A stretch of DNA of 64,000 nt from Modestobacter caceresii (GTDB taxonomy: Bacteria; Actinomycetota; Actinomycetes; Mycobacteriales; Geodermatophilaceae), in assembly GCF_000761485.1 (NCBI RefSeq), contig NZ_JPMX01000091.1, forward strand, positions 41,234 to 105,233, read 5' to 3'. This document shows positions 1-64,000 of this stretch, piece by piece. A model generated the notes under the pieces. That model saw only the letters and a list, made by a program, of their open reading frames with translations, had not been told where the DNA came from and did not search any database. Position 1 is the first letter of the stretch; every line of letters starts with the position of its first letter. The translations under genes and the position numbers were made by a program.

Positions 1-615
1 CGCGCGGGTGATCGCCTGCCGGATCCACCACGTCGCGTACGTGGAGAACTTGAAGCCCTTGGTGTAGTCGAACTTCTCCACCGCGCGGATGAGCCCGAGG
101 TTGCCCTCCTGGATCAGGTCCAGGAAGGCCATCCCGCGACCGGTGTAGCGCTTGGCCAGGGAGACCACGAGACGGAGGTTGGCCTCCAGCAGGTGGTCCT
201 TGGCGCGCTCACCGTCCCGGACGATCCAGGTCAGGTCGCGCCGCAACTGGGTGGCGAGCTTCCCGCCGCCCTCGATCGCCTCGTGCAGCTTGTGGCCGGC
301 GTAGAGGCCTGCCTCGATCCGGCGGGCGAGGTCGACCTCCTCCTCGGCGGTCAGCAGCTTCACGCGGCCGATGAGCTTGAGGTACGCGCGGACGGAGTCG
401 GTGGACGCGGTGAGCTCGGCGTCCTTGCGCGCCTGCCGGAGGGCGAGGGTGTCCTCCTCGTCGTCCCACTCGGACGCGGCGGCGGCGGCGCCGCCGTCGG
501 TGTCCTCGGCGACCTCCTCCTCGGCCGGCGCGGCCGTGGTGATCACGTCGGCAGCCGTCATGGGCGGCGGGACCTCGGCAGGTGCGGCCGGGTCCTTGAT
601 GTCAGCAATGCTCAT
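1..615 (-). CDS. sigA: principal-type RNA polymerase sigma-70 factor, 5' part
   Basis: This is the first 205 codons of a group 1/2 sigma-70 factor, which directs core RNA polymerase to promoters; the rest lies beyond the left edge. After an acidic, alanine-rich leader (residues 1-75), region 1.2 starts near [11 protein letters not shown] (74-84). It continues through [17 protein letters not shown], and region 2 includes [12 protein letters not shown] (146-157), [15 protein letters not shown] (161-175) and the promoter-melting segment [17 protein letters not shown] (186-202). These are hallmark housekeeping-sigma sequences. The leader is short compared with HrdB of Streptomyces, so a SigB-type group 2 factor remains possible. 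The ATG is at 615. A SigA-like promoter and two small hairpins lie upstream, suggesting a structured 5' leader. Confidence 0.93.
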
Positions 616-630
616 GTTCGCCTTTCCTGA

Positions 631-648
631 CGATGCCAGTCGGCATCG
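631..648 (-). promoter_or_regulatory. inverted repeat just upstream of the sigma factor start
   Basis: CGATGCC (631-637) and GGCATCG (642-648) form a perfect 7-bp stem with a 4-base loop, 15 bases upstream of the sigma factor ATG. In RNA it could sit over the ribosome binding region; as DNA it could be an operator. Confidence 0.4.
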
Positions 649-774
649 CACACCGGGGACGGGTGGCGGAGAGGCCGTGGGGTGAGGTGCAGGGCTGGCA
701 CCGGCACCTGTCAGCGGCCTGGGCGACTGCCTGGCGCAGCAGCCGGTCGCCCGGGCCGCCAACGGATCAACGCC

Positions 775-802
775 ATGGTAGGCGCAGGTGCGGAGGGAGC
801 AA
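775..802 (-). promoter_or_regulatory. candidate sigma-70 promoter for the sigma factor gene
   Basis: On the minus strand, TTGCTC (797-802) and TACCAT (775-780) are separated by 16 bases, a fair match to -35/-10 elements of the vegetative actinobacterial sigma factor. It would give a leader of about 150 bases before the ATG at 615. Confidence 0.45.
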
Positions 803-943
803 CCCTCGCCCGAGGGATGAGGCCCCTCCGCCGGTGTGCTCTCCCCCGCCGTGCGCACGCCCGTTTGGCCTCGCGGCCCCGGTGGGAAGGGGTGAACGGA
901 GCCGTCCACGTCGAACGAATGCGTCCCCGAGGAGAGTCCCGCC

Positions 944-1462
944 ATGCTGTCGTCCCACGGGAAGTCGATCGCCAGCGCACCTGTGTTGGGTCTCACCACG
1001 GCCCTCCTGCTCACCCTGTCGGGCTGCGGCGGAGACGAGGGCGACGGCGAGCTCGCCGTCGGGCAGACCGAGGTCTCCGACATCAGGGGCGAGGACGACC
1101 TCACCGACCCCTACAACGGCGAGTACGACGAGGCCTTCGAGGACGACCTCGACGTCTACGCGGGCACCGAGGTGACCGTGCGCGGCGTGGTCGAGGAGGT
1201 GCTGACCTCCTCGGCCTTCACCCTCGTCGGCCCGGAGGGCATCTCGGTGGAACCGCTCCTGGTGGTGGCCGCCGAGGGAGTCGAGGAGCTCACCTCCGGG
1301 ACGCCGGTCACCGTGGCCGCCACCGTCGGCCGGGAGTTCGAGGTGACCGAGGTGGAGACCGAGCTCGGTGTCGACCTCGAGGACGCGGAGTTCGAGCAGT
1401 GGCAGGGCGAGGAGTACCTCGCGGCCACGATCGTCGAGCAGTCGGCCGACGCAGGTCAGTAG
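944..1462 (+). CDS. small acidic lipoprotein of unknown function
   Basis: A 172-residue exported lipoprotein. A signal peptide with hydrophobic core is followed by a lipobox ending in LSGC, so Cys near residue 28 would be lipid-anchored on the outer face of the membrane. The mature part is strongly acidic. It has a short domain containing [20 protein letters not shown] and [15 protein letters not shown], which looks like an OB-fold-type beta barrel of the kind seen in small nucleic-acid- or ligand-binding lipoproteins. This fold assignment is inference. The ATG at 944 follows a GAGGAGAG ribosome binding site. It stands alone, convergent with the DUF202 pair. Confidence 0.8.
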
Positions 1463-1476
1463 CGGCGCCCCGCCGG

Positions 1477-1821
1477 TCAGCGGAGCAGGACGAAGGCCAG
1501 CGCCAGCAGCGCCACCAGCAGGCCGACGCCGGCCAGCGTGGCGATGGGCGCACCGGCCGAGCGGACGGCGACGAGGTCCCCCCGCGCGCTGAGCGACTCG
1601 TGGACCGCGCGGTACCTGCGGCGGGACACCACCAGGACGACCACCGCACCGACCACGCCCAGCACGGCGACCACGAGGGAACCCGCGCCGAACACGGGGA
1701 CGGCCAGCCGCCCGGCGACGAGCGCCCCGATCGCCATGGCCAACGCGGTCCGCTGCCAGGCCAACGCCGTCCGCTCGGCCTGGAGTCCGAGGTCGAAGAC
1801 GGCGTCGGGGCGGTCCGTCAC
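1477..1821 (-). CDS. DUF202 family membrane protein (second of pair)
   Basis: A 114-residue integral membrane protein of the DUF202/YidH-like family. The N-terminal signature QAERTALAWQRTALAM is typical of DUF202. Three hydrophobic segments follow. The GTG start at 1821 overlaps the stop of the upstream DUF202 gene by four bases (GTGA), so the two are translated together. Starts further upstream would run through the neighbouring gene and are rejected. The family's biochemical role is not known. The gene converges on the lipoprotein gene with a 14-base gap. Confidence 0.82.
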   Translation of the reverse strand: MTDRPDAVFDLGLQAERTALAWQRTALAMAIGALVAGRLAVPVFGAGSLVVAVLGVVGAVVVLVVSRRRYRAVHESLSARGDLVAVRSAGAPIATLAGVGLLVALLALAFVLLR

Positions 1822-2216
1822 CGCAGCAGCAGGCCCACGAGGACCAGCAGGCCCGCCACGGTGGTGCCCACCGCCAGCAGCAGGCCCAACCGTGGTGAGG
1901 GCAGCGGACGCCCCTGCCGCAGCGCCCGCTCGGTGGCGGCCCAGCCGAGCCACGCCTGGGCGGGGGCGAGCAGGCCGAGCACGATGAAGACCAGCGCGCC
2001 GGCCAGCCGCAGACCGTCGGCGATGGGCAGGTCCAGCGCCTCCAGGGCGACCCCGGCGGCCACCAGCGCCAGCGACGTCCGGATCCAGGCCAGGAACGTG
2101 CGCTCGTTCGCCAGGCTGAACCTGGGGTCCGGTTCCCGCCCCGCCCGGTAGACCCGCCTCGGGAACCGGCGGTCGGTGGGCGCCTCGTCCGGCACGTCCT
2201 CGACCCCCTCGTCCAC
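1818..2216 (-). CDS. DUF202/YidH family membrane protein (first of pair)
   Basis: A 132-residue protein with a hydrophilic N-terminus followed by the DUF202 signature FSLANERTFLAWIRTSLAL (about 33-51) and three predicted membrane spans. It is the YidH-like member of a two-gene unit; its stop overlaps the GTG of the second DUF202 gene. YidH/YidG-type pairs are widespread in actinobacteria, suggesting a heteromeric membrane complex, but function is unassigned. The promoter is presumably in the 2217-2300 part of the divergent gap. Confidence 0.85.
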   Translation of the reverse strand: MDEGVEDVPDEAPTDRRFPRRVYRAGREPDPRFSLANERTFLAWIRTSLALVAAGVALEALDLPIADGLRLAGALVFIVLGLLAPAQAWLGWAATERALRQGRPLPSPRLGLLLAVGTTVAGLLVLVGLLLR

Positions 2217-2305
2217 GGCAGGTCAGGGCGCCCGCTCCCGCCGATGCTCGCATGACGACCGCCGGCGTCCGGGCCACCGCACCGGTGATCGACTCCCCGG
2301 ATGGG

Positions 2306-2335
2306 TTGTGTCGCAGGCCACACGGCCACTACGCT
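2306..2335 (+). promoter_or_regulatory. candidate promoter of the homogentisate operon
   Basis: TTGTGT (2306-2311) and TACGCT (2330-2335) are separated by 18 bases, a plausible sigma-70 promoter reading toward the MBL-fold gene. The inverted repeat at 2353-2375 begins about 18 bases after the -10 element. Confidence 0.4.
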
Positions 2336-2352
2336 GAGCCGGTAAGAGAACG

Positions 2353-2375
2353 CACCGCTCGATATGCGAGCGGTG
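2353..2375. promoter_or_regulatory. 9-bp-arm inverted repeat, candidate operator of the homogentisate operon
   Basis: CACCGCTCG (2353-2361) and CGAGCGGTG (2367-2375) are perfect inverted arms around the AT-rich spacer ATATG. It lies between the candidate promoter and the first ATG (2399), where repressor binding would block transcription. The IclR gene at the end of the same operon is the obvious candidate ligand, by inference. Confidence 0.5.
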
Positions 2376-2398
2376 GTCGATCCTGCACGGGAGCCCTC

Positions 2399-3361
2399 AT
2401 GGCAGCGAAGCCCTTCGCCTCATCCGCCGACCTCGGCGTCAAGGAGCAGACCCTGGAGGTGCTCGCCGACGGGGTGTACGCGCTCACCGCCGAGGGCGAC
2501 CCGAACCTCGGCGCCATCGAGGGCGAGGACTTCCTCGTCTGCTTCGAGGCGCTGGCCACCCCGGTCGCCGCCCGCCGTTGGCTGGCCAAGCTCCGCGAAC
2601 ACACCGACAAGCCGGTGCGGTACCTGGTGCTCAGCCACTACCACGCCGTGCGGGTGCTCGGGGCCAGCGCGTTCGACGCCGAGGCCATCATCAGCTCCGA
2701 GCAGACCAAGGGCCTGATCGCCGAGCGCGGACAGCAGGACTGGGAGAGCGAGTACGGCCGGATGCCGCGGCTGTTCGAGGAGCCCGAGTCGATCCCCGGG
2801 CTCACCTGGCCGACGATGACGTTCCGCGACAAGCTGACGATCGAGCTCGGCGGCGACCGCGGCGAGCTGGTGCTGGAGCACCTGGGCCGCGGGCACACCG
2901 AGGGCGACATCGTGGCCTGGCTGCCGAAGACGAAGGTGCTCTTCGCCGGCGACCTCGTGGAGTCCCAGGCCGCCCTCTACACCGGCGACGCCTTCCACTT
3001 CGACTGGGCCACCGGCACCCTCGACCGGATCAAGGCCCTCGGTGCCGAGCAGCTCATCGGTGGCCGGGGTGCCATCGCCCGCGGCCGCGACGAGGTGGAC
3101 GCCGCGATCGAGCAGACCCGCGCCTTCCTCACCACGATGCACGAGACGGTCGGCACCGCGCACCGCGCCGGGGGCACGCTCAAGGAGGCCTTCGAGGCCA
3201 CCCACGCGGCCCTGGCGCCCAAGTTCGGGCACTGGCCGATCTTCGAGCACTGCCTGCCCTTCGACGTGCAGCGGCTGTGGGACGAGTTCAGCGGCATCGA
3301 GCGCCCGGTGATCTGGACCGCCGAGCGCGACCGCCAGGTGTGGGACGAGCTGCAGGGCTGA
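2399..3361 (+). CDS. MBL-fold hydrolase-like protein with degenerate zinc motif
   Basis: A 320-residue protein of the metallo-beta-lactamase fold. The usual HxHxDH motif reads HYHAVR (80-85): the first two histidines are kept, but the Asp and third His that bind the second metal are Val84 and Arg85. A later histidine in GRGHTEGD (H166) and the bridging Asp in FAGDLVE (D185) are present, so a single-metal or altered site is likely. The C-terminal 120 residues are helical. The ATG at 2399 is preceded by GGGAG. It is the first gene of the homogentisate operon, 7 bases before the FAD monooxygenase. It may handle an intermediate or thioester of this pathway; no function is proven. Confidence 0.85.
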   Translation: MAAKPFASSADLGVKEQTLEVLADGVYALTAEGDPNLGAIEGEDFLVCFEALATPVAARRWLAKLREHTDKPVRYLVLSHYHAVRVLGASAFDAEAIISSEQTKGLIAERGQQDWESEYGRMPRLFEEPESIPGLTWPTMTFRDKLTIELGGDRGELVLEHLGRGHTEGDIVAWLPKTKVLFAGDLVESQAALYTGDAFHFDWATGTLDRIKALGAEQLIGGRGAIARGRDEVDAAIEQTRAFLTTMHETVGTAHRAGGTLKEAFEATHAALAPKFGHWPIFEHCLPFDVQRLWDEFSGIERPVIWTAERDRQVWDELQG

Positions 3362-3368
3362 TCCGGCG

Positions 3369-4973
3369 ATGACCTCGAGCGCGATGACCTCCTCCGACAG
3401 CCCAGCGCCGGTCGTCGTCATCGGGTGCGGCCCGGTCGGCCAGACCACGGCCCTGCTGCTGGCGCGCTGGGGTCTCCCGGTGGTCGTGCTCGACGGCCGT
3501 CCCGCGCGGGACCTGGTCGGCAGCAAGGCGATCTGCCAGCAGCGCGACGTCCTCGACGTCTGGGACTCCGTCGGCGTCGGGGCCGAGATCGCCCGCCGCG
3601 GCGTCACCTGGACCACCGCGCGCACCTTCCACCGGGACGCCGAGCTGTTCAGCTTCGAGTTCGTGGACCGCGGGCAGTCCCCGTTCCCGCCCTTCGTGAA
3701 CGTCTCGCAGTGCCTCACCGAGGAGCTGCTCGACTCCGCGATCGACGCCCAGCCGCTGATCGAGGTGCGCTGGGGCCACGAGGTCACCGGCATCGAGCAG
3801 GACGACGCCGGGGTGTCGGTCTCCTGCGCCGACGGGACGACCGTCGCCGGCAGCTACGCGGCCGCCTGCGCCGGCCCGCGGGCCGACGTCGTCCGCACCG
3901 CCCTGGGGCTGACCTTCGAGGGGCAGACCTTCGGCGACCAGTTCCTCATCTGCGACATCCGCACCGACCTGCCCGGCTGGGAGACCGAACGGCGCTTCTA
4001 CTTCCACCCGGAGTGGAACCCCGGCCGCCAGGTGCTGATCCACCCCTGTCCGGACTCCACGTTCCGGATCGACTGGCAGGTGCCGCCGGAGTTCGACCTC
4101 GCCGCCGAGGAGGCCTCCGGCGGGCTGGACCGGCGGATCCGCCAGGTCATCGGCGAGCGGCCCTACGAGGTCGTCTGGAAGTCGGTCTACCGGTTCCACT
4201 CCCGGGTGGTCGACCGGATGCGGGTCGGCCGCGTCCTCGTCGCCGGGGACGCTGCCCACCTGGTCTCCCCGTTCGGCGCCCGCGGCCTGAACTCCGGGGT
4301 GCTGGACGCGGAGAACGCGGCCTGGAAGCTCGCCTTCGTGCTGCGCGGCTGGGCACCGGAGACGCTGCTGGACAGCTACCACGACGAACGGCACGCCGCG
4401 GCCGTGGAGAACCTCGACGTCACCGGGGCCACGATGCGCTTCCTGGTGCCGGGCACGCCGGCGGAGGCCGCGCACCGGCTGGAGGTGCTGGAACGCGCCA
4501 CCACCGATCCCGCGGCCCGGGCGGAGGTCGACTCCGGCCGGCTGGCGGAGCCGTTCTGGTACGTCGACTCCCCGCTCACCACCCCCGACGAACGGCGCCC
4601 CTTCCCCGGTCGGCCGGCGCGCGGCGACGTCCCGGTACCGGCGCCCGGCGTGCTGGCGCCCGACGCCCCGGTCACCGTCCCCGGGCGGCCGGATGTCGTC
4701 CGGCTGCGGCAGCTGGCCCGGGCCGGGGTGACCGTCCTCGTCGGGGACGACGCCGCCCTGCCCGACGCGCTCCCCGGCGACCTGCCGGTCGCGGTGCACC
4801 GGGTCAGCGACCTGGACGCCGGCTCCACCCTGCGCGAGGCGCTGGGCGTCCGCCCCGACGAGACCTGGGTGCTCCGCCCCGACGCCCACGTCGCCGCCGT
4901 CCTCACCCGCCCCGCCGACGTCGCCCCCGCGGTGGCCCGCCTGCTCGCCCGTCCCGTTCCTGCTCCCGTCTGA
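3369..4973 (+). CDS. class A FAD-dependent aromatic monooxygenase
   Basis: A 534-residue flavoprotein hydroxylase of the PHBH/MhpA type. The N-terminal dinucleotide fold shows VVVIGCGPVGQTTALLLARWG (GxGxxG near 19-24). The second FAD motif GDAAHLVSPFGARGLNSG appears around residues 294-311, and a thioredoxin-like tail follows. Such enzymes use NAD(P)H and O2 to add a ring hydroxyl. Next to homogentisate dioxygenase, the likely reaction is conversion of 3- or 4-hydroxyphenylacetate to homogentisate; this is inference from context. No 4-hydroxyphenylpyruvate dioxygenase is nearby. The start chosen is the ATG at 3369; a second in-frame ATG lies five codons later. A palindrome separates it from hmgA. 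Confidence 0.9.
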   Translation: MTSSAMTSSDSPAPVVVIGCGPVGQTTALLLARWGLPVVVLDGRPARDLVGSKAICQQRDVLDVWDSVGVGAEIARRGVTWTTARTFHRDAELFSFEFVDRGQSPFPPFVNVSQCLTEELLDSAIDAQPLIEVRWGHEVTGIEQDDAGVSVSCADGTTVAGSYAAACAGPRADVVRTALGLTFEGQTFGDQFLICDIRTDLPGWETERRFYFHPEWNPGRQVLIHPCPDSTFRIDWQVPPEFDLAAEEASGGLDRRIRQVIGERPYEVVWKSVYRFHSRVVDRMRVGRVLVAGDAAHLVSPFGARGLNSGVLDAENAAWKLAFVLRGWAPETLLDSYHDERHAAAVENLDVTGATMRFLVPGTPAEAAHRLEVLERATTDPAARAEVDSGRLAEPFWYVDSPLTTPDERRPFPGRPARGDVPVPAPGVLAPDAPVTVPGRPDVVRLRQLARAGVTVLVGDDAALPDALPGDLPVAVHRVSDLDAGSTLREALGVRPDETWVLRPDAHVAAVLTRPADVAPAVARLLARPVPAPV

Positions 4974-4986
4974 CGACCCACCCCCT

Positions 4987-5012
4987 CCCACCAAAATGGC
5001 CATTTTGGTGGG
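4987..5012. repeat. 26-bp perfect AT-rich palindrome between monooxygenase and hmgA
   Basis: The 13-base arm CCCACCAAAATGG (4987-4999) is followed immediately by its exact reverse complement (5000-5012) with no spacer. The core AAAATGGCCATTTT stands out in this very GC-rich DNA. It sits 14 bases after the monooxygenase stop and 24 bases before the hmgA ATG. Lack of a loop argues for a protein-binding site over a classical terminator, although the RNA could still fold. Confidence 0.8.
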
Positions 5013-5036
5013 GACCAGCCCCGAAGGAGAGCCCCG

Positions 5037-6242
5037 ATGGCGTTCTACCGGCAGGTGGGCAGCGTCCCGCCCAAGCGGCACACCCAGCACCGTCGCCCCG
5101 ACGGCGGCCTGTACTCCGAGGAGCTGATCGGCGAGGAGGGCTTCTCCTCCGACTCCGCGCTGCTCTACCACTCCGGCATCCCGTCGGCACTGGTCGACGC
5201 CCGCCCGTGGGAGCTGCCCGACCAGACGCTGACCCCCAACGCCCCGCTGGTGCCCCGGCACCTGAAGCTGCACGACCTGTTCCCCGGCGAGGAGCACAAG
5301 GCCACCGACGCGGTCACCGGGCGCCGACTGGTGCTGGGCAACGCCGACGTGCGGATCTCCTACGCCGTCTCCTCACTGACCAGCCCGTACTACCGCAACG
5401 CCACCGGCGACGAGTGCGTCTACGTGGAGCGCGGGTCGGCGACGCTGGAGACCTCCTTCGGCGCGCTCGAGGTCGGCCAGGGCGACTACGTGATCATCCC
5501 GCGGACGACGACGCACCGGTGGGTCCCGACCGGGACGGAGCCGCTGCGGACCTACGCCATCGAGGCGAACTCGCACATCGCCCCGCCCAAGCGCTACCTG
5601 TCCCGGTACGGGCAGTTCCTGGAGCACGCCCCGTTCTGCGAGCGAGACCTCCGCGGCCCCACCGAGCCGCTGCTGGGCGAGGGCACCGACGTCGAGGTGT
5701 ACGTCAAGCACCGCGGCAACGGCCCGGGTGGGCTGGCCGGCACGGTGCACGTGACCCCGGAGCACCCCTTCGACGTCGTGGGCTGGGACGGCTGCCTCTA
5801 CCCGTACGCCTTCAACATCGCCGACTACGAGCCGATCACCGGCCGGGTGCACCAGCCGCCGCCGGTGCACCAGGTGTTCGAGGGCAACAACTTCGTGATC
5901 TGCAACTTCGTGCCCCGCAAGGTCGACTACCACCCGCTCGCGGTGCCGGTGCCCTACTACCACTCGAACGTCGACTCCGACGAGATCATGTTCTACGTCG
6001 ACGGCGACTACGAGGCCCGGAAGGGCTCCGGGATCGGCAAGGGCTCGATCTCCGTGCACCCCGGCGGGCACAGCCACGGCCCGCAGCCGGGCGCGGTGGA
6101 GCGCTCACTCGGCGCCGAGTACTTCGACGAGACCGCCGTCATGGTCGACACCTTCCGGCCGCTGGACCTCGGTGAGGCCGGCGTCGCCTCCGACGACGGC
6201 AAGTACGCCTGGTCCTGGTCCGGCCGCGGGCCCTCAGCATGA
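5037..6242 (+). CDS. hmgA: homogentisate 1,2-dioxygenase
   Basis: A 401-residue non-haem Fe(II) dioxygenase that opens the ring of homogentisate to maleylacetoacetate in the cytoplasm. The cupin core is clear: an N-terminal barrel with TGDECVYVERG and PRTTTHRW, and a C-terminal barrel with YYHSNVDSDE (307-316) and HPGGHSHGPQPG (341-352), which carry the His/Glu/His iron ligands of the family. Length is slightly below the 430-450 of animal and proteobacterial enzymes but usual for actinobacteria. The ATG at 5037 follows a GAAGGAGAG ribosome binding site. Its stop overlaps the start of fahA by four bases (ATGA). Confidence 0.95.
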   Translation: MAFYRQVGSVPPKRHTQHRRPDGGLYSEELIGEEGFSSDSALLYHSGIPSALVDARPWELPDQTLTPNAPLVPRHLKLHDLFPGEEHKATDAVTGRRLVLGNADVRISYAVSSLTSPYYRNATGDECVYVERGSATLETSFGALEVGQGDYVIIPRTTTHRWVPTGTEPLRTYAIEANSHIAPPKRYLSRYGQFLEHAPFCERDLRGPTEPLLGEGTDVEVYVKHRGNGPGGLAGTVHVTPEHPFDVVGWDGCLYPYAFNIADYEPITGRVHQPPPVHQVFEGNNFVICNFVPRKVDYHPLAVPVPYYHSNVDSDEIMFYVDGDYEARKGSGIGKGSISVHPGGHSHGPQPGAVERSLGAEYFDETAVMVDTFRPLDLGEAGVASDDGKYAWSWSGRGPSA

Positions 6243-7450
6243 CCGCACCAGGCGTGACGGGCAGCTGGCTCGAGCTGCCCGCCGACACCGGCTACGGGCT
6301 GGCCAACCTGCCCCACGGCGTCTTCTCCACCCCGGGCACCGCCCCCCGCACCGGGATCGCGATCGGTGACCAGGTGCTGGACCTCGCCGCGGCCACCGGT
6401 GACGACGTACACGCCACCGGCACCCTCAACGCCTGGCTGGCGCGGGGGCCGGAGGCGTGGGCGGCGCTGCGCGCCCAGCTCGTCGACTGGTTCACCGACT
6501 CCTCGCACCGCGCCGAGGTGGAGCCGCACCTGGTGCCGCGGGCCGAGGTGACGATGCACCTGCCGATCGAGGTCGCCGACTACGTCGACTTCTACAGCTC
6601 CCAGCACCACGCGGAGAACCTCGGGAAGATGTTCCGCCCCGACTCCGCGGCGCTGACGCCGAACTGGAAGCACCTGCCCATCGGCTACCACGGCCGGGCC
6701 GGGACCGTGGCCGTCTCCGGCACCCCCGTCGTCCGGCCCTGCGGTCAGCGCAAGGCCCCCACCGACGACGCACCGACCTTCGGGCCCTCCCAGCGGCTGG
6801 ACATCGAGGCCGAGGTCGGGTTCGTCGTCGGCGTCGGCTCGGAGCTCGGCACCGCCGTGCCGGTCGGCCGGTTCGCCGACCACGTGTTCGGGGTGTGCCT
6901 GGTCAACGACTGGTCCTCCCGCGACCTGCAGGCCTGGGAGTACGTGCCGCTGGGTCCGTTCCTCGGCAAGTCCTTCCTCACCTCGGTCTCCCCCTGGGTC
7001 GTGCCGCTGGCTGCCCTCGAGGCGGCCCGGGTCGCCCCGCCGGCCCGCGACCCGCAGCCGCTGCCCTACCTGCGCGACGACGCCGAGCCCTGGGGAATGG
7101 ACATCAGCCTGGAGGTGCGGCTCAACGGCGAGGTGCTGAGCCGGCCACCGTTCGAGCTCATGTACTGGACCCCGGCGCAGCAGCTGGCCCACCTGACCGT
7201 CAACGGGGCGTCGCTGCGCACCGGCGACCTGTTCGCCTCCGGCACGGTGTCCGGCCCCCGCGCCGACCAGCGCGGCTCGTTCATCGAGCTGTCCTGGGGC
7301 GGCAAGGAGCCGATCACCCTCGCCGACGGCTCCACCCGCACCTTCCTCGAGGACGGCGACGAGGTGGTCATCACCGCCAGCGCCCCCGGCCCCGACGGCA
7401 CCCGCATCGCCTTCGGCGAGGTCACCGGCCGGGTCGAACCGGCCCGCTGA
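6239..7450 (+). CDS. fahA: fumarylacetoacetase
   Basis: A 403-residue fumarylacetoacetate hydrolase, the last step of the homogentisate pathway, yielding fumarate and acetoacetate. Family features seen: an N-terminal SH3-like domain, then DYVDFYSSQHHAENLG, the region PIGYHGRAGTV, the metal-binding stretch IEAEVGFVVG, CLVNDWSSRDLQAWE, and PLGPFLGKSF. These hold the Asp/Glu metal ligands and catalytic His/Glu of FAH. Translation is coupled to hmgA (ATGA overlap at 6239-6242). The isomerase that should act between HmgA and FahA is not recognisable in this operon. Confidence 0.95.
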   Translation: MTAPGVTGSWLELPADTGYGLANLPHGVFSTPGTAPRTGIAIGDQVLDLAAATGDDVHATGTLNAWLARGPEAWAALRAQLVDWFTDSSHRAEVEPHLVPRAEVTMHLPIEVADYVDFYSSQHHAENLGKMFRPDSAALTPNWKHLPIGYHGRAGTVAVSGTPVVRPCGQRKAPTDDAPTFGPSQRLDIEAEVGFVVGVGSELGTAVPVGRFADHVFGVCLVNDWSSRDLQAWEYVPLGPFLGKSFLTSVSPWVVPLAALEAARVAPPARDPQPLPYLRDDAEPWGMDISLEVRLNGEVLSRPPFELMYWTPAQQLAHLTVNGASLRTGDLFASGTVSGPRADQRGSFIELSWGGKEPITLADGSTRTFLEDGDEVVITASAPGPDGTRIAFGEVTGRVEPAR

Positions 7451-7497
7451 CCGACCCTGTCCGTCCCCCGCAGCGCCCCCACCACGAGAGGCCGACG

Positions 7498-8946
7498 ATG
7501 ACCACTCCCACCGTTGCCACGCCCGTCGACACCGACTCGGCCACCCCGACGTACGACCGCCTGCTGGCCGCCGTCTCCGACCCCGACGGCCGGGAGGTGC
7601 TCGACCCGGCCACCGGCGAGGTCGTGGGGCGGGTCGCCTTCGGGTCCGCCGAGGACGTCGACCGCGCCGTCGCGACCGCGCGTGCCGCCCAGCGGGCCTG
7701 GGCGGCACGCGCGGACTCCGAGCGCATCGACCTCCTGCTGCGCGCCGCCGACGCCATCGACGCGGCCGCCGAGCCGCTGGCCGAGCTGCTCTCCCGCGAG
7801 CAGGGCAAGCCCCTCAACGGCCCCAACGCCCGCTTCGAGGTCGGCGCCTGCTCCGCGTGGCTGCGCGCCACCGCCGCCACCGAGCTGCCCGTGGAGACCG
7901 TCGTCGACGACGGGGACATCCACGCCGAGCTGCACTACCGCCCGGTCGGCGTCGTCGGCGCCATCGGGCCGTGGAACTGGCCGATGATGATCACGATCTG
8001 GCAGGTCGCCCCCGTCCTGCGGATGGGCAACACCGTGGTGGTCAAGCCGTCGGAGCACACCCCGCTGAGCGTGCTCGCGCTGCTGGAGGTGCTCAACGGC
8101 GTCCTACCGGCCGACGTCCTCATCGGCGTCGCCGGCGAAGGCGACGTCGGCGCCCGGCTGTCCAGCCACGCGGGAGTGGACAAGGTGATGTTCACCGGCT
8201 CGACCCGCACCGGCCAGGCGATCATCAAGAGCTCGGCGGACACCGTGAAGCGGCTGACCCTGGAGCTCGGCGGCAACGACGCGGGGATCGTCCTCCCCGA
8301 CGTCGACCCGAAGGCGATCGCCGAGGGCCTGTTCTGGGGCGCCTTCATCAACACCGGCCAGACCTGCGCCGCGCTGAAGCGGCTGTACGTGCACACCGAC
8401 GTCTACGACGAGGTCTGCGCCGCGCTCACCGAGGTCGCGAAGGCGATGCCGATGGGCCGCGGCCTGGACGAGCAGAACGTCCTCGGCCCGCTGCAGAACC
8501 GCGCCCAGTACGAGATCGTCGCGCGCCTGGTCGAGGCCGCCCGTGACTCCGGCGCCACGATCCTGACCGGCGGTGACCCCGACCCCGACGCCCCGGGCCA
8601 CTTCTACCCCACCACCCTGGTCGCCGACATCGACGACCAGAACCCACTGGTGGCCGAGGAGCAGTTCGGGCCGGCCCTGCCGATCATCCGCTACGACGAC
8701 CTCGACCAGGCCGTCGCCATGGCCAACCGGCTCGACGTCGGCCTGGGCGCCTCGGTCTGGAGCAGCGACCGGGACGCCGCCCGCGCCGTCGTCGCCCGCC
8801 TCGAGGCCGGCACCGTCTGGATCAACGCCCACGGCGGGGTGCACCCGATGATCCCCTTCGGCGGGCACAAGAAGTCCGGCTACGGGCTCGAGTTCGGCGC
8901 CGAGGGCCTGAAGGCCGTCGCGGTGCCCCAGGTGATCAACGGCTGA
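7498..8946 (+). CDS. NAD(P)-dependent aldehyde dehydrogenase
   Basis: A 482-residue aldehyde dehydrogenase. Catalytic residues are intact: GPWNW with N160, K183 in VVKPSEH, the coenzyme loop FTGSTRTG (232-239), E256 in LELGGND and the nucleophile C290 in NTGQTCAALK. The ATG at 7498 follows GAGAGGCC. It lies 47 bases after fahA and reads in the same direction, so it probably oxidises an aromatic aldehyde such as a (hydroxy)phenylacetaldehyde feeding the upper pathway. Substrate is inference. The closing part HKKSGYGLEFG is typical of the family. Confidence 0.92.
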   Translation: MTTPTVATPVDTDSATPTYDRLLAAVSDPDGREVLDPATGEVVGRVAFGSAEDVDRAVATARAAQRAWAARADSERIDLLLRAADAIDAAAEPLAELLSREQGKPLNGPNARFEVGACSAWLRATAATELPVETVVDDGDIHAELHYRPVGVVGAIGPWNWPMMITIWQVAPVLRMGNTVVVKPSEHTPLSVLALLEVLNGVLPADVLIGVAGEGDVGARLSSHAGVDKVMFTGSTRTGQAIIKSSADTVKRLTLELGGNDAGIVLPDVDPKAIAEGLFWGAFINTGQTCAALKRLYVHTDVYDEVCAALTEVAKAMPMGRGLDEQNVLGPLQNRAQYEIVARLVEAARDSGATILTGGDPDPDAPGHFYPTTLVADIDDQNPLVAEEQFGPALPIIRYDDLDQAVAMANRLDVGLGASVWSSDRDAARAVVARLEAGTVWINAHGGVHPMIPFGGHKKSGYGLEFGAEGLKAVAVPQVING

Positions 8947-9001
8947 GCCGCACCGGTGCCCGCGGCCTAGGGTGGACCACCACGACCACAGGGGGACGGC
9001 G

Positions 9002-9694
9002 ATGCCAGCGAACGACAGCGGGGGTGCTCCGCAGTCGCAGACGCTGGACCGCGGCATCCGGATCCTCGAGCACCTGGCCAGCGCGGGCGCCCCGCAGCCG
9101 GTGACCGAGATCGGCCGTGCCCTGGACCTGCACCGGTCGATCACCTACCGGCTGCTGCGCACCCTGGAGGACCACCAGCTCGTCGAACGGGACCCGCTGG
9201 GCCACTACGGGCTCGGCCTGGGGGTGGCCGCGCTGGCCCGCGGGGTGCGCACGGACCTGAACGCCGCGGCGCTCCCCCGGCTCAACTCGCTGTCCACCGA
9301 ATTGGGCATGACCGCGTTCCTGGTGGTGCGGGCCGGCGACGAGGCGGTGACGGTGACCAGCGTCGAACCGCAGGACACCCGGGCGCACATCACCTACCGG
9401 CCGGGCACCCGGCACCCGGTCGGCCGCGGTGCCCCGGGCCTGGCCCTGCTCATGCCCGAGCCGCCGGCGGAGGACGACCGTGCGGCCCTCCAGCAGGCCC
9501 GCCGGACCGGCTGGGCCAGCTCGCACGGTGAGGTGATCCCCGGCATCCGGTCGATCGCCGCACCGGTCCTCGGCCCGGACGGCGGGGCCCGGGCCGCACT
9601 CGCCGTCGTCTTCGTGGACGAGAACAGCGACGTCGAGCAGGTCGGCCAGGCGGTCGCCGCCGCCGCCGGGAAGGTCGCCGCCGTCCTGCGCTGA
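9002..9694 (+). CDS. IclR family transcriptional regulator
   Basis: A 230-residue IclR-type regulator. Residues 13-65 form the winged helix-turn-helix (TLDRGIRILEHLASAG, then LHRSITYRLLRTLEDHQLVER). The C-terminal GAF-like effector domain spans about 80-230, with SSHGEVIPGIRSIAAPVL near its end. IclR proteins often control aromatic catabolic operons in response to an aromatic acid. Its place at the end of the homogentisate operon suggests it regulates that operon, perhaps through the inverted repeat at 2353-2375. A short gap with TAGGGT near 8970 could also give it its own promoter. It converges with the UvrA-like gene, 13 bases apart. Confidence 0.92.
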   Translation: MPANDSGGAPQSQTLDRGIRILEHLASAGAPQPVTEIGRALDLHRSITYRLLRTLEDHQLVERDPLGHYGLGLGVAALARGVRTDLNAAALPRLNSLSTELGMTAFLVVRAGDEAVTVTSVEPQDTRAHITYRPGTRHPVGRGAPGLALLMPEPPAEDDRAALQQARRTGWASSHGEVIPGIRSIAAPVLGPDGGARAALAVVFVDENSDVEQVGQAVAAAAGKVAAVLR

Positions 9695-9707
9695 GCGCCG
9701 GCCCCGG

Positions 9708-12077
<2,370 letters not shown>

Positions 12078-12417
12078 GTGTCTCCTCGGGGCGGGTCCGG
12101 TGGCGCGGATGCGGCGTCCTGGTGCGGCGGCGGGGTCAGCGTGCCGCAGATCGGCGTGCAGTGGGGAGCTCGCGCCCGGCCGGCGGTGCCTCCCGGGCCA
12201 TCACGCTAGGAACGTGACCACCGCCTGCGCTTCTCCGTTCCTGACCGGTCGGGCCCCCTTGTCCCGCGGCGACCACCGGGGCTACCGTGCGGCTGTGGCT
12301 GGGCAGCGGATTCCGTGCGGGCCCGTCGGCGACTGACCCTCGCACCGGCGGGTCCGTGGGCACGTCCATCGAGGTCGCTCCCCCGCTGACCAGGGCCACC
12401 CGGCCCGGAGGCTCCCC
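12078..12417. other. gene-free divergent region between UvrA-like and ACT genes
   Basis: No coding sequence is supported. AGGAACG (12208-12214) and CGTTCCT (12236-12242) form 7-bp inverted arms 21 bases apart. On the minus strand TAGCGT (12203-12208) is a possible -10 for the UvrA-like gene, without a convincing -35. A candidate rightward promoter for the ACT gene lies at 12259-12288, giving a leader of about 120 bases. Confidence 0.45.
12259..12288 (+). promoter_or_regulatory. candidate promoter of the ACT-domain gene
   Basis: TTGTCC (12259-12264) and TACCGT (12283-12288) with an 18-base spacer read toward the ACT-domain gene at 12418. Confidence 0.35.
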
Positions 12418-12696
12418 ATGTCCCCCCGCCACAGCTCCGCCCACGCCGCGGCCAAGGTGCGCGTCGTCGTCACCGACGCACTCGGCCTGCAGCGCGTCCT
12501 CACCATGCTGACCGGGCGCCACCACGCCTTCACCCGGCTGTCGGCCGAGGAGGCCGGCACCGACCGCTGGACGATCAGCGTCGACCTGATCGCCACCCCC
12601 GATGAGGTGGACCTGGTGGCCGCCCGGCTGCACCGGCTCCCCTGCGTGCTGACCGTCGACGTCACGCTGGCCGGGCGGCTCGCCTCGACGGCCTGA
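12418..12696 (+). CDS. small ACT-domain protein
   Basis: A 92-residue protein whose residues 14-88 fit a single ACT domain (beta-alpha-beta-beta-alpha-beta): KVRVVVTDALGLQRVLTML, then TISVDLIATPDEVDLVAARLHRLPCVLTVDVT. It resembles the N-terminal half of acetolactate synthase small subunits (IlvN/IlvH), but the second domain is missing. ACT domains bind amino acids and regulate metabolic enzymes. It converges with DAHP synthase (12-base gap), yet no direct partner is shown. The ATG at 12418 follows GGAGGC. Confidence 0.8.
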   Translation: MSPRHSSAHAAAKVRVVVTDALGLQRVLTMLTGRHHAFTRLSAEEAGTDRWTISVDLIATPDEVDLVAARLHRLPCVLTVDVTLAGRLASTA

Positions 12697-12708
12697 CGGC
12701 GGGGCCGG

Positions 12709-13926
12709 TCAGGCCGCGCGCCGTGTCCGGGAGGCCTCGGCCAGCTCCGCCAGCAGCTCCTCGGTGGTGCTGAGGTCGACGCAGGCGTCCGTGACGCTCT
12801 TGCCGTGCTCCAGCCGCTCGGGGTGCCGCTGGTCCAGGTCCTGCCGCCCGGCCACGAGGTTGCTCTCGATCATCACCCCGCGGATCGCCTGCTCGCCGCC
12901 GGCGACCTGCCCGGCCAGGTCGCGCACGACCTCGGCCTGACGGCGGTGGTCCTTCTGGCTGTTGCCGTGCGAGGCGTCGACGACGAGGACCTCCGGCAGA
13001 CCACGGGCGGCCAGCGCCCGCTTGGTGGCGGCGATGTGCGCGGCGGAGTAGTTGGGGCCGTCCTTGGCGCCGCGCAGGATGACGTGACCGGTGTCGTTGC
13101 CGCTCGTGGACAGCTGGGCGCTGACGCCGTGGTGGTCGACCCCGAGGAACTCGTGCGGCGCCCGCGCGGTCAGCACGGCCTGGATAGCCACGTCGATGCT
13201 GCCCTCCGGGGAGTTCTTGAAGCCGACGACGGAGGAGAAGCCGGACACCCGCTCCCGGGCGGTCTGGTCGGTCACGTTGCGGGCCCCGACGCCGTTGTAG
13301 GTGACCAGCCCGTCGACGTACTGCGGGGTGAGCGCGTTCAGCGGCTCGGCTGCCACCGGGACACCGAGCGCGGTGATCGCGCCCATCAGCATCCGGGTGG
13401 CGACGAGGCCGACGCTGATCCGGCTGGAGCCGTCCAGGAACGGGTCGTAGGCGAACCCCTTCCAGTCCACCTCGGTCCGCGGCTTCTCGGTGTAGGTCCG
13501 CATCAGGATCTCCAGGTCCGCGCCGTGCCGCGCGCGCATCCGGGCGAGGAAGGCGGCGTACTCCAGGGCGGCGGCCGGGTCGTGGATCGAGCAGGGACCG
13601 GCGATGACGGCCAGCCGGTCGTCGGCGCCCCCGACGATGGCGGCCGTGACCCGACGCGCGTCCCGGGTGGTGGCGGCCGACTCCGCCGACAGCGGGACGA
13701 CGGTCGCCACCGCAGCCGGGGTGACGACGACGCTCAGGCCGGTGATCCGGGCGTTCCCCAGGTCGCTGACGTCGACGTCCGGTGCCGGCGCGGCACCCAG
13801 TCGCTGCTGCACGCCGGGCAGCAGCTCGGTCAGTGCGGCGTCGATCTGGGCGTTCACCCGGGTCTGGACCTCGAGCAGCGCATCGGCGATCCGCGTCGCC
13901 TCGTCCAGCAACTGGTCAGCCGGCAT
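12709..13926 (-). CDS. aroG: 3-deoxy-7-phosphoheptulonate synthase, class I (AroG-like)
   Basis: A 405-residue DAHP synthase catalysing condensation of PEP and erythrose 4-phosphate, the entry to the shikimate pathway. It is the type I alpha (AroG/AroF) class, shown by IAGPCSIHD (about residue 107), LMRTYTEKPRTEVDWKGF, PQYVDGLVTYNGVGARN, VGFKNSPEGSIDVA and VVDASHGNSQKDH. Most actinobacteria rely on a type II enzyme for bulk synthesis, so this may be an additional isozyme. The N-terminal 50 residues are a helical extension. The ATG at 13926 follows GGAGGAGACCCCC. A strong hairpin lies about 100 bases upstream. Confidence 0.93.
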   Translation of the reverse strand: MPADQLLDEATRIADALLEVQTRVNAQIDAALTELLPGVQQRLGAAPAPDVDVSDLGNARITGLSVVVTPAAVATVVPLSAESAATTRDARRVTAAIVGGADDRLAVIAGPCSIHDPAAALEYAAFLARMRARHGADLEILMRTYTEKPRTEVDWKGFAYDPFLDGSSRISVGLVATRMLMGAITALGVPVAAEPLNALTPQYVDGLVTYNGVGARNVTDQTARERVSGFSSVVGFKNSPEGSIDVAIQAVLTARAPHEFLGVDHHGVSAQLSTSGNDTGHVILRGAKDGPNYSAAHIAATKRALAARGLPEVLVVDASHGNSQKDHRRQAEVVRDLAGQVAGGEQAIRGVMIESNLVAGRQDLDQRHPERLEHGKSVTDACVDLSTTEELLAELAEASRTRRAA

Positions 13927-14021
13927 GGGGGTCTCCTCCGTCGTTCGCGACTCGCCAGCGCCCCGGCCGGGGCCGCGCCCGCTCCCGCGGGGCTGACCGG
14001 GACAGCATCCCGGAGCCGGGG

Positions 14022-14063
14022 GTCGGCGTGTCGTCCCGGGGTGCCGCGGGGCGACACGCCGAC
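14022..14063 (-). terminator. 17-bp-stem hairpin after the cupin operon, upstream of aroG
   Basis: GTCGGCGTGTCGTCCCG (14022-14038) pairs with CGGGGCGACACGCCGAC (14047-14063) with a single T/G wobble and an 8-base loop. It lies about 75 bases downstream of the leftward cupin gene and 95 bases upstream of aroG. It is probably a factor-assisted terminator (no U-tract). A second, smaller hairpin occurs at 14078-14098 (GCCGGGG/CCCCGGC). Confidence 0.65.
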
Positions 14064-14135
14064 GCCGACCGAGCCGCGCCGGGGCCGGTCACCCCGGCCG
14101 GTAGCCCGGGAGCGGCAGGTCGGGGGGCTCCGTCG

Positions 14136-14885
14136 TCACCCGGCCGGGGACGAGTGCTCGGGCAGGTAGGGCGAGAGGAAGCCGCACATGCCGAGCACCG
14201 GCTCGGTCTGCCGGGACAGCCGGTGCACCCCGGCGGCGCGCAGGTGCGGTGCCTGGCCCTCTGTCAGCGCGTCGAGCCGCTCCCCGGTGCGGTGGGCCGC
14301 GGCCAGGGCACCGGCCGTCCACCGTTCCCGCCAGTCCGGCACGCGGGGCCGCACCAGCGCTGCGGCGGCCTCGTGGAAGGCGGTGAGCGCACCGGCGTCC
14401 CCGGCCGTGGTGCGGTCGCGCAGCTCCAGGAAACCGGCCACGGCCAGGTCACGACGGGCCCGCGCCCGCTCCGGCGACGGCTGCCCGTCCGGGCCGACGA
14501 GGGAGGTGGCCGCGGCGTAGGCGTCGGGGTCCCGCAGGTGTTGGGCCGGCAGGGTGAGGACGGCGTCCCCGGCCTCGGGCAGCCCGCTGTTCTCCATGAC
14601 CACGACCACCTGCAGGTCCTCGTCGTTCACCGCCCGGTGGATCGTGCCCGGGGTGAACCAGACGACGTCCCCGGCGGTCAGCGGCAGCTCCGCGGCACCG
14701 CCGGCGAGGGTGAGCGTCTGCAGCCGGCCGCGGCCGGCGACCACGACGTAGGCCTCCGAGCAGCACAGGTGCAGGTGCGGGGAGCCACCGTGCAGCCCGT
14801 CCGCGGTGCCCCACGGGTAGACCGACAGGCCGCTCAGCCCGACCGCCCCGGGCAGCGGCGGCACCGTGCCCCCGGCGCCGCTCAC
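14136..14885 (-). CDS. cupin-domain protein in sugar-type operon
   Basis: A 249-residue protein with an N-terminal cupin barrel: HLHLCCSEAYVVVAGRGRL (about 35-53) and GDVVWFTPGTIHRAVND (about 66-82), giving the two cupin motifs with His/Glu metal ligands. A helical C-terminal half follows. Its GTG start at 14885 overlaps the stop of the PmoA-like gene (GTGA), making it the third gene of the operon. Such cupins with oxidoreductase and DUF6807 partners occur in sugar-catabolic loci and may bind or isomerise a sugar. The activity is not known. Confidence 0.83.
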   Translation of the reverse strand: MSGAGGTVPPLPGAVGLSGLSVYPWGTADGLHGGSPHLHLCCSEAYVVVAGRGRLQTLTLAGGAAELPLTAGDVVWFTPGTIHRAVNDEDLQVVVVMENSGLPEAGDAVLTLPAQHLRDPDAYAAATSLVGPDGQPSPERARARRDLAVAGFLELRDRTTAGDAGALTAFHEAAAALVRPRVPDWRERWTAGALAAAHRTGERLDALTEGQAPHLRAAGVHRLSRQTEPVLGMCGFLSPYLPEHSSPAG

Positions 14886-15829
14886 AGCGTGTGCTCCGCC
14901 GCGAACGCCGTCACCTCGGCGCGGCTCCACGCCCGGTCGGCGAACACCACCCGGTGCCGCAACGTCAGCGTCTCGTCGGGGGCGATCGTCACCTCCTCGC
15001 TGAACGCCGGCGACGGGTTGACCGCCGGGAACGGCTCGCGCCGGACGAACCAGCGCAGCGGCACCGGCGCGGAGCTGGTGCCGGCGGAGAACAGCAGCGT
15101 CGCGCCGCCGTCGACCTCGTCGTGCTGCCCGGTGAAGGCCAGCCACGGGGACGTCGTCCCCATCGGCTCGGCCGGGGCGTCCGGGTCGGCGGTGACCACC
15201 TCGCCCCCGGTGAACCCGCGCGGTCCGCGCCAGAAGAACCCGGTGTAGCCGGCGTCCGGGCGGCCGTGGCTGGTCGGGCTGCCGACGTGCAGGTCCGCGC
15301 CCCGGACGTTGCGCAGCTCGGTGGCGAAGTCCAGCGTCCAGGTGCCCCGCTCGACGTCCAGGCCGTGCCAGCGCAGCTCCCGCCGCTCGCTCACCCAGTC
15401 CTCGCCGGCCGCGGTGACCCAGGTGAGCTCCTGGGCCAGGCAGACCTCGGCGTCGGCCACCTCGACCGCGGCGAACCCGTCGTGCCGCATCCGACCGACG
15501 TTGTCCACCGGGACGTAGCCCTCGCCGTGCCGGTAGCTGGACCCGCCCCAGAAGTTCTGGTCGTCCAGGTGCGAGACGGTCATCTGCAGGCCCTTGTGCC
15601 ACCGGTGGTCGTGCGGCCGGTACGCCGACACGAGCGCACCGGAGAGGGTGCGCAGCGGGTGCAGGTAGGGCTTGGGCGCCTCGAAGGCGGCCACGTCCGA
15701 GCCGAGCTCGTAGGTGGCCACCTCGACCCGGCCCGAGCCCTGCCCCAGGCCCTCCCCCTCGACCGCGACGACGACCCGGCGGCCGTGCTCGTGGGTGACC
15801 CGGAACGCCGCGCCCATCGGGCGGCTCAT
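14882..15829 (-). CDS. PmoA/DUF6807 family protein
   Basis: A 315-residue protein of the DUF6807 family, often labelled PmoA though unrelated to a proven methane oxygenase role. Typical features: KPYLHPLRTLSG, HDHRWHKGLQMTVSHLDDQNFWGG, and SHGRPDAGYTGFFWRGPRGF. Conserved histidines and glycines fit a beta-sandwich carbohydrate-related domain. The ATG at 15829 overlaps the stop of the upstream oxidoreductase (ATGA) and its own stop overlaps the cupin start, so three genes are translationally coupled. It probably acts on a sugar derivative with the oxidoreductase. Confidence 0.87.
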   Translation of the reverse strand: MSRPMGAAFRVTHEHGRRVVVAVEGEGLGQGSGRVEVATYELGSDVAAFEAPKPYLHPLRTLSGALVSAYRPHDHRWHKGLQMTVSHLDDQNFWGGSSYRHGEGYVPVDNVGRMRHDGFAAVEVADAEVCLAQELTWVTAAGEDWVSERRELRWHGLDVERGTWTLDFATELRNVRGADLHVGSPTSHGRPDAGYTGFFWRGPRGFTGGEVVTADPDAPAEPMGTTSPWLAFTGQHDEVDGGATLLFSAGTSSAPVPLRWFVRREPFPAVNPSPAFSEEVTIAPDETLTLRHRVVFADRAWSRAEVTAFAAEHTL

Positions 15830-16932
15830 CGGGCACCGCCCGCGGTGACCAGCTCGCCGCCGAGCCGGTCGTAGTGCGGACTGCCCGGCACCAGGTCCGC
15901 GCGGGCGACGCTGCGGCCGGTGGCGGCCGACCGGTAGATGCCGGTGACCAACTCCATCGTCTCCCGGCCCTGGACGCCGCTGACCTGCGGCCGCTCCCGC
16001 CGGTCGAAGGAGTCCAGCAGGCTGCGCAGCTGCGCGGCGTGCCCGCTGGGCACCCCGGCGGTGGCCCGCCAGCCGGCGACCCGGTCGGGGTCGGCGACGT
16101 GCGGGGCGGGGGTCCACGTCCAGTCGTCGTCGCCGTAGCCGTAGACGTGCTGCAGCTCGACGGTCGCGTCGGTGAAGTCGAAGCGCAGGTAGCTGGTCTC
16201 CCGGGGCGAGAGCACGCTGTTGACGACGGTGGCCATCGCCCCGGACGCGAACGTCACCACCGCCATCGCGACGTCCTCGGTCTCGACGTCGCGTTCCAGC
16301 GTGCCGGTGACCGCGGTGACCTCGCGCCAGTCGCCGAGCAAGGACAGCAGCAGGTCCATCTGGTGGATGCCGTGGCCCATCGTCGGGCCGCCGCCCTCGG
16401 TGGCCCAGCGCCCCCGCCAGGCCACCTCGTAGTAGGCGGGGTCGCGGTACCAGAGGGTGTGGCAGACGGCGACCAGCGGCCGGCCCAGCTCACCGGTGCG
16501 CACCAGCTCGCGCAGCCGGGTGGCGCCGGAGCCGAAACGGTGCTGGAACACGTAGGTGGCGTACGGGCCGCCGTCGCGCTCGAGCTCGGCGACGGCGTCG
16601 AGTTCGGAGAGCGAGAGCATCGGCGGCTTCTCGCACCACACCCAGGCACCGGCGCGCAGGCACGTCGTCACGCCGTCGAGGTGCGCGCCCGGCGGGGTGC
16701 ACACCACCACCAGGTCCGGCGACTCCGCGGCCAGCATCGCGGCGAGGTCGCCGAAGGCGTGTGGGACGTCCCAGCGCTGGGCGAGGGCGCGGGCCCGGGA
16801 CTCCTCGACGTCGACCAGCGCGACCACCTCGACGCGCTCCCCCATCCCGCGCAACGCCGGGAGGTGGCGGTCGTCGGCGATGTTCCCGGCTCCCACGACC
16901 GCGACGCGGACCGGCTGCTTCGAGTGGGTCAC
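15826..16932 (-). CDS. Gfo/Idh/MocA family oxidoreductase
   Basis: A 368-residue NAD(P)-dependent oxidoreductase. The N-terminal Rossmann fold has VRVAVVGAGNIADDRHLPAL (GxGxxA). The catalytic-region motif WCEKPPMLSLSEL carries the family EKP lysine, and GGPTMGHGIHQMDLLL holds the conserved His near the active site. Substrates of the family are sugars, inositols or sugar acids. The GTG start at 16932 follows an AGAGGAGCTCT ribosome binding site. It heads a three-gene operon with PmoA-like and cupin proteins, behind a LacI-type operator at 16977-16990. Confidence 0.92.
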   Translation of the reverse strand: MTHSKQPVRVAVVGAGNIADDRHLPALRGMGERVEVVALVDVEESRARALAQRWDVPHAFGDLAAMLAAESPDLVVVCTPPGAHLDGVTTCLRAGAWVWCEKPPMLSLSELDAVAELERDGGPYATYVFQHRFGSGATRLRELVRTGELGRPLVAVCHTLWYRDPAYYEVAWRGRWATEGGGPTMGHGIHQMDLLLSLLGDWREVTAVTGTLERDVETEDVAMAVVTFASGAMATVVNSVLSPRETSYLRFDFTDATVELQHVYGYGDDDWTWTPAPHVADPDRVAGWRATAGVPSGHAAQLRSLLDSFDRRERPQVSGVQGRETMELVTGIYRSAATGRSVARADLVPGSPHYDRLGGELVTAGGAR

Positions 16933-16976
16933 AGAGCTCCTCTGGTCTGGACGGTCACCGTCGGGCACGGCGGCCC

Positions 16977-16990
16977 GGCAAGCGCTTTCC
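16977..16990. promoter_or_regulatory. LacI/GalR-type operator upstream of the oxidoreductase operon
   Basis: GGCAAGCGCTTTCC contains the central AAGCGCTT palindrome with CG at the dyad, the hallmark of LacI/GalR operators. It lies 45 bases upstream of the oxidoreductase GTG, where a repressor would act. No LacI gene is adjacent. The site matches 11 of 14 bases with the site at 48340-48353 next to the lacI-type gene in this window. Confidence 0.6.
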
Positions 16991-17137
16991 CTCCGCCACC
17001 CAATCGGTGTCCACGAGGCTGTGTCAAGCGCCACACCCCGCGGGCGCCCAGCGCCGCACGGTCGGCGCAGCCCAGCGTCGTCTGCCGGGTGCAGCTCAGG
17101 ACCCGCGCCGACCGGCCCGGCGTGGAAGGCTTGGCCC

Positions 17138-19378
17138 ATGACCTCACGGGTGTGCGAAGGGCACGCTGTGCGGTCGCTGTTCCAGCCGATCGTGGACCTG
17201 TCCGACGGCGCGCTGGTGGCGGTGGAGGCACTGTCCCGCGGCGAGCCGGGGCCGCTGGAGTCCCCGACCGAGCTGTTCGCCGCGGCCGCAGCAGCCGGGA
17301 CCACCGCGTCGCTGGACGCCGCGTGCCTGCGCGCTGCGCTGCGCGGGGTCGCCGGCGCCGCGGAGCCGACCACCCTGTTCGTGAACATCGAGCCGGCGAC
17401 GCTGTCCACCCTCTCCCCCGCCGACCTGGCCGACCTGGCCGACCTCACGCCGGCCGGGGTGCAGGTGGTCCTGGAGGTCACCGAGCGCGACCTGCTCGAG
17501 CGCCCGGCCGACCTGGTCCGTGGCGTGCGGGGCGCGCGCGAGATCGGCTGGCGGGTGGCGCTGGACGACGTCGGTGCCGAGCCGGCCGGGCTCGCACTCG
17601 TGTCGTTCCTCCGGCCGGACGTGATCAAGCTGGACCTGGCCCTGGTGCGCGGACACACCAGCCTGCAGGCCGCCGCGGTGGTCAACGCCGTGCGTGCCGA
17701 CGCCGAGCGCTCGGGCGCGCTCGTCCTGGCCGAGGGGATCGAGACCACCGAGCACCTGGACCGCGCGCTGGCGATGGGCGCGCGACTCGGTCAGGGCTGG
17801 ATGTTCGGGCGTCCGGGGGACCTGCCGGCGGCCGGCATGCGGGGCCTGCAGCTGCGCCCGGCCACGCCCGCGCGAGGCGCCGGGGGAACCGGCCCGGGGA
17901 CGCCGTACGAGGTGCTCGCCGCCGCCTCGGGACCGCAGCGCGCCGGCGTGCCACTGCTCGCCTCGATGACCCGTCAGGTCGAGCGCCAGGCACTCCTGCT
18001 GGACGATCAGACCGTCGTCCTCGCGAACTTCCAGCACGCCGACCTGATGAGCGCGCGCACCCGCCGCCGCTACGAGACGCTCGGGAGCCTCACCGCCCTG
18101 ACCGCGGTGACCGGCGCGGGGATGCCCGACGAGCCCGCGCCGGGCGTGGTGGGCACCGCCCTCGATGCCGACGACCCGCTGACCGACCAGTGGGTCGTGA
18201 CCGTGGTCAGCCCGCACTTCGCGGCTGCGCTGGCCGCTCGCGAGGTCCCGGTGGACGGTCGCGGCGACCCGACCGCGGCCCCCGTCCCGGTGCGCTCGGC
18301 CGCGCGCCGACTCGACTACGTGCTGACCTACGACCGGCAGCGGGTGCTCGAGGCCGCCGGGCTGCTGCTGGAGAAGACCCGCCCGCCGGCCGGGACGGCG
18401 ACGCCGCTGCCGCTCCCCGCCCCGGCCCCTGGCGACCCCGTCGCGCGGGTCACCGAGGCCGACCTGCCGGACCTGATGCTCCGGGCCGTCTCGGTCGCGA
18501 GCAACGGGATCGTCATCGCCGACGCCCGCCGCCCCGACCTCCCGCTGGTCTACGCGAACGCCGCGTTCCTGCGGATGACCGGCTACCCGGAGTCAGAGGT
18601 GCTCGGCCGCAACTGTCGCTTCCTGCAGGGGGCCGACACCGACCGCAACCAGGTGCACCCGATCCGGCGGCGGCTGCTCGCCGGGCGCGACGTCGACGCG
18701 GTGCTGCTCAACTACCGGCGCGACGGCTCGGCGTTCTGGAACGAACTGCACGTCAGCGCCGTCCGGGACGCGCACGGCGAGGTCACGCACCTGATCGGCA
18801 GCCAGCTGGACGTGACCGCACGCGTCGACCGGGAGCGGCGGACGGCGTACCTGGCCCACCACGACCAGCTCACCGGCCTCCCCAACCGGGCACACGTGCT
18901 GGAGCACCTGAACCTGGAACTGCACCGCGCCCGACGCAGCGGCGGGAGCGTGGCGGCGGTGCTGCTGGACCTCGACGACTTCAAGGCGATCAACGACCGC
19001 TTCGGTCACGCCGTCGGCGACGCCGCGCTCGTCGGGGCGGCCTCTCGCCTGCGCTCGGCCGTCCGCGCCGGCGACCTGCTGGGCCGGCTGGGCGGCGACG
19101 AGTTCCTGGTCGTCCTCGCCGGCCTCCCCGCGTCCGGCCGGGCACGGCCGGACGACGGCAGCCGCCCGCCTGCGGAGGAGATGGTCCGGCGGGTGCAGGA
19201 GCACCTGCGTGCCGCCCTCGAGGCACCGCTCCAGCTGCCCGGGACGGCCCTGCGGATCCGCGCCAGCTCCGGGGCGGCGGTCTTCCCCGAGGAGGCCGAC
19301 GACCCGGCCTCGCTCCTCGCCTGCGCCGACGCCGCCATGTACCGGACCAAACGCGGGCCGGCGCGACGCCAGGACTGA
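17138..19378 (+). CDS. EAL-DICT-LOV-GGDEF cyclic-di-GMP signalling protein
   Basis: A 746-residue cytoplasmic protein joining opposing cyclic-di-GMP activities to a light sensor. EAL phosphodiesterase (about 10-225): E30-A-L, N83, E113/E116, D143-D144, K164, E199 and Q219 are present, so it looks active. DICT-type sensory domain (about 265-415), with VVLANFQHADLMSARTRRRY. LOV-type PAS domain (about 448-560): GRNCRFLQ (490-497) with photoactive C493, plus flavin-contact N525, N535 and Q556. GGDEF cyclase (565-740): GGDEF at 652-656 with an RxxD inhibitory site at 643-646. The ATG at 17138 is used; earlier starts would add non-homologous sequence. EAL at the N-terminus and GGDEF at the C-terminus is the reverse of the common order. 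Blue light probably tunes one or both activities (inference). Confidence 0.93.
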   Translation: MTSRVCEGHAVRSLFQPIVDLSDGALVAVEALSRGEPGPLESPTELFAAAAAAGTTASLDAACLRAALRGVAGAAEPTTLFVNIEPATLSTLSPADLADLADLTPAGVQVVLEVTERDLLERPADLVRGVRGAREIGWRVALDDVGAEPAGLALVSFLRPDVIKLDLALVRGHTSLQAAAVVNAVRADAERSGALVLAEGIETTEHLDRALAMGARLGQGWMFGRPGDLPAAGMRGLQLRPATPARGAGGTGPGTPYEVLAAASGPQRAGVPLLASMTRQVERQALLLDDQTVVLANFQHADLMSARTRRRYETLGSLTALTAVTGAGMPDEPAPGVVGTALDADDPLTDQWVVTVVSPHFAAALAAREVPVDGRGDPTAAPVPVRSAARRLDYVLTYDRQRVLEAAGLLLEKTRPPAGTATPLPLPAPAPGDPVARVTEADLPDLMLRAVSVASNGIVIADARRPDLPLVYANAAFLRMTGYPESEVLGRNCRFLQGADTDRNQVHPIRRRLLAGRDVDAVLLNYRRDGSAFWNELHVSAVRDAHGEVTHLIGSQLDVTARVDRERRTAYLAHHDQLTGLPNRAHVLEHLNLELHRARRSGGSVAAVLLDLDDFKAINDRFGHAVGDAALVGAASRLRSAVRAGDLLGRLGGDEFLVVLAGLPASGRARPDDGSRPPAEEMVRRVQEHLRAALEAPLQLPGTALRIRASSGAAVFPEEADDPASLLACADAAMYRTKRGPARRQD

Positions 19379-19388
19379 GGGCCCCGCC

Positions 19389-22190
19389 TCAGCGACCGGC
19401 GTCGACCAGCCGGGCGACCTCCACGCGGGACCGCACGCCGAGCTTGGTGAAGGCGTTGCGCAGGTGGGTGTTCACCGTGTGCGGGGAGAGGAACAGCCGC
19501 GCGGCCACCTCCCGGTTCGTGCCCCCCTCGGCCACCAGGCGCACCACCTCCCGTTCCGCCGGGGTCAGCGCGACCAGGCCGTGCTGCGCAGCGGGTGGGC
19601 CGAGGGTGCGGCGCCGCCGCACACCCAGGTCCCGCAGCCGCCGCCGGGCCCGGGCGGCGTCGCGCTCCGCACCGGCCGCGGTGTAGGCCGCCAGGGCGTC
19701 GTCCAGCAGCGCCACCGCCTCGCGCGGCCGCGCCGCGGCGACCAGCCGGGCGAGGTCCTCCTGCGCCGAGGCCCGTACCAGTGGCCGTTCGGTGTCGGCC
19801 ATCAGCCGCAGAGCGTCGCGCAGGCAGGCCTCGTCGTCGTCGATCAGCCCGCGGGCGTGCCGCGCGACCGCCGCGGCCATCGGGTACGTGGGGTTCGCGG
19901 CGGCCCGGCGCTGCGCCACGGCCCCGGCACGGACGGCGACCTCTCGCTCCCCGGCCCGCAGCGCCATCCGGACGAGCAGCACCTCGTCGGCGATGTCGGG
20001 CAGGCCGGCCAGCGACGGACCCGGGCGTTCCAGGGTCGCGATCCCCTCCGCTGCGCCGGCGAGCGCCGCTGCGGTGTCCCCCGCGGCGTCGGCGATCAGC
20101 GCGGTGAGCCACAGCCCGTTGCGGCGGACCTGCCCGGTGTCGTCGGTGCTCATCTGCTGCACCCGGGCGCGGTCGGCCCGGACGACGTCGGGCCGGCCGG
20201 CGTGCAGCGCGCCGCGCACGAGCACGTGGACGACGAGCAGGTCCAGCAGGCCCCCGACGAGGTCGACGTCCTCCATGTCGAGCACGGACTCGGCCTCGGC
20301 GCGCGCCTCGACCAGGCGTCCCGCGTCGAACAGCGCGCGGGCGCGCAGGCTGCTGTACAGCAGCAGCGAGCCGATCCGGCCGTCGGCCCGCGCGGCGGAC
20401 AGCTCGGCGTCGACCAGCGCCAGGCAGCGCGCCGGCTGGCCGATCGAGGTCCACATCGCCGCCTCCCACATGCCGGGCGGGTTGATCTCCTCGCCGGCGG
20501 GGGCGAGCCGGATGACGTCCTGGTGCCGTCGGAACGCCCGGTCCCACCGGTGCCGGTGGAAGGCCACGTACGTCTCGGCCCGGGCCAGTACCGAGACCAG
20601 GCGGGGGTCCGCGTCGTCCTCGACCGCGTCGCGCACCGACGCCAGGACCGCGTCCGCGGCCTCGGGGTCACCGCCGAGCCCGTGGTTGACCGCGAGGACC
20701 AGCCGTAGCCGCGTGCGCAGGTCCTCCGGGAGGCCGGGCAGGGTCAGCGCCGTCTCGCACTGCCGCACCGCCTCGGTCGCTAAGTACCGGGTGGTGAACC
20801 GGGCCAGCCCCAGCCGGACCTGAGCCTCCGCGACGGGGTCGACCCCCAGCGTCCCGGCGAGCATGGTGGCCGCCAACTCCTGGGCGGCAACGGCCCGGCC
20901 GCACTGCCACAGCAGCAGCACCGACTCGGCCGCGGTCTCCGGGCGGAGCGGTGAGTCCGCCGGGAGCAGCTCGAGCGCCCGGAGGCTGAACCCCGCCGCC
21001 GCTGGGGACGACGTGAGGGCCAGGGTCGCGGCCGCCGAACGCAGCGCCTCGACCGCGACCAGGTCACCCGGCGCCGCCGACTCGGCCAGCATGGTCGCCA
21101 CCTGCAGAGTCGGTGCGCCGCGGGCGAGCAGGACGTCGACCGCGTGCCGGCGCAGCACCCGGGCGAACCCGGCGGGCATGCCGGCGGCCACCGACTCCCG
21201 GATCAGGTCGTGCCGGAAGCCGATCTGCTCCCCGGCATCGGCCAACAGCCCCGCCGCGATGACCTCCTGCAGCGGGCCGAGCACCGCGGTCGGCGGCCGG
21301 TCGAGCACGGCGGCGAGCAGGTCCGGCGGGAACTGCCGGCCGAGCACCGCGCCGACCTGGAGCAGTTCGCGCGCCGGCGCCGACAGCCGCTCGGTGCGCC
21401 GGGCGACGGCATCGCGCAGCCGCGCGGGCAGGACGTCATCGACCAGCCGGGCCCGCCCCGCGTCCAGCTGGACCAGGTGCTCGTCCTGCCAGCCGCGGAG
21501 CAGCTCGACCAGCAGCAGCGGGTGGCCGTCGGCACGCGCCGCCGAGGCGAGGACGTCGTCGTCCGGCGTCGCCCCCAGCACGTCACCGGCCAGCTGCGCC
21601 ACCGCCTCGTCGTCCAGGGGGCGCAGGTCCACCCGGTCGGCGCCGGCCTCGGTCAGCGCGCGCACCGTGGCGGAGACGGCCGGGTCGACCTCGCCCTCGC
21701 GGACGGCGACGACCCAGACGACGGCCTCGGTGGCCAGCCGCGGCGGCAGGGTCCGCAGCACGCGGAGGGTCGCGTGGTCGCACCACTGGAGGTCGTCGAC
21801 GCTGACGAGTACGTGCTGCTGCATGGCGAGGCGTTCCAGCCGGGCCTGCAGCTCGTTGCGCAGCCACCAGCCCTGCTCCGGGCCCCGGGGCAGCGCAGCG
21901 AGGACGTCAGGTGGGAGCAGCGGGTGCGGCCCGGCCTGCACCGCGTCCAGCAGCGGCCCGTGCGGGATGACGTGCTCGTCCGGGTCGCCGGACACCGCGA
22001 GGACCCGCGCCCCGGCATCGGCGGCCAGGGCCCGGGCCTCCTGGAGCAGCCGCGACTTGCCGGAGCCGGGGGCACCGGCGACGACCACGACCCGGCCCCG
22101 GCCGTCCTGCCGGGCGGCGCCGACCCGGCGGTGCAGCAGGGCCCGCTCGGTGTCCCGCCCGCGCAACGGCGTGCGGTCGTTGGGCAGCAC
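19389..22190 (-). CDS. LuxR family regulator with AAA ATPase and TPR-like repeats (LAL/MalT type)
   Basis: A 933-residue transcription regulator. N-terminal AAA/STAND ATPase: RGRDTERALL, Walker A AGAPGSGKS (about 36-44), Walker B VLVSVDDLQWCD. The middle 500 residues are helical, alanine-rich repeats resembling TPRs. The C-terminal LuxR-type helix-turn-helix (last 65 residues) includes LTPAEREVVRLVAEGGTNREVAARLF and HTVNTHLRNAFTKLGV. LAL regulators activate target genes after ATP and ligand binding. The GTG at 22190 is chosen because GGAGG lies five bases upstream. It is divergent from an alpha/beta hydrolase gene, its likeliest target, and converges on the LOV protein gene with a 10-base gap. 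Confidence 0.93.
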   Translation of the reverse strand: MLPNDRTPLRGRDTERALLHRRVGAARQDGRGRVVVVAGAPGSGKSRLLQEARALAADAGARVLAVSGDPDEHVIPHGPLLDAVQAGPHPLLPPDVLAALPRGPEQGWWLRNELQARLERLAMQQHVLVSVDDLQWCDHATLRVLRTLPPRLATEAVVWVVAVREGEVDPAVSATVRALTEAGADRVDLRPLDDEAVAQLAGDVLGATPDDDVLASAARADGHPLLLVELLRGWQDEHLVQLDAGRARLVDDVLPARLRDAVARRTERLSAPARELLQVGAVLGRQFPPDLLAAVLDRPPTAVLGPLQEVIAAGLLADAGEQIGFRHDLIRESVAAGMPAGFARVLRRHAVDVLLARGAPTLQVATMLAESAAPGDLVAVEALRSAAATLALTSSPAAAGFSLRALELLPADSPLRPETAAESVLLLWQCGRAVAAQELAATMLAGTLGVDPVAEAQVRLGLARFTTRYLATEAVRQCETALTLPGLPEDLRTRLRLVLAVNHGLGGDPEAADAVLASVRDAVEDDADPRLVSVLARAETYVAFHRHRWDRAFRRHQDVIRLAPAGEEINPPGMWEAAMWTSIGQPARCLALVDAELSAARADGRIGSLLLYSSLRARALFDAGRLVEARAEAESVLDMEDVDLVGGLLDLLVVHVLVRGALHAGRPDVVRADRARVQQMSTDDTGQVRRNGLWLTALIADAAGDTAAALAGAAEGIATLERPGPSLAGLPDIADEVLLVRMALRAGEREVAVRAGAVAQRRAAANPTYPMAAAVARHARGLIDDDEACLRDALRLMADTERPLVRASAQEDLARLVAAARPREAVALLDDALAAYTAAGAERDAARARRRLRDLGVRRRRTLGPPAAQHGLVALTPAEREVVRLVAEGGTNREVAARLFLSPHTVNTHLRNAFTKLGVRSRVEVARLVDAGR

Positions 22191-22314
22191 GACGACCTCC
22201 TGGAGCGAGCCCGGACCCGGGCCCGGGCCTGACTTGTACGAGACGACGGACGCCGTGCATCTGGTACGTCCGTGCGATGCCGACGGGGCTCCGGCCGCCG
22301 ACGCTGGGGGCCGC

Positions 22315-22330
22315 GTGGCGCTCGCGCCAC
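22315..22330. promoter_or_regulatory. 16-bp inverted repeat in the LuxR/hydrolase divergent region
   Basis: GTGGCGC (22315-22321) and GCGCCAC (22324-22330) are perfect 7-bp arms with a 2-base spacer, 58 bases upstream of the hydrolase ATG. It could be the binding site of the divergent LAL regulator. Confidence 0.35.
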
Positions 22331-22388
22331 CACCGCGGTCGTCACCGTGGCACACCCGTTCGTCCACGACCAGCCCCTGGAGGCCCCC

Positions 22389-23102
22389 ATGACCCAGCCC
22401 ACCGTCGTCCTCGTGCACGGCGCCTTCGCCGAGTCCGCGAGCTGGGGCGGCGTCATCGCCCGGCTCCAGTCCGCCGGGCACCGCACCGTCGCCGCGGCCA
22501 ACCCGCTGCGCAGCCTGTCCGGCGACGCCGCCTCGGTGAAGGCCGTCCTCGACTCGATCGAGGGGCCGGTCGTGCTGGTCGGCCACTCCTACGGCGGCGC
22601 GGTCATCTCCGCGGCGGCCCAGGGGAACCGCGCGGTCACGGCGCTGGTGTACGTCGCCGCGTTCGCCCCGCAGGAGGGCGAGAGCATCGCGGAGCTGTCC
22701 GGCCGCTACCCCGGCAGCACGCTCGGCGACACGATCCAGCCGGTCCCGCTGGCCGACGGCAGCACCGACCTCTACATCCGCCAGGAGCTGTTCCACCAGC
22801 AGTTCGCCGCGGATCTGTCGGCGGAGGACGCGGCGCTGGCGGCGGCCACGCAGCGGCCGCTGAGCGACGTCGCCCTGAACGAGGGCGCGCCGGCCGACCC
22901 GGCGTGGCAGCACGCCCCGTCCTGGTTCCTGGTGCCGGAGCTGGACCGCAACATCCCGCCGCAGGCGCAGCGGTTCATGGCCGAGCGGGCCGGCGCCCAC
23001 GAGGTCGTCGAGCTCGCCGGCGCCTCGCACGCGGTGCCCGTCTCCCGGCCCGACGAGGTCGCCGACGCGATCCTGCGCGCCGTCAAGGCAACGGCTGCCT
23101 GA
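22389..23102 (+). CDS. alpha/beta hydrolase (EstC/salicylate-esterase-like)
   Basis: A 237-residue alpha/beta hydrolase. VLVHGAFAESASWGGVI forms the oxyanion-hole loop, the nucleophile elbow is VGHSYGG (Ser about residue 68), and the catalytic His is in ELAGASHAVPVSRP near residue 218. This compact class without a large lid resembles plant methyl-ester esterases and bacterial EstC-like proteins. The substrate is unknown. The ATG at 22389 follows TGGAGGCCC. It is divergently transcribed from the LAL-type regulator, which may control it, and converges with the SpoIIE gene. Confidence 0.9.
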   Translation: MTQPTVVLVHGAFAESASWGGVIARLQSAGHRTVAAANPLRSLSGDAASVKAVLDSIEGPVVLVGHSYGGAVISAAAQGNRAVTALVYVAAFAPQEGESIAELSGRYPGSTLGDTIQPVPLADGSTDLYIRQELFHQQFAADLSAEDAALAAATQRPLSDVALNEGAPADPAWQHAPSWFLVPELDRNIPPQAQRFMAERAGAHEVVELAGASHAVPVSRPDEVADAILRAVKATAA

Positions 23103-23165
23103 CCCACCGCCGGACGCCGCGCACGCGGGCTGGCAGGCGTCCAGCGGCGCTGGTGACCTGTGCGG

Positions 23166-25709
23166 TCAGCGACCTCGTCGGTGCGGGCGCAGCCGGACGG
23201 CGATCAGGGCGACGTCGTCGTCGACGTCGTCGGGCAGCAGACGGGCGAGCAGCTGGTCGCACAGCTCGTCCAGGTCCAGCCCGGCGAGGTCGGCCAGGGC
23301 GTCGCGCAGCCGGTCGAGGCCGGCGTCGAGGTCGGAGTCGCGCCGCTCGATCAGGCCGTCGGTGTAGAGCAGGAGGACGGCGTCCCGGTCGAGGGTCACC
23401 TCGCGCTCCCGCCGGGGCGCGCTGTCGTCGACCCCGAGCAGCAGGTCCGCCCGCGGGGCCGTCAGCGCCAGCACCGTCCCGTCCGGGGCGATCACCATCG
23501 GCGGCGGGTGCCCGGCGTTGGACCAGCGCACGGTGGTCGTGCCGTCCCGGGCCTGCTCGTCGGTCTGCTCCAGGCGGAGCACCACGGCCGTCGCGTTCGT
23601 CCGGATCTGCAGGGTGGCCATCGCCTCGTCGACCCGGGTGAGCACCTCGGCGGGCCCGGCATCGCTGGTGACGGCGATCGCGCGCAGCATCGACCGGAGC
23701 TGCCCCATCGCGGCAGCGGCCGCGGTGTTGTGGCCCAGGACGTCGCCGATCGTGACGATGGTGCTGCCTCCCGGTTGGACGAAGGCGTCGTACCAGTCAC
23801 CGCCGACCTGTGCCGCCTCCGCGGCCGGGGTGTAGCGCACCACGATCTGCACCTGGTCCGGCGCCGCCGGGGCGGTCAGCAGCCAGCGCTGCAGCTCCTC
23901 GGACAGCTGCCGCTGCTCCCGGTAGAGCCGGGCGTTGTCCAGCGCGAGGCCGGCCCGCCCGGCGATGTCGGCGGCCACCTGCAGCTCGGCCGCCGTGATC
24001 GGCGCACGGGCCGCCCCGTTGAAGAGGCTGAGCAGGCCCACGGTCCGGTCCCGGCCGCGCAGGGCGAGGATGCCGAAGGACTCCGGGGCCAGGTCGCCGA
24101 GGAGCTGCTGTGCCCGGCCGGGCCGCAGCACGTCCCGGATGCGGTCGGTCGCGTCCGTGGTGGCGGTGGCGGTGCGTCCGGTGAGCAGCACCTGGCCGAG
24201 GAAGGACGTGTCCCGCAGCGCGGGGACGCGCTCCCGCGCGTAGGCCTCGACGACCGGGCGCAGCGCGGGGTCGGCGTGCCACCAGCCGACGTCCCGCAGA
24301 CCGCGGCGGCTGCCGGTCTGCTGGTCGTCGTCGACGAGCGTGACCACGCACCAGTCGGCGAGGGCCGGCACGACCAACCGGGCCAGGCGGGCGACGGCCT
24401 GCTCGGCGTCCAGCACGCCGGTGAGCTCACGGGAGACCTCCCCCAGCAGGTCGCTGTGCTGCTGCGCGCGCACCCGTGCGCTGATGTCGGTGAAGTACAG
24501 CGCGACCCCGCCGTGTTCGGGGTTGGCCCGCACCTCGTACCAGGCGTCGAGCGGTTCGGGGTACCAGGCGTCGAACGTGCACGGCTGCCCGGTCTCGGCG
24601 ACCCCGCGGTAGCGGGCCTCGAACTCGGTGCCCAGCGTCGCCGGGAACAGGTCCCAGAGGACGCCGCCGACCAGCTCGGCACGCGCGCGGCCCACCGTGC
24701 GCTCGGCCTCCTTGTTGGCGTAGGTGATCCGCCAGTCGCCGTCCATCGCCAGGTAGCCGACGGCCATCGAGTCCAGGGTCTGCGCGGCCAGCTCCAGGCT
24801 CCGCCGCTGGGGGGTCGTGTCGTGGACGACGCCGAGGAGGCGGGCTGACGTGCCGTCCTCACCGCCCGCCACCTGCCCACGGGCGGCCACCCACCGCTCC
24901 CCGCCGTCAGCGAGGACGATCCGGTACTCGGCGTCGTAGGTGCCGCGGCTCTCGACCGCCCGCTGCACCCGGGCGACGACCTCAGGGAGGTCCTCGGGGT
25001 GCACGTGCGCGTAGACGTCCTCGGGGCGGCCGGTGAACGTGGCGCGGTCCATCCCGGACAGCTCCAGCAGCCGGTCGTCCACCGCCAGGGCGCCGGTGGC
25101 CAGGTCCAGGTCGAAGGTCCCGACCCGCCCGGCCTCCAGCGCCAGGGCCCACCGGGACCGGTCGATCTCCTGGTCGGCCAGCAGCCGGCGCGTCCGCGCC
25201 GACGACGCCTCCGCGACCACGCCGGCGTCCGCGGCGCGACGTCGTGCAGTCCGCAGCTGGACCTCCGAGCTGCACGCCCCGGCCAGGTCGACCAGCACCG
25301 CCAGGTCGTCCTCGGACCAGGCACGGGGACGGCTGTCGATCGCGCACAGCGACCCCACGACGTTCCCGTCGACGTCGGTCAGCGGGACACCGGCGTAGGC
25401 GATGACGTGCAGGTCGGGGATGGCCAGGTTGTCGGCGACCAGCGGGTCGGTGCGGGCGTCGGGGACGACCAGGGGCTCCCCGGAACGGACCACGTGCTGG
25501 CAGAAGGAGTGGCTCAGCGGCGTCCGGCGGCTCGTCTGCCACGGTTCGGCCAGCCCGAGGGCGCCCGGGAACACCTGCTCGTCCGCGGAGACGAAGGTGA
25601 CCAGTGCCACGGGCACGCCCAGCTGCCGCCGGACCAGCCGGGCGAAGCGCTCGAACGCCGGATCGGACCCGGCCGGCACCGCGGGGACAGGTGGCAGTGG
25701 ACTGGGCAC
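23166..25709 (-). CDS. GAF/PAS-containing SpoIIE-type PP2C phosphatase
   Basis: An 847-residue soluble signalling phosphatase. Domains in order: GAF (about 12-155, with HSFCQHVVRSGEPLVVPDAR and GSLCAIDSRPR), PAS (about 185-305, HVHPEDLPEVV), PAS (about 310-420, YANKEAERTVGRARAEL), GAF (about 430-590), PP2C/SpoIIE (about 625-845). Metal-binding aspartates are seen in GGDWYDAF, GDVLGHN, YTDGLIER and DVDDDVALIA. Such proteins dephosphorylate anti-anti-sigma factors and feed the general stress response. The GTG start at 25709 and its GGAGG ribosome binding site lie inside a perfect 10-bp hairpin (25706-25736). No kinase or STAS partner adjoins. Confidence 0.92.
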   Translation of the reverse strand: MPSPLPPVPAVPAGSDPAFERFARLVRRQLGVPVALVTFVSADEQVFPGALGLAEPWQTSRRTPLSHSFCQHVVRSGEPLVVPDARTDPLVADNLAIPDLHVIAYAGVPLTDVDGNVVGSLCAIDSRPRAWSEDDLAVLVDLAGACSSEVQLRTARRRAADAGVVAEASSARTRRLLADQEIDRSRWALALEAGRVGTFDLDLATGALAVDDRLLELSGMDRATFTGRPEDVYAHVHPEDLPEVVARVQRAVESRGTYDAEYRIVLADGGERWVAARGQVAGGEDGTSARLLGVVHDTTPQRRSLELAAQTLDSMAVGYLAMDGDWRITYANKEAERTVGRARAELVGGVLWDLFPATLGTEFEARYRGVAETGQPCTFDAWYPEPLDAWYEVRANPEHGGVALYFTDISARVRAQQHSDLLGEVSRELTGVLDAEQAVARLARLVVPALADWCVVTLVDDDQQTGSRRGLRDVGWWHADPALRPVVEAYARERVPALRDTSFLGQVLLTGRTATATTDATDRIRDVLRPGRAQQLLGDLAPESFGILALRGRDRTVGLLSLFNGAARAPITAAELQVAADIAGRAGLALDNARLYREQRQLSEELQRWLLTAPAAPDQVQIVVRYTPAAEAAQVGGDWYDAFVQPGGSTIVTIGDVLGHNTAAAAAMGQLRSMLRAIAVTSDAGPAEVLTRVDEAMATLQIRTNATAVVLRLEQTDEQARDGTTTVRWSNAGHPPPMVIAPDGTVLALTAPRADLLLGVDDSAPRREREVTLDRDAVLLLYTDGLIERRDSDLDAGLDRLRDALADLAGLDLDELCDQLLARLLPDDVDDDVALIAVRLRPHRRGR

Positions 25710-25736
25710 GTGTCCCTCCGGAGGCAGGACACGTGC
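25706..25736 (-). promoter_or_regulatory. hairpin enclosing ribosome binding site and GTG of the SpoIIE gene
   Basis: GCACGTGTCC (25706-25715) and GGACACGTGC (25727-25736) are perfect 10-bp inverted arms around an 11-base loop. Read as minus-strand RNA, the GTG start (25709-25707) is in the 3' arm and the GGAGG ribosome binding site (25719-25715) is mostly in the loop. A nested 10-base palindrome, CCTCCGGAGG, spans 25715-25724. Folding would hide the start codon. Confidence 0.6.
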
Positions 25737-25894
25737 GCTGCACGTCCCGATGAGAAGGCGACTGTACGGCGCACGCCGTCACCACCGCGCCCGCTCCCCG
25801 AGCAGCCACCGGCACCCCGCGGTCGACGAGCACCACCGGGAGCCCCGCGCGGGCTGCGGAGTCGGGATGGCCCTGCCGGGGTACGGCGGTCGCC

Positions 25895-26242
25895 ATGAGC
25901 GGCAGGACGGCGGAGGACTACGAGGACGACTACACCGACCCGGAGCTGCGCGCCCGGCTCAAGGAGGAGATCAAGGCCGGCGACCGCGGCGGGCGGCTGG
26001 GTCAGTCCGGTACGAGGCAGCACGTCCCGGACACCGAGGCCGCCCGGGAGGCCCGCCGGGCGGCCGAGCTGCTCGACGTCCCGGCGCCCGAGGCGCGACG
26101 CCGGGTCGCCGGCCTGCACGGAGAGACGCAGCTGGACCGGGCCCAGCGCGCCGAGCGGGACCTCGGGACGAACCGGAAGACGGTGCTCGGCCGGATCGAG
26201 CAGCAACGCGCGGCCGACGACCGGGACCCCTCGGGCGACTGA
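25895..26242 (+). CDS. small hydrophilic protein of unknown function
   Basis: A 115-residue, highly charged protein without membrane segment or signal peptide. The N-terminus [25 protein letters not shown] resembles the start of short actinobacterial proteins of the DUF5872 kind (a match from memory, not confirmed). The remaining part is helical and rich in Arg, Ala and Glu. The ATG at 25895 follows a weak site. It is divergent from the SpoIIE gene and converges with ppsA (66-base gap). Composition resembles stress- or nucleic-acid-associated small proteins; no function is assigned. Confidence 0.65.
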
Positions 26243-26308
26243 CCGTCCGAGCCGGCCACCAGCCCGTCGCCGGGCCGACGACGTCGAGCGGTGTCCTCGG
26301 GCCTGCTG

Positions 26309-28729
26309 TCAGGCCGGGCGCCCCGTCCTGGCCAGGTGCAGCCAGGTGTCGACGACGGTGTCCGGGTTCAGCGACATCGACTCGATCCCCTGGGCCACCA
26401 GCCACTCGGCCAGGTCGGGGTGGTCGCTCGGGCCCTGGCCGCAGATGCCGACGTACTTGCCGCGCTCCAGGCACGCCTTGATCGCCATCTCCAGCACGGC
26501 GAGGACGGCGGGGTTGCGCTCGTCGAAGCTGCCGGCCACCAGGCTGGAGTCGCGGTCGAGGCCGAGCACCAGCTGGGTCATGTCGTTGGAGCCGATGGAG
26601 AACCCGTCGACGTGGTCGAGGAACTCGTGAGCCAGCAGCGCGTTGGACGGCAGCTCGCACATCATCACCACCGACAGGTCGTTCTCTCCGCGGCGCAGGC
26701 CGTGCTCGCCGAGCAGCCGCACCACGCCCTCGATCTCCGCCACGGTCCGGACGAACGGGATCATGATCTTGACGTTGGTCAGCCCCATCTCGTCGCGGAC
26801 GTACCGCAGCGCCTCGCACTCCATCGCGAAGCAGTCGGCGAAGTCGGCCGACAGGTACCGCGACGCCCCGCGGTAGCCGAGCATCGGGTTCTCCTCGTGC
26901 GGCTCGTAGGCCTCGCCGCCGAGCAGGTTGGCGTACTCGTTGGACTTGAAGTCGCTCATCCGCACGATCACCGGCTCCGGCGCGAACGCCGCGGCGATCA
27001 TGGAGACGCCCTCGGCCACCCGCTGCACGAAGAAGTCCCGCGCCGAGGGGTAGGCGACGATCCGCTCCTCGATCTCCGCCTTCAGCGGCGCGTCCAGGGT
27101 GTCCAGCTCCAGCAGGGCGCGCGGGTGGATCCCGATCTGCCGGTTGATGATGAACTCCAGCCGGGCCAGCCCGACCCCGGCGTGCGGCAGCCGGGAGAAG
27201 GCGAAGGCCTGCTCCGGCGTCCCCACGTTCATCATGATCTTGGTGGGGATCTCCGGCATGGCGTCCAGCTCGGTCTCGGCGACCTCGAAGCCGACCTCGC
27301 CGGCGTAGACCAGGCCGGTGTCGCCCTCGGCGCAGGAGACGGTGACCGGGTCGCCGTCGGACAGGGCCCGGGTGGCGGTCCCGGTGCCGACGACGGCGGG
27401 GATGCCGAGCTCGCGGGCGATGATCGCCGCGTGGCAGGTGCGGCCGCCGCGGTTGGTCACGATCGCCGCGGCCCGCTTCATGATCGGTTCCCAGTCCGGG
27501 TCGGTCATGTCGGCGACCAGCACGTCGCCGGGGGTGAAGGAGTCCATCTCGTCGATGTCGGTGAGCACCCGGACCGCACCCGCGCCGATCTTCTGCCCGA
27601 TCGCCCGCCCCTCGACCACGACGTCCCCGGTGCCGGTGAGCCGGTAGCGCTCGGAGGTGGTCCCGGCGCGGGACTGCACCGTCTCCGGGCGCGCCTGCAG
27701 GATCATCAGCTCCCCGGTGCGGCCGTCCTTGCCCCACTCGATGTCCATCGGCCGGCCGTAGTGCTCCTCGATCTTGAGCGCCTGGCGGGCCAGCTCGAGG
27801 ACCTCGTCGTCGGTGAGGGACAGCTTCCGGCGGTCGGCGGGGTCGACGTCGACGAACTCCGTCGTCCGGCCGACCTCGGCGTGCGCGGTGTAGACCATCT
27901 TGGTGGCCTTCTCCCCCACGCCGCGCTTCAGCACGGCCGGGCGGCCGGCGCGCAGGGCGGGCTTGTAGACGTAGAACTCGTCGGGGTTGACCGCCCCCTG
28001 CACCACGCCCTCCCCCAGCCCGTAGGCCGAGGTGACGAAGACGGCGTCCCGGAAACCGGACTCGGTGTCCATGGTGAACAGCACGCCCGACGCCCCGACG
28101 TCCGAGCGGACCATCCGCTGCACGCCCGCCGACAGCGAGACCGACTCGTGGTCGAAGCCGTGGTGCACCCGGTAGGCGATGGCCCGGTCGTTGTAGAGCG
28201 AGGCGTAGACCTCGCGGACCGCCTGCAGGACGGCGTCGATGCCGCGCACGTTGAGGAAGGTCTCTTGCTGGCCGGCGAAGGAGGCGTCGGGCAGGTCCTC
28301 GGCCGTGGCGCTGGACCGGACCGCGAAGGAGGCCTCCGCGTCGTCCCCGGCGAGCCGTTCGTACGCGGCCCGGATGTCGGCCTCCAGCGCCGGCGGGAAC
28401 GGCTGCTCGACCACCGCCCGGCGGATCTCCGTGCCGGCGGCGGACAGCGCCCGGACGTCGTCGGTGTCCAGCGTGCGCAGCCGGTCGGCGATCCGGGCGG
28501 CCAGCCCGGTGTCGCCGAGGAAGCGCTGGTAGGCCGCCGCGGTGGTGGCGAAGCCGTCCGGGACGCTGACCCCGGCGTCGGCGAGGTGGGAGATCATCTC
28601 GCCGAGCGAGGCGTTCTTCCCGCCCACGACCTCCAGGTCGCCGAGCCCGAGCTCGGCGAACCAGCGGACGTTGTCGCCGTCGTCCGGGGTCCTGCCGGCC
28701 GGGGCCTCGGGTGCGGTGTCGGTGCTCAT
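26309..28729 (-). CDS. ppsA: phosphoenolpyruvate synthase
   Basis: An 806-residue enzyme converting pyruvate, ATP and water to PEP, AMP and phosphate for gluconeogenesis. The N-terminal ATP-grasp domain shows [12 protein letters not shown] and [20 protein letters not shown]. The swivelling domain has the phospho-histidine in [21 protein letters not shown]. The C-terminal PEP-binding barrel includes ARLEFIIN and the active-site Cys in [11 protein letters not shown]. Length is typical. The ATG at 28729 overlaps the stop of the upstream regulatory kinase gene (ATGA), so enzyme and regulator are co-translated. Activity is probably set by phosphorylation of the threonine next to the catalytic His. 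Confidence 0.96.
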
Positions 28730-29619
28730 GGTCGGGGGGTCCTTCCTCGCCGGAGGTCGTGGCCGGATGGCGGGCGCTGGCCGGAGCTGCGCCGTTGCCG
28801 GGCCAGGGTCTGGATCACCACGGCGGCGATCTCCTCGACGGAGGCCGCCGAGGTGTCGACCGTGGGCAGGGAGTGCGTCTCGTACATCGCCGTCGCCCGG
28901 CGCAGCTCGTACCGGCACTGGTCCTCGGATGCGTACCGCGAGTCCGGCCGCCGCTCCTGCCGGACCCGGCTGAGCCGGGAGACCGTGGTGGTCAGCCCGA
29001 AGCACCGCTCGCGGAGGTCCTTCACCGGGCGGGGCAGGTCGGTGGTCTCCAGGTCCTCGTCGACCAGCGGGTAGTTGGCCACGAAGAGGCCGTGCTGCAG
29101 CGCGAGGTACATCGCGGTCGGCGTCTTGCCGCACCGGGACGGCGCCAGCAGGACGACGTCGGCCCGGTCCAGCCCGCGCGGGCTCAGGCCGTCGTCGTGC
29201 TCGATGGCGAACTCGATCGCCGCCATCCGACTGTTGTAGCGGCGGACGTCGCCGACCCCGTGCAGCCGCCGGGCCTCCCGCAGTCCGCGGGTGCCCAGCT
29301 GCTCCTCGACCCGGTCCATGTGGATGCCGAAGAAGTCGATGATCGGGGCCTTGGTCCGCAGCAGCTCCTCGCGCACCTCGTCGACGGCGGCGGTGGTGAA
29401 CACCAGCGGGGTGACCGGCCCCTCCATCGCCTCGTCCAGCTGGGCGACCACCTCGCGGGCCTCCTCGACCGAGGAGATGAACGGGATGAGGGTGCGTTCG
29501 AAGTGCACGTCGGGGAACTGGATGAGCAGCGCGTTGCCCATCGTCTCCGCGCTGATCCCGGTGCTGTCGGACAGGAAGAACACCGGGACGACGGCGTCCG
29601 CGTCACGGTCGTCGGTCAC
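28726..29619 (-). CDS. ppsR: PEP synthase regulatory protein (kinase/pyrophosphorylase, PPSR)
   Basis: A 297-residue DUF299/PPSR protein. It inactivates PEP synthase by ADP-dependent phosphorylation of the threonine in the TCH motif and reactivates it by phosphate-dependent removal. Seen here: [21 protein letters not shown] at the N-terminus, the P-loop-like [17 protein letters not shown] (about 158-174), and [11 protein letters not shown]. The target motif is present in the adjacent PpsA. The C-terminal 20 residues are basic and not conserved. The ATG at 29619 gives the family-typical N-terminus. Confidence 0.95.
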
Positions 29620-29745
29620 CGGACGCCCCGGTGGCGGTTCCCGGCGCAGTGCCCCGGCAGGTCAGGCGTCATGCAGCACCTCTGGTCTTCCGCGTCGTTG
29701 CAGAGAAGAGCGAGCTCGGGGTGAGCATCCCCCGCCGGCGGCCTC

Positions 29746-29761
29746 CCGCGCACCTGCGCGG
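29746..29761 (-). terminator. short hairpin downstream of the drrAB-merR operon
   Basis: CCGCGCA (29746-29752) and TGCGCGG (29755-29761) form a 7-bp stem about 35 bases past the MerR stop. There is no U-tract, so termination is tentative. Confidence 0.3.
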
Positions 29762-29795
29762 TCGCTCCACGGTCCCCGCAGACCAGGACCGGGCC

Positions 29796-30569
29796 TCAGC
29801 CCGCCGGGTCGATGCGCCTGATGTCGGTCCAGCCGATGAAGCCCCGTTCCTCCAGGAGCTGGAACAGGCGCGGGGCGCACGCGAAGGCCTCGACGAACGC
29901 GGCATCGAGGAGCGCGATCAGGTCGGCGCTGATCGGCTCCTCCTCCACCACCCCCGCGGACCGGGCTGCCGCCGCCTCGAGGAAGGCGACCACCCGGTCC
30001 GCGAGCGCCGGCAGCCGCGGGTCGTCCGCCGCGCAGTCGGCCAGGTCGCCGATGTCGAGATAGAGCCGGCGCAGCGGTTCGTCCTCGATCTGCGCGTGCT
30101 TGATCGCCATGAACGCCGACATCTGGTCCGGCATCTGCGCGGCGAGCAGGATCCAGCTGTCCCGCTCGATCTCGATCACCCGCTCCGGGAACCCGTACTC
30201 GTGCATCCGGTCGAGGTAGGCGACCGCCTCCGGCGGCAACGCCAGGCTGTCGCCGGCGGCGAGCTGGGAGATCCGCTCCCGATGACGCTGTCGGTCGCGG
30301 ATCTCGGCTCGCAGCCGGCGGTCGATCTCCGCGACGGCGACGGCGAAGCCCTCGTCACCTGCGGCCAGCAGCTCGCGCACCCGGGACAGCGGCACGCCGG
30401 CCTCGGCCAGGATCCGGATCCTGATCAGCTCCACGACGGCCGCGGCGTCGTAGCGCCGGTAGCCGGAGTGGTCGCGCTCGGGCTCGGGAAGCAGTCCCTT
30501 GGCGTGGTAGTGCCGGACGGCGCGGACCGTCACGCCGGCGTAGGACGCGAGCTGGCCGATGGTCAGCAT
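29796..30569 (-). CDS. MerR family transcriptional regulator
   Basis: A 257-residue regulator. The MerR helix-turn-helix occupies residues 1-70: MLTIGQLASYAGVTVRAVRHYHAKGLLPEPER, where HYH replaces the common HYD/YYD. A helical linker follows, then a C-terminal domain of about 150 residues that is larger than in metal-sensing MerR proteins and may bind an organic ligand. No cysteine metal cluster is evident. It is the third gene of a leftward operon after the DrrA/DrrB-like transporter, 33 bases downstream of the permease, so it probably controls that exporter. Confidence 0.9.
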   Translation of the reverse strand: MLTIGQLASYAGVTVRAVRHYHAKGLLPEPERDHSGYRRYDAAAVVELIRIRILAEAGVPLSRVRELLAAGDEGFAVAVAEIDRRLRAEIRDRQRHRERISQLAAGDSLALPPEAVAYLDRMHEYGFPERVIEIERDSWILLAAQMPDQMSAFMAIKHAQIEDEPLRRLYLDIGDLADCAADDPRLPALADRVVAFLEAAAARSAGVVEEEPISADLIALLDAAFVEAFACAPRLFQLLEERGFIGWTDIRRIDPAG

Positions 30570-30602
30570 GGCGCTGGGGTCTCCTCTCCGCCATCGTCCC
30601 GG

Positions 30603-31364
30603 TCAGCCGGTCTTCCGGCGGTAGGTGCTCATCGCCAGCGCGTACGCGACGAGCAGCAGGCCGACGCACCAGGCGACTGCCAGCCAACCGTCGTCCCCGA
30701 CCGGCCGCTCCGCGAACAGACTGCGGATGGTGCCCACGATCGGGGTGACGGGCTGGTTCTCGGCGAACCAGCGCACCGGGCCCGGCATGCCGTCGGTCGG
30801 GACGAACGCCGAGCTGATGAACGGCAGGAAGACGAGGGGGTAGGAGAACCCGCTGACCCCGTCGACCGACCTGGCGGTCAGCCCGGGGACCACGGCCAGC
30901 CAGGTCAGCGCCAGGGTGAACAGCACCAGGATGCCGAGGACGGCGAGCCAGGCGAGCACGCCCGCGCCGGTCCGGAACCCCATCGCCACGGCGACCAGGA
31001 CGACGAGCGCGAGCGCGAGCAGGTTGGCGACGACCGAGGTGAGCACGTGCGCCCAGAGCACCGCCGACCGGGCGATCGGCATCGACCGGAACCGCTCGAA
31101 GAGACCACCGGAGACGTCGGTGAAGAGCCGGAAGGCGGTGTAGGCGATCCCGGAGGCGACGGTGATGAGCAGGACCCCGGGCAGCAGGTAGTCGACGTAC
31201 CGGCCCCCGCCGACGTCGATGGCGGACCCGAAGACGTAGACGAACAGCAGCAGCATGGCGACCGGCGTGACGGCCGTGGTGATGATCGTGTCCGGGCTGC
31301 GCAGGACGTGGCGCAGCGACCGCTTCGACAGGGTCGCGGTGTCCCGGAGGACGGCGGCGGTCAT
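30603..31364 (-). CDS. ABC-2 type exporter permease (DrrB-like)
   Basis: A 253-residue membrane protein with six predicted spans of the ABC-2 family. It includes the conserved region GERFRSMPIARSAVLWAHVL-like segment (LFERFRSMPIARS), where ABC-2 permeases have an amphipathic coupling helix, and FSYPLVFLPFISSAFVP near residue 180. DrrB-type permeases export daunorubicin-like drugs or lipids. The ATG at 31364 overlaps the stop of the ATPase gene (ATGA). The substrate is unknown; coupling with MerR suggests inducible drug efflux. Confidence 0.9.
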   Translation of the reverse strand: MTAAVLRDTATLSKRSLRHVLRSPDTIITTAVTPVAMLLLFVYVFGSAIDVGGGRYVDYLLPGVLLITVASGIAYTAFRLFTDVSGGLFERFRSMPIARSAVLWAHVLTSVVANLLALALVVLVAVAMGFRTGAGVLAWLAVLGILVLFTLALTWLAVVPGLTARSVDGVSGFSYPLVFLPFISSAFVPTDGMPGPVRWFAENQPVTPIVGTIRSLFAERPVGDDGWLAVAWCVGLLLVAYALAMSTYRRKTG

Positions 31365-32143
31365 CGGTCGGCCTCCTGCTCGCTGGAGCCGTCGTGGCCG
31401 ACGATCGCCAGGAAGACGTCCTCCAGGGTCGGCTGCTTCTCCACGTACTCGACCTCGGCCGGCGGCAACAGCTGCTGGAGCTCGGCGAGGGTGCCCTCGG
31501 CGATGATCCGCCCCTCGTGCAGGATCGCGATCCGGTCGGCGAGGTGCTCGGCCTCGTCCAGGTACTGGGTGGTGAGCAGCACCGTCGTGCCCTGACCGAC
31601 GAGCTCGCGGACCGTCGCCCAGACCTCGATCCGCGACTGCGGGTCCAGCCCCGTCGTCGGTTCGTCGAGGAAGAGCACGGGCGGGTCGCCGATCAGGCTC
31701 ATCGCGATGTCGAGGCGGCGGCGCATCCCGCCCGACCAGGTCGCCACCCGGCGTCCGGCCGCGTCGGCCAGCTCGAAGCGGGCGAGCAGCTCGTCGGCGA
31801 TGCCGCCGGCGTCGTCGAGGTGGCGCAGCTTCGCGACGAGCACCAGGTTCTCCCGCCCGGTGAGCACCTCGTCAACGGCGGCGAACTGTCCGGTGAGGCT
31901 GATCGACGCGCGGACCTCGCCGTGCGCGGTCGCGACGTCGTGCCCGTGGACGGTGGCCGTGCCGCCGTCGGTCCGGAGCAGCGTGGACAGGATCTTCACC
32001 GTGGTGGTCTTGCCGGAGCCGTTGGCGCCCAGCAGGGCGAGGACGGTGCCCGGGGCGACGCTCAGGTCGACGCCGGAGAGCACCGCATGGTCGCCGTAGG
32101 ACTTGGTGAGCCCGGTGAGCTCGATTGCTGGTGTGGTGGTCAT
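31361..32143 (-). CDS. ABC transporter ATP-binding protein (DrrA-like)
   Basis: A 260-residue ABC ATPase. Walker A GANGSGKTTT (about 37-46), the Q-loop TGQFAAVDEVLTGRENL, the signature WSGGMRRRLDIA (W replaces the usual L), Walker B PVLFLDEPTTGLDPQS and the H-loop region LLTTQYLDEAEHLADRI are all typical of DrrA-type exporters. The C-terminal tail with EYVEKQPTLEDVFLAIVG fits the DrrA regulatory tail. The ATG at 32143 is chosen since TTPAIELTGL is the normal family start. First gene of the drrA-drrB-merR operon. Confidence 0.93.
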   Translation of the reverse strand: MTTTPAIELTGLTKSYGDHAVLSGVDLSVAPGTVLALLGANGSGKTTTVKILSTLLRTDGGTATVHGHDVATAHGEVRASISLTGQFAAVDEVLTGRENLVLVAKLRHLDDAGGIADELLARFELADAAGRRVATWSGGMRRRLDIAMSLIGDPPVLFLDEPTTGLDPQSRIEVWATVRELVGQGTTVLLTTQYLDEAEHLADRIAILHEGRIIAEGTLAELQQLLPPAEVEYVEKQPTLEDVFLAIVGHDGSSEQEADR

Positions 32144-32196
32144 GGCGGGAGCGTCCAGCCCTGACCCTGCGTCAAGGTCAAGCCCTGCTCCCCACG

Positions 32197-33429
32197 TCAC
32201 GGCCGGGCACCTCGCCAGCGCAGCACCTCCAGCGCCGCGGCGACGGCGACGGCGTTCTCCGCCAGGGGCCGCGGCAGCAGGTCCTCGGCCCGGGCCAGCC
32301 GGCGGAGCACGGTGTTCCGGTGGGTGTACAGCCGCGCCGCCGTCCGCGAGGCGTTGCCGAGCTCGCGGACGTAGACCAGCACCGTCTCGCAGGTGACCGC
32401 ATCGGCACCGAGGAGGCCGCCCAGGGTGTCGGCCAGGAACTCCTCCACCCGGGCGGGGTCCCTGGTGAGCAACGCGACCAGCTGCACGTCCTCGTAGCGG
32501 GCGACCTGCTGCGGCGAGGTCAGCCGGTCGAGCATCTGCTGGGTGGTCACCGCGTCCAGGTGGCTGCGCCGGAACCCCTCGACGTCGACCCCCGGGCGCC
32601 CCACGGCCACCCGGACGTCCGGGGCGTCGGCCAGCCCGGCGGCCACCGACTCCGCCTCGGGCGCCCGGCCGACCGGCAGCCACACCCACAGCGCGGCCGC
32701 TCCGGCCACCACGGTCAGCCGCCCCGCGGCACCAGCGGCCCGCATCGCCGCCTCGGCCGCCGCCTCCAGCTGGACCGAACCGGCAGTACCGGCATCGCTC
32801 CACGCGATGACGGCGGTGTGCGGCCCGGTGAGCCCGTAGCCCAGCTGCGCCTCGGCCCGGGCCCGGGCGAGCGGCGCCCCCTCCAGCAGCAGCGACACCG
32901 TGACCCGGCGCTCGGCATGCGCACCGCGGGTCAGCTCGGCGCGCTCGGCGGCCATCCGGGCGGACACCGCGGTGACGGTGTCGTCGATGAAGGTGCTGAT
33001 GGACCGCGCCGACACGTCCAGCAGCTCACGCAGCTCGGCGGTGTCCGAGGTGAGCTGGAAGCAGATGTCCATCCACCGGCGCCAGGCGACCGCCTGCGCG
33101 GTGCGGTAGGCGTCCAGGCCCCGGTGGTCGAGCCCGCGCCGGACCAGGTCCCGGGCACCCTCCAGCACCTCGGGCCCCAGGTCGACCGGCACCCGCTCCC
33201 CGGGGCGCTCCACGTTGGCCGCGGCCCAGCGCAGCAGGTTGGCGCGGTTGGCCCGCCGGGCCCCCTCGGCGAGCACCGGGTCCTCGGCGACCGGGCGCAT
33301 GCCGGACCCGCTCAACGCCGCGGTGTGCAGCTCGGCGACCCACTCGGCCCGGGGATCGAGGGCGAGCTCCGCGCCGCGCCGGAAGAGCTCCCGGACAGCC
33401 GGCGACGGGGTGGGCCACTCGGAGGTCAC
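32197..33429 (-). CDS. PucR/CdaR family transcriptional regulator
   Basis: A 410-residue regulator. The C-terminal HTH_30 domain, VLVYVRELGNASRTAARLYTHRNTVLRRL, is diagnostic of PucR/CdaR proteins. Preceding it are a GGDEF-like degenerate middle domain (QLGYGLTGPHTAVIAWSD) and an N-terminal sensory region (RsbRD-like). The GTG at 33429 (VTSEW) is chosen; an ATG at 33437 is out of frame. It is divergent from the Baeyer-Villiger monooxygenase operon and separated by 111 bases with an inverted repeat, so it is the probable activator of that operon. Confidence 0.9.
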   Translation of the reverse strand: MTSEWPTPSPAVRELFRRGAELALDPRAEWVAELHTAALSGSGMRPVAEDPVLAEGARRANRANLLRWAAANVERPGERVPVDLGPEVLEGARDLVRRGLDHRGLDAYRTAQAVAWRRWMDICFQLTSDTAELRELLDVSARSISTFIDDTVTAVSARMAAERAELTRGAHAERRVTVSLLLEGAPLARARAEAQLGYGLTGPHTAVIAWSDAGTAGSVQLEAAAEAAMRAAGAAGRLTVVAGAAALWVWLPVGRAPEAESVAAGLADAPDVRVAVGRPGVDVEGFRRSHLDAVTTQQMLDRLTSPQQVARYEDVQLVALLTRDPARVEEFLADTLGGLLGADAVTCETVLVYVRELGNASRTAARLYTHRNTVLRRLARAEDLLPRPLAENAVAVAAALEVLRWRGARP

Positions 33430-33440
33430 CGGTTCATCGT

Positions 33441-33466
33441 GCACCACTGCGTGCCGACCGTGGTGC
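33441..33466. promoter_or_regulatory. inverted repeat in the PucR/monooxygenase divergent region
   Basis: GCACCAC (33441-33447) and GTGGTGC (33460-33466) are perfect 7-bp arms with centres about two helical turns apart. It lies next to the PucR gene start and 75 bases upstream of the monooxygenase ATG. Candidate PucR operator. Confidence 0.4.
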
Positions 33467-33540
33467 TGATCGTGCTGGCAGAACGTCCTCCGGTCACAGA
33501 AGGTCGAGACAGCGCCGTCCCCTGCCGAGCTGGAGAGAGC

Positions 33541-35034
33541 ATGAGCACCCCGACTCCCGTCGAGCACCTCGACGTCCTGATCGTGGGTGCCGGCCTCTCC
33601 GGCATCGGCGCCGCGTACTACCTGCAGCGCGACCACCCGCAGCGCAGCTTCGCGCTGCTGGAGGCGCGCGAGGCGACCGGCGGCACCTGGGACCTGTTCC
33701 GGTACCCGGGCATCCGGTCGGACTCCGACCTGCACACCTTCGGCTACGAGTTCGCGCCGTGGCGCGACCCGCAGTCCATCGCCGGCGCCGACCGGATCCT
33801 CGACTACCTGCGCGGCACCGCGGCCGAGCACGGGATCGACGGCCACGTGCGCTTCCACTCCCGGGTGGTCGCCGCGTCGTGGTCGTCGGAGCGGGCGCGG
33901 TGGACCGTCGAGGTGGAGCGCACCGACACCGGCGAGCGGACCGCGCTCACCTGCGGCTGGCTGTTCGTCGCCGGCGGCTACTACCGCTACGACGAGGGCT
34001 TCACCCCGCACTTCGAGGGGCGCGAGCGGTTCGCCGGCCAGCTCGTGCACCCGCAGCACTGGCCCGCGGACCTGGACACCGCGGGCAAGCGCGTCGTCGT
34101 CATCGGCAGCGGGGCCACCGCGGTCACCCTCGTCCCGGCGCTGGCCGGGACGGCCGCGAGCGTCACCATGCTGCAGCGCACGCCCAGCTACGTCATGCCG
34201 GTCCCGGCCGAGGACAAGCTGGCCAACCGGCTGCGCCGGGTGCTGGGCGAGGAGCGCGCCCACCCGCTGATCCGCCGCAAGAACATCGCCAAGGGCCGGC
34301 TGGTCTGGCAGTTCTGCCAGCGGCACCCGGAGCGGGCCCGGAAGCTCATCCGCTGGGTCAACGCCAAGCAGCTCCCCGACGGCTATCCGGTCGACGAGCA
34401 CTTCAACCCGCCGTACGGCCCGTGGGACCAGCGGCTGTGCGCCGTCCCGGACGGCGACCTGTTCCGCGCGATCCGTGAGGACCGGGCCGAGGTCGTCACC
34501 GACCGGATCGTCACGTTCACCGAGACCGGGGTGCTGCTGGAGTCGGGCCGGGAGCTGCCGGCCGACGTGATCGTCACCGCCACCGGGCTCAACCTGCAGG
34601 CGTTCGGCGGCGTGCAGTTCACCGTCGACGGCCAGGAGGTGCAGCTGCCCGAGACCGTCGCCTACAAGGGGATGATGCTCTCCGGCGTGCCCAACCTCGC
34701 CTTCGCGGTCGGCTACACGAACAGCTCCTGGACGCTGAAGATCGGGCTGCTCTGCGAGCACTTCACCCGGTTGCTCAGCCACCTGGACGCGCACGGGTAC
34801 GACAGCGTCCGCCCCGAGCCCCGCGACCCGGACATGCCCACCCGGCCGTTCCTCGACTTCGCCGCCGGCTACGTCCAGCGGGCCATCCACCAGCTGCCGC
34901 GGCAGGGTGACCGGATGCCCTGGTTGACCTCGATGGACTACCGGTCGGACGTCAAGCTGCTCCGGGTCGACAGCGTCGTCGACCCGGAGCTCGTCTTCAC
35001 CCGCAGCGGCGCGGCCGAGCAGGTCGCCGCGTGA
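33541..35034 (+). CDS. Baeyer-Villiger / flavin-containing monooxygenase (EthA/MymA-like)
   Basis: A 497-residue FAD/NADPH monooxygenase. FAD motif GAGLSG (16-21), GGTWDLFRYPGIRSDSDLHTF typical of EthA-like enzymes, the Baeyer-Villiger fingerprint FAGQLVHPQHWP (about 164-175) and the NADPH motif VIGSGATAV are intact. EthA/MymA enzymes oxidise ketones and thioamides. Gene order (monooxygenase, alpha/beta hydrolase, SDR) mirrors the start of the mycobacterial mymA operon. The reaction may be ketone to ester, then hydrolysis to acid and alcohol. The ATG at 33541 follows GGAGAGAGC. The next gene starts within its stop (GTGA). Confidence 0.94.
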   Translation: MSTPTPVEHLDVLIVGAGLSGIGAAYYLQRDHPQRSFALLEAREATGGTWDLFRYPGIRSDSDLHTFGYEFAPWRDPQSIAGADRILDYLRGTAAEHGIDGHVRFHSRVVAASWSSERARWTVEVERTDTGERTALTCGWLFVAGGYYRYDEGFTPHFEGRERFAGQLVHPQHWPADLDTAGKRVVVIGSGATAVTLVPALAGTAASVTMLQRTPSYVMPVPAEDKLANRLRRVLGEERAHPLIRRKNIAKGRLVWQFCQRHPERARKLIRWVNAKQLPDGYPVDEHFNPPYGPWDQRLCAVPDGDLFRAIREDRAEVVTDRIVTFTETGVLLESGRELPADVIVTATGLNLQAFGGVQFTVDGQEVQLPETVAYKGMMLSGVPNLAFAVGYTNSSWTLKIGLLCEHFTRLLSHLDAHGYDSVRPEPRDPDMPTRPFLDFAAGYVQRAIHQLPRQGDRMPWLTSMDYRSDVKLLRVDSVVDPELVFTRSGAAEQVAA

Positions 35035-35969
35035 GCGCCGCGGACCTGGACCGGTTCGTCGACCTGCCCGCCGGCCCGCGGCTCTGCTACCGCACCGACG
35101 GCCCGGACGACGGCGTCCCGCTGCTGCTCGTCGCCGGCCTCGGCCTGGACCTCACCTCCTGGCCGCAGCGGATGGTCGACGGGTTCACCGGCCACGGGTT
35201 CCGCGTCGTCCGCCTCGACAACCGCGACATCGGCCGCTCGAGCGTGATCGGCACCCGGTCCCCGGGGCGGCTGCGGCAGCTGCTGGCCCGGCCACGGCCG
35301 GACGCCTACGACCTCGCGGACATGGCGGCGGACACCTACGGGCTGCTGGAGCACCTGGCCATCGACCGCGCCCACCTGGTCGGCATGTCGATGGGCGGCA
35401 TGATCGCCCAGACGCTCGCCGCGCGGCACCCGGACCGGGTCGCCAGCCTGACGTCGATCTTCTCCACCACCGGGAACCGGCGGATCGGGCAGCCCGCCCG
35501 GTCCACCCTGGCCCGGCTGGCCCAGGCACCGGCGCGCACGGTCGAGGAGTCGGTCGAGCGCCACCTGTCCCTGCTGCGGCACATCGGCTCCCCGACCGCC
35601 CTGCCCGACGACGACCTCGAGCGGGCCTGGGCGCTGGGGCTGTGGGAGCGCGGCGGCGGCGTACGCGCCCGGGCCGGCGTGCCCCGGCAGATCAGCGCCA
35701 TCCAGGCCTCCGGCGACCGGACCGCGGAGCTGCGGCGGATCACCGCCCCCACCCTCGTGGTCCACGGGTCGGCCGACCGGATGGTGCACCCGAGCGGCGG
35801 CCGGGCCACCGCGGCCGCCGTCCCCGGCTCCCGGTTCGTCGAGCTCCCCGACCTGGGCCACCACCTGGCCCCCGGCGTCGTCGACCAGCTCGTCGAGCTC
35901 ACCACCGACCTCGCCCGCAGCACCGGCGCCCCGCTGGCGTCGCTGTCCCCGACAGGAGACCCCCGATGA
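35031..35969 (+). CDS. alpha/beta hydrolase
   Basis: A 312-residue alpha/beta hydrolase. The oxyanion loop is in LLLVAGLGLDLTSWP, the nucleophile elbow is VGMSMGG (Ser about residue 121), the Asp is likely in LVVHGSADRMVHP, and the catalytic His is in ELPDLGHHLAP. The GTG start at 35031 overlaps the stop of the monooxygenase and its stop overlaps the SDR start, so three genes are coupled. It would hydrolyse the ester or lactone made by the Baeyer-Villiger enzyme (inference). Confidence 0.92.
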   Translation: MSAADLDRFVDLPAGPRLCYRTDGPDDGVPLLLVAGLGLDLTSWPQRMVDGFTGHGFRVVRLDNRDIGRSSVIGTRSPGRLRQLLARPRPDAYDLADMAADTYGLLEHLAIDRAHLVGMSMGGMIAQTLAARHPDRVASLTSIFSTTGNRRIGQPARSTLARLAQAPARTVEESVERHLSLLRHIGSPTALPDDDLERAWALGLWERGGGVRARAGVPRQISAIQASGDRTAELRRITAPTLVVHGSADRMVHPSGGRATAAAVPGSRFVELPDLGHHLAPGVVDQLVELTTDLARSTGAPLASLSPTGDPR

Positions 35970-36808
35970 GCAGCGTGCGAGGCAAGGTCGCCGTCGTCAC
36001 CGGCGCCGGTTCCGGCATCGGCCGGCAGCTGGCCCTCGAACTGGCCCGGCGCGGTGCCCGGGTGGCGGTGTCCGACGTGGACGAGGCCCGGGCGGCCGAG
36101 ACCGCGGCCCGCGCGCGGGCGCTGGGCGCCGAGGTGCACAGCGCCGTCCTCGACGTCGCCGACCGCGGCGCGGTGCTGGCGCACGCGGCCACGGTGGCCG
36201 ACCACTTCGGCGTCGTGCACCAGGTGTACAACAACGCCGGGGTCGCGGGCGGGAGCACGGTGCTGGACAGCGACTGGGCCGACTACGACCGCATCCTGGG
36301 CATCAACCTCTTCGGCGTCCTGCACGGCACCAAGGCGTTCCTCCCCCACCTGGTCGCCTCCGGCGACGGGCACGTGGTGAACGTGTCCAGCCTCAACGGG
36401 ATCATGGGCCAGGCGTCGATCAACGCCTACAGCGCGAGCAAGTTCGCCGTCCGCGGGTTCACCGAGGCCCTGCGCGCGGAGATGCTGCTGGCCGGGCACC
36501 CGGTGCAGGTCACCGTCGTCCACCCCGGTGGCGTGCGCACCGACATCTCCCGGGCGGCGCTGGAGCACTCCCGACAGCACGGGCTGGTCACACCGGAGGA
36601 CGAGGCACGGGCGCGGATGTACGACGAGAAGCTGCTCCGGATGCCCCCCGAGCAGGCGGCCCGGGCCATCGTCGACGGCGTGGAGGCCGGTCGGGCGCGG
36701 GTGCTGGTCGGCACCGACGCGAAGGTCGTCGACCTGCTGGTGCGGCTGCTCCCCGCCAGCTACCCGCGGCTGGCGGCCCTGGTCCAGCGGCGGGCACTCC
36801 GGACCTGA
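35966..36808 (+). CDS. short-chain dehydrogenase/reductase (SadH-like)
   Basis: A 280-residue classical SDR. The cofactor motif TGAGSGIG (12-19), NNAG in VYNNAGVAGG, the catalytic Ser in VNVSSLNG, and YSASK with Tyr/Lys (about 155-159) are present. Asp in VSDVDEARA after the second strand favours NAD(H). The C-terminal region is longer than in short SDRs and like SadH of mycobacteria. The ATG at 35966 overlaps the stop of the hydrolase (ATGA). It probably interconverts the alcohol and ketone of the operon's substrate. Confidence 0.92.
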   Translation: MSSVRGKVAVVTGAGSGIGRQLALELARRGARVAVSDVDEARAAETAARARALGAEVHSAVLDVADRGAVLAHAATVADHFGVVHQVYNNAGVAGGSTVLDSDWADYDRILGINLFGVLHGTKAFLPHLVASGDGHVVNVSSLNGIMGQASINAYSASKFAVRGFTEALRAEMLLAGHPVQVTVVHPGGVRTDISRAALEHSRQHGLVTPEDEARARMYDEKLLRMPPEQAARAIVDGVEAGRARVLVGTDAKVVDLLVRLLPASYPRLAALVQRRALRT

Positions 36809-36823
36809 TCGGGCCCCGGTCCC

Positions 36824-38101
36824 TCATCCGAGCCGGGCGAGGGCGCGACGGTCGGTCGTCCGGGCGGCGTCGTCCTGGCGCACCAACGGTCCGGTCGTGC
36901 AGGCGACCAGGGCCAGGAGGGCCAGGCCGGCGACGACCCACCACGGGTTCGCGATCAGCGTCTCCTCCACCCCGGCCAGCGGGTCGGCCAGCCAGCCCAG
37001 CCGGTCCAGCGCCCAGGTCGTGGCGGCCACCAGCGCGATGAGCGCGCCGGTGGCGCGGACCACCGGGTACCAGCGGGTGCGGGAGAGCAGGTACAGGGAG
37101 GGGAAGACCAGCGCGACGGTGAGCAGCTGGGCCAGCTCCACGCCGACGTTGAACGCCAGCAGCGCGGGCACCGAGGTCACCCCGCCCAGTCCCAGGTCCG
37201 TGAGGATGCCGGCGAACGCCAGCCCGTGCACCAGACCGAACCCCCCGGCCACCAGGACCTCGCCGCGGCGGGCCAGCGGGCGCAGCGCGTGCACGGCGGC
37301 CACCCCCACCGACACCGCGATCAGCACCTCGACCGGCGCGCTGGGCGCGGTCACCCAGCCCAGCGCCGAGGCCAGCAGGGTCAGCGAGTGCCCGACGGTG
37401 AAGGCGGTGACCACGGCCAGCACAGAGCGTGCGGTGGGCCGCATCCCGTCCCGCCGGCGCCAGCGGCCGGCGACGGCGGCCACCGGTGCGACCAGCAGCA
37501 GGGTGAGCAGGAACAGCAGGTGGTCGGCGCCCTCGAGCACGTGGTGCAACCCGTACCCGACCATGTCGGTCAGTCCGGTGCCCAGGCGGCCGCCGTCCCC
37601 GATGACGAGCGTGTCGTCGGTGGCGGTGAGCACCCCGGCGGTGGAGATCTCCCCGGCGGCGTCGGTGAGCACCACCACCGCCTCGTGGGAGGCGTCGGCG
37701 GCGATGACGCCGTCGTAGGCGAGGGTGAACGCCGACGGGTCGGCGCCGCCGGGGTCCAGCACGACGTCGACGCGGTAGGAGTCGATGCCCTCCACCGTCT
37801 CGCGCACCACCGAGGACCAGGTCTCGGTCCAGGTGCTGCCGTCGCTGCCGGTGACGGTCAGGTGCTCGGCGAGGTAGCCGGTCACCTCCGCATCGGTCGC
37901 CGAGCCGCCGAGCACCGTGTCGAGGGTGTCGGCGGCGACGGAGACGGTCGCCTCGACGGACTCCTCGCCGACCCGCACGGCCAGGGTGCTGCTGGTGAGG
38001 CTGTGCGCCTGGGCGGTGCCCGCGGTGAGCAGGGCCAGACCACCGGTCAGCACCCCGGTCAGGGCGGTGACGGCCAGAGCACGGGTGGGACGCGTCGTCA
38101 T
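36824..38101 (-). CDS. HupE/UreJ-like membrane protein
   Basis: A 425-residue protein. An N-terminal signal peptide ends at GTAQAHS (about 29), followed by an extracytoplasmic domain of about 150 residues. The C-terminal half has about seven membrane spans and the HupE/UreJ_2 signatures GLHHVLEGADHLLFLLTLLL, AFTVGHSLTLLAS and GFGLVHGLAFAGIL. Their histidines and aspartates suggest transition-metal binding or transport, as proposed for HupE/UreJ with nickel. No hydrogenase or urease gene adjoins. The ATG at 38101 is chosen to give a proper signal peptide; a longer frame upstream lacks one. Confidence 0.88.
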   Translation of the reverse strand: MTTRPTRALAVTALTGVLTGGLALLTAGTAQAHSLTSSTLAVRVGEESVEATVSVAADTLDTVLGGSATDAEVTGYLAEHLTVTGSDGSTWTETWSSVVRETVEGIDSYRVDVVLDPGGADPSAFTLAYDGVIAADASHEAVVVLTDAAGEISTAGVLTATDDTLVIGDGGRLGTGLTDMVGYGLHHVLEGADHLLFLLTLLLVAPVAAVAGRWRRRDGMRPTARSVLAVVTAFTVGHSLTLLASALGWVTAPSAPVEVLIAVSVGVAAVHALRPLARRGEVLVAGGFGLVHGLAFAGILTDLGLGGVTSVPALLAFNVGVELAQLLTVALVFPSLYLLSRTRWYPVVRATGALIALVAATTWALDRLGWLADPLAGVEETLIANPWWVVAGLALLALVACTTGPLVRQDDAARTTDRRALARLG

Positions 38102-38274
38102 GCTGTCCACCGTGGCCGGGCCGGCTGTGCGGTGACTGAGGACGTCGTGTGCATCCGTCCAGGCAGTGCTCAGGGACCGCACAGGGAGCGCACGGGGCAC
38201 ACAGAGCCTCGGGGGTCAGCGTGGTCGGCACATCGCCGGTCGTCCCACGACGACCCGACCGACAGGACTCCCCC

Positions 38275-38877
38275 GTGAAGATCCGCAAGGCCGTCGCCGC
38301 CCTGACCCTCTCCGTCTCCCTCGCCCTCCCGCTGGCCGCCTGCGGGACCGCCGACGACTCGGCCACCGCCAGCACGTCGACCACCTCCACGGAGTCGACC
38401 ACCTCCACCGACTCGACGTCCGGGACGACCGGCTTCGGCGGCGGGATGCCGGGCGGCGGCGGCCAGGGCGGCCCCGGCGGGTCCGTCGACGTCTCCGCGG
38501 TGACCACGGAGGAGCAGCTCGTCGAGCTCATCCAGGACGCCTACGGCGACCCCGGCCTGGACCTGCACCGCGGACACCAGCCGGTGCAGGACGTCCTCGA
38601 CGAGGTGCTCGGCATCTCCCACGAGGAACTGCACGTCCGGATGGACGCCGGGCAGGGTCTGGCCGAGGTGGCCGAGGACCTCGGCGTCGACCCGCAGGAG
38701 CTCATCGACGGCATGGTCGCGGAGTACGGCGTGGCGATCGACACGCTGCTGGCCGACGGCACGATCACCCGGGAGGAGGCCGACCAGTACCTCGCCGACC
38801 TCGAGACGGCCTTCGAGTTCCGGGTCACCTGGGACGGCGAGGAGGCGACGCCGACGTACTCCGGCCTGGACACCTGA
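38275..38877 (+). CDS. lipoprotein with Ser/Thr-rich linker
   Basis: A 200-residue lipoprotein. The GTG at 38275 gives a signal peptide KIRKAVAALTLSVSLALPLAAC, with the lipobox Cys near residue 23. A low-complexity Ser/Thr linker (about 25-55), a Gly-rich stretch and a folded C-terminal domain (75-200) follow. The domain has repeated helical motifs such as VLGISHEELHVRMDAGQGLAEV and LGVDPQELIDGMVAEYG, resembling short sequence repeats common in secreted actinobacterial proteins. Function is not known. It is divergent from the HupE-like gene. The gap holds three degenerate copies of a GCACAGGG-like motif (about 38175-38205). Confidence 0.82.
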   Translation: MKIRKAVAALTLSVSLALPLAACGTADDSATASTSTTSTESTTSTDSTSGTTGFGGGMPGGGGQGGPGGSVDVSAVTTEEQLVELIQDAYGDPGLDLHRGHQPVQDVLDEVLGISHEELHVRMDAGQGLAEVAEDLGVDPQELIDGMVAEYGVAIDTLLADGTITREEADQYLADLETAFEFRVTWDGEEATPTYSGLDT

Positions 38878-38946
38878 TCCCGGGACCCCGCCGCCCGACC
38901 GGCGTGCAGGGGGCTGAGCGCGGCGGAACGTGCCACGATCCCATCC

Positions 38947-40308
38947 GTGGAGTCCTCGTCGCTGGACCAGGTGCGTCAGCAGGTCATCGCGTCCTCGGCC
39001 GAGGCGGTGGTCGCAGCCAGCGGGCAGCGGGCCCGGGAGATCGCCGAGCTCGGCGCCTTCCTCTCCCTCGCCGACCACCCGGAGCCGGGCGAGGGGCCGC
39101 TGGCCGGTGTCCCGCTCGCGGTCAAGGACAACCTGGACACCCGCGACCTGCCCACCACCGGCGGGACGCCGGCTCTCCGGGACTCCCGGCCGGGGCGGGA
39201 CCACCACGCCGTGGCCCGGCTGCGCGCGGCCGGCGCGACCGTGATCGGCAAGACGAACCTGCACGAGCTCGCCCTCGGCATCACCAGCAACAACGCGGCC
39301 TTCGGGCCGGTGCGCAACCCGCACGACCCGACCCGCTCGGCCGGGGGCTCCTCGGGTGGGTCCGCCGTCGCGGTGGCGACCGGGGTCGTGCCCATCGCCC
39401 TGGGCACCGACACCGGCGGGTCGCTGCGGGTGCCGGCGGCGCACTGCGGGGTGGTGGGGTGGCGTCCCACCACCGGCCGCTGGGGCACCGGCCGGACCGT
39501 CCCGATCTCCCGCACCCGGGACACCGCGGGCGTGCTCGCCACGTCGGTCGCCGACGCGGCGCTCGTCGACGAGATCGTGACCGGCGAGCCCGCCGCGGCG
39601 CCGTCCGGCCGCCCGCTGCGGCTGGGGGTCCCCCGCGACGGGTTCTACGACGACCTCCACCCGGAGGTCGCCCGCTGCACCGAGGAGGCGCTCGACCGCC
39701 TGGCCGCCGCCGGCGTCGAGCTGGTCGAGGTCCAGGTCGTCGGGGGGCACACGCTGGACGCGGAGTGCGGCTTCCCGATCGTCTTCTTCGAGGTCGTGCA
39801 GGACCTGCCGGCCTACCTGGCGACGCTGCCCGGCCCGGAGAGCGGGCTCACGCTGGCCGACGTGCTGGCGCAGGTGGCGTCGCCGGACGTCCGGGGTGCG
39901 CTCGAGGCCGCCCTCAGCGGGGTCGTCACCGAAGAGGTCTACCGGGAGGCGATGGTCACCCGCGACCGGCTCCGCGCCGCCTACGCCGCGGCCCTCCAGC
40001 CCGCCGGCGCCCAGCGGCTGGACGCGCTGGTCTACCCCACGGTGCCCCTGCCCGCTCCCCCACTCGGGGACGACGACACGACCGAGCTCAACGGGCGTCA
40101 GGTGCCGGTCTTCCTGACCACCATCCGGAACACCGGTCCCGGCTCGACCGCGGGCATGCCGGCCATCTCGCTGCCGGCCGGGACGACGCCCGCCGGCCTG
40201 CCGATCGGGATCTCGCTGGAGGCCCTGCCCGGCGAGGACGCCGGCCTGCTGGCGAGCGCCCGGCTCGTCGAGGCCGCCCTGGACCGTGGCCGGGCCACGA
40301 TCGGCTGA
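38947..40308 (+). CDS. amidase-signature family hydrolase
   Basis: A 453-residue amidase. The Ser-cisSer-Lys triad is intact: Lys in LAVKDNLDTRD (about 61), cis-Ser in AGGSSGGSA and the nucleophilic Ser in DTGGSLRVPA (about 160). The family includes indoleacetamide, mandelamide and allophanate-type hydrolases; the exact substrate cannot be read. The GTG at 38947 is used, since a valid start with a purine-rich upstream stretch is not seen elsewhere. It converges with an SDR gene, 12 bases apart. Confidence 0.93.
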   Translation: MESSSLDQVRQQVIASSAEAVVAASGQRAREIAELGAFLSLADHPEPGEGPLAGVPLAVKDNLDTRDLPTTGGTPALRDSRPGRDHHAVARLRAAGATVIGKTNLHELALGITSNNAAFGPVRNPHDPTRSAGGSSGGSAVAVATGVVPIALGTDTGGSLRVPAAHCGVVGWRPTTGRWGTGRTVPISRTRDTAGVLATSVADAALVDEIVTGEPAAAPSGRPLRLGVPRDGFYDDLHPEVARCTEEALDRLAAAGVELVEVQVVGGHTLDAECGFPIVFFEVVQDLPAYLATLPGPESGLTLADVLAQVASPDVRGALEAALSGVVTEEVYREAMVTRDRLRAAYAAALQPAGAQRLDALVYPTVPLPAPPLGDDDTTELNGRQVPVFLTTIRNTGPGSTAGMPAISLPAGTTPAGLPIGISLEALPGEDAGLLASARLVEAALDRGRATIG

Positions 40309-40320
40309 CCAGCCGCGTGC

Positions 40321-41064
40321 TCACCGCTGCGCCGCCGGGCGGAGGACGATCTCGTTGACGTCGACCGCTGCGGGCTGGGCGAGCGCGTAGGAGATGGCGC
40401 CGGCCACGGCGTCGGCCGGGATGGCGTTCGCCCGGTAGCTGCGCATCAGCTCCTGGGCCCCGGGGTCGGAGATGGTCCCGGCGAGCTCGGACTCGGTCAC
40501 CCCCGGGGTGATCGTGGTGACCCGGATGCTCGGGTCGGCCTCCTGACGCAGCCCCTCGGTGATCGCCCAGGCGGCGTACTTCGTGCCGCAGTAGACCGCG
40601 GCCGTCGGCGACACCGCGTGCGCGCCGATCGAGGCGAGGGTGACGACGTGACCGCTCCCCTGCCGCTGGAAGTGCGGGAGGACCGCGGCGATGCCGTACA
40701 GCAGGCCGCGGACGTTGACGTCGATCATCCGGTCCCACTCGTCGACGAGCAGTGCGTCGAGCCGGGACAACGGCATCAGCCCGGCGTTGGCGACCAGGAC
40801 GTCGAGCCGGCCGTGCCGGTCGACGATGCCCGCGGCGGATGCGGCCGTCGCCGCCCGGTCGGTGACGTCGAGCTCCAGCGGCTCGACCCGGCCGCCGGCC
40901 GCGGCGCACTCGGTGGACAGCTGGGTGAGCCGCTCGGTGCGGCGGGCGGCTGCGACGACGAGGTGGCCCTCGGCAGCGAGCCGCCGGGTGGTCGCCGCGC
41001 CGATGCCGCTGCTGGCGCCGGTGACGAGCACGACCCGCTCGGTGACCGGGGTGGTGGTGGTCAT
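40321..41064 (-). CDS. short-chain dehydrogenase
   Basis: A 247-residue SDR with TGASSGIG (15-22), NAG in VANAGLMPLS, Ser in VTLASIGAH, and YCGTKYA with catalytic Tyr and Lys. Arg in AAARRTERL after the second strand favours NADP(H). The ATG at 41064 has an AGGAGG ribosome binding site eight bases upstream. It is divergent from an XRE/MmyB-type regulator. This common pairing suggests the regulator controls this SDR. Confidence 0.93.
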   Translation of the reverse strand: MTTTTPVTERVVLVTGASSGIGAATTRRLAAEGHLVVAAARRTERLTQLSTECAAAGGRVEPLELDVTDRAATAASAAGIVDRHGRLDVLVANAGLMPLSRLDALLVDEWDRMIDVNVRGLLYGIAAVLPHFQRQGSGHVVTLASIGAHAVSPTAAVYCGTKYAAWAITEGLRQEADPSIRVTTITPGVTESELAGTISDPGAQELMRSYRANAIPADAVAGAISYALAQPAAVDVNEIVLRPAAQR

Positions 41065-41121
41065 GGTGTCCCTCCTGCGTCTGGGGTGTGGCTCCACCGT
41101 CGTCCGGCGCGATCCGCTCCG

Positions 41122-41154
41122 GGGTGCCGCCGTCCTCCTGGGTGCACGGCACCC
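41122..41154. promoter_or_regulatory. inverted repeat between SDR and XRE regulator
   Basis: GGGTGCCG (41122-41129) and CGGCACCC (41147-41154) are perfect 8-bp arms separated by 17 bases, midway between two divergent starts. A plausible dimer-binding site for the MmyB-type regulator. Confidence 0.4.
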
Positions 41155-41190
41155 ACCCGGGCGCGTTGCGTGGGCCCTACGGTCGAGGGC

Positions 41191-42030
41191 ATGTCAGCAG
41201 GCGAACTGGGTGAGTTCCTCCGCGCGCACCGCGCGCTGGTCACGCCCGCGCAGGTGGCCCTCGCGCCGGGGCTGAAGCGTCGGGTGCCGGGGCTGCGGCG
41301 CGAGGAGGTGGCGCTGCTGGCGGGGGTGAGCGTCGACTACTACGTCCGACTGGAGCAGGGCCGCGAGCGGCGCCCGTCGGTGCAGGTGCTGGACGCGCTC
41401 AGCGGCGTGCTGCTGCTCGACGACGACGCCCGGCTGCACCTCTACCGGCTGGCCGACATCGCACCCCGGCCGGTCACCGCCCCCTCCCCGGAGCGCGTCG
41501 ACCCCGACCTCGTGCAGCTCATGGACGCCTGGCCGGAGAACCCCGCGTTCGTGCTCGGCCGCACCTACGACGTGCTGGCCCGCAACCGGCTGGGCGCGGT
41601 GCTCCTCGCGCCGTTCACCCACTCGGACAACCTGCTGCTCAACGTGTTCCTCGACCCGGCCGCCCGGCGGTTCTACGCCGACTGGTCGCGGGCGGCGGTC
41701 AACACCGTCGCCGGCTTCCGGCTGCAGGCCGGGGCGGTGCCCGGTGATCCCCGTGCCCGGCACCTCGTCCGCCACCTGACCGACCAGAGCCCCGAGTTCG
41801 CCCGCATCTGGGCCCGGCAGGAGGCGCGGGGGAAGAGCGCGGAGGTCAAGACCTTCCTGCACCCCGAGGTCGGCCGGCTGACCCTGCGGATGCAGACCCT
41901 CGACGTCCGCAGCTCCCCGGGGCAGCAGCTCGTCGTCTACCTCGCGGAGCCCGGCTCCACCGACGCGGACGCCGTCCGGCTGCTCGGCACGCTCGCCGCC
42001 GACCGGGAGCAGGGAGTGCACGAGCGCTGA
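41191..42030 (+). CDS. XRE-type regulator with MmyB ligand-binding domain
   Basis: A 279-residue regulator. The N-terminal helix-turn-helix includes PGLRREEVALLAGVSVDYYVRLEQGR (about 31-56), typical of MmyB-like XRE proteins. The C-terminal MmyB ligand-binding domain (about 95-270) has AFVLGRTYDVLARNRLG and a fatty-acid-type pocket fold. Such proteins usually repress a neighbouring SDR or oxidoreductase gene. The ATG at 41191 is preceded by GAGGGC. A DUF2332 fragment follows directly. Confidence 0.93.
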   Translation: MSAGELGEFLRAHRALVTPAQVALAPGLKRRVPGLRREEVALLAGVSVDYYVRLEQGRERRPSVQVLDALSGVLLLDDDARLHLYRLADIAPRPVTAPSPERVDPDLVQLMDAWPENPAFVLGRTYDVLARNRLGAVLLAPFTHSDNLLLNVFLDPAARRFYADWSRAAVNTVAGFRLQAGAVPGDPRARHLVRHLTDQSPEFARIWARQEARGKSAEVKTFLHPEVGRLTLRMQTLDVRSSPGQQLVVYLAEPGSTDADAVRLLGTLAADREQGVHER

Positions 42031-42104
42031 CCGCCCCCGTAGGTGACCGGGACACTGTCCCCGGCGCGGCGATCGGCACGCTGCTCCGGACGACCGACGA
42101 GGGG

Positions 42105-42869
42105 GTGACGATCACGCGCCGACGGGAGCAGAGCTTCGAGACCGACCGCTGCGCCGTGCTGTACCCGGCGATCGCCGAGGCGGCGCACCGGGTGGGCGCG
42201 GTCGCGGTCGGGCTGGTCGACGTGGGCTGTTCGCCCGGACTCGACCTCCACATCGATCGGGTGGGCCTCACCTACGGCAACGGCCAGGTGCTGGGCGACC
42301 CGTCGTCCCCTGTGCAGCTGTCGGCGGCCGTCCGAGGGAACGGGCGGCTCCCGACGTGGGCGGTCCCCGACGTCGTCACCCGCATCGGGATCGGTCGCGA
42401 CCCGGTCGACGTGACCGACGCCGACGACGTCCGCCGGCTGCGCGCCTGCCTGGCGCCGGATGAGGTGGAGCGGGCTGCGCGGCTCGACGTGGAGCTGGCG
42501 CTGGCGGCGACGGCCCCACCGCTGCTGCTGCGCGGGGACCCCGTCGAGCTGCTCCCCGAGGCGGTGGCCCGGGTGCCCGCCGACGCCCTGCCGGTGGTCA
42601 CCACGACGTGGGCGCTGTCGCAGGTGCCGCTGGAGCAGCGCCTGCGCTTCCTGCACCGGCTCGACGACGCGGCGGCCGGACGCCCGGTGGCCTGGGTCTC
42701 CGCCGAGGGCGTCGGGGTCGCGCCGGCGGTCCCGACCCTCGGCGACCGCCACGCGTCCGGCCACAGCATCATCGGCCTGGCCCTCGTTGAGCAGTCGACG
42801 CTGCGGACCGAGGCCGTCGGCCGCTGCTGGTCCCGCGGCCGCCTGCTGTCCTGGCTCGCGGACCCGTAG
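42105..42869 (+). pseudogene. 5'-truncated DUF2332 protein
   Basis: The 254-residue frame matches the C-terminal two thirds of DUF2332 proteins: DRCAVLYPAIAEAA, the SAM-methyltransferase-like glycine motif VDVGCSPGLDLHID, GDPSSPVQL, and VTTTWALSQVPLEQRLRF. Full-length members have about 90 more residues at the N-terminus. Here the frame stays open upstream toward the XRE stop and reads similar residues (GTLLRTTDEG), but no start codon earlier than the GTG at 42105 is well placed, and the N-terminal domain is absent. It is either a decaying gene or a shortened paralogue. A strong hairpin terminates it. Confidence 0.6.
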
Positions 42870-42944
42870 CAGCCGGTGGACTGACCGGACTCCCGGTGCT
42901 CCCTCAGGTCAGCTGTCCTGCCGGGCGGCAGGTGCGCCCGTCGG

Positions 42945-42974
42945 GCGGCCCGCACCCAGCCGGGTGCGGGCCGC
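42945..42974. terminator. 13-bp perfect-stem bidirectional terminator
   Basis: GCGGCCCGCACCC (42945-42957) pairs exactly with GGGTGCGGGCCGC (42962-42974) around a 4-base loop. It lies between two convergent genes (DUF2332 remnant and CocE-type hydrolase), 10 bases before the latter's stop. No U-tract is present, as usual for actinobacterial hairpins. Confidence 0.75.
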
Positions 42975-42983
42975 GCGGGTCGG

Positions 42984-44681
42984 TCAGGGACGGCCGGGTG
43001 CCGCGGGCGTCCTGTCGAACCGGACCCGGTGGGTGAACTCGATCTCCGCCATCGAGCCCCGGGCGCCGGTGGCGACGCCGATGACGCCGGTGGCCCCGTC
43101 CGGAGCGAGCCGTGGGACGTCGCCGGTCATCAGGCTGATCCGGACCTGGTGCCCCTCGGCGAAGCGCCAGTGCGCCGGCTGGGTCTCGATGACGAAGGTG
43201 GTCTCCTCACCCGGCGTGACGGGGACGCTCTCGTCGTGCCCGAACCGGTGACTGGCCCGCAGCCAGCCGGCGGCGACCTCGGTGACCCGGCCGTCAGGAG
43301 CCACGTCCATCACCTTGGCCACCAGGTTGCCGTCGCTGTTGGGCAAGGTCGCCTCCACGGTGACCTCGGCCTGCCCGGCCATGACGGCGTCGTGCGCCAG
43401 CGGGCCGGACGTGAAGGTGAGCCGCCCCTCGTCCGCCGCGGCGTTGTCCGCTGCGGGGTCCGTCGGCCGCGGGCAGCCGACCAGGCAGGTGGTGGCCGGG
43501 CCGTCGTCCGGGTCGATGGTGAGGTCGAGGGTGCCCGGCTTGCCGGGCCGCCGGTCCAGTCCCTGGTCGGTGCCGAGGGCCAGCTCCTGGCCCTCCCCGT
43601 CCGCCGGCCAGTCGGACAGCTCGACCCAGCGGCCCCCGGCGGTGCCCTCGACCTCGTAGCTGGTCACCGGCGCCGCCGGCAGGGGCGCGTCGGGGTCCTC
43701 GCCCAGCCAGTGGTCGAACCAGGCGAGGGTCGCGCCGATCGGCAGCGGCTCGGTCTCCTGCTCCCAGGTGTCCGCGTGGGTCCACGGCCCCATGACCAGC
43801 CGGACGTCGTCGTTCCCCGCGTCGCGCAGGCCCTCGTAGTTGCCGATCGCCCCGGCGCGGAAGACGTCGAACCACCCACCGGTGAGCAGGACCGGCACCT
43901 CGATGTCCTCGTGCGCGTTCGCCACGTTCTGGACGTCCCAGTACTCGTCGTAGGTGGGGTGTGCCCTGAACGCCTCGAGCTGCCGCTGGTCGAAGGCCGG
44001 ATCCGCCACGTCGGGGCTGCCCACCCAGAGCCAGTCCGCTCCCGCCGGCGCCCCGCCCGGGTAGAAGATCTCGGCGTAGTTCTCCATCGGGGAGACGTTG
44101 GGGGCGATCGCGGCGAGGTGCGGCGGTTGCTGTGCCGCGATCTCCAGGGTCGTCTGCCCGCCGTAGCTCGTCCCGGACGCGCCCACCTTGCCCGTGGAGT
44201 ACGACTGGTCGGCCAGCCACTCCACCGCGTCATGCCCGTCCGGGCCCTGGATCGGCCACCGGGCCTCGAAGCCCGGTGCTGGGGAGATCCCGGTGCCGCG
44301 GATGTCGCAGGACATCACGTTGTAGCCGCGCTGGCTGAAGTACGTGGCGAACTCGCCCTCGGCTTCCTCCACGGCCCTGCCGTACGGCGTGTAGCTCCGC
44401 AGGATCCCGGGGAACTCCCCGGTCGCCGGTTCGCCGCCGACCGCGGGCCGCGCGATGGTGCACCCGAGCTCGAAGCCGTCCCGCATCGGCACCTGGAGCC
44501 GCTCCACGACGGTGCCGTACGCGGCTGACCGGTCGTAGTCGAACCAGTCGGGCTGGACGGCGTGCGCCGGATCGGCGGGGCGGCCGGGGTGCGCGGCGGC
44601 CGGTGGGACCAGCACCCCCGCGACGACCGCGCCGGTGATGGTGCCGATCACGCCGAGACGACGGCGTTGTCTGCTGAGCAC
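42984..44681 (-). CDS. secreted CocE/NonD family hydrolase (S15-like)
   Basis: A 565-residue exported hydrolase. A signal peptide (residues 1-32, RQRRRLGVIGTITGAVVAG, ending AAA) is followed by the X-Pro-dipeptidyl/CocE alpha/beta hydrolase domain: RSYTPYGRAVEE, CDIRGTGISPAPGF, the nucleophile in GTSYGG (Ser about 171), Asp in GGWFDVFRAG (about 271) and His in GPWTHADTW (about 299). A C-terminal jelly-roll domain carries TPGEETTFVIE. It cleaves esters or amides outside the cell; the substrate is unknown. The GTG at 44681 has GGAGGA five bases upstream. An extended start would translate the CGCGGT repeat and is rejected. Confidence 0.9.
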   Translation of the reverse strand: MLSRQRRRLGVIGTITGAVVAGVLVPPAAAHPGRPADPAHAVQPDWFDYDRSAAYGTVVERLQVPMRDGFELGCTIARPAVGGEPATGEFPGILRSYTPYGRAVEEAEGEFATYFSQRGYNVMSCDIRGTGISPAPGFEARWPIQGPDGHDAVEWLADQSYSTGKVGASGTSYGGQTTLEIAAQQPPHLAAIAPNVSPMENYAEIFYPGGAPAGADWLWVGSPDVADPAFDQRQLEAFRAHPTYDEYWDVQNVANAHEDIEVPVLLTGGWFDVFRAGAIGNYEGLRDAGNDDVRLVMGPWTHADTWEQETEPLPIGATLAWFDHWLGEDPDAPLPAAPVTSYEVEGTAGGRWVELSDWPADGEGQELALGTDQGLDRRPGKPGTLDLTIDPDDGPATTCLVGCPRPTDPAADNAAADEGRLTFTSGPLAHDAVMAGQAEVTVEATLPNSDGNLVAKVMDVAPDGRVTEVAAGWLRASHRFGHDESVPVTPGEETTFVIETQPAHWRFAEGHQVRISLMTGDVPRLAPDGATGVIGVATGARGSMAEIEFTHRVRFDRTPAAPGRP

Positions 44682-44759
44682 GCTTCCTCCACGGGAACTG
44701 GACGGGAGAACGGGATGGGGCAGGGCACGGCGTCGGGGGACGCCGGGGGGCGGCACGGG

Positions 44760-44782
44760 GCCGGGCACGCGGGGTGCCCGGC
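44760..44782 (-). promoter_or_regulatory. 9-bp-stem hairpin between two secreted hydrolase genes
   Basis: GCCGGGCAC (44760-44768) and GTGCCCGGC (44774-44782) form a perfect stem with a 5-base loop. It lies after the lipase-like gene and before the CocE-type gene on the same strand. It could end or attenuate read-through transcription. Confidence 0.45.
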
Positions 44783-44794
44783 GCCGTGCCGGAT

Positions 44795-44824
44795 CGCGGT
44801 CGCGGTCGCGGTCGCGGTCCCGGT
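44795..44824. repeat. short hexanucleotide tandem repeat
   Basis: Four perfect CGCGGT units (44795-44818) and one variant CCCGGT (44819-44824) stand at the 3' end of the lipase-like gene; the last base is part of its stop codon. Such a repeat can change length by slippage. Confidence 0.8.
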
Positions 44825-46221
44825 CAGTAGCGCGGTCGGCCGAGAAGTCCGCCACGGTCGCCCAGCCACTCGGCCGGTCGGTAGTCGCACAGGATCTCCG
44901 ACCCACCCAGGTCGAGCTCCTCGGCTGCCGCGTCGAGCGTGCGGGGCTGGGCCGCCGAGCCCCAGTGCCCGGTGGCGACCCGCTCGTCGAGGGCCTCGAC
45001 GGAGACGACCAGCTCGGCCGGGGTGAACTGGCAGTGGCTCAGCCGGTGCACGAAGGCCTGACGCAGCAGCCGGTTCGCACCGGCCTGGCGCACGGTCTCC
45101 GCGTACTCCTCCTCGACCTGGACCGGGGCCAGGACGTCGTGCGTGGTGTGCAGGCTCAGGACCGGGACCTGCAGCTCCCCGGTGAGCTCGGAGGTGGCGC
45201 GGGCGGTCTGCAGCGCGTCCTCGTCGGGCGTCACCGACGCCGTCGCGGTCAGCCGGTCGAGGTCGGCGTCGAGATCCAGGCCGGCCGTCCGGTACAGGGC
45301 CTCCACCTGCGCCCGCTCGTCGGCGTGCTGCAGCAACGCGCGGTAGTCGACGCCTGCGTTCCAGGACGGGTTGCCGCCCACGGTGTTCTCGATGTCGACC
45401 CGCGCCGGGTAGGTGAAGCCCAGTGCGAACGTGAACTGGGCGACCTGTGCGTCGACCTGCGCCTGGTGGTCCCGCGGACCGGGCTCGGGCTCACCCGGGG
45501 CCCAGCGCGGCAGGTGGTACAGCGCGGCGGCGAGCGCGATCCGCGCCCTGCCCGCGGGGTCGTCCTGCGCGGCCACGACGGCGTCGGTGAGGGTGCTCGC
45601 CGCCGCGTTGACGGCGGCGAGGTCGCCCTCGTAGTCGGCCAGGCGCACGTCGGTGCCCGGTGGCACGAGCAACTGGGCGATCGCATGGGCCCCGTCGAGC
45701 TGGTAGTTCAGCAGGTCGACCCCGCCGTGCATGAGCCCGCAGGTCGGCAGCGCACCGTCGACCGGGGTGCCCGGGAGCTCGGCCAGCTGGCCGGTCACCA
45801 GGCCGCCCATGGAGGTCCCGACGGCGAGCACCCGCGACGGGTCACCGACGGCCGCGGCGAACGCCTCCAGCGTCTGCAGCTGGTCCTCGGCGGCGGTGTC
45901 CAGCGTCCAGCCGCTGCGCTCGTAGGAGGAGCCGACCAGGGCGTACCCCCGGTCCAGGAGGGCCTGCCGGGTCGCGTCGTCCGGGGCGTTCTGGGCGGTG
46001 TGCGGGATGGGGGCGAAGCTGGGCCGGTAGCCGTGGCTGTACAGGAGCACGGTCCCGTTCCAGTCGGCCGGGACATCGGCGACCCACGCGGTGGCGCCGT
46101 CGTCGACCGTTCCCTCGACGTGCCGCGGGCCCGGGGGCTCTGCGGCAGCGGCGGGTGAGGCGGCGGCGAACGAGAGGGCCAGGGCGCAGGCGAGGCCAGG
46201 GACGACGGATCGAGGGGACAT
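44824..46221 (-). CDS. secreted alpha/beta hydrolase, lipase-like
   Basis: A 465-residue exported hydrolase. A signal peptide of about 27 residues (SVVPGLACALALSFAAASPAAAA) is followed by DWNGTVLLYSHGYRPSFAP and the nucleophile elbow VGTSMGG (Ser about 142). An acid in LSLHTTHDVLAPV and a His in VHRLSHCQF complete a probable triad. Substrate unknown. The ATG at 46221 is preferred over the GTG at 46233: it has a GGATCC-type upstream purine run, is placed about 29 bases after the predicted transcription start, and gives a cleaner signal peptide. A promoter is at 46257-46285. Confidence 0.87.
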   Translation of the reverse strand: MSPRSVVPGLACALALSFAAASPAAAAEPPGPRHVEGTVDDGATAWVADVPADWNGTVLLYSHGYRPSFAPIPHTAQNAPDDATRQALLDRGYALVGSSYERSGWTLDTAAEDQLQTLEAFAAAVGDPSRVLAVGTSMGGLVTGQLAELPGTPVDGALPTCGLMHGGVDLLNYQLDGAHAIAQLLVPPGTDVRLADYEGDLAAVNAAASTLTDAVVAAQDDPAGRARIALAAALYHLPRWAPGEPEPGPRDHQAQVDAQVAQFTFALGFTYPARVDIENTVGGNPSWNAGVDYRALLQHADERAQVEALYRTAGLDLDADLDRLTATASVTPDEDALQTARATSELTGELQVPVLSLHTTHDVLAPVQVEEEYAETVRQAGANRLLRQAFVHRLSHCQFTPAELVVSVEALDERVATGHWGSAAQPRTLDAAAEELDLGGSEILCDYRPAEWLGDRGGLLGRPRY

Positions 46222-46256
46222 CAGGATCCTCACGGTCGGGACTCGGGATGCCGGAG

Positions 46257-46285
46257 ACGCTAGGCCCGCCCTTGACGAGCGTCAA
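46257..46285 (-). promoter_or_regulatory. promoter of the secreted lipase-like gene with overlapping palindrome
   Basis: On the minus strand, TTGACG (46280-46285) and TAGCGT (46257-46262) are 17 bases apart, a strong sigma-70 match. The -35 box is half of a palindrome, TTGACG-AG-CGTCAA on the plus strand (46272-46285), so a repressor could occlude RNA polymerase. The PaaX-type gene lies immediately upstream. Confidence 0.65.
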
Positions 46286-46326
46286 CGAATCACCGAGCTT
46301 TTTCGTGAGCCACGCCACTCGCCCGG

Positions 46327-47154
46327 TCATCGCCTGGCGCGTGCGTCCTCCACGAGCGCGGCGAAGGCTGTTCCCGCCCGCGCTTCCAGGGCCTCGGAGG
46401 CGCTGCGGTACACAGCCGCCGACCGGCGGCCGGGCCAGTCCTCGCCCAGGTACCGCTCGGGCAGCACCGGGTCGACCCGCAGCAGACGGATCCAGTGGGC
46501 ACCGAGGAGGACGAACATGGCCAGCGGATCGCTCTCCCGCGGAACGGGCCGCTCCCACCGGCGGAGGAACTCCTCGTGCTCCCAGCGCAGCGCGTCGACG
46601 TCCCAGGCCCGCCGGACGTAGCGGGCGACGTCCGTGCCAGGGGCGGGCGAGGCGAGGAACCCGTCGACCTGCAGCTCATCCACCTCGGCGCCCACGGCGA
46701 CGACCCGGTCTAGGTCGACGCGGCCCGGCGCCACCCACAGCCCGTCGCGCAGGCAGCCGAAGCCGGCCCAGGTCAGCCGCGACCGCAGCCGGTTCCGGAC
46801 GTCCCGCCGCGTCTCCGGCAGGGAGAAGCTCAGCAGCGTCCAGTCGCTGCTCACCTGGTGGAACGGTTCGGCCGCCCGCACCCGCTCCCGCCCATCCCGC
46901 AGGAGCCTCCGCGAGGTGTCGGTGAGGCCGTAGCTGGCCACCCTCCCGTCCTGGTGGCGGGTCAGCAGACCGCGCTCGGTGAGCCGGGTCAGCACCGATC
47001 GGGTGGCGTCGCCGCTGACGCCCAGGGACCCGAGCACGTCGAGGAAGACCCGGGTGGGCAGGGGGTCCTCGTAGGTGTCGAGGATGAGCGCGCCCCCCAG
47101 TGCCAGCAGGAGGTCCTGCGGCTTGAAGCGCACCTCGGCTGCGCGGTCTGTCAT
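46327..47154 (-). CDS. PaaX family transcriptional regulator
   Basis: A 275-residue PaaX-like regulator. The N-terminal winged helix (about 1-85) includes PTRVFLDVLGSLGVSGDATRSVLTRLTERGLL. A central Cas2-like domain has DWTLLSFSLPETRRDVRNRLRSRL and LRDGLWVAPG, and a C-terminal domain ends near residue 275. PaaX represses phenylacetate catabolic genes when phenylacetyl-CoA is absent, but no paa genes adjoin and its ligand here is unknown. The ATG at 47154 has GGAGGG upstream; an earlier GTG would add an unlikely leader. It may control the lipase-like gene downstream. Confidence 0.9.
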   Translation of the reverse strand: MTDRAAEVRFKPQDLLLALGGALILDTYEDPLPTRVFLDVLGSLGVSGDATRSVLTRLTERGLLTRHQDGRVASYGLTDTSRRLLRDGRERVRAAEPFHQVSSDWTLLSFSLPETRRDVRNRLRSRLTWAGFGCLRDGLWVAPGRVDLDRVVAVGAEVDELQVDGFLASPAPGTDVARYVRRAWDVDALRWEHEEFLRRWERPVPRESDPLAMFVLLGAHWIRLLRVDPVLPERYLGEDWPGRRSAAVYRSASEALEARAGTAFAALVEDARARR

Positions 47155-47300
47155 CTGCCCTCCTGCACCCGGTCCACGGCGCGCCCACACTGCCAGGTCG
47201 GCTCAGGGGCGGCCGCGGGGGTTCGCCCTCGTGCCTGCGCGGGGTCCGGCCGGCCCGGGAGGACCCGATGTCCTGGTCGGGAGCCGGTCGGTCCGGCCGG

Positions 47301-48299
47301 TCACTGGCCGGGAGGACGACCAGGGACGCCGGTGGACCTGCGCAGGATGAGCTCGGAGGGCACCACCAGTTCCGGGGCGTGGTCCCGGGGCTGCTCCATC
47401 GAGTTCAGCAGGATCTCCACCGCCGCCCGCCCGACGTCGGCGTGCGCACCGCCGAGCGTGGTCAGGGTCGGCGTGCACAGGTCGGCGGCGAAGATGTCGT
47501 CGAACCCGGCCACGCTCACGTCCGCCGGCACCTGGACACCCCGGTCGGCCAGCCGCCGCAGCACCCCGATGGCCAACAGGTCGTTGTGCGCGATGGCCGC
47601 GGTCGCGCCGGTGGTCAGCGCTGCATCGGCAGCCGCGCCCCCGCTCGCCACGGTGGGGGCGAAGGGGCCCATCCGCTGCGCGCGCAGACCCAGCTCCGCC
47701 GCGGCTCCGCGGATGGCCGCCCAGCGGCTCGCCGCCATCCAGGAGCTGCGCGGGCCGGCGAGGTAGACGACCGAGCTGTGCCCGAGGGACGCCAGGTGGC
47801 CGACCATCTGCCGGCACCCCTCGGCGTGCTCCAGGACGACGCTGGCCAGACCGGGCACCCGGCGGTTGACCACGACCACCCGGTGGCCGGCCGCCAGCTG
47901 CACCAGGTCCTCCTCCGGCTGACGGCTGGCGGCGAGCAGGAAGCCGTCGACCGACCGGGTCAGCCGGTGGATCTGCTCCAGCTCGATCCGCGGCGACTCC
48001 TCCGCGTTGACCAGCACGAGCGTGTAGCCGGAGGCCTTGGCCCGCATCTCCGCGCCCCGGATGAGCTCGAAGAAGTGCGGGTTGGTGATGTCCGAGACCA
48101 CCATCGCCACGGTCCGGGTCCGGCGGGACACCAGCGCCCGGGCGTGCGGGTTGGGCTGGTAACCCAGCCGGCGGGCCACCTCGAGGACGTGCTCCCGGGT
48201 CACCGCCCCGACCCGGTCGGGGTTGCTGAAGGCCCGCGACACCGTGGAGGTCGCGACGCCGGCGGCCTGGGCGACGTCGTAGATCGTCGAGCTCTTCAT
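47301..48299 (-). CDS. LacI family transcriptional regulator
   Basis: A 332-residue LacI/GalR repressor. The N-terminal helix-turn-helix (TIYDVAQAAGVATSTVSRAFSNP, residues 5-27) and hinge helix are followed by a periplasmic-binding-protein-like core with VAMVVSDITNPHFFELIRGAE, AIAHNDLLAIGVLRRL and SVAGFDDIFAADL. It is divergent from the TRAP transporter operon. Its own promoter and the transporter's share the operator region 48329-48353, so it probably represses both and responds to quinate, shikimate or a breakdown product (inference). The ATG at 48299 is preferred over the GTG two codons earlier. Confidence 0.94.
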   Translation of the reverse strand: MKSSTIYDVAQAAGVATSTVSRAFSNPDRVGAVTREHVLEVARRLGYQPNPHARALVSRRTRTVAMVVSDITNPHFFELIRGAEMRAKASGYTLVLVNAEESPRIELEQIHRLTRSVDGFLLAASRQPEEDLVQLAAGHRVVVVNRRVPGLASVVLEHAEGCRQMVGHLASLGHSSVVYLAGPRSSWMAASRWAAIRGAAAELGLRAQRMGPFAPTVASGGAAADAALTTGATAAIAHNDLLAIGVLRRLADRGVQVPADVSVAGFDDIFAADLCTPTLTTLGGAHADVGRAAVEILLNSMEQPRDHAPELVVPSELILRRSTGVPGRPPGQ

Positions 48300-48314
48300 C
48301 TGCACATCACGGTC

Positions 48315-48344
48315 AGGTTACGAGAGCTTGGCAACCGGTGGCAA
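48315..48344 (-). promoter_or_regulatory. candidate lacI-type gene promoter
   Basis: On the minus strand, TTGCCA (48339-48344) and TAACCT (48315-48320) are 18 bases apart. The predicted transcription start is only about 10 bases before the ATG at 48299, so the mRNA would be nearly leaderless. Confidence 0.5.
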
Positions 48345-48353
48345 CCGTTTGCC
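48329..48353. promoter_or_regulatory. overlapping LacI-type operators
   Basis: GGCAACCGTTTGCC (48340-48353) is a palindrome with 5-bp arms and CG at the dyad. Just left, TTGGCAACCGGTGGCAA (48329-48345) is an imperfect palindrome around ACCGGT. They overlap the -35 boxes of both divergent promoters, which is where a LacI repressor would shut off both genes. Confidence 0.6.
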
Positions 48354-48378
48354 GTGTGCTGCGCCCGCTTCGTACGGT
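48349..48378 (+). promoter_or_regulatory. candidate promoter of the TRAP/quinate operon
   Basis: TTGCCG (48349-48354) and TACGGT (48373-48378) with an 18-base spacer read toward the TRAP small permease. The -35 box overlaps the operator palindrome. The leader would be about 40 bases and carries GAGAGAGG upstream of the ATG. Confidence 0.5.
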
Positions 48379-48424
48379 CCCCCGGTGCTGTGACGGGCAG
48401 CACAGAGGCGGAGAGAGGTTGGCG

Positions 48425-48964
48425 ATGACCGGAGCTCACGGCGGGACCACCGCCCGGCGCAGACCGGCGTGGATCTCGGTGATCACGAAGGTGGAGCTCG
48501 GGCTGGCCGCGACGGCGCTGGCGGTGCTGTTCCTGCTCGTGCTCGTGCAGGCCGCCCAGCGCTACCTGCCGGTCGGCGGCTGGTCGTGGACCGGCGAGCT
48601 GGCGCGGTTCTGCCTGGTGTGGGTCACGTTCACGGTGGCCGGGGTGCTCGTCACCACCGACTCCCACATCGCGCTGCAGCTGGTCGACAACGTGAAGAAC
48701 CCGAAGGTCGTCCGGTTCGTGCGGGTCCTGGCCAGTGCGATCGTCGCCGTCATCGGCGCCGGCTTCGCGGCGGAGGCGTGGGAGCTGATGTCCTCGCAGG
48801 GGCAGCTCAAGTCGCCGTCCCTGCGCATGCCGCTGACCTTCCTGTACCTCTTCCCCTTCCTCGGCTTCCTCAGCACCGCCGTCCGGGGCGCCGTGGCCGC
48901 GGTGGTCTTCGCCGTCCGCGGTGTGCCGGCTCCGGTCGGGACGACGGAGGTGCAGTCGGCATGA
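48425..48964 (+). CDS. dctQ: TRAP transporter small membrane subunit (DctQ)
   Basis: A 179-residue membrane protein with four predicted spans. It has the DctQ signature GWSWTGELARFCLVWVTFTVAGVLVTTDSHIAL in the second pair of helices. It partners DctM and the solute receptor DctP to import a carboxylate using a sodium gradient. The ATG at 48425 follows GAGAGAGG. Its stop overlaps the dctM start (ATGA). The operon's enzymes suggest quinate or shikimate as the transported acid, which is unusual because known quinate importers such as QsuA are MFS proteins. Confidence 0.93.
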   Translation: MTGAHGGTTARRRPAWISVITKVELGLAATALAVLFLLVLVQAAQRYLPVGGWSWTGELARFCLVWVTFTVAGVLVTTDSHIALQLVDNVKNPKVVRFVRVLASAIVAVIGAGFAAEAWELMSSQGQLKSPSLRMPLTFLYLFPFLGFLSTAVRGAVAAVVFAVRGVPAPVGTTEVQSA

Positions 48965-50235
48965 GCCTCCTGCTGCTGACCATCGCGATCGTCGTCCTGC
49001 TCTTCGTCCGGGTCCCGGTGGCGTTCGCCTTCCTCGGCCCCTCGCTGGCCTACATGCTGCTCACCGGGCAGTCCCTCGGCCTCAGCCTCCGGCTGATCGT
49101 CAACGCGACAGCGAGCTTCCCGCTGCTGGCCGTGCCGTTGTTCATCCTGCTCGGCGTCATCGCCAACCGGGGCGGCATCGCCGACCGGCTCTTCGACTTC
49201 GCCCTGGCGCTGCTGGGCCGGGTGCGCGGCGGGCTGGGCTACGTGAGCGTCGGCGTGAGCCTCGGCTTCTCCTGGATGAGCGGCTCCGCGGTCGCCGACG
49301 CCGCCGCCCTCGGCAAGATCCAGATCCCGGCCATGGTGCGCAACGGCTACCCGCTGCGCTTCGGGCTGGGCGTCACCGGCGCGGCCTCGCTGATCGCCCC
49401 GGTCATGCCGCCGAGCATCCCCGCGGTCATCTTCGCCGGGCTGGCCGCGGTCTCGACCGGTGGGCTGTTCGCCGCCTCCGTCGTGCCGGCGCTGCTGATG
49501 GCCTTCGGCCTGTGCGTCGTCGTCTTCTTCCTGGTGCGGAAGCAGCCGGACATCGTCCGGACCGACTTCTCGATGCGCCAGCTGGTCGTCACCGGACGAC
49601 GGGTGATCGGCCCGATCCTCGCCCCGGTGATCATCCTGGGCGGCATCCTGGGCGGCTTCTTCACGCCCACCGAGGCGGCCGCCGTCGGCGTCGCCTACAT
49701 GCTGGTGCTCTGCCTGGCCTACCGGAGCCTGAAGGTCCGGGAACTGCCCAAGGTGCTCACCGAGACGGTGACGACGACCGGCGCGATCATGCTGATCGTC
49801 TCCTCCGCGTCCCTGCTCGGCTACATCCTGGCCCGCGAGCGGGTCCCCCAGATGCTGGCCGAGAACGTCTTCGGGTTCACCGAGAACGCCACCGTCTTCC
49901 TGCTGATGACGGCGATCCTGATGCTCGTCCTGGGCACGGTGGTGGACCCGACCGCCGTCCTGGTGCTGGTCGTGCCGATCCTGCTGCCGATCAGCGCGAG
50001 CTTCGGCGTCGACCCGATCGTGCTCGGCGTGCTGATGATCGTCGCGCTGATGATCGGGCTGCTCACCCCGCCGGTCGGCACCGTGCTCTACGTCCTCAGC
50101 TCGGTGGCCGAGACGAAGGTCAGCGAGGTCTTCCGCGGCTGCCTGCCGTTCATCGTCCCGCTCGTCGTGATCCTCGGCCTGATCATCGCCTTCCCCGACG
50201 CCGTCCTCTGGCTGCCGGGGGTGCTGGGCCTGTGA
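48961..50235 (+). CDS. dctM: TRAP transporter large permease (DctM)
   Basis: A 424-residue protein with about twelve hydrophobic segments, including re-entrant hairpins. Family motifs: FLLLGVIANRGGIADRLFDF-type segment (PLFILLGVIANRGGI), GYVSVGVSLGFSWMSGSAVADAAALG, APVMPPSIPAVIFAG and GLLTPPVGTVLYVLSSV. It is the channel-forming subunit. The ATG at 48961 overlaps the dctQ stop, and its stop overlaps the dehydrogenase GTG. Transport and the first oxidation step are therefore co-translated. Confidence 0.95.
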   Translation: MSLLLLTIAIVVLLFVRVPVAFAFLGPSLAYMLLTGQSLGLSLRLIVNATASFPLLAVPLFILLGVIANRGGIADRLFDFALALLGRVRGGLGYVSVGVSLGFSWMSGSAVADAAALGKIQIPAMVRNGYPLRFGLGVTGAASLIAPVMPPSIPAVIFAGLAAVSTGGLFAASVVPALLMAFGLCVVVFFLVRKQPDIVRTDFSMRQLVVTGRRVIGPILAPVIILGGILGGFFTPTEAAAVGVAYMLVLCLAYRSLKVRELPKVLTETVTTTGAIMLIVSSASLLGYILARERVPQMLAENVFGFTENATVFLLMTAILMLVLGTVVDPTAVLVLVVPILLPISASFGVDPIVLGVLMIVALMIGLLTPPVGTVLYVLSSVAETKVSEVFRGCLPFIVPLVVILGLIIAFPDAVLWLPGVLGL

Positions 50236-51194
50236 CCGGCTCCGCACCGCAGACGGGCGCCCCTGCTCCGCGCCGGTCCTTCCTCGCCGGGCTCCTCGGT
50301 CAGGGCATCGGGCCGTCGCTCTCCCCCGAGCTGCACGAGCGGGAGGGCGCCCGGCAGGGCCTGCGCTACACCTACAAGACCGTCGAGCTGCCGGACGACG
50401 CCCTGCAGCCGGACCACCTGCGGAGCCTGCTGCGCGCCGCGGTCGAGCTCGGCTTCGACGGGCTCAACGTCACCCACCCGGTCAAGCAGGTGATGGCGCC
50501 GCTCGTCGACGAGCTGGCTCCGGAGGCCGCCGCCATCGGTGCGATCAACACGATCGTGATCGAGGACGGTCGCACCCGGGGTCACAACACCGACGTGACC
50601 GGCTTCGGCGCCGCCCTGCAGGCCGGCCTGCCCGGGGTCCCGCTCGAACGGGTCGTCCTGATCGGTGCGGGCGGTGCGGGGGGCGCCGTCGCGCACGCCC
50701 TCGTCAGCCAGGGCGTCCAGCAGCTGTCGGTGGTGGACCGCGACGCGGTACGCGCCGAGCAGCTGATCGGCGCGCTGGCGGCAGCCGGCAGCCAGGTGCC
50801 GGCTGCCGTCTTCCCGCCGGAGGAGCTGCCGGGCCTGCTCGCCGACGCCTCGGGCCTGGTCAACGCCACCCCGATGGGGATGGCGGCCCACCCCGGCACC
50901 CCGGTGCCCGTCGACCTGCTGCGCGCCGACCTCTGGGTCGCCGACATCGTCTACCGCCCGCTGCTGACCCAGCTCGTGCGGGAGGCGACCGCCCGCGGGT
51001 GCCGGGTGATGACCGGTGCCGGGATGGCCGTCAACCAGGCGGCCGACTCCTTCGAGCTGTTCCTCGGCCGTACTGCGACCCGACCGGCCATGTTCGCCGA
51101 CTTCGACCAGCTCGTCGCCGCCGAGATCGACGGCGCCGCCCCGACGCCCGACCCCGCACGACCGCTCGACCAGACCCGCCCGACCGAGCACTGA
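50232..51194 (+). CDS. qsuD: quinate/shikimate dehydrogenase (QsuD-like)
   Basis: A 320-residue member of the AroE family. Substrate residues: SLSPELHE (S29, S31), NVTHPVKQ (K85), NTDVTGFG (D121), GAGMAVNQA (Gln). The Rossmann motif GAGGAG is at 146-151, and SVVDRD (D169 after the second strand) points to NAD rather than NADP, as in catabolic quinate/shikimate dehydrogenase. The text EREGARQGLRYTYKT and VNATPMGMAAHPGT closely recalls QsuD of Corynebacterium. It would oxidise quinate to dehydroquinate and shikimate to dehydroshikimate. GTG at 50232 overlaps the dctM stop. The N-terminal 15 residues and last 25 are variable. Confidence 0.9.
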   Translation: MTGSAPQTGAPAPRRSFLAGLLGQGIGPSLSPELHEREGARQGLRYTYKTVELPDDALQPDHLRSLLRAAVELGFDGLNVTHPVKQVMAPLVDELAPEAAAIGAINTIVIEDGRTRGHNTDVTGFGAALQAGLPGVPLERVVLIGAGGAGGAVAHALVSQGVQQLSVVDRDAVRAEQLIGALAAAGSQVPAAVFPPEELPGLLADASGLVNATPMGMAAHPGTPVPVDLLRADLWVADIVYRPLLTQLVREATARGCRVMTGAGMAVNQAADSFELFLGRTATRPAMFADFDQLVAAEIDGAAPTPDPARPLDQTRPTEH

Positions 51195-51217
51195 GAATCC
51201 CAACGAAGGGAAAGACC

Positions 51218-52249
51218 ATGCCCAACCGTCCCCTCCCCAAGCGCCCGTTCCTCGCGGCCTCCGCCCTGCTCCCGCTCCTGCTCGCCACCGCCTGTGGCGG
51301 CGACGACGCCGGCGGCGGCGACGCCGGCGGTGGCGGCGGCGAGGTGGAGCTGACGCTCGCGCACAGCTACACCGAGGCCCAGCCGCAGCACCGGTGCGGT
51401 GCGCAGGTCATCGCCGACGAGGTCGAGGCCGCCGACGTCGGTGTGACCGTGGAGCTCTTCCCGAGCAGTCAGCTCGGTGGTGACGCCGACCGCATCCAGT
51501 CGGTGATCTCCGGTGACATCGACCTCGACATCCAGGGCGCCTCGGCGCTCGGGGCGGTCTACGAGCCGATGAGCGTCGTCGACGCGGCCTACGCCTTCGA
51601 GGACGGCGAGCACCTCGCCCGGTTCTTCGGCAGCGACGCCTCCGACGAGCTGACCCAGGGGTTCGCCGACTCCACCGGCGCCAGCGTGCTCGGTGCCTGG
51701 TCCGCCGGCGCCCGGCACTTCACCGCCGGCCAGCCGATCCGGGAGCCCGCCGACCTGGACGGCCTGCGGATGCGGTTCCCCAACTCGCCGCAGTACCTGA
51801 TGAACGCCCGCGCCCTGGGTGCGGACCCGACCGAGGTGGCCTACGAGGAGCTGTACCTGGCTCTGCAGCAGGGCATCGTCGACGGTCAGGAGAACCCGAT
51901 CGTCAACATCGACGCCCAGAACCTCGGCGAGGTGCAGGACTACCTGAGCCTGTCCGCCCACCAGGAGAACTCCAACCTGGTCATCGCCGGCCCGGGGGTC
52001 GAGGAGCTGTCCGACGAGCAGCGGGAGGCGCTCGACGTCGCGGTCGCGGCAGCCGTCGAGCAGGTGCCCGAGTGCGTCGCGGAGGACGAGCAGCAGGTCC
52101 TCGACGAGTGGACCTCCGGCGGTGAGTTCGAGGTCGTGGAGGACGTCGACGTCGACGCCTTCCGCACCCAGGCCGAGGAGTACCTGCGGGCCAACCTGAG
52201 CGAGGAGCAGCTCAGCGTCTACGAGGCCATCCGCGACTCGGCCGAGTGA
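51218..52249 (+). CDS. dctP: TRAP transporter solute-binding lipoprotein (DctP)
   Basis: A 343-residue receptor. A signal peptide ends in the lipobox LLATAC (Cys about 24), followed by a Gly/Asp-rich linker. The DctP fold then shows [42 protein letters not shown] (with the Arg that pairs with the substrate carboxylate) and [15 protein letters not shown]. Lipid anchoring suits a Gram-positive cell without periplasm. The ATG at 51218 follows GAAGGGAAAG. It is separated from the membrane subunits by the dehydrogenase gene, an uncommon order. The stop overlaps the start of the phosphotriesterase-family gene. Confidence 0.95.
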
Positions 52250-53283
52250 CCGACGCGCTCCGCACCGACCCCCGGGGCGACTCCGCGCAGGAGCGCCCCG
52301 GGGCGGTGGTGCAGACCTTCCGCGGCCCGGTGCAGCCCGACCAGCTCGGGTCGACCCTGGTGCACGAGCACGTCTTCGTCGGCAGCCCGGAGCTGGACCT
52401 CAACTTCCCGCACCCGGAGTGGGAGCCGGACACCGCCGTCGATCGGGCCGTCACCGCCCTGACCCGGCTGCGCGACCTCGGCGTCCGCACGGTGGTCGAC
52501 CTGACCGTGCTGGGCCTCGGCCGGGACGTCGCCCGGCTGGTGCCCGTGGCCGAACGCGCCCCGGTGCACCTGATCGCCTCGACCGGCTACTACACCGCCG
52601 ACGTGCTGCCGCCCTTCTTCCGCACCCACGGGCCGGGGCTGCTGGTCGACGGCCCCGACCCGCTCATCGAGTTCTTCCTGCACGACATCGAGGAGGGCAT
52701 CGCCGGCACCGCTGTGCGGGCCGGGATGCTCAAGGTCGTCACCGACGAGGAGGGCATCACCGAGGACGTCGCCCGGGTGATGACCGCCGCCGCGGTGGCC
52801 GCCCAGCAGACCGGCGTCCCGATCACCACGCACAGCCGGCCGGCGCTGCGCAACGGGCTGGACCAGCAGGCGTTTCTGCAGAAGCGCGGCGTGCCGCTCG
52901 ACCGCGTGGTCATCGGCCACTCCGGGGACACCGAGGACCTGACCTACCTCCGGGTGCTCATGGACGCCGGCTCGACCATCGGCATGGACAGGTTCGGCAT
53001 GGAGCACGTCCTGCCCGACGAGCGCCGGGTCGCCACCGTGCTGGCGCTGCTCCGGCTCGGGTACGCCGACCGGATGGTGCTCTCGCACGACGCGGCCTGC
53101 TTCAGCCGCGTCACACCGCCGTCGTGGCGCGCCGCCCACGCACCGCACTGGCGCTTCGAGAACCTCCCGACCCGGGTGGTCCCGATGCTGCTCGCCGGCG
53201 GGGCCACCGAGGACGAACTCCATCAGATGACGGTGGTCAACCCGGCTCGACTGCTCACGCCGCACCCGAAGAGGACGTCATGA
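52246..53283 (+). CDS. phosphotriesterase/lactonase-family amidohydrolase
   Basis: A 345-residue TIM-barrel metalloenzyme of the phosphotriesterase (PTE/PLL) family. All metal ligands are present: H40-x-H42 in LVHEHV, carboxylated-lysine candidate K163 in GMLKVV, H196 in ITTHSR, H225 in VIGHSGD and D282 in LSHDAA. Members hydrolyse lactones, phosphoesters or amides. Both ends overlap neighbouring genes by four bases (GTGA with dctP, ATGA with aroQ), so it is a core part of the quinate/shikimate operon. It may open a lactone or release quinate/shikimate from a conjugate; this is inference and no such role is established. Confidence 0.9.
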
Positions 53284-53738
53284 GCTCGGTGCTCGTGCTG
53301 AACGGACCGAACCTGGACCTGCTCGGCACCCGGAAGCCGGAGGTGTACGGCTCGGCGACGCTGGCCGACGTCGAGCAGCTGTGCCGGGTGCGGGCGGCCG
53401 AGCTGGGGCTGGACGTGGAGTTCCGGCAGTCCAACCACGAGGGGCAGCTCATCGACTGGGTGCACGAGTGGGGCCGGCGCGTCCGGGACGGCCTGGCGAT
53501 CGGGGCCGTCTACAACCCGGGCGCGCACGCGCACACCTCCATCGCCCTGCGGGACGCGATCGAGGGGGCGGAGCTGCCGGTGGTCGAGGTGCACATCTCG
53601 AACGTGCACGCCCGCGAGCCGTTCCGGCACCACTCCCACATCTCACCGGTGGCCCGGGGCGTCGTCGTCGGGCTCGGCGTCCTCGGCTACCCCCTGGCGC
53701 TGACCGGCCTCGCCGAGCTGGCCCGACAGCCGCGCTGA
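53280..53738 (+). CDS. aroQ: type II 3-dehydroquinate dehydratase
   Basis: A 152-residue type II dehydroquinase. Motifs: [12 protein letters not shown] (7-18), catalytic Y23 in [13 protein letters not shown] (79-87) with N79, [17 protein letters not shown] (103-119) with H105 and R112. It interconverts 3-dehydroquinate and 3-dehydroshikimate as a dodecamer. Context with TRAP uptake, quinate/shikimate dehydrogenase and dehydroshikimate dehydratase makes a catabolic (QsuC/QuiB-like) role likelier than biosynthesis. The ATG at 53280 overlaps the previous stop. It is the last gene of the rightward operon and converges with the TIM-barrel gene. Confidence 0.95.
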
Positions 53739-53755
53739 CCGGGGACCCCGGGGGG

Positions 53756-54550
53756 TCAGCCGGCGGCCAGCCGGCGGGCGCGCGCCCGGGGGTGTTCGAG
53801 CATCTCGTCGACCAGGCCGTGCAGCCGGTGCAGCCGGGTGGTGGGGTCGTCGGTGAGCACGCCGACGGAGTCGTCGCCGCCGAGCGCGACGGGGACGTGC
53901 GGCGGGAGCGTGGCGAGCAGCCCGGCGGTGGCCGCACCGGCCCGTTCGACCTGCCGAGCGCTGAGCCGGACGTAGCCGAGGGACTCACCGAGCACGTCGA
54001 CGGCCGCCTCGACCTCGGCCGGGCTGCAGCTGTCCACCGGCACGTCCAGGACGACGCCGCCACCGCTGGGACGCACGACGGCCGCCGCGCCGGCGAGCAG
54101 GTCCGGGCGGTCGACCGGCAGCGGCGCGAGCAGCGGCAGGAGCCGGTACGGGCGGGCCTGCTCGACCAGCCGGCCGAAGACGTCGACCTGCTCGGCGAGA
54201 GCCTGCTCGGCGGCCGCGTCCGGGCCGAACCTGGCCGTCACGTGGCGGGCCCCGAACCGGGCGCCCAGGTCCAGCACCCGGCCGTGGGTGGCGTGCACGT
54301 GGTCGTCGGGCAGGCTGCCGCCGAGCTGGACCCGGCCGACGTCGAGCACCGTCACCCGGGTCTCGAGCAGCTCGCCGACGAGCCGCTGCAGGTTCCGTTC
54401 GCCCGCCCCGCCGGACCACCAGGGCTCCACCTCGGCCACGGCGCCGACGTGCAGGCCGATCGAGTCCCAGCCGGTGCCGGCCAGCAGTTCGGTGAGCTCG
54501 ACGGGACTGCGCGGGTGCACCACGGACTGGTGCACGGCCAACCGGTTCAC
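53756..54550 (-). CDS. degenerate xylose-isomerase-like TIM-barrel protein
   Basis: A 264-residue protein resembling the sugar phosphate isomerase/epimerase (AP endonuclease 2) TIM barrel: SVVHPRSPVELTELLAGTGWDSIGLH, GVPHVTARFG-like ARHVTARFGPD, and VVLDVPVDSCSPAEVEAAV. The usual metal-binding Glu on the fifth strand is absent (LLPLLAPLP) and other ligands are not obvious, so it may be catalytically inactive or metal-free. The GTG at 54550 overlaps the stop of the dehydroshikimate dehydratase fusion (GTGA). It is a candidate partner or accessory for that enzyme. Function unknown. Confidence 0.8.
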   Translation of the reverse strand: MNRLAVHQSVVHPRSPVELTELLAGTGWDSIGLHVGAVAEVEPWWSGGAGERNLQRLVGELLETRVTVLDVGRVQLGGSLPDDHVHATHGRVLDLGARFGARHVTARFGPDAAAEQALAEQVDVFGRLVEQARPYRLLPLLAPLPVDRPDLLAGAAAVVRPSGGGVVLDVPVDSCSPAEVEAAVDVLGESLGYVRLSARQVERAGAATAGLLATLPPHVPVALGGDDSVGVLTDDPTTRLHRLHGLVDEMLEHPRARARRLAAG

Positions 54551-56481
54551 GACACGTCCGTCCTCTCGATCCTGGCGGAGCCGACCGGCGGCACCGCCGA
54601 CACCGCCGGCGCGCGCCGCTGACGGCGGTGGGCGGTCATCCGGACCGGCGCATCGGCGTTCCCGTACCCGTCGTAGCCGCCCAGCCGCTGCACGACCATC
54701 ACGAAGAGCCGGTCGCCGAGCACCTCGGTGGCCAGGTGCAGGCAGGCGCCCTGTGCGTCCTCCTCGTACATCAGGCCGTGCTCGCGGACGGCCGCCAGCA
54801 GGTCGGCCGGGAGGTCGAAGCGGGCATCGAGGTCGTCGGCGTAGTTCTCCGGCAGCCGCAGCAGCGGGGCGCCGGCGGCCCGCAGCCGCTCCGCCGTCGC
54901 CACGACGTCGTCGGTGGCGAAGGCGAGGTACTGGGGTTCGGGGACCCGGGGAGCCCAGCCGCCGCGGCGCAGCGAGGAGGCGGAGAGGGTCAGCCGCACC
55001 GCCCGGTCGGGCCCGGTCACCGCCCGGGTGCGCACCAGCCCGAAGGGCGCCGCCAGCTCGGTGACCTGCTGCGGCTCCAGGCCGAGCACCGCCCGGTAGA
55101 ACAGCCCGGCCTCGTCGAAGGCGTCGAAGGGCTGGGTGAGGGCGACGTGGTCGATGCCGGTGAGGCCGGCGCCCGGCGCAGCCGGGGCGCCGGTGGGCAG
55201 GAAGTCGGCCGGCCACCCGTCGGGCCCGGTGCGGGTGAAGAACACCTCGGTGCCGTCGGGCGCGGCGACCGCGGACAGCTCGGCCTCGGCCGCGCCGCGC
55301 GTCCGCGGCAGCACCGGCGCGCTCATCGCCTCGGCACGCACGGCCGAGCGCCCCGGGTCGCTGCTCTCCAGCCCCAGCGCGGAGACCGCGGCCTCCCCGG
55401 GCGCACCGGGCCGGACGACGGAGGCGTTGAGCAGCACCCGCGCCGCCCCCTGCTCCCAGAGCTGGACCGGCTTGGACCGGTGCTGACCGGCGTGGGTGAA
55501 CCCGAGGGCGGTCAGCGCCTCCCCGACCTGCGGCCCGGAGACCCCGTCGACGGCCAGCTCGGTGAACGACCAGCCGGAGAGCTCCGGTGCGGCCGGCGGT
55601 GGACGGAGACCGGCGGCGGGGTCGACCAGCGCGAGCGCCTCCTCGAGCCACTGCAGCGAGCGCATGGCGTCCACGGCGGTCCGGGCCGGGTCGGACTGGC
55701 GGTACACGTCGTTGAACACCTCCAGCGACAGCGGCCCGCGGTAACCGGTCGCGAGCACGGCGCCGAGGAAGCCGGGCAGGTCGAAGGCGCCCTGCCCGGG
55801 GAAGAGCCGGTGGTGCCGGCTCCACTGCAGCACGTCCATGGTCAGCTGCGGGGCGTCGGCCAGTTGGAGGAAGAAGACCTTCTCCCCCGGCACCGCGGCG
55901 AAGCCGCTCGGGTCCCCGCCGCGGGAGAGCACGTGGAAGCTGTCCAGGCACAGCCCGAGCGCAGCGGCGTCGGCCCGGCGGACGGCGTCCCAGGAGGCGT
56001 CCCAGGTCGAGACGTGCCGGCCCCAGGCGAGCGCCTCGTAGGCGATCCGCAGGCCGCGCAGCTCGGCCCGGGCAGCGGCGGTCGACAGCTGCTCGGCGAG
56101 CTGGTCGACGTCGGCGACGGCGTCGGGCGCGACCGAGGAGCAGACCAGCACGGTGTCCACGCCGAGCGCGCCCATCACGTCGAACTTCCGCTCGGCGCGC
56201 CGCAGGTTGGCGGCGAACCGCGCGGGATCGATCGAGTCGAGGTCCCGGAAGGGCTGGTACAGGTCGATCGACAGGCCGAGGTCGGCGCAGCGGGTGGCCA
56301 GTTCGGCCGGCGACCACGGGGAGGCGATCAGGTCGGGCTCGAACACCTCGATGCCGTCGAAGCCCGCGGCCGCGGCCGCACCGAGCTTGTCCTCCAGGGT
56401 CCCGGACAGGCAGACCGTGGCGATCCCCCGGCGCGGCCGCGCGGAGGGCGGGGTGCCGTCTGCGGGACGGGCTGGTGGCAT
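54547..56481 (-). CDS. qsuB: 3-dehydroshikimate dehydratase fused to HPPD-like domain (QuiC/QsuB type)
   Basis: A 644-residue two-domain protein. The N-terminal TIM barrel (about 18-285) has metal ligands E149 (AYEALAWG), D180 (CLDSFH), Q206 (FFLQLAD) and E254 (LSLEVFND), as in dehydroshikimate dehydratases, which form protocatechuate. The C-terminal half (about 300-620) is a vicinal-oxygen-chelate pair like 4-hydroxyphenylpyruvate dioxygenase: GIDHVALTQP, ACLHLATE and VVQRLGGYDGYG. The final iron-ligand Glu of HPPD (FLEVIQR) is Met here (FVMVVQR), so dioxygenase activity is unlikely. QuiC1/QsuB-type fusions are known. Divergent from a TetR gene. The ATG at 56481 has AGGG upstream. Confidence 0.9.
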   Translation of the reverse strand: MPPARPADGTPPSARPRRGIATVCLSGTLEDKLGAAAAAGFDGIEVFEPDLIASPWSPAELATRCADLGLSIDLYQPFRDLDSIDPARFAANLRRAERKFDVMGALGVDTVLVCSSVAPDAVADVDQLAEQLSTAAARAELRGLRIAYEALAWGRHVSTWDASWDAVRRADAAALGLCLDSFHVLSRGGDPSGFAAVPGEKVFFLQLADAPQLTMDVLQWSRHHRLFPGQGAFDLPGFLGAVLATGYRGPLSLEVFNDVYRQSDPARTAVDAMRSLQWLEEALALVDPAAGLRPPPAAPELSGWSFTELAVDGVSGPQVGEALTALGFTHAGQHRSKPVQLWEQGAARVLLNASVVRPGAPGEAAVSALGLESSDPGRSAVRAEAMSAPVLPRTRGAAEAELSAVAAPDGTEVFFTRTGPDGWPADFLPTGAPAAPGAGLTGIDHVALTQPFDAFDEAGLFYRAVLGLEPQQVTELAAPFGLVRTRAVTGPDRAVRLTLSASSLRRGGWAPRVPEPQYLAFATDDVVATAERLRAAGAPLLRLPENYADDLDARFDLPADLLAAVREHGLMYEEDAQGACLHLATEVLGDRLFVMVVQRLGGYDGYGNADAPVRMTAHRRQRRAPAVSAVPPVGSARIERTDVS

Positions 56482-56658
56482 GGACCCTGCTCTCGTATGT
56501 ACCAAGCGGTGAGTTACCGACACCCGACCACATCGGGCGCCGGTGCGCCAGTCCCCCGCGGGCGCCCGGCCTCCGGGGTGCTGCCCCCGGTCGCCGCACC
56601 CGCTCGGCGCGGGGTGTGCATAGGCTCCGCCGGACGCCCGCCCACGCAGGAGGAGACC

Positions 56659-57339
56659 GTGACCGCGCCCCGCCCGGACAGCGAGCTCGGCACCGACACC
56701 GCCGCGGTGCGCCCGGCGGAACGCACCCGGGACGCCGACCGGACCCGGGCGGAGATCCTCGCCGTGGCCACCGCGGAGTTCGCCGACCGCGGGTACGCCG
56801 GGGCCCGGGTCAACGAGATCGCCGACAAGCTGAGCACCACCAAGCGGATGATCTACTACTACTTCGGCGGCAAGGAGCAGCTCTACGTCGCGGTGCTGGA
56901 GCAGGCCTACGGCCGGATCCGCGCGCTGGAGCAGCAGGTGGACGTCGAGCACCTCGAGCCGGTGGCGGCGCTCCGCGAGCTGGCCGGGCTCACCTTCGAC
57001 CACCACGAGGCGCACCCGGAGTTCATCCGGCTGGTGAGCATCGAGAACATCCACCGGGCCGAGCACCTGGCCGGCTCCCCGGCGCTGGCCGGCCTGGCCG
57101 CCCCGGCGGTCGACGTGCTGGGCGCCATCCTGCAGCGCGGCCGGGACGACGGGCTGTTCCGGGACGACGTCGACGCGCTGGACGTGCACCAGGTGATCAG
57201 CGCGTTCTGCGTCTTCCGGACCGCGAACCGGCACACCTTCCGGGCCATCTTCGACCGCGACATGCTCGACCCGGCGACCCGCGCCCACCAGCGGAAGCTG
57301 CTCGGCGACCTCGTCGTCGCCCACCTCACCACGCGCTGA
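56659..57339 (+). CDS. TetR family transcriptional regulator
   Basis: A 226-residue TetR regulator. The helix-turn-helix (about 28-75) includes ILAVATAEFADRGYAGARV and KLSTTKRMIYYYFGGKEQLY. The C-terminal ligand domain has DHHEAHPEFIRLVSIENIHR. The GTG at 56659 has AGGAGGAGA upstream. It is divergent from the dehydroshikimate dehydratase gene (177-base gap), so it probably senses dehydroshikimate, protocatechuate or a related acid and controls that gene. In corynebacteria and pseudomonads this job is done by LysR-type QsuR or other regulators. No clear operator was found in the gap. Confidence 0.93.
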   Translation: MTAPRPDSELGTDTAAVRPAERTRDADRTRAEILAVATAEFADRGYAGARVNEIADKLSTTKRMIYYYFGGKEQLYVAVLEQAYGRIRALEQQVDVEHLEPVAALRELAGLTFDHHEAHPEFIRLVSIENIHRAEHLAGSPALAGLAAPAVDVLGAILQRGRDDGLFRDDVDALDVHQVISAFCVFRTANRHTFRAIFDRDMLDPATRAHQRKLLGDLVVAHLTTR

Positions 57340-57369
57340 GCCCCGGGCGGTGCGACGCTCGGCGGGACA

Positions 57370-57417
57370 CGTGCACGGCCCAGGCGGCCACTCGCCGGGC
57401 CGTCCGACGCGTGCACG
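57370..57417. promoter_or_regulatory. paired CGTGCACG palindromes upstream of the PRISE gene
   Basis: The 8-base palindrome CGTGCACG occurs at 57370-57377 and 57410-57417, 40 bases apart (about four helical turns). An inner inverted pair ACGGCCC/GGGCCGT lies between them. The second copy is 23 bases before the PRISE GTG. It is a candidate cooperative operator. Confidence 0.4.
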
Positions 57418-57439
57418 ACCGACAGGGGACACCGAACAC

Positions 57440-58519
57440 GTGACTGCAACAGCCCGACCGCGACAGGCGCTCGTCGTGGGCGCCACGGGGATCGTCGGCC
57501 AGAACCTCGCGGAGCGACTGACCGCCCAGGGGTGGGAGGTCCACGGGCTCTCCCGCAGCGGTCGGGCCCCCGGCGCGGGCGTGCACCCCGTGCAGGCGGA
57601 CCTGGCCGACCCCGCGGGACTGGCCACCGCGCTGGCGGGCCTGACGCCCGAGCTCGTCGCCATCACCGCCTGGACCCGGCAGGCCACGGAGGCGGAGAAC
57701 ATCGCGGTCAACGGCGCCGCCGTCCGCAACGTGCTCCAGGCGCTCGAGCCGGCCGGATCGGTGCGGCACGCGGCCCTGATGACCGGGCTGAAGCACTACC
57801 TCGGCCCGTTCGAGGCCTACGCGCAGGGCGAGATGCCGGACACGCCCTTCCACGAGGACGAGCCCCGCTTGGACGCGCCGAACTTCTACTACGCGCAGGA
57901 GGACGAGCTGTTCGCCGCCGCTGCCCGCGCCGGGTTCACCTGGAGCGTCCACCGGTCGCACACGGTGTTCGGCTTCGCCGTGGGCAACGCGATGAACATG
58001 GTGCTGACGCTGTCGGCGTACGCCGCGATCTGCAAGAAGACGGGCCGGCCGTTCGTGTTCCCCGGGTCGAGCACCCAGTGGAACAGCGTGACCGACGTGA
58101 CCGACGCCGACCTGCTGGCCGACCAGATCCTCTGGGCCGCCGCCACCGAGGCGGGACACGACCAGGCCTTCAACACCGTCAACGGCGACGTCTTCCGCTG
58201 GCGCTGGCTGTGGCCGCAGATCGCCGCCCACTTCGGCGTGGAGTGGGAGGGCCACGAGGGACGGGTCCGCCCGCTCACCGAGAGCATGGCCGGCACCGAG
58301 GACGTCTGGGCCGAGATCGCCGCGGAGCACGGGCTGGTCGAGCCCGACCTCGGCCGGATCGCCTCCTGGTGGCACACCGACAGCGACCTCGGCCGGGAGA
58401 TCGAGGTGCTGACCGACATGAACAAGAGCCGCAAGGCCGGCTTCACCGAGAGCCGGGACTCCCGCGACAGCTTCTTCCGCTACGTCGAGCGGTACCGCGC
58501 GGCGCGCATCATCCCCTGA
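57440..58519 (+). CDS. PRISE-type SDR (progesterone 5-beta-reductase/iridoid synthase-like)
   Basis: A 359-residue extended-type SDR. Cofactor motif GATGIVG (14-20). The PRISE signature TGLKHYLGP (115-123) with catalytic K118 replaces the usual SDR YxxxK order, and NFYYAQEDELF (148-158) carries the Tyr. This family reduces activated C=C bonds of enones in plants; bacterial members are mostly uncharacterised. The GTG at 57440 follows AGGGGACACCG. Its 3' end overlaps the 3' end of the lycopene cyclase gene by 11 bases. Confidence 0.9.
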   Translation: MTATARPRQALVVGATGIVGQNLAERLTAQGWEVHGLSRSGRAPGAGVHPVQADLADPAGLATALAGLTPELVAITAWTRQATEAENIAVNGAAVRNVLQALEPAGSVRHAALMTGLKHYLGPFEAYAQGEMPDTPFHEDEPRLDAPNFYYAQEDELFAAAARAGFTWSVHRSHTVFGFAVGNAMNMVLTLSAYAAICKKTGRPFVFPGSSTQWNSVTDVTDADLLADQILWAAATEAGHDQAFNTVNGDVFRWRWLWPQIAAHFGVEWEGHEGRVRPLTESMAGTEDVWAEIAAEHGLVEPDLGRIASWWHTDSDLGREIEVLTDMNKSRKAGFTESRDSRDSFFRYVERYRAARIIP

Positions 58520-59744
58520 CGGATCCGGCGGGCGTGGCGCGCCGGGACGGGAGCCAGGGCAGGGAGACGCGGACGGCGGTGGCCACGAGGCGGCGGCGGG
58601 CCGGCGGTGGGAGTGCTCTGGCGACTCGCAGCATCGTGGCCGCGATGGACGTCGGCGCCGACCCGACGTCCAGGTAGGCGACCCACGCCTGCTCCGGCAG
58701 GCTGAAGAAGGCCTGGAAGAAGGCATCGGTCTCCGCCTCGTCCAGACCGAGGAGGACCTCACGCCCCAGGCCGAGCATGCCGAGGGTCGCGCGTTGCCGC
58801 GCACTGCGGACGAGGGCGCGCACCGCCGCCGCATCGGCCCCGGCCAGCACGGCGTCGGCGATCGTGCTGCCCGCCCGCAGTGAGGCGGCGACGCTGTACC
58901 CGGTCGCCGGGTGGACCAGCCCGGCTGCCGCTCCGACGGGCACGCCGACGGATCGTCGGACGGCGGCGTCCAGGGGGATCGCCACCCGTTCCGGACGGTC
59001 GGCGATGCGCAGACCGGTCCCGGCGATCAGCCGGTGCAGCCGGTCCCGCAGGTGCGGCAGCGCGACCGGCGGGCGGGCGGCCAGGGAGGTGGCCTCGAGC
59101 AGGGTCGTGCCGTCGTCCAGCCCCATCCCGTAGAGGAAAGCGGGTGGCTGTGCGACTCCCCCCTCGCGCAGCACCGCCCAGTCCATCAGCAGTGCACCCC
59201 CGTCCGGGACCAGGCCGCCGAGGTCACCGGTGACCCGTTCCCCCCAGGCCCGCTGGTGGGCGCTGCCGGGACCGCCACCGCGGGCGTCGACGACGATGCC
59301 GCCGGTGAGGGTGGTCCCGTCGATGAGCGTCACGACCTGACCACCCGGATCCTGGTGGACGGCGGCGACCGACCCCGTGCGGGTCGCACCGCCACCGGCG
59401 CGCAGCCGACCGAGCAGGAGACCGTGCACGACGTCGTTGTGGAGAAGGGCGTAGGCACGACCGATGTCCCGGCTCCCGGCGGTGGTCCGCACCACGGTGA
59501 CCGGGTACCGCCGACCCAGCGGCGGAGGCTCCTCCGTCCGGGCCGTGTCGCCGAGCAGCGCCGCGGACACGGCATCGAGCTCGTCGGCCCACATGCCGTA
59601 GGTCTGGTGCCAGGGCCGCAGGTGCGGGGCGACCACGACCACGCCCAGCCCCCGCGCGGCGCACGCGGCAGCGACCGACAGCCCAGCCGGTCCGGCGCCG
59701 GCGACGACCACGTCCCAGCGCCGTTCCGGCGAAACCGAGTTCAC
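58509..59744 (-). CDS. crtL: lycopene cyclase, CrtL/CrtY-type flavoprotein
   Basis: A 411-residue FAD-dependent lycopene cyclase. DVVVAGAGPAGLSVAAACAARG is the dinucleotide motif near the N-terminus. Then HQTYGMWADELD, the family region DARGGG, FLYGMGLDDGTTLLEATSLAARPP and GAAAGLVHPATGYSVAASLR follow. It converts lycopene ends to beta-ionone rings of carotenoids. No crtE, crtB or crtI gene lies in this window. The GTG at 59744 is chosen because it overlaps the stop of a small upstream frame (GTGA), like other coupled pairs here; a GTG at 59750 is equally possible. Longer starts add non-homologous sequence. Confidence 0.87.
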   Translation of the reverse strand: MNSVSPERRWDVVVAGAGPAGLSVAAACAARGLGVVVVAPHLRPWHQTYGMWADELDAVSAALLGDTARTEEPPPLGRRYPVTVVRTTAGSRDIGRAYALLHNDVVHGLLLGRLRAGGGATRTGSVAAVHQDPGGQVVTLIDGTTLTGGIVVDARGGGPGSAHQRAWGERVTGDLGGLVPDGGALLMDWAVLREGGVAQPPAFLYGMGLDDGTTLLEATSLAARPPVALPHLRDRLHRLIAGTGLRIADRPERVAIPLDAAVRRSVGVPVGAAAGLVHPATGYSVAASLRAGSTIADAVLAGADAAAVRALVRSARQRATLGMLGLGREVLLGLDEAETDAFFQAFFSLPEQAWVAYLDVGSAPTSIAATMLRVARALPPPARRRLVATAVRVSLPWLPSRRATPAGSVRG

Positions 59745-59848
59745 GAGCACTCGACGTGCGCAGGCGAGGAGGTGCGCAGGCTGGACCGGACATGCGCGTC
59801 CCGTCGGGAACGACGGTGCACGGCACGGCGGGGCAGCCAGCGGGTCAC
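59741..59848 (-). CDS. possible 35-residue leader peptide upstream of lycopene cyclase
   Basis: A GTG at 59848 with a GAGGAGACGAGGCC upstream stretch opens a 35-codon frame rich in Arg, Ser and His. It ends in TGA at 59743-59741, overlapping the lycopene cyclase GTG (59744) by four bases. The overlap is the same coupling pattern seen at many real junctions in this region, and a better ribosome binding site precedes this frame than the cyclase start. It has no recognisable homologue, so it may be chance. Confidence 0.3.
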   Translation of the reverse strand: MTRWLPRRAVHRRSRRDAHVRSSLRTSSPAHVECS

Positions 59849-59955
59849 GGGTGGCCTCGTCTCCTCGGTCGGAGGACACGCTAGCCGCACGCCGCGGCTC
59901 GGCTGCGCACGACCATTCGCCGCCCGAGATGTCCGCCGCTCCCTACGCTGACGTG

Positions 59956-60159
59956 ATGTTCTTCCTCTTCGGTCTCGGCACCAAGCGGCAGCACCTCGGC
60001 CCCGGCGAGACCCGCACCTGCCCGAACTGCAACAACACCACGCAGTGGGCTCGGGTGAGGCAGTACAAGCAGTTCTCGCTGTTCTTCGTGCCGGTCGCCC
60101 GGTGGAAGCGCCGACAGATGGAGGTCTGTGGCATCTGCGGCACCACCGTCGCGGTCTGA
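59956..60159 (+). CDS. zinc-ribbon protein
   Basis: A 67-residue protein with a hydrophobic N-terminus (FFLFGLGTKRQHLGPGE). It has two cysteine pairs, CPNC (about 23-26) and CGIC (about 57-60), forming a treble-clef or zinc ribbon. The central NTTQWARVRQYKQFSLFFVPVARWKRR is the signature of the small zinc_ribbon_15 family. Its role is unknown; a nucleic-acid or membrane-associated function is possible. The ATG at 59956 is preferred over the GTG one codon earlier. Confidence 0.88.
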   Translation: MFFLFGLGTKRQHLGPGETRTCPNCNNTTQWARVRQYKQFSLFFVPVARWKRRQMEVCGICGTTVAV

Positions 60160-60185
60160 GCCACGCCCCGGGGAGCCAAGAGCTG

Positions 60186-60545
60186 TCAGCGGGCCGTCGT
60201 CCGGACCGTCACGAAGAAGTCCCTGCCCGGTGAGGTGATCACCTCACCGGTCCACGGGTCCTCCAGGTGGCCGTCGTCGTCCTCGTCGACGCGCCGCAGG
60301 GCTCCCCCGCTCGGCACGCGGAGAACAGGTCGAGCGACTCCTCCGTCGTGCACCACCTGCACGTCGACCACCCGTCCCCGGACCCGTTCGTCGACGGGGA
60401 AGTCGTGGTGGGACTCGACGAGGCGCTCCTGACCGTCCCTTCCCCTGTGCCGGATGCACTGCAGGTCGACGAGCTGGTCCCGCTCGATGGCCTCTCCACA
60501 GCACTCGTGTTCCCAGCCACCCACCTCGACGACGACGTCCACCAC
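60186..60545 (-). CDS. small DUF6578-like protein
   Basis: A 119-residue protein. The N-terminal pattern GGWEHECCGEAIERDQLVDLQC resembles DUF6578 (domain of unknown function with adjacent cysteines), and the acidic end has RRVDEDDDGHLEDPWTGEVITS. The two Cys with the upstream Trp and His might form a metal or redox site (inference). The GTG at 60545 is chosen: AGGAGG lies ten bases upstream. It follows the MFS gene by 41 bases on the same strand, so it may be the fourth gene of the two-component operon. Confidence 0.78.
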   Translation of the reverse strand: MVDVVVEVGGWEHECCGEAIERDQLVDLQCIRHRGRDGQERLVESHHDFPVDERVRGRVVDVQVVHDGGVARPVLRVPSGGALRRVDEDDDGHLEDPWTGEVITSPGRDFFVTVRTTAR

Positions 60546-60586
60546 GGGTACAGATCCTCCTGCGGCGTCGGCGGGCACCGCACCAG

Positions 60587-61795
60587 CTACGAGCCCACCG
60601 GGGAAGGAGCCCGGACGGTGAGCACCACGGCGGTGGCCACCGCGCCGATCGCCACGGCGGCCAGGACGACCGGCAGGTACTCCCCGGTCGCGCCGATCAC
60701 CGCGCCCGCGGCAGGAGGTCCGAGCGCGGACCCCACGGCGGCCGACGTGTACAGGACGCCGAGCAGCCCACCGAGTCCCCGCACCCCGAACAGGCTGGCG
60801 ACCAGCGCCGGACTGAGCGCGACGAACCCGCCGTACCCGATGCCGAGCAGCACGGCGAAGACCACGAGCCGCGGGTAGCCGGGCGCGCCGAGCCAGAGCA
60901 GGAAGCTGCCGGCCATCAGCGCGAAGCAGGCCTGGTACGTGCGGAGCACTCCGGTGCGGGCAGCGGCGGCGCCGAGGGCCAGCCGCCCGACGACGCTGGC
61001 CGCGCCGATCACCCCGACCAGCGTCGCCGCCGCCACGTCACCCGCGCCCCGGCTCGCGGCGTAGGCCGGCAGGTGCACGAACGGGACGAACAGCACGATC
61101 GAGAGCAGCAGCCCGCTCACGTAGAGGCGCAGGTACGCCGGGGTGCGCAGGCGGGAGAGCAACGGCGCCGGCTCGACGTGCGTGGCCACCGGGGCAGCGC
61201 GGACGAGCAGGGCGCATCCGACGAGTGCGACGGTGCTGACCGCCGCGAGCAGGAGGTAGGCCTCGCGCCAGCCGTGGCGGGCGATGAGGTCGGCGGCCAG
61301 CGGGGCGACGAGCAGCGTGCCGAGCCCGATGCCGGACACCGCGATGCCGACCGCGAGGGTGCGTCGCCGGGTGAACCAACCGCCCACGACGGCCACCAAC
61401 GGCACGTAGCTGCAGGCCACCCCGAGCCCGACGCCGAGGCCGTGTCCCAGGTAGGCGTGCCACAGCGCCGTGGCGCGGGAGGTCAGCACGAGGCCGAGAC
61501 CCATCGCGAGGGCCCCGACGAGCACCACCCGCCGGGGCCCGAACCGGTCGACCGCCGGCCCGGAGAGGGCTCCCAGGCCGAAGATGGCCAGGGTGGTCAG
61601 GGAGAAGACGGCGGCGGTGCCCCCGGGCCCGGAGCCGAGCTCCGCGCTCATCGGGAGCAGGAACGCCCCGAAGCTGTAGGCCACCCCGAAGCTGGTGAAC
61701 ATCGCGACGAAGGCCGCTGCCACCACCGACCAGGCCCGCGGGCCGTCCTGCAGGTCGAGCGCGCCCGGTACCGGCGGCTCCGGTGCGCCGTTCAC
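60587..61795 (-). CDS. MFS transporter, monocarboxylate-like
   Basis: A 402-residue major facilitator with 12 predicted spans. The loop GPAVDRFGPRRVVL is an MFS motif A-like segment, and GHGLGVGLGVACSYVPLVAVVGGWFTRRRTLAVG recalls the OFA/monocarboxylate family. It probably moves an organic anion. The GTG start at 61795 overlaps the sensor kinase stop (GTGA), so expression is tied to the two-component system. This suggests the kinase senses the transported solute or that the carrier is its target. Confidence 0.92.
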   Translation of the reverse strand: MNGAPEPPVPGALDLQDGPRAWSVVAAAFVAMFTSFGVAYSFGAFLLPMSAELGSGPGGTAAVFSLTTLAIFGLGALSGPAVDRFGPRRVVLVGALAMGLGLVLTSRATALWHAYLGHGLGVGLGVACSYVPLVAVVGGWFTRRRTLAVGIAVSGIGLGTLLVAPLAADLIARHGWREAYLLLAAVSTVALVGCALLVRAAPVATHVEPAPLLSRLRTPAYLRLYVSGLLLSIVLFVPFVHLPAYAASRGAGDVAAATLVGVIGAASVVGRLALGAAAARTGVLRTYQACFALMAGSFLLWLGAPGYPRLVVFAVLLGIGYGGFVALSPALVASLFGVRGLGGLLGVLYTSAAVGSALGPPAAGAVIGATGEYLPVVLAAVAIGAVATAVVLTVRAPSPVGS

Positions 61796-62933
61796 CTGGG
61801 CCCGCCGGAGAACGGCCCCGTTGAGGACGACCCCGCACCGCCGGCCCCCGGCGCGGGGAACCCCACTCGCACGTCCAGGCCGCCCTCCGGCGGCGCGGAC
61901 AGCTGCAGGGCCGCGCCGTGCACCTCGGCCACCCGGGCCACGATCGCCAGTCCGAGCCCGCTGCCGGGCTGAGCGGGATCCTGGCTCCCGGTGCTGCCGA
62001 CCGACGTCCGTCCTCCGCCTCGGACGAAGGGCTCGGTGAGCGTGCCCAGCACGTCCGGGGGCACCCGCGGACCGGTGTTGGTCACCCGCAGTTCGGCCCG
62101 GCCCTCGCTGGTGCTGCCCGTCGTCAGGTGCACGGTCCCGCCCGGGCCGGTGTTGTGCCGGATGCCGTTGAGCACCAGGTTGGTGACCAGCTGCCGGACG
62201 AGCGGCTCGGCACCGTCGAGGTCGCCCTCGCCGAGATCGGTGTGCACGTCGATGCCGGCGCGGTCGGCCAGCGGGGCCAGGTCCCGGACGACGCCCGCGG
62301 CGAGCTCGGCGAGGTCGACCGGAGTGCGCGGCGGCGTGCGCCCCTGGTCCAGGGCCGCGAGGGCGAGCAGCGCCTCGACGGTCTCGGTGCCCCGGCGGTT
62401 GGTCTCGTCCAGCCGGGCGAGCAGCCGGGGCACGTCCACGGTGGCCGGGTCGGCCAACGCCACGTCGAGCATCGCGCGCTCCACGGCGTAGGGGGTGCGC
62501 AGTTCGTGCGAGGCGTTGGCGGCGAAGCGGCGCTGTTCGTCCAGCGTGGCCTGCAACCGGTCGAGCATCGTGTCGAAGGTGTCCGCCAGTTCGCCGAACT
62601 CGTCGTCCCGCCCGGTCAGCCGGACCCGGCGGTCCAGCGACCCGGCGGCGACGTGCCGGGCGACGGCGTGGACCTGGTGCAGCGGCCGGAGCATCCAGCC
62701 GGCCAGCAACCAGCCCCCGCCCGTCCCGACCACGAGGAGCACGGCCAGCACCTGCCAGATCCGGGGCCAGAGGGCGTCCAGCAGGTCGCTCCGGTCGGGC
62801 AGGAACGGGGCGCCGGGTGCGCTGAGGTTGCCCTCGGGCACGAACCGCAGGATGTACACCAGCAGGGCCACCAGGGCGGCGGAGGCGACGAGCAGGAAGC
62901 CGGCGTAGCTCAGGGTCAGCCGCAGCCGGGCAC

Positions 62934-62937
<4 letters not shown>
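61792..62937 (-). CDS. sensor histidine kinase
   Basis: A 381-residue membrane kinase. Two membrane spans (about 12-32 and 68-90) flank a short outside loop of about 40 residues. A HAMP domain (LHQVHAVARHVAAG), the dimerisation His in NASHELRTP (about 143), and the ATPase boxes (NLVLNGIRHNTG N-box, GSGLGLAIVARV G-box) are present. The GTG at 62937 overlaps the regulator stop and its stop overlaps the MFS start. The loop is too small for a large periplasmic sensor, so it may sense via the membrane or the carrier. Confidence 0.93.
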
Positions 62938-63632
<695 letters not shown>

Positions 63633-63792
63633 GCGGCGAGGGTAGGGAGCCGGGTGTCTCCTCGACGTATCGGCGCGCAGGGCGGAGGACGGGGCGACCC
63701 GCCGGGCGGGCACCCGGCGACGCGCGTGGGCCTCGGCGGCGAGTTGCCGGGCCGCGACGACGCTGGCCGGTTCGCGGGTGGCCGTCACGCGG

Positions 63793-64000
63793 TCAGCCGG
63801 CGGTGGGGTCGGCGGCCGGCGGCGGGCACTGACCGCCGCGCTCGACGGCCAGCTCGTAGTGCCACATCTCGTTGCCGTAGGTCTGGCAGAGGCCGTAGTC
63901 CGACCCGTACCGGGACAGCCAGTACATCGCGTCCGTGGGCCCGACGTCGACCGCGTCGCCGGTGACGTGGGAGGACTCGTCGGGACGCAGCACCCACTCC
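63793..64000 (-). CDS. D-alanyl-D-alanine carboxypeptidase (VanY/M15), 3' part
   Basis: The last 68 codons of a peptidase that continues past the right edge. The zinc-binding motif SSHVTGDAVDVG matches the SxHxxGxAxD pattern of M15/VanY enzymes, and EMWHYEL is the second motif (E and H in ExxH). These enzymes trim the terminal D-Ala of peptidoglycan stem peptides outside the membrane. CQTYGN and QCPPP supply two cysteines that may bond. The N-terminal signal or domains lie outside the window. Confidence 0.88.
   Translation of the reverse strand, partial: EWVLRPDESSHVTGDAVDVGPTDAMYWLSRYGSDYGLCQTYGNEMWHYELAVERGGQCPPPAADPTAG

What the first reader, a model, noticed from the sequence alone, without database searches (positions are those of the whole stretch)
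17138..19378. Dual EAL/GGDEF protein with a LOV photoreceptor and DICT domain in unusual order
The protein reads EAL - DICT - LOV - GGDEF. The EAL residues (E30, N83, E113/E116, D143-D144, K164, E199, Q219), the GGDEF loop (652-656), the RxxD inhibitory site (643-646) and the LOV cysteine C493 in GRNCRFLQ all look intact. LOV-GGDEF-EAL proteins are known, but usually GGDEF precedes EAL and the LOV is N-terminal. Here a DICT module sits in the middle and the phosphodiesterase comes first. The idea that blue light flips between synthesis and breakdown of cyclic-di-GMP is inference.
Basis: partly seen in the sequence, partly recalled or inferred. Interest (0 to 1): 0.72.

Follow-up and report, generated by a model that had tools for sequence, protein, structure and literature searches.

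The report
Light-sensing dual cyclic-di-GMP enzyme family
An actinobacterium of the Modestobacter group carries a protein that joins an enzyme domain for destroying a signal molecule, a sensor of unknown purpose, a blue-light sensor and an enzyme domain for making the same molecule; it belongs to a conserved family in which light most probably switches on the making half.

Summary
It is not a one-off: 90 distinct family proteins were compared, this one included. Best reading: two sensors on two outputs; blue light raises GGDEF activity through a fixed-length linker, while DICT governs the EAL half across a loose tether. A light-driven flip of both enzymes is unproven. New variant of a known kind.

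The parts
17138..19378 (+). EAL-DICT-LOV-GGDEF gene, 746 aa plus stop
17124..17129 (+). Shine-Dalgarno-like GGAAGG, 8 bases before the ATG
   Evidence: kept in 4 of the 5 closest orthologues
17168..17815 (+). EAL domain, residues 11-226; catalytic residues intact, loop 6 non-canonical (residues 141-153)
17903..18373 (+). DICT domain with its C-terminal helix, residues 256-412 (Pfam match 267-369); predicted PLD/TrmB-like fold without HKD
18374..18469 (+). Proline-rich DICT-LOV linker, residues 413-444; least conserved of the eight stretches compared, pLDDT below 50 at 421-435
18473..18820 (+). LOV domain, residues 446-561
18614..18616 (+). Codon of the photoactive cysteine C493 in GRNCRFLQ
18809..18871 (+). 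21-residue LOV-GGDEF linker, D558 of DVT to L578 of DxLT
18854..19357 (+). GGDEF domain, residues 573-740, with RxxD I-site 643-646 and GGDEF 652-656

Best explanation
A two-sensor, two-output cyclic-di-GMP protein. Shown by sequence: a LOV domain with the flavin-adduct residues is joined to an intact GGDEF by a linker of exactly the short class (21 aa) of characterised LOV-activated diguanylate cyclases; the EAL-DICT half is joined to this by a long, variable tether that is disordered in the model. Inferred: it works as a homodimer; blue light forms the C493-FMN adduct, shifts the LOV dimer and the coiled coil, and raises diguanylate cyclase activity moderately (short-linker class); the I-site caps output. 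The EAL half, set by whatever DICT senses, lowers or senses c-di-GMP, so light moves the set point upward. Coupling of LOV to EAL, if any, is by docking or dimerisation rather than a rigid lever. Sister paralogues give a form with the strong-switch linker (35 aa) and a GGDEF-less form.
For: Domain order and residues. Best sequence and structure match in the PDB is 8c05, MsLadC, a LOV-activated diguanylate cyclase, over the LOV-GGDEF half. Linker 21 in 22 of 90, 35 in 68 of 90, no other length; in PMC10396304 (passages, and the first of three parts of the Results) 21- and 35-aa linkers go with about 15-fold and, at best, more than 10,000-fold light activation. Internal control: in the same proteins the DICT-LOV stretch has 12 distinct lengths among 21 and 20 among 67 (34-78 aa) and is the least conserved of the stretches compared; it is disordered in the model. 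LOV cysteine in 89 of 90, I-site in 88 of 90, exact GGDEF in 81 of 90, ten EAL sites in 88 of 90.
Against: Nothing biochemical was measured. 21 aa is, from general knowledge, also a very common PAS-GGDEF spacing; I ran no proper control on PAS-GGDEF proteins outside the family (a pattern scan of held loci, also found spacings of 31 three times and 43 once, in proteins I did not examine). Relatives are not independent samples. EAL loop 6 is non-canonical in each family member checked, so PDE activity may be weak or absent. GGDEF-less sisters keep LOV and the start of its coil in 10 of 10, which a LOV-serves-GGDEF-only model does not explain. 4 of 90 GGDEF motifs are badly broken (L094, L098, L101, L109), so there LOV is unlikely to drive synthesis.
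Confidence: 0.6

Rival explanations
1. Single-input flip: LOV controls both enzymes in opposite directions, so blue light turns net breakdown into net synthesis.
For: Both catalytic motifs intact in the window protein. Ten of ten GGDEF-less sisters fetched keep GRNCRFLQ and the start of the coil after LOV, although EAL is their only enzyme domain, so LOV probably acts on the EAL half there. SL2 (LOV, GGDEF, EAL) is a light-activated PDE (PMC8846402, passage read).
Against: The DICT-LOV connection is long, variable and disordered in the model. No evidence bears on opposite signs. Loop 6 casts doubt on PDE activity.
Confidence: 0.2
2. The EAL domain is not a PDE but a c-di-GMP-binding or dimerising module; the protein is a light-activated diguanylate cyclase with EAL-DICT as receptor or feedback part.
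For: Loop 6 lacks the glycine and the aromatic (or histidine) residue found in all 13 non-family EALs of the genome in which the motif was found; loop 6 is called essential for activity (PMC12943098, passage read).
Against: Metal, substrate and general-base residues are kept in 88 of 90 over deep divergence; functional EALs with partly deviating signatures are named (class IIa/IIb, PMC12900916, passage read).
Confidence: 0.15
3. LOV serves mainly as a light-tuned dimeriser, and the GGDEF-less sister heterodimerises through LOV and coil with the GGDEF-bearing paralogues, damping their cyclase activity.
For: G000 has three family members; 10 congeners have a GGDEF-less form with much of the 35-type coil kept.
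Against: No interaction data. In G000 the two paralogues are frame-broken in the assembly, so whether they are made there is unknown.
Confidence: 0.05

Closest known systems
LadC, LOV-activated diguanylate cyclases (MsLadC, AoLadC; PDB 8c05)
   Same: LOV with NCRFLQ, GGDEF, linker of 21 or 35 residues measured from D of D(V/I)(T/S) to L of DxLT; best PDB match of the C-terminal half
   Different: LadC as described in the parts read is LOV-GGDEF; here an EAL-DICT half precedes it
LOV-GGDEF-EAL proteins such as SL2 of Synechococcus elongatus
   Same: Blue-light LOV with both c-di-GMP enzyme domains
   Different: DICT added and EAL first; SL2 is reported as a light-activated PDE (PMC8846402, passage read); its domain order is as the passage lists it
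BlrP1, BLUF-EAL blue-light phosphodiesterase
   Same: Light sensor with EAL; 3gfx is among the structure matches
   Different: BLUF instead of LOV; no GGDEF, no DICT (recalled); no BLUF found in this genome
EAL-first EAL-GGDEF hybrid of Azospirillum
   Same: EAL at the N terminus, both domains conserved (PMC5845226, passage read)
   Different: In the passages read no LOV or DICT is named for it
EAL-DICT and MerR-DICT proteins of Actinomycetia
   Same: Same DICT family; EAL-DICT is the same N-terminal half
   Different: No LOV-GGDEF half; MerR forms are by their domains DNA-binding regulators

Membership tests
LOV photoreceptor | GxNCRFLQ with photoactive cysteine, plus flavin-contact N, N and Q | tested here: met
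   N492 C493 R494 F495 L496 Q497 N525 N535 Q556; cysteine in 89 of 90; many of the best PDB matches are LOV proteins
LOV photoreceptor | Binds FMN and forms a reversible 450-nm adduct | not testable with these tools
   needs purified protein
LadC (LOV-activated diguanylate cyclase) | LOV directly followed by GGDEF with a 21- or 35-aa heptad linker | tested here: met
   21 aa in the window protein; 21 in 22 of 90 and 35 in 68 of 90; heptad pattern itself not scored
LadC (LOV-activated diguanylate cyclase) | Light raises c-di-GMP synthesis | not testable with these tools
   needs assay
Diguanylate cyclase (GGDEF) | GG(D/E)EF, metal and GTP residues, I-site | tested here: met
   GGDEF 652-656, D611, F615, K616, N619, D620, R643xxD646
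c-di-GMP phosphodiesterase (EAL) | ExL, metal, substrate and general-base residues | tested here: met
   13 sites listed; 10 sites in 88 of 90
c-di-GMP phosphodiesterase (EAL) | Loop 6 DFG(T/A)GYSS | tested here: not met
   ALDDVGAEPAGLA; 10 of 13 other EALs of the genome with the motif found read DDFGxG. So it is called an EAL-domain protein here, not a proven PDE
DICT sensory domain (PF10069) | Profile match above curated cut-off | tested here: met
   36.4 bits against 23.8; 53 of 53 aligned slices match at E up to 1
PLD superfamily / TrmB sensor fold (for DICT) | Fold match to PLD-like domains | tested here: met
   2f5t Z 11.3, rmsd 3.2, 118 aligned; 49 chains at Z 8 or more; the 50 rows shown are PLD-like by title or by general knowledge. 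Foldseek itself weak: E 0.02, prob 0.96 for TrmB
PLD superfamily / TrmB sensor fold (for DICT) | Sequence-level relationship | tested here: inconclusive
   profile search of the PDB lists no PLD or TrmB chain at E up to 1; Pfam scan of 53 members lists no TrmB or PLD family at E up to 1
PLD superfamily / TrmB sensor fold (for DICT) | HxKxxxxD catalytic motif (enzymatic PLDs only) | tested here: not met
   0 of 90; so not a PLD enzyme

The most novel reading that the evidence does not exclude
Modestobacter-type bacteria carry a graded set of blue-light c-di-GMP devices descended from one gene: a moderate switch (21-aa linker), a sharp switch (35-aa linker) and a GGDEF-less form that pairs with the others through LOV and coil; DICT is a catalytically dead PLD-fold ligand sensor of TrmB type that sets the EAL half, so each molecule compares a chemical signal with light.
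Probability: 0.2. Interest if true: 0.75.

Novelty: new variant of a known kind. Interest (0 to 1): 0.5.

Why it matters
It gives a natural test of whether linker length sets the gain of LOV-driven diguanylate cyclases, since one genus carries 21-aa, 35-aa and GGDEF-less versions of one protein. It also offers a structural lead for DICT, which a 2022 review lists as having no discernible physiological purpose (PMC8846402, passage read), and would tie light to c-di-GMP in actinobacteria of exposed soil and stone (habitat from general knowledge).

Tried and rejected
Synteny: of 24 loci tested (22 distinct places, two held twice), only L002, from the 95% identical orthologue, shows the window's neighbours (Gfo/Idh/MocA, the start of DUF6807, the LuxR-type AAA regulator); the other loci show none of them or of the alpha/beta hydrolase (flanks of at most 1.5 or 4 kb). 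So no operon partner names the function.

DICT against the PDB by sequence profile: best row a ketoacyl reductase at E 0.008, taken as chance. Foldseek of the DICT model had nothing at E 0.001 or below; only the second look by VIA-align gave the PLD-like series. NCBIfam: among the 25 rows shown no equivalog reached its cut-off.

The first loop-6 pattern was wrong and found nothing. The corrected one gave no motif for 5 of 22 EAL loci (L151, L156, L159, L166, L167) and one chance match in L148. Of the 18 non-family EALs there, 13 gave the motif: 10 DDFG, and DDVGVGWSSL, DDVGAGFSSL, DDAGSGYAGL, so the V alone is not special; the lost glycine and aromatic are.

A claim that EAL is invariably intact was dropped: L116 (GGDEF-less) has E199 replaced by A. 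A claim that LOV is a constant part was limited: EAL-DICT proteins without LOV exist in the genus (L023) and beyond (L026). L022, labelled noLOV in the tree, runs to a contig end and its genome has a separate LOV-GGDEF match, so it is probably cut, not LOV-less. L021, labelled noGG, keeps part of a GGDEF. L024 has a stop in its match.

Rows dropped: L039 and L072, truncated as read, were left out of the tree and of the length statistics but kept in the counts. Eight duplicate cores were removed before the counts of 90. A2 held the window protein and 71 of the 72 unique named loci, L039 left out; A3 held 53 of 73 DICT slices. The ten GGDEF-less places fetched were picked because their match ended just after LOV, so having a LOV was a condition of choice; having its cysteine was not. 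They are not in the tree.

The tree is a quick one; L045, L046 and L110 are unstably placed, so which linker length is ancestral is open.

Paper searches for DICT returned 2, 1, 5, 2 and 0 papers; three of them (PMC7063779, PMC8612252, PMC8846402) were seen in passages, which describe no EAL-DICT-LOV-GGDEF protein. The library is open-access only; the recalled PNAS 2016 LOV survey (Glantz and others) was not read. The search with Geodermatophilus and Modestobacter among six terms listed 20 of 850 papers, none holding either genus name.

Full report
What is there. The frame at 17138-19378 (+) translates to 746 aa. Pfam places EAL 11-226, DICT 267-369, PAS_9 (the family holding LOV) 456-561 and GGDEF 573-740. 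The gene seems to stand alone: a Gfo/Idh/MocA oxidoreductase gene runs the other way upstream and a LuxR-type AAA regulator faces it downstream. The window lies in a genome (G000) of the Modestobacter group: eight proteins from unnamed genus-mates have the same core as named loci, seven titled Modestobacter and one Geodermatophilaceae bacterium.

It is a family. In the 23 genomes searched of the genus, own included, 16 have at least one full-length match and 8 have the orthologue at 68% identity or more, own included. In a drawn sample of 394 genomes of the class, own included, 14 match at E 1e-80 or better: 10 with a match over nearly the full length and 4 with a match confined to EAL-DICT.

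What is kept. Ten EAL sites are intact in 88 of 90, the other two being truncated reads; the LOV cysteine in 89 of 90; seven LOV sites in 88; RxxD in 88; exact GGDEF in 81. The nine exceptions are AGDEF twice, GGDAF, GGDEL, GGEEF with changed metal-site residues, and four badly broken motifs. So within this set EAL and LOV are steadier than GGDEF. GGDEF-less sisters point the same way: 10 of 10 taken from genus-mates have EAL, DICT, LOV with GRNCRFLQ and the start of the coil, then stop; they were chosen because their match ended after LOV; one of the ten has lost the EAL general base (Pfam on two of them and on L019). L019 and L020, of the same make, nest inside the long-linker clade, which suggests loss of GGDEF. 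Against this, EAL-DICT proteins without LOV also exist (L023, L026).

Linkers. Counted from D of DVT to L of DxLT, the LOV-GGDEF linker is 21 in 22 proteins and 35 in 68, nothing else. The 35 class lies in one group of full support and 18 of the 21-class proteins in another; three 21-class metagenome proteins are unstably placed. The first Results part of PMC10396304 describes these same two lengths for LOV-activated diguanylate cyclases, with about 15-fold activation for 21 and values beyond 10,000-fold for 35. The window protein has 21. In contrast the DICT-LOV stretch has 12 distinct lengths among 21 proteins and 20 among 67, from 34 to 78 residues, and is the least conserved of eight stretches; the full model (mean pLDDT 90.8, pTM 0.64) has pLDDT below 50 at 421-435. 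The caveats are shared descent and the lack of an outside control, but the neighbouring linker in the same proteins did not hold its length.

The EAL half. Loop 6 reads ALDDVGAEPAGLA here; across the 90, D(V/A/I)G is followed by mostly A, then mostly E or D, and none has the GYSS part. In this genome the 13 non-family EALs with the motif found keep a glycine followed by Y, F, W or H at those places. A 2026 paper states that loop 6 mediates dimerisation and is essential (PMC12943098, passage read); another groups functional EALs with partly deviating signatures as class II (PMC12900916, passage read). PDE activity is therefore likely but open.

DICT. The second model (179 residues, pLDDT 87.6) gives, in a second look at Foldseek's matches, the TrmB sugar-binding domain at Z 11.3 followed by TrmBL2, NucT, PPK1, Nuc, Zucchini, FAM83 and PLD3, one superfamily throughout the rows shown (that FAM83, PPK1, BJ-TSA-9 and the restriction enzymes belong there is general knowledge). 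The tool notes that models without a clear match typically reach a best Z of 7 to 8. Foldseek alone is weak and sequence profiles show nothing. There is no HKD (0 of 90). In the class, 36 of 296 genomes have a DICT match. Of 15 open frames that I chose to scan out of 29 new loci, 7 are MerR-HTH plus DICT, 5 EAL plus DICT (one EAL below cut-off), 1 DICT plus GGDEF and 2 DICT with no other family. An HTH-plus-sensor layout recalls TrmB. So DICT looks like a sensor in its own right rather than a relay for LOV; this is inference.

Genome context. G000 has three DICT matches, all in this family, 21 EAL and 30 GGDEF matches over cut-off, no BLUF match, and four NCRFLQ-type motifs, three in this family and one in a frame that goes on with GAF-like and SpoIIE-like sequence by eye. 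The other two family members of G000 are frame-broken in the assembly; whether by error or decay is unknown.

Judgement. LOV with GGDEF and EAL is a known kind: about 18% of bacterial LOV proteins in a 2014 census had GGDEF or GGDEF plus EAL (PMC4844311, passage read). EAL-first order is also known (PMC5845226, passage read). The combination, its two linker classes, its GGDEF-less branch and the DICT fold were not found in the searches named in Tried and rejected. Mechanism: light-gated synthesis is supported by analogy and untested; control of the EAL half is open.

Noticed in passing
L113-L122, L112, L019, L020 (C-terminal ends): GGDEF-less EAL-DICT-LOV proteins mostly end in a conserved tail (D/E)SPGARR(A/V) after the coil (8 of the 10 L113-L122). 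Purpose unknown; could be a localisation or partner tag.
   Followed up: partly
L111 and L112 (G000 C62 and C2): The other two family members in the window's own genome are split between reading frames in the assembly; the window gene is the only one of three in one open frame.
   Followed up: no
L145 (G000:C16, - strand): A fourth NCRFLQ LOV in the genome, in a long frame that looks by eye like LOV-GAF-SpoIIE phosphatase; not scanned with Pfam.
   Followed up: no
L060, L064, L069, L077, L080, L082, L088, L092, L106-L108: In these assemblies the 35-linker gene sits about 16-18 kb from a contig end (coordinates), as if near a repeated element such as an rRNA operon.
   Followed up: no
L170, L171, L172, L174, L175, L177, L181: MerR-HTH plus DICT regulators occur in the class sample, most of these in one family label, f41; with the TrmB-like fold they resemble TrmB-type regulators.
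   Followed up: partly
L078: A record titled Candidatus Melainabacteria carries a typical 35-linker family member amid actinobacterial sequences in the tree; perhaps a misbinned contig.
   Followed up: no
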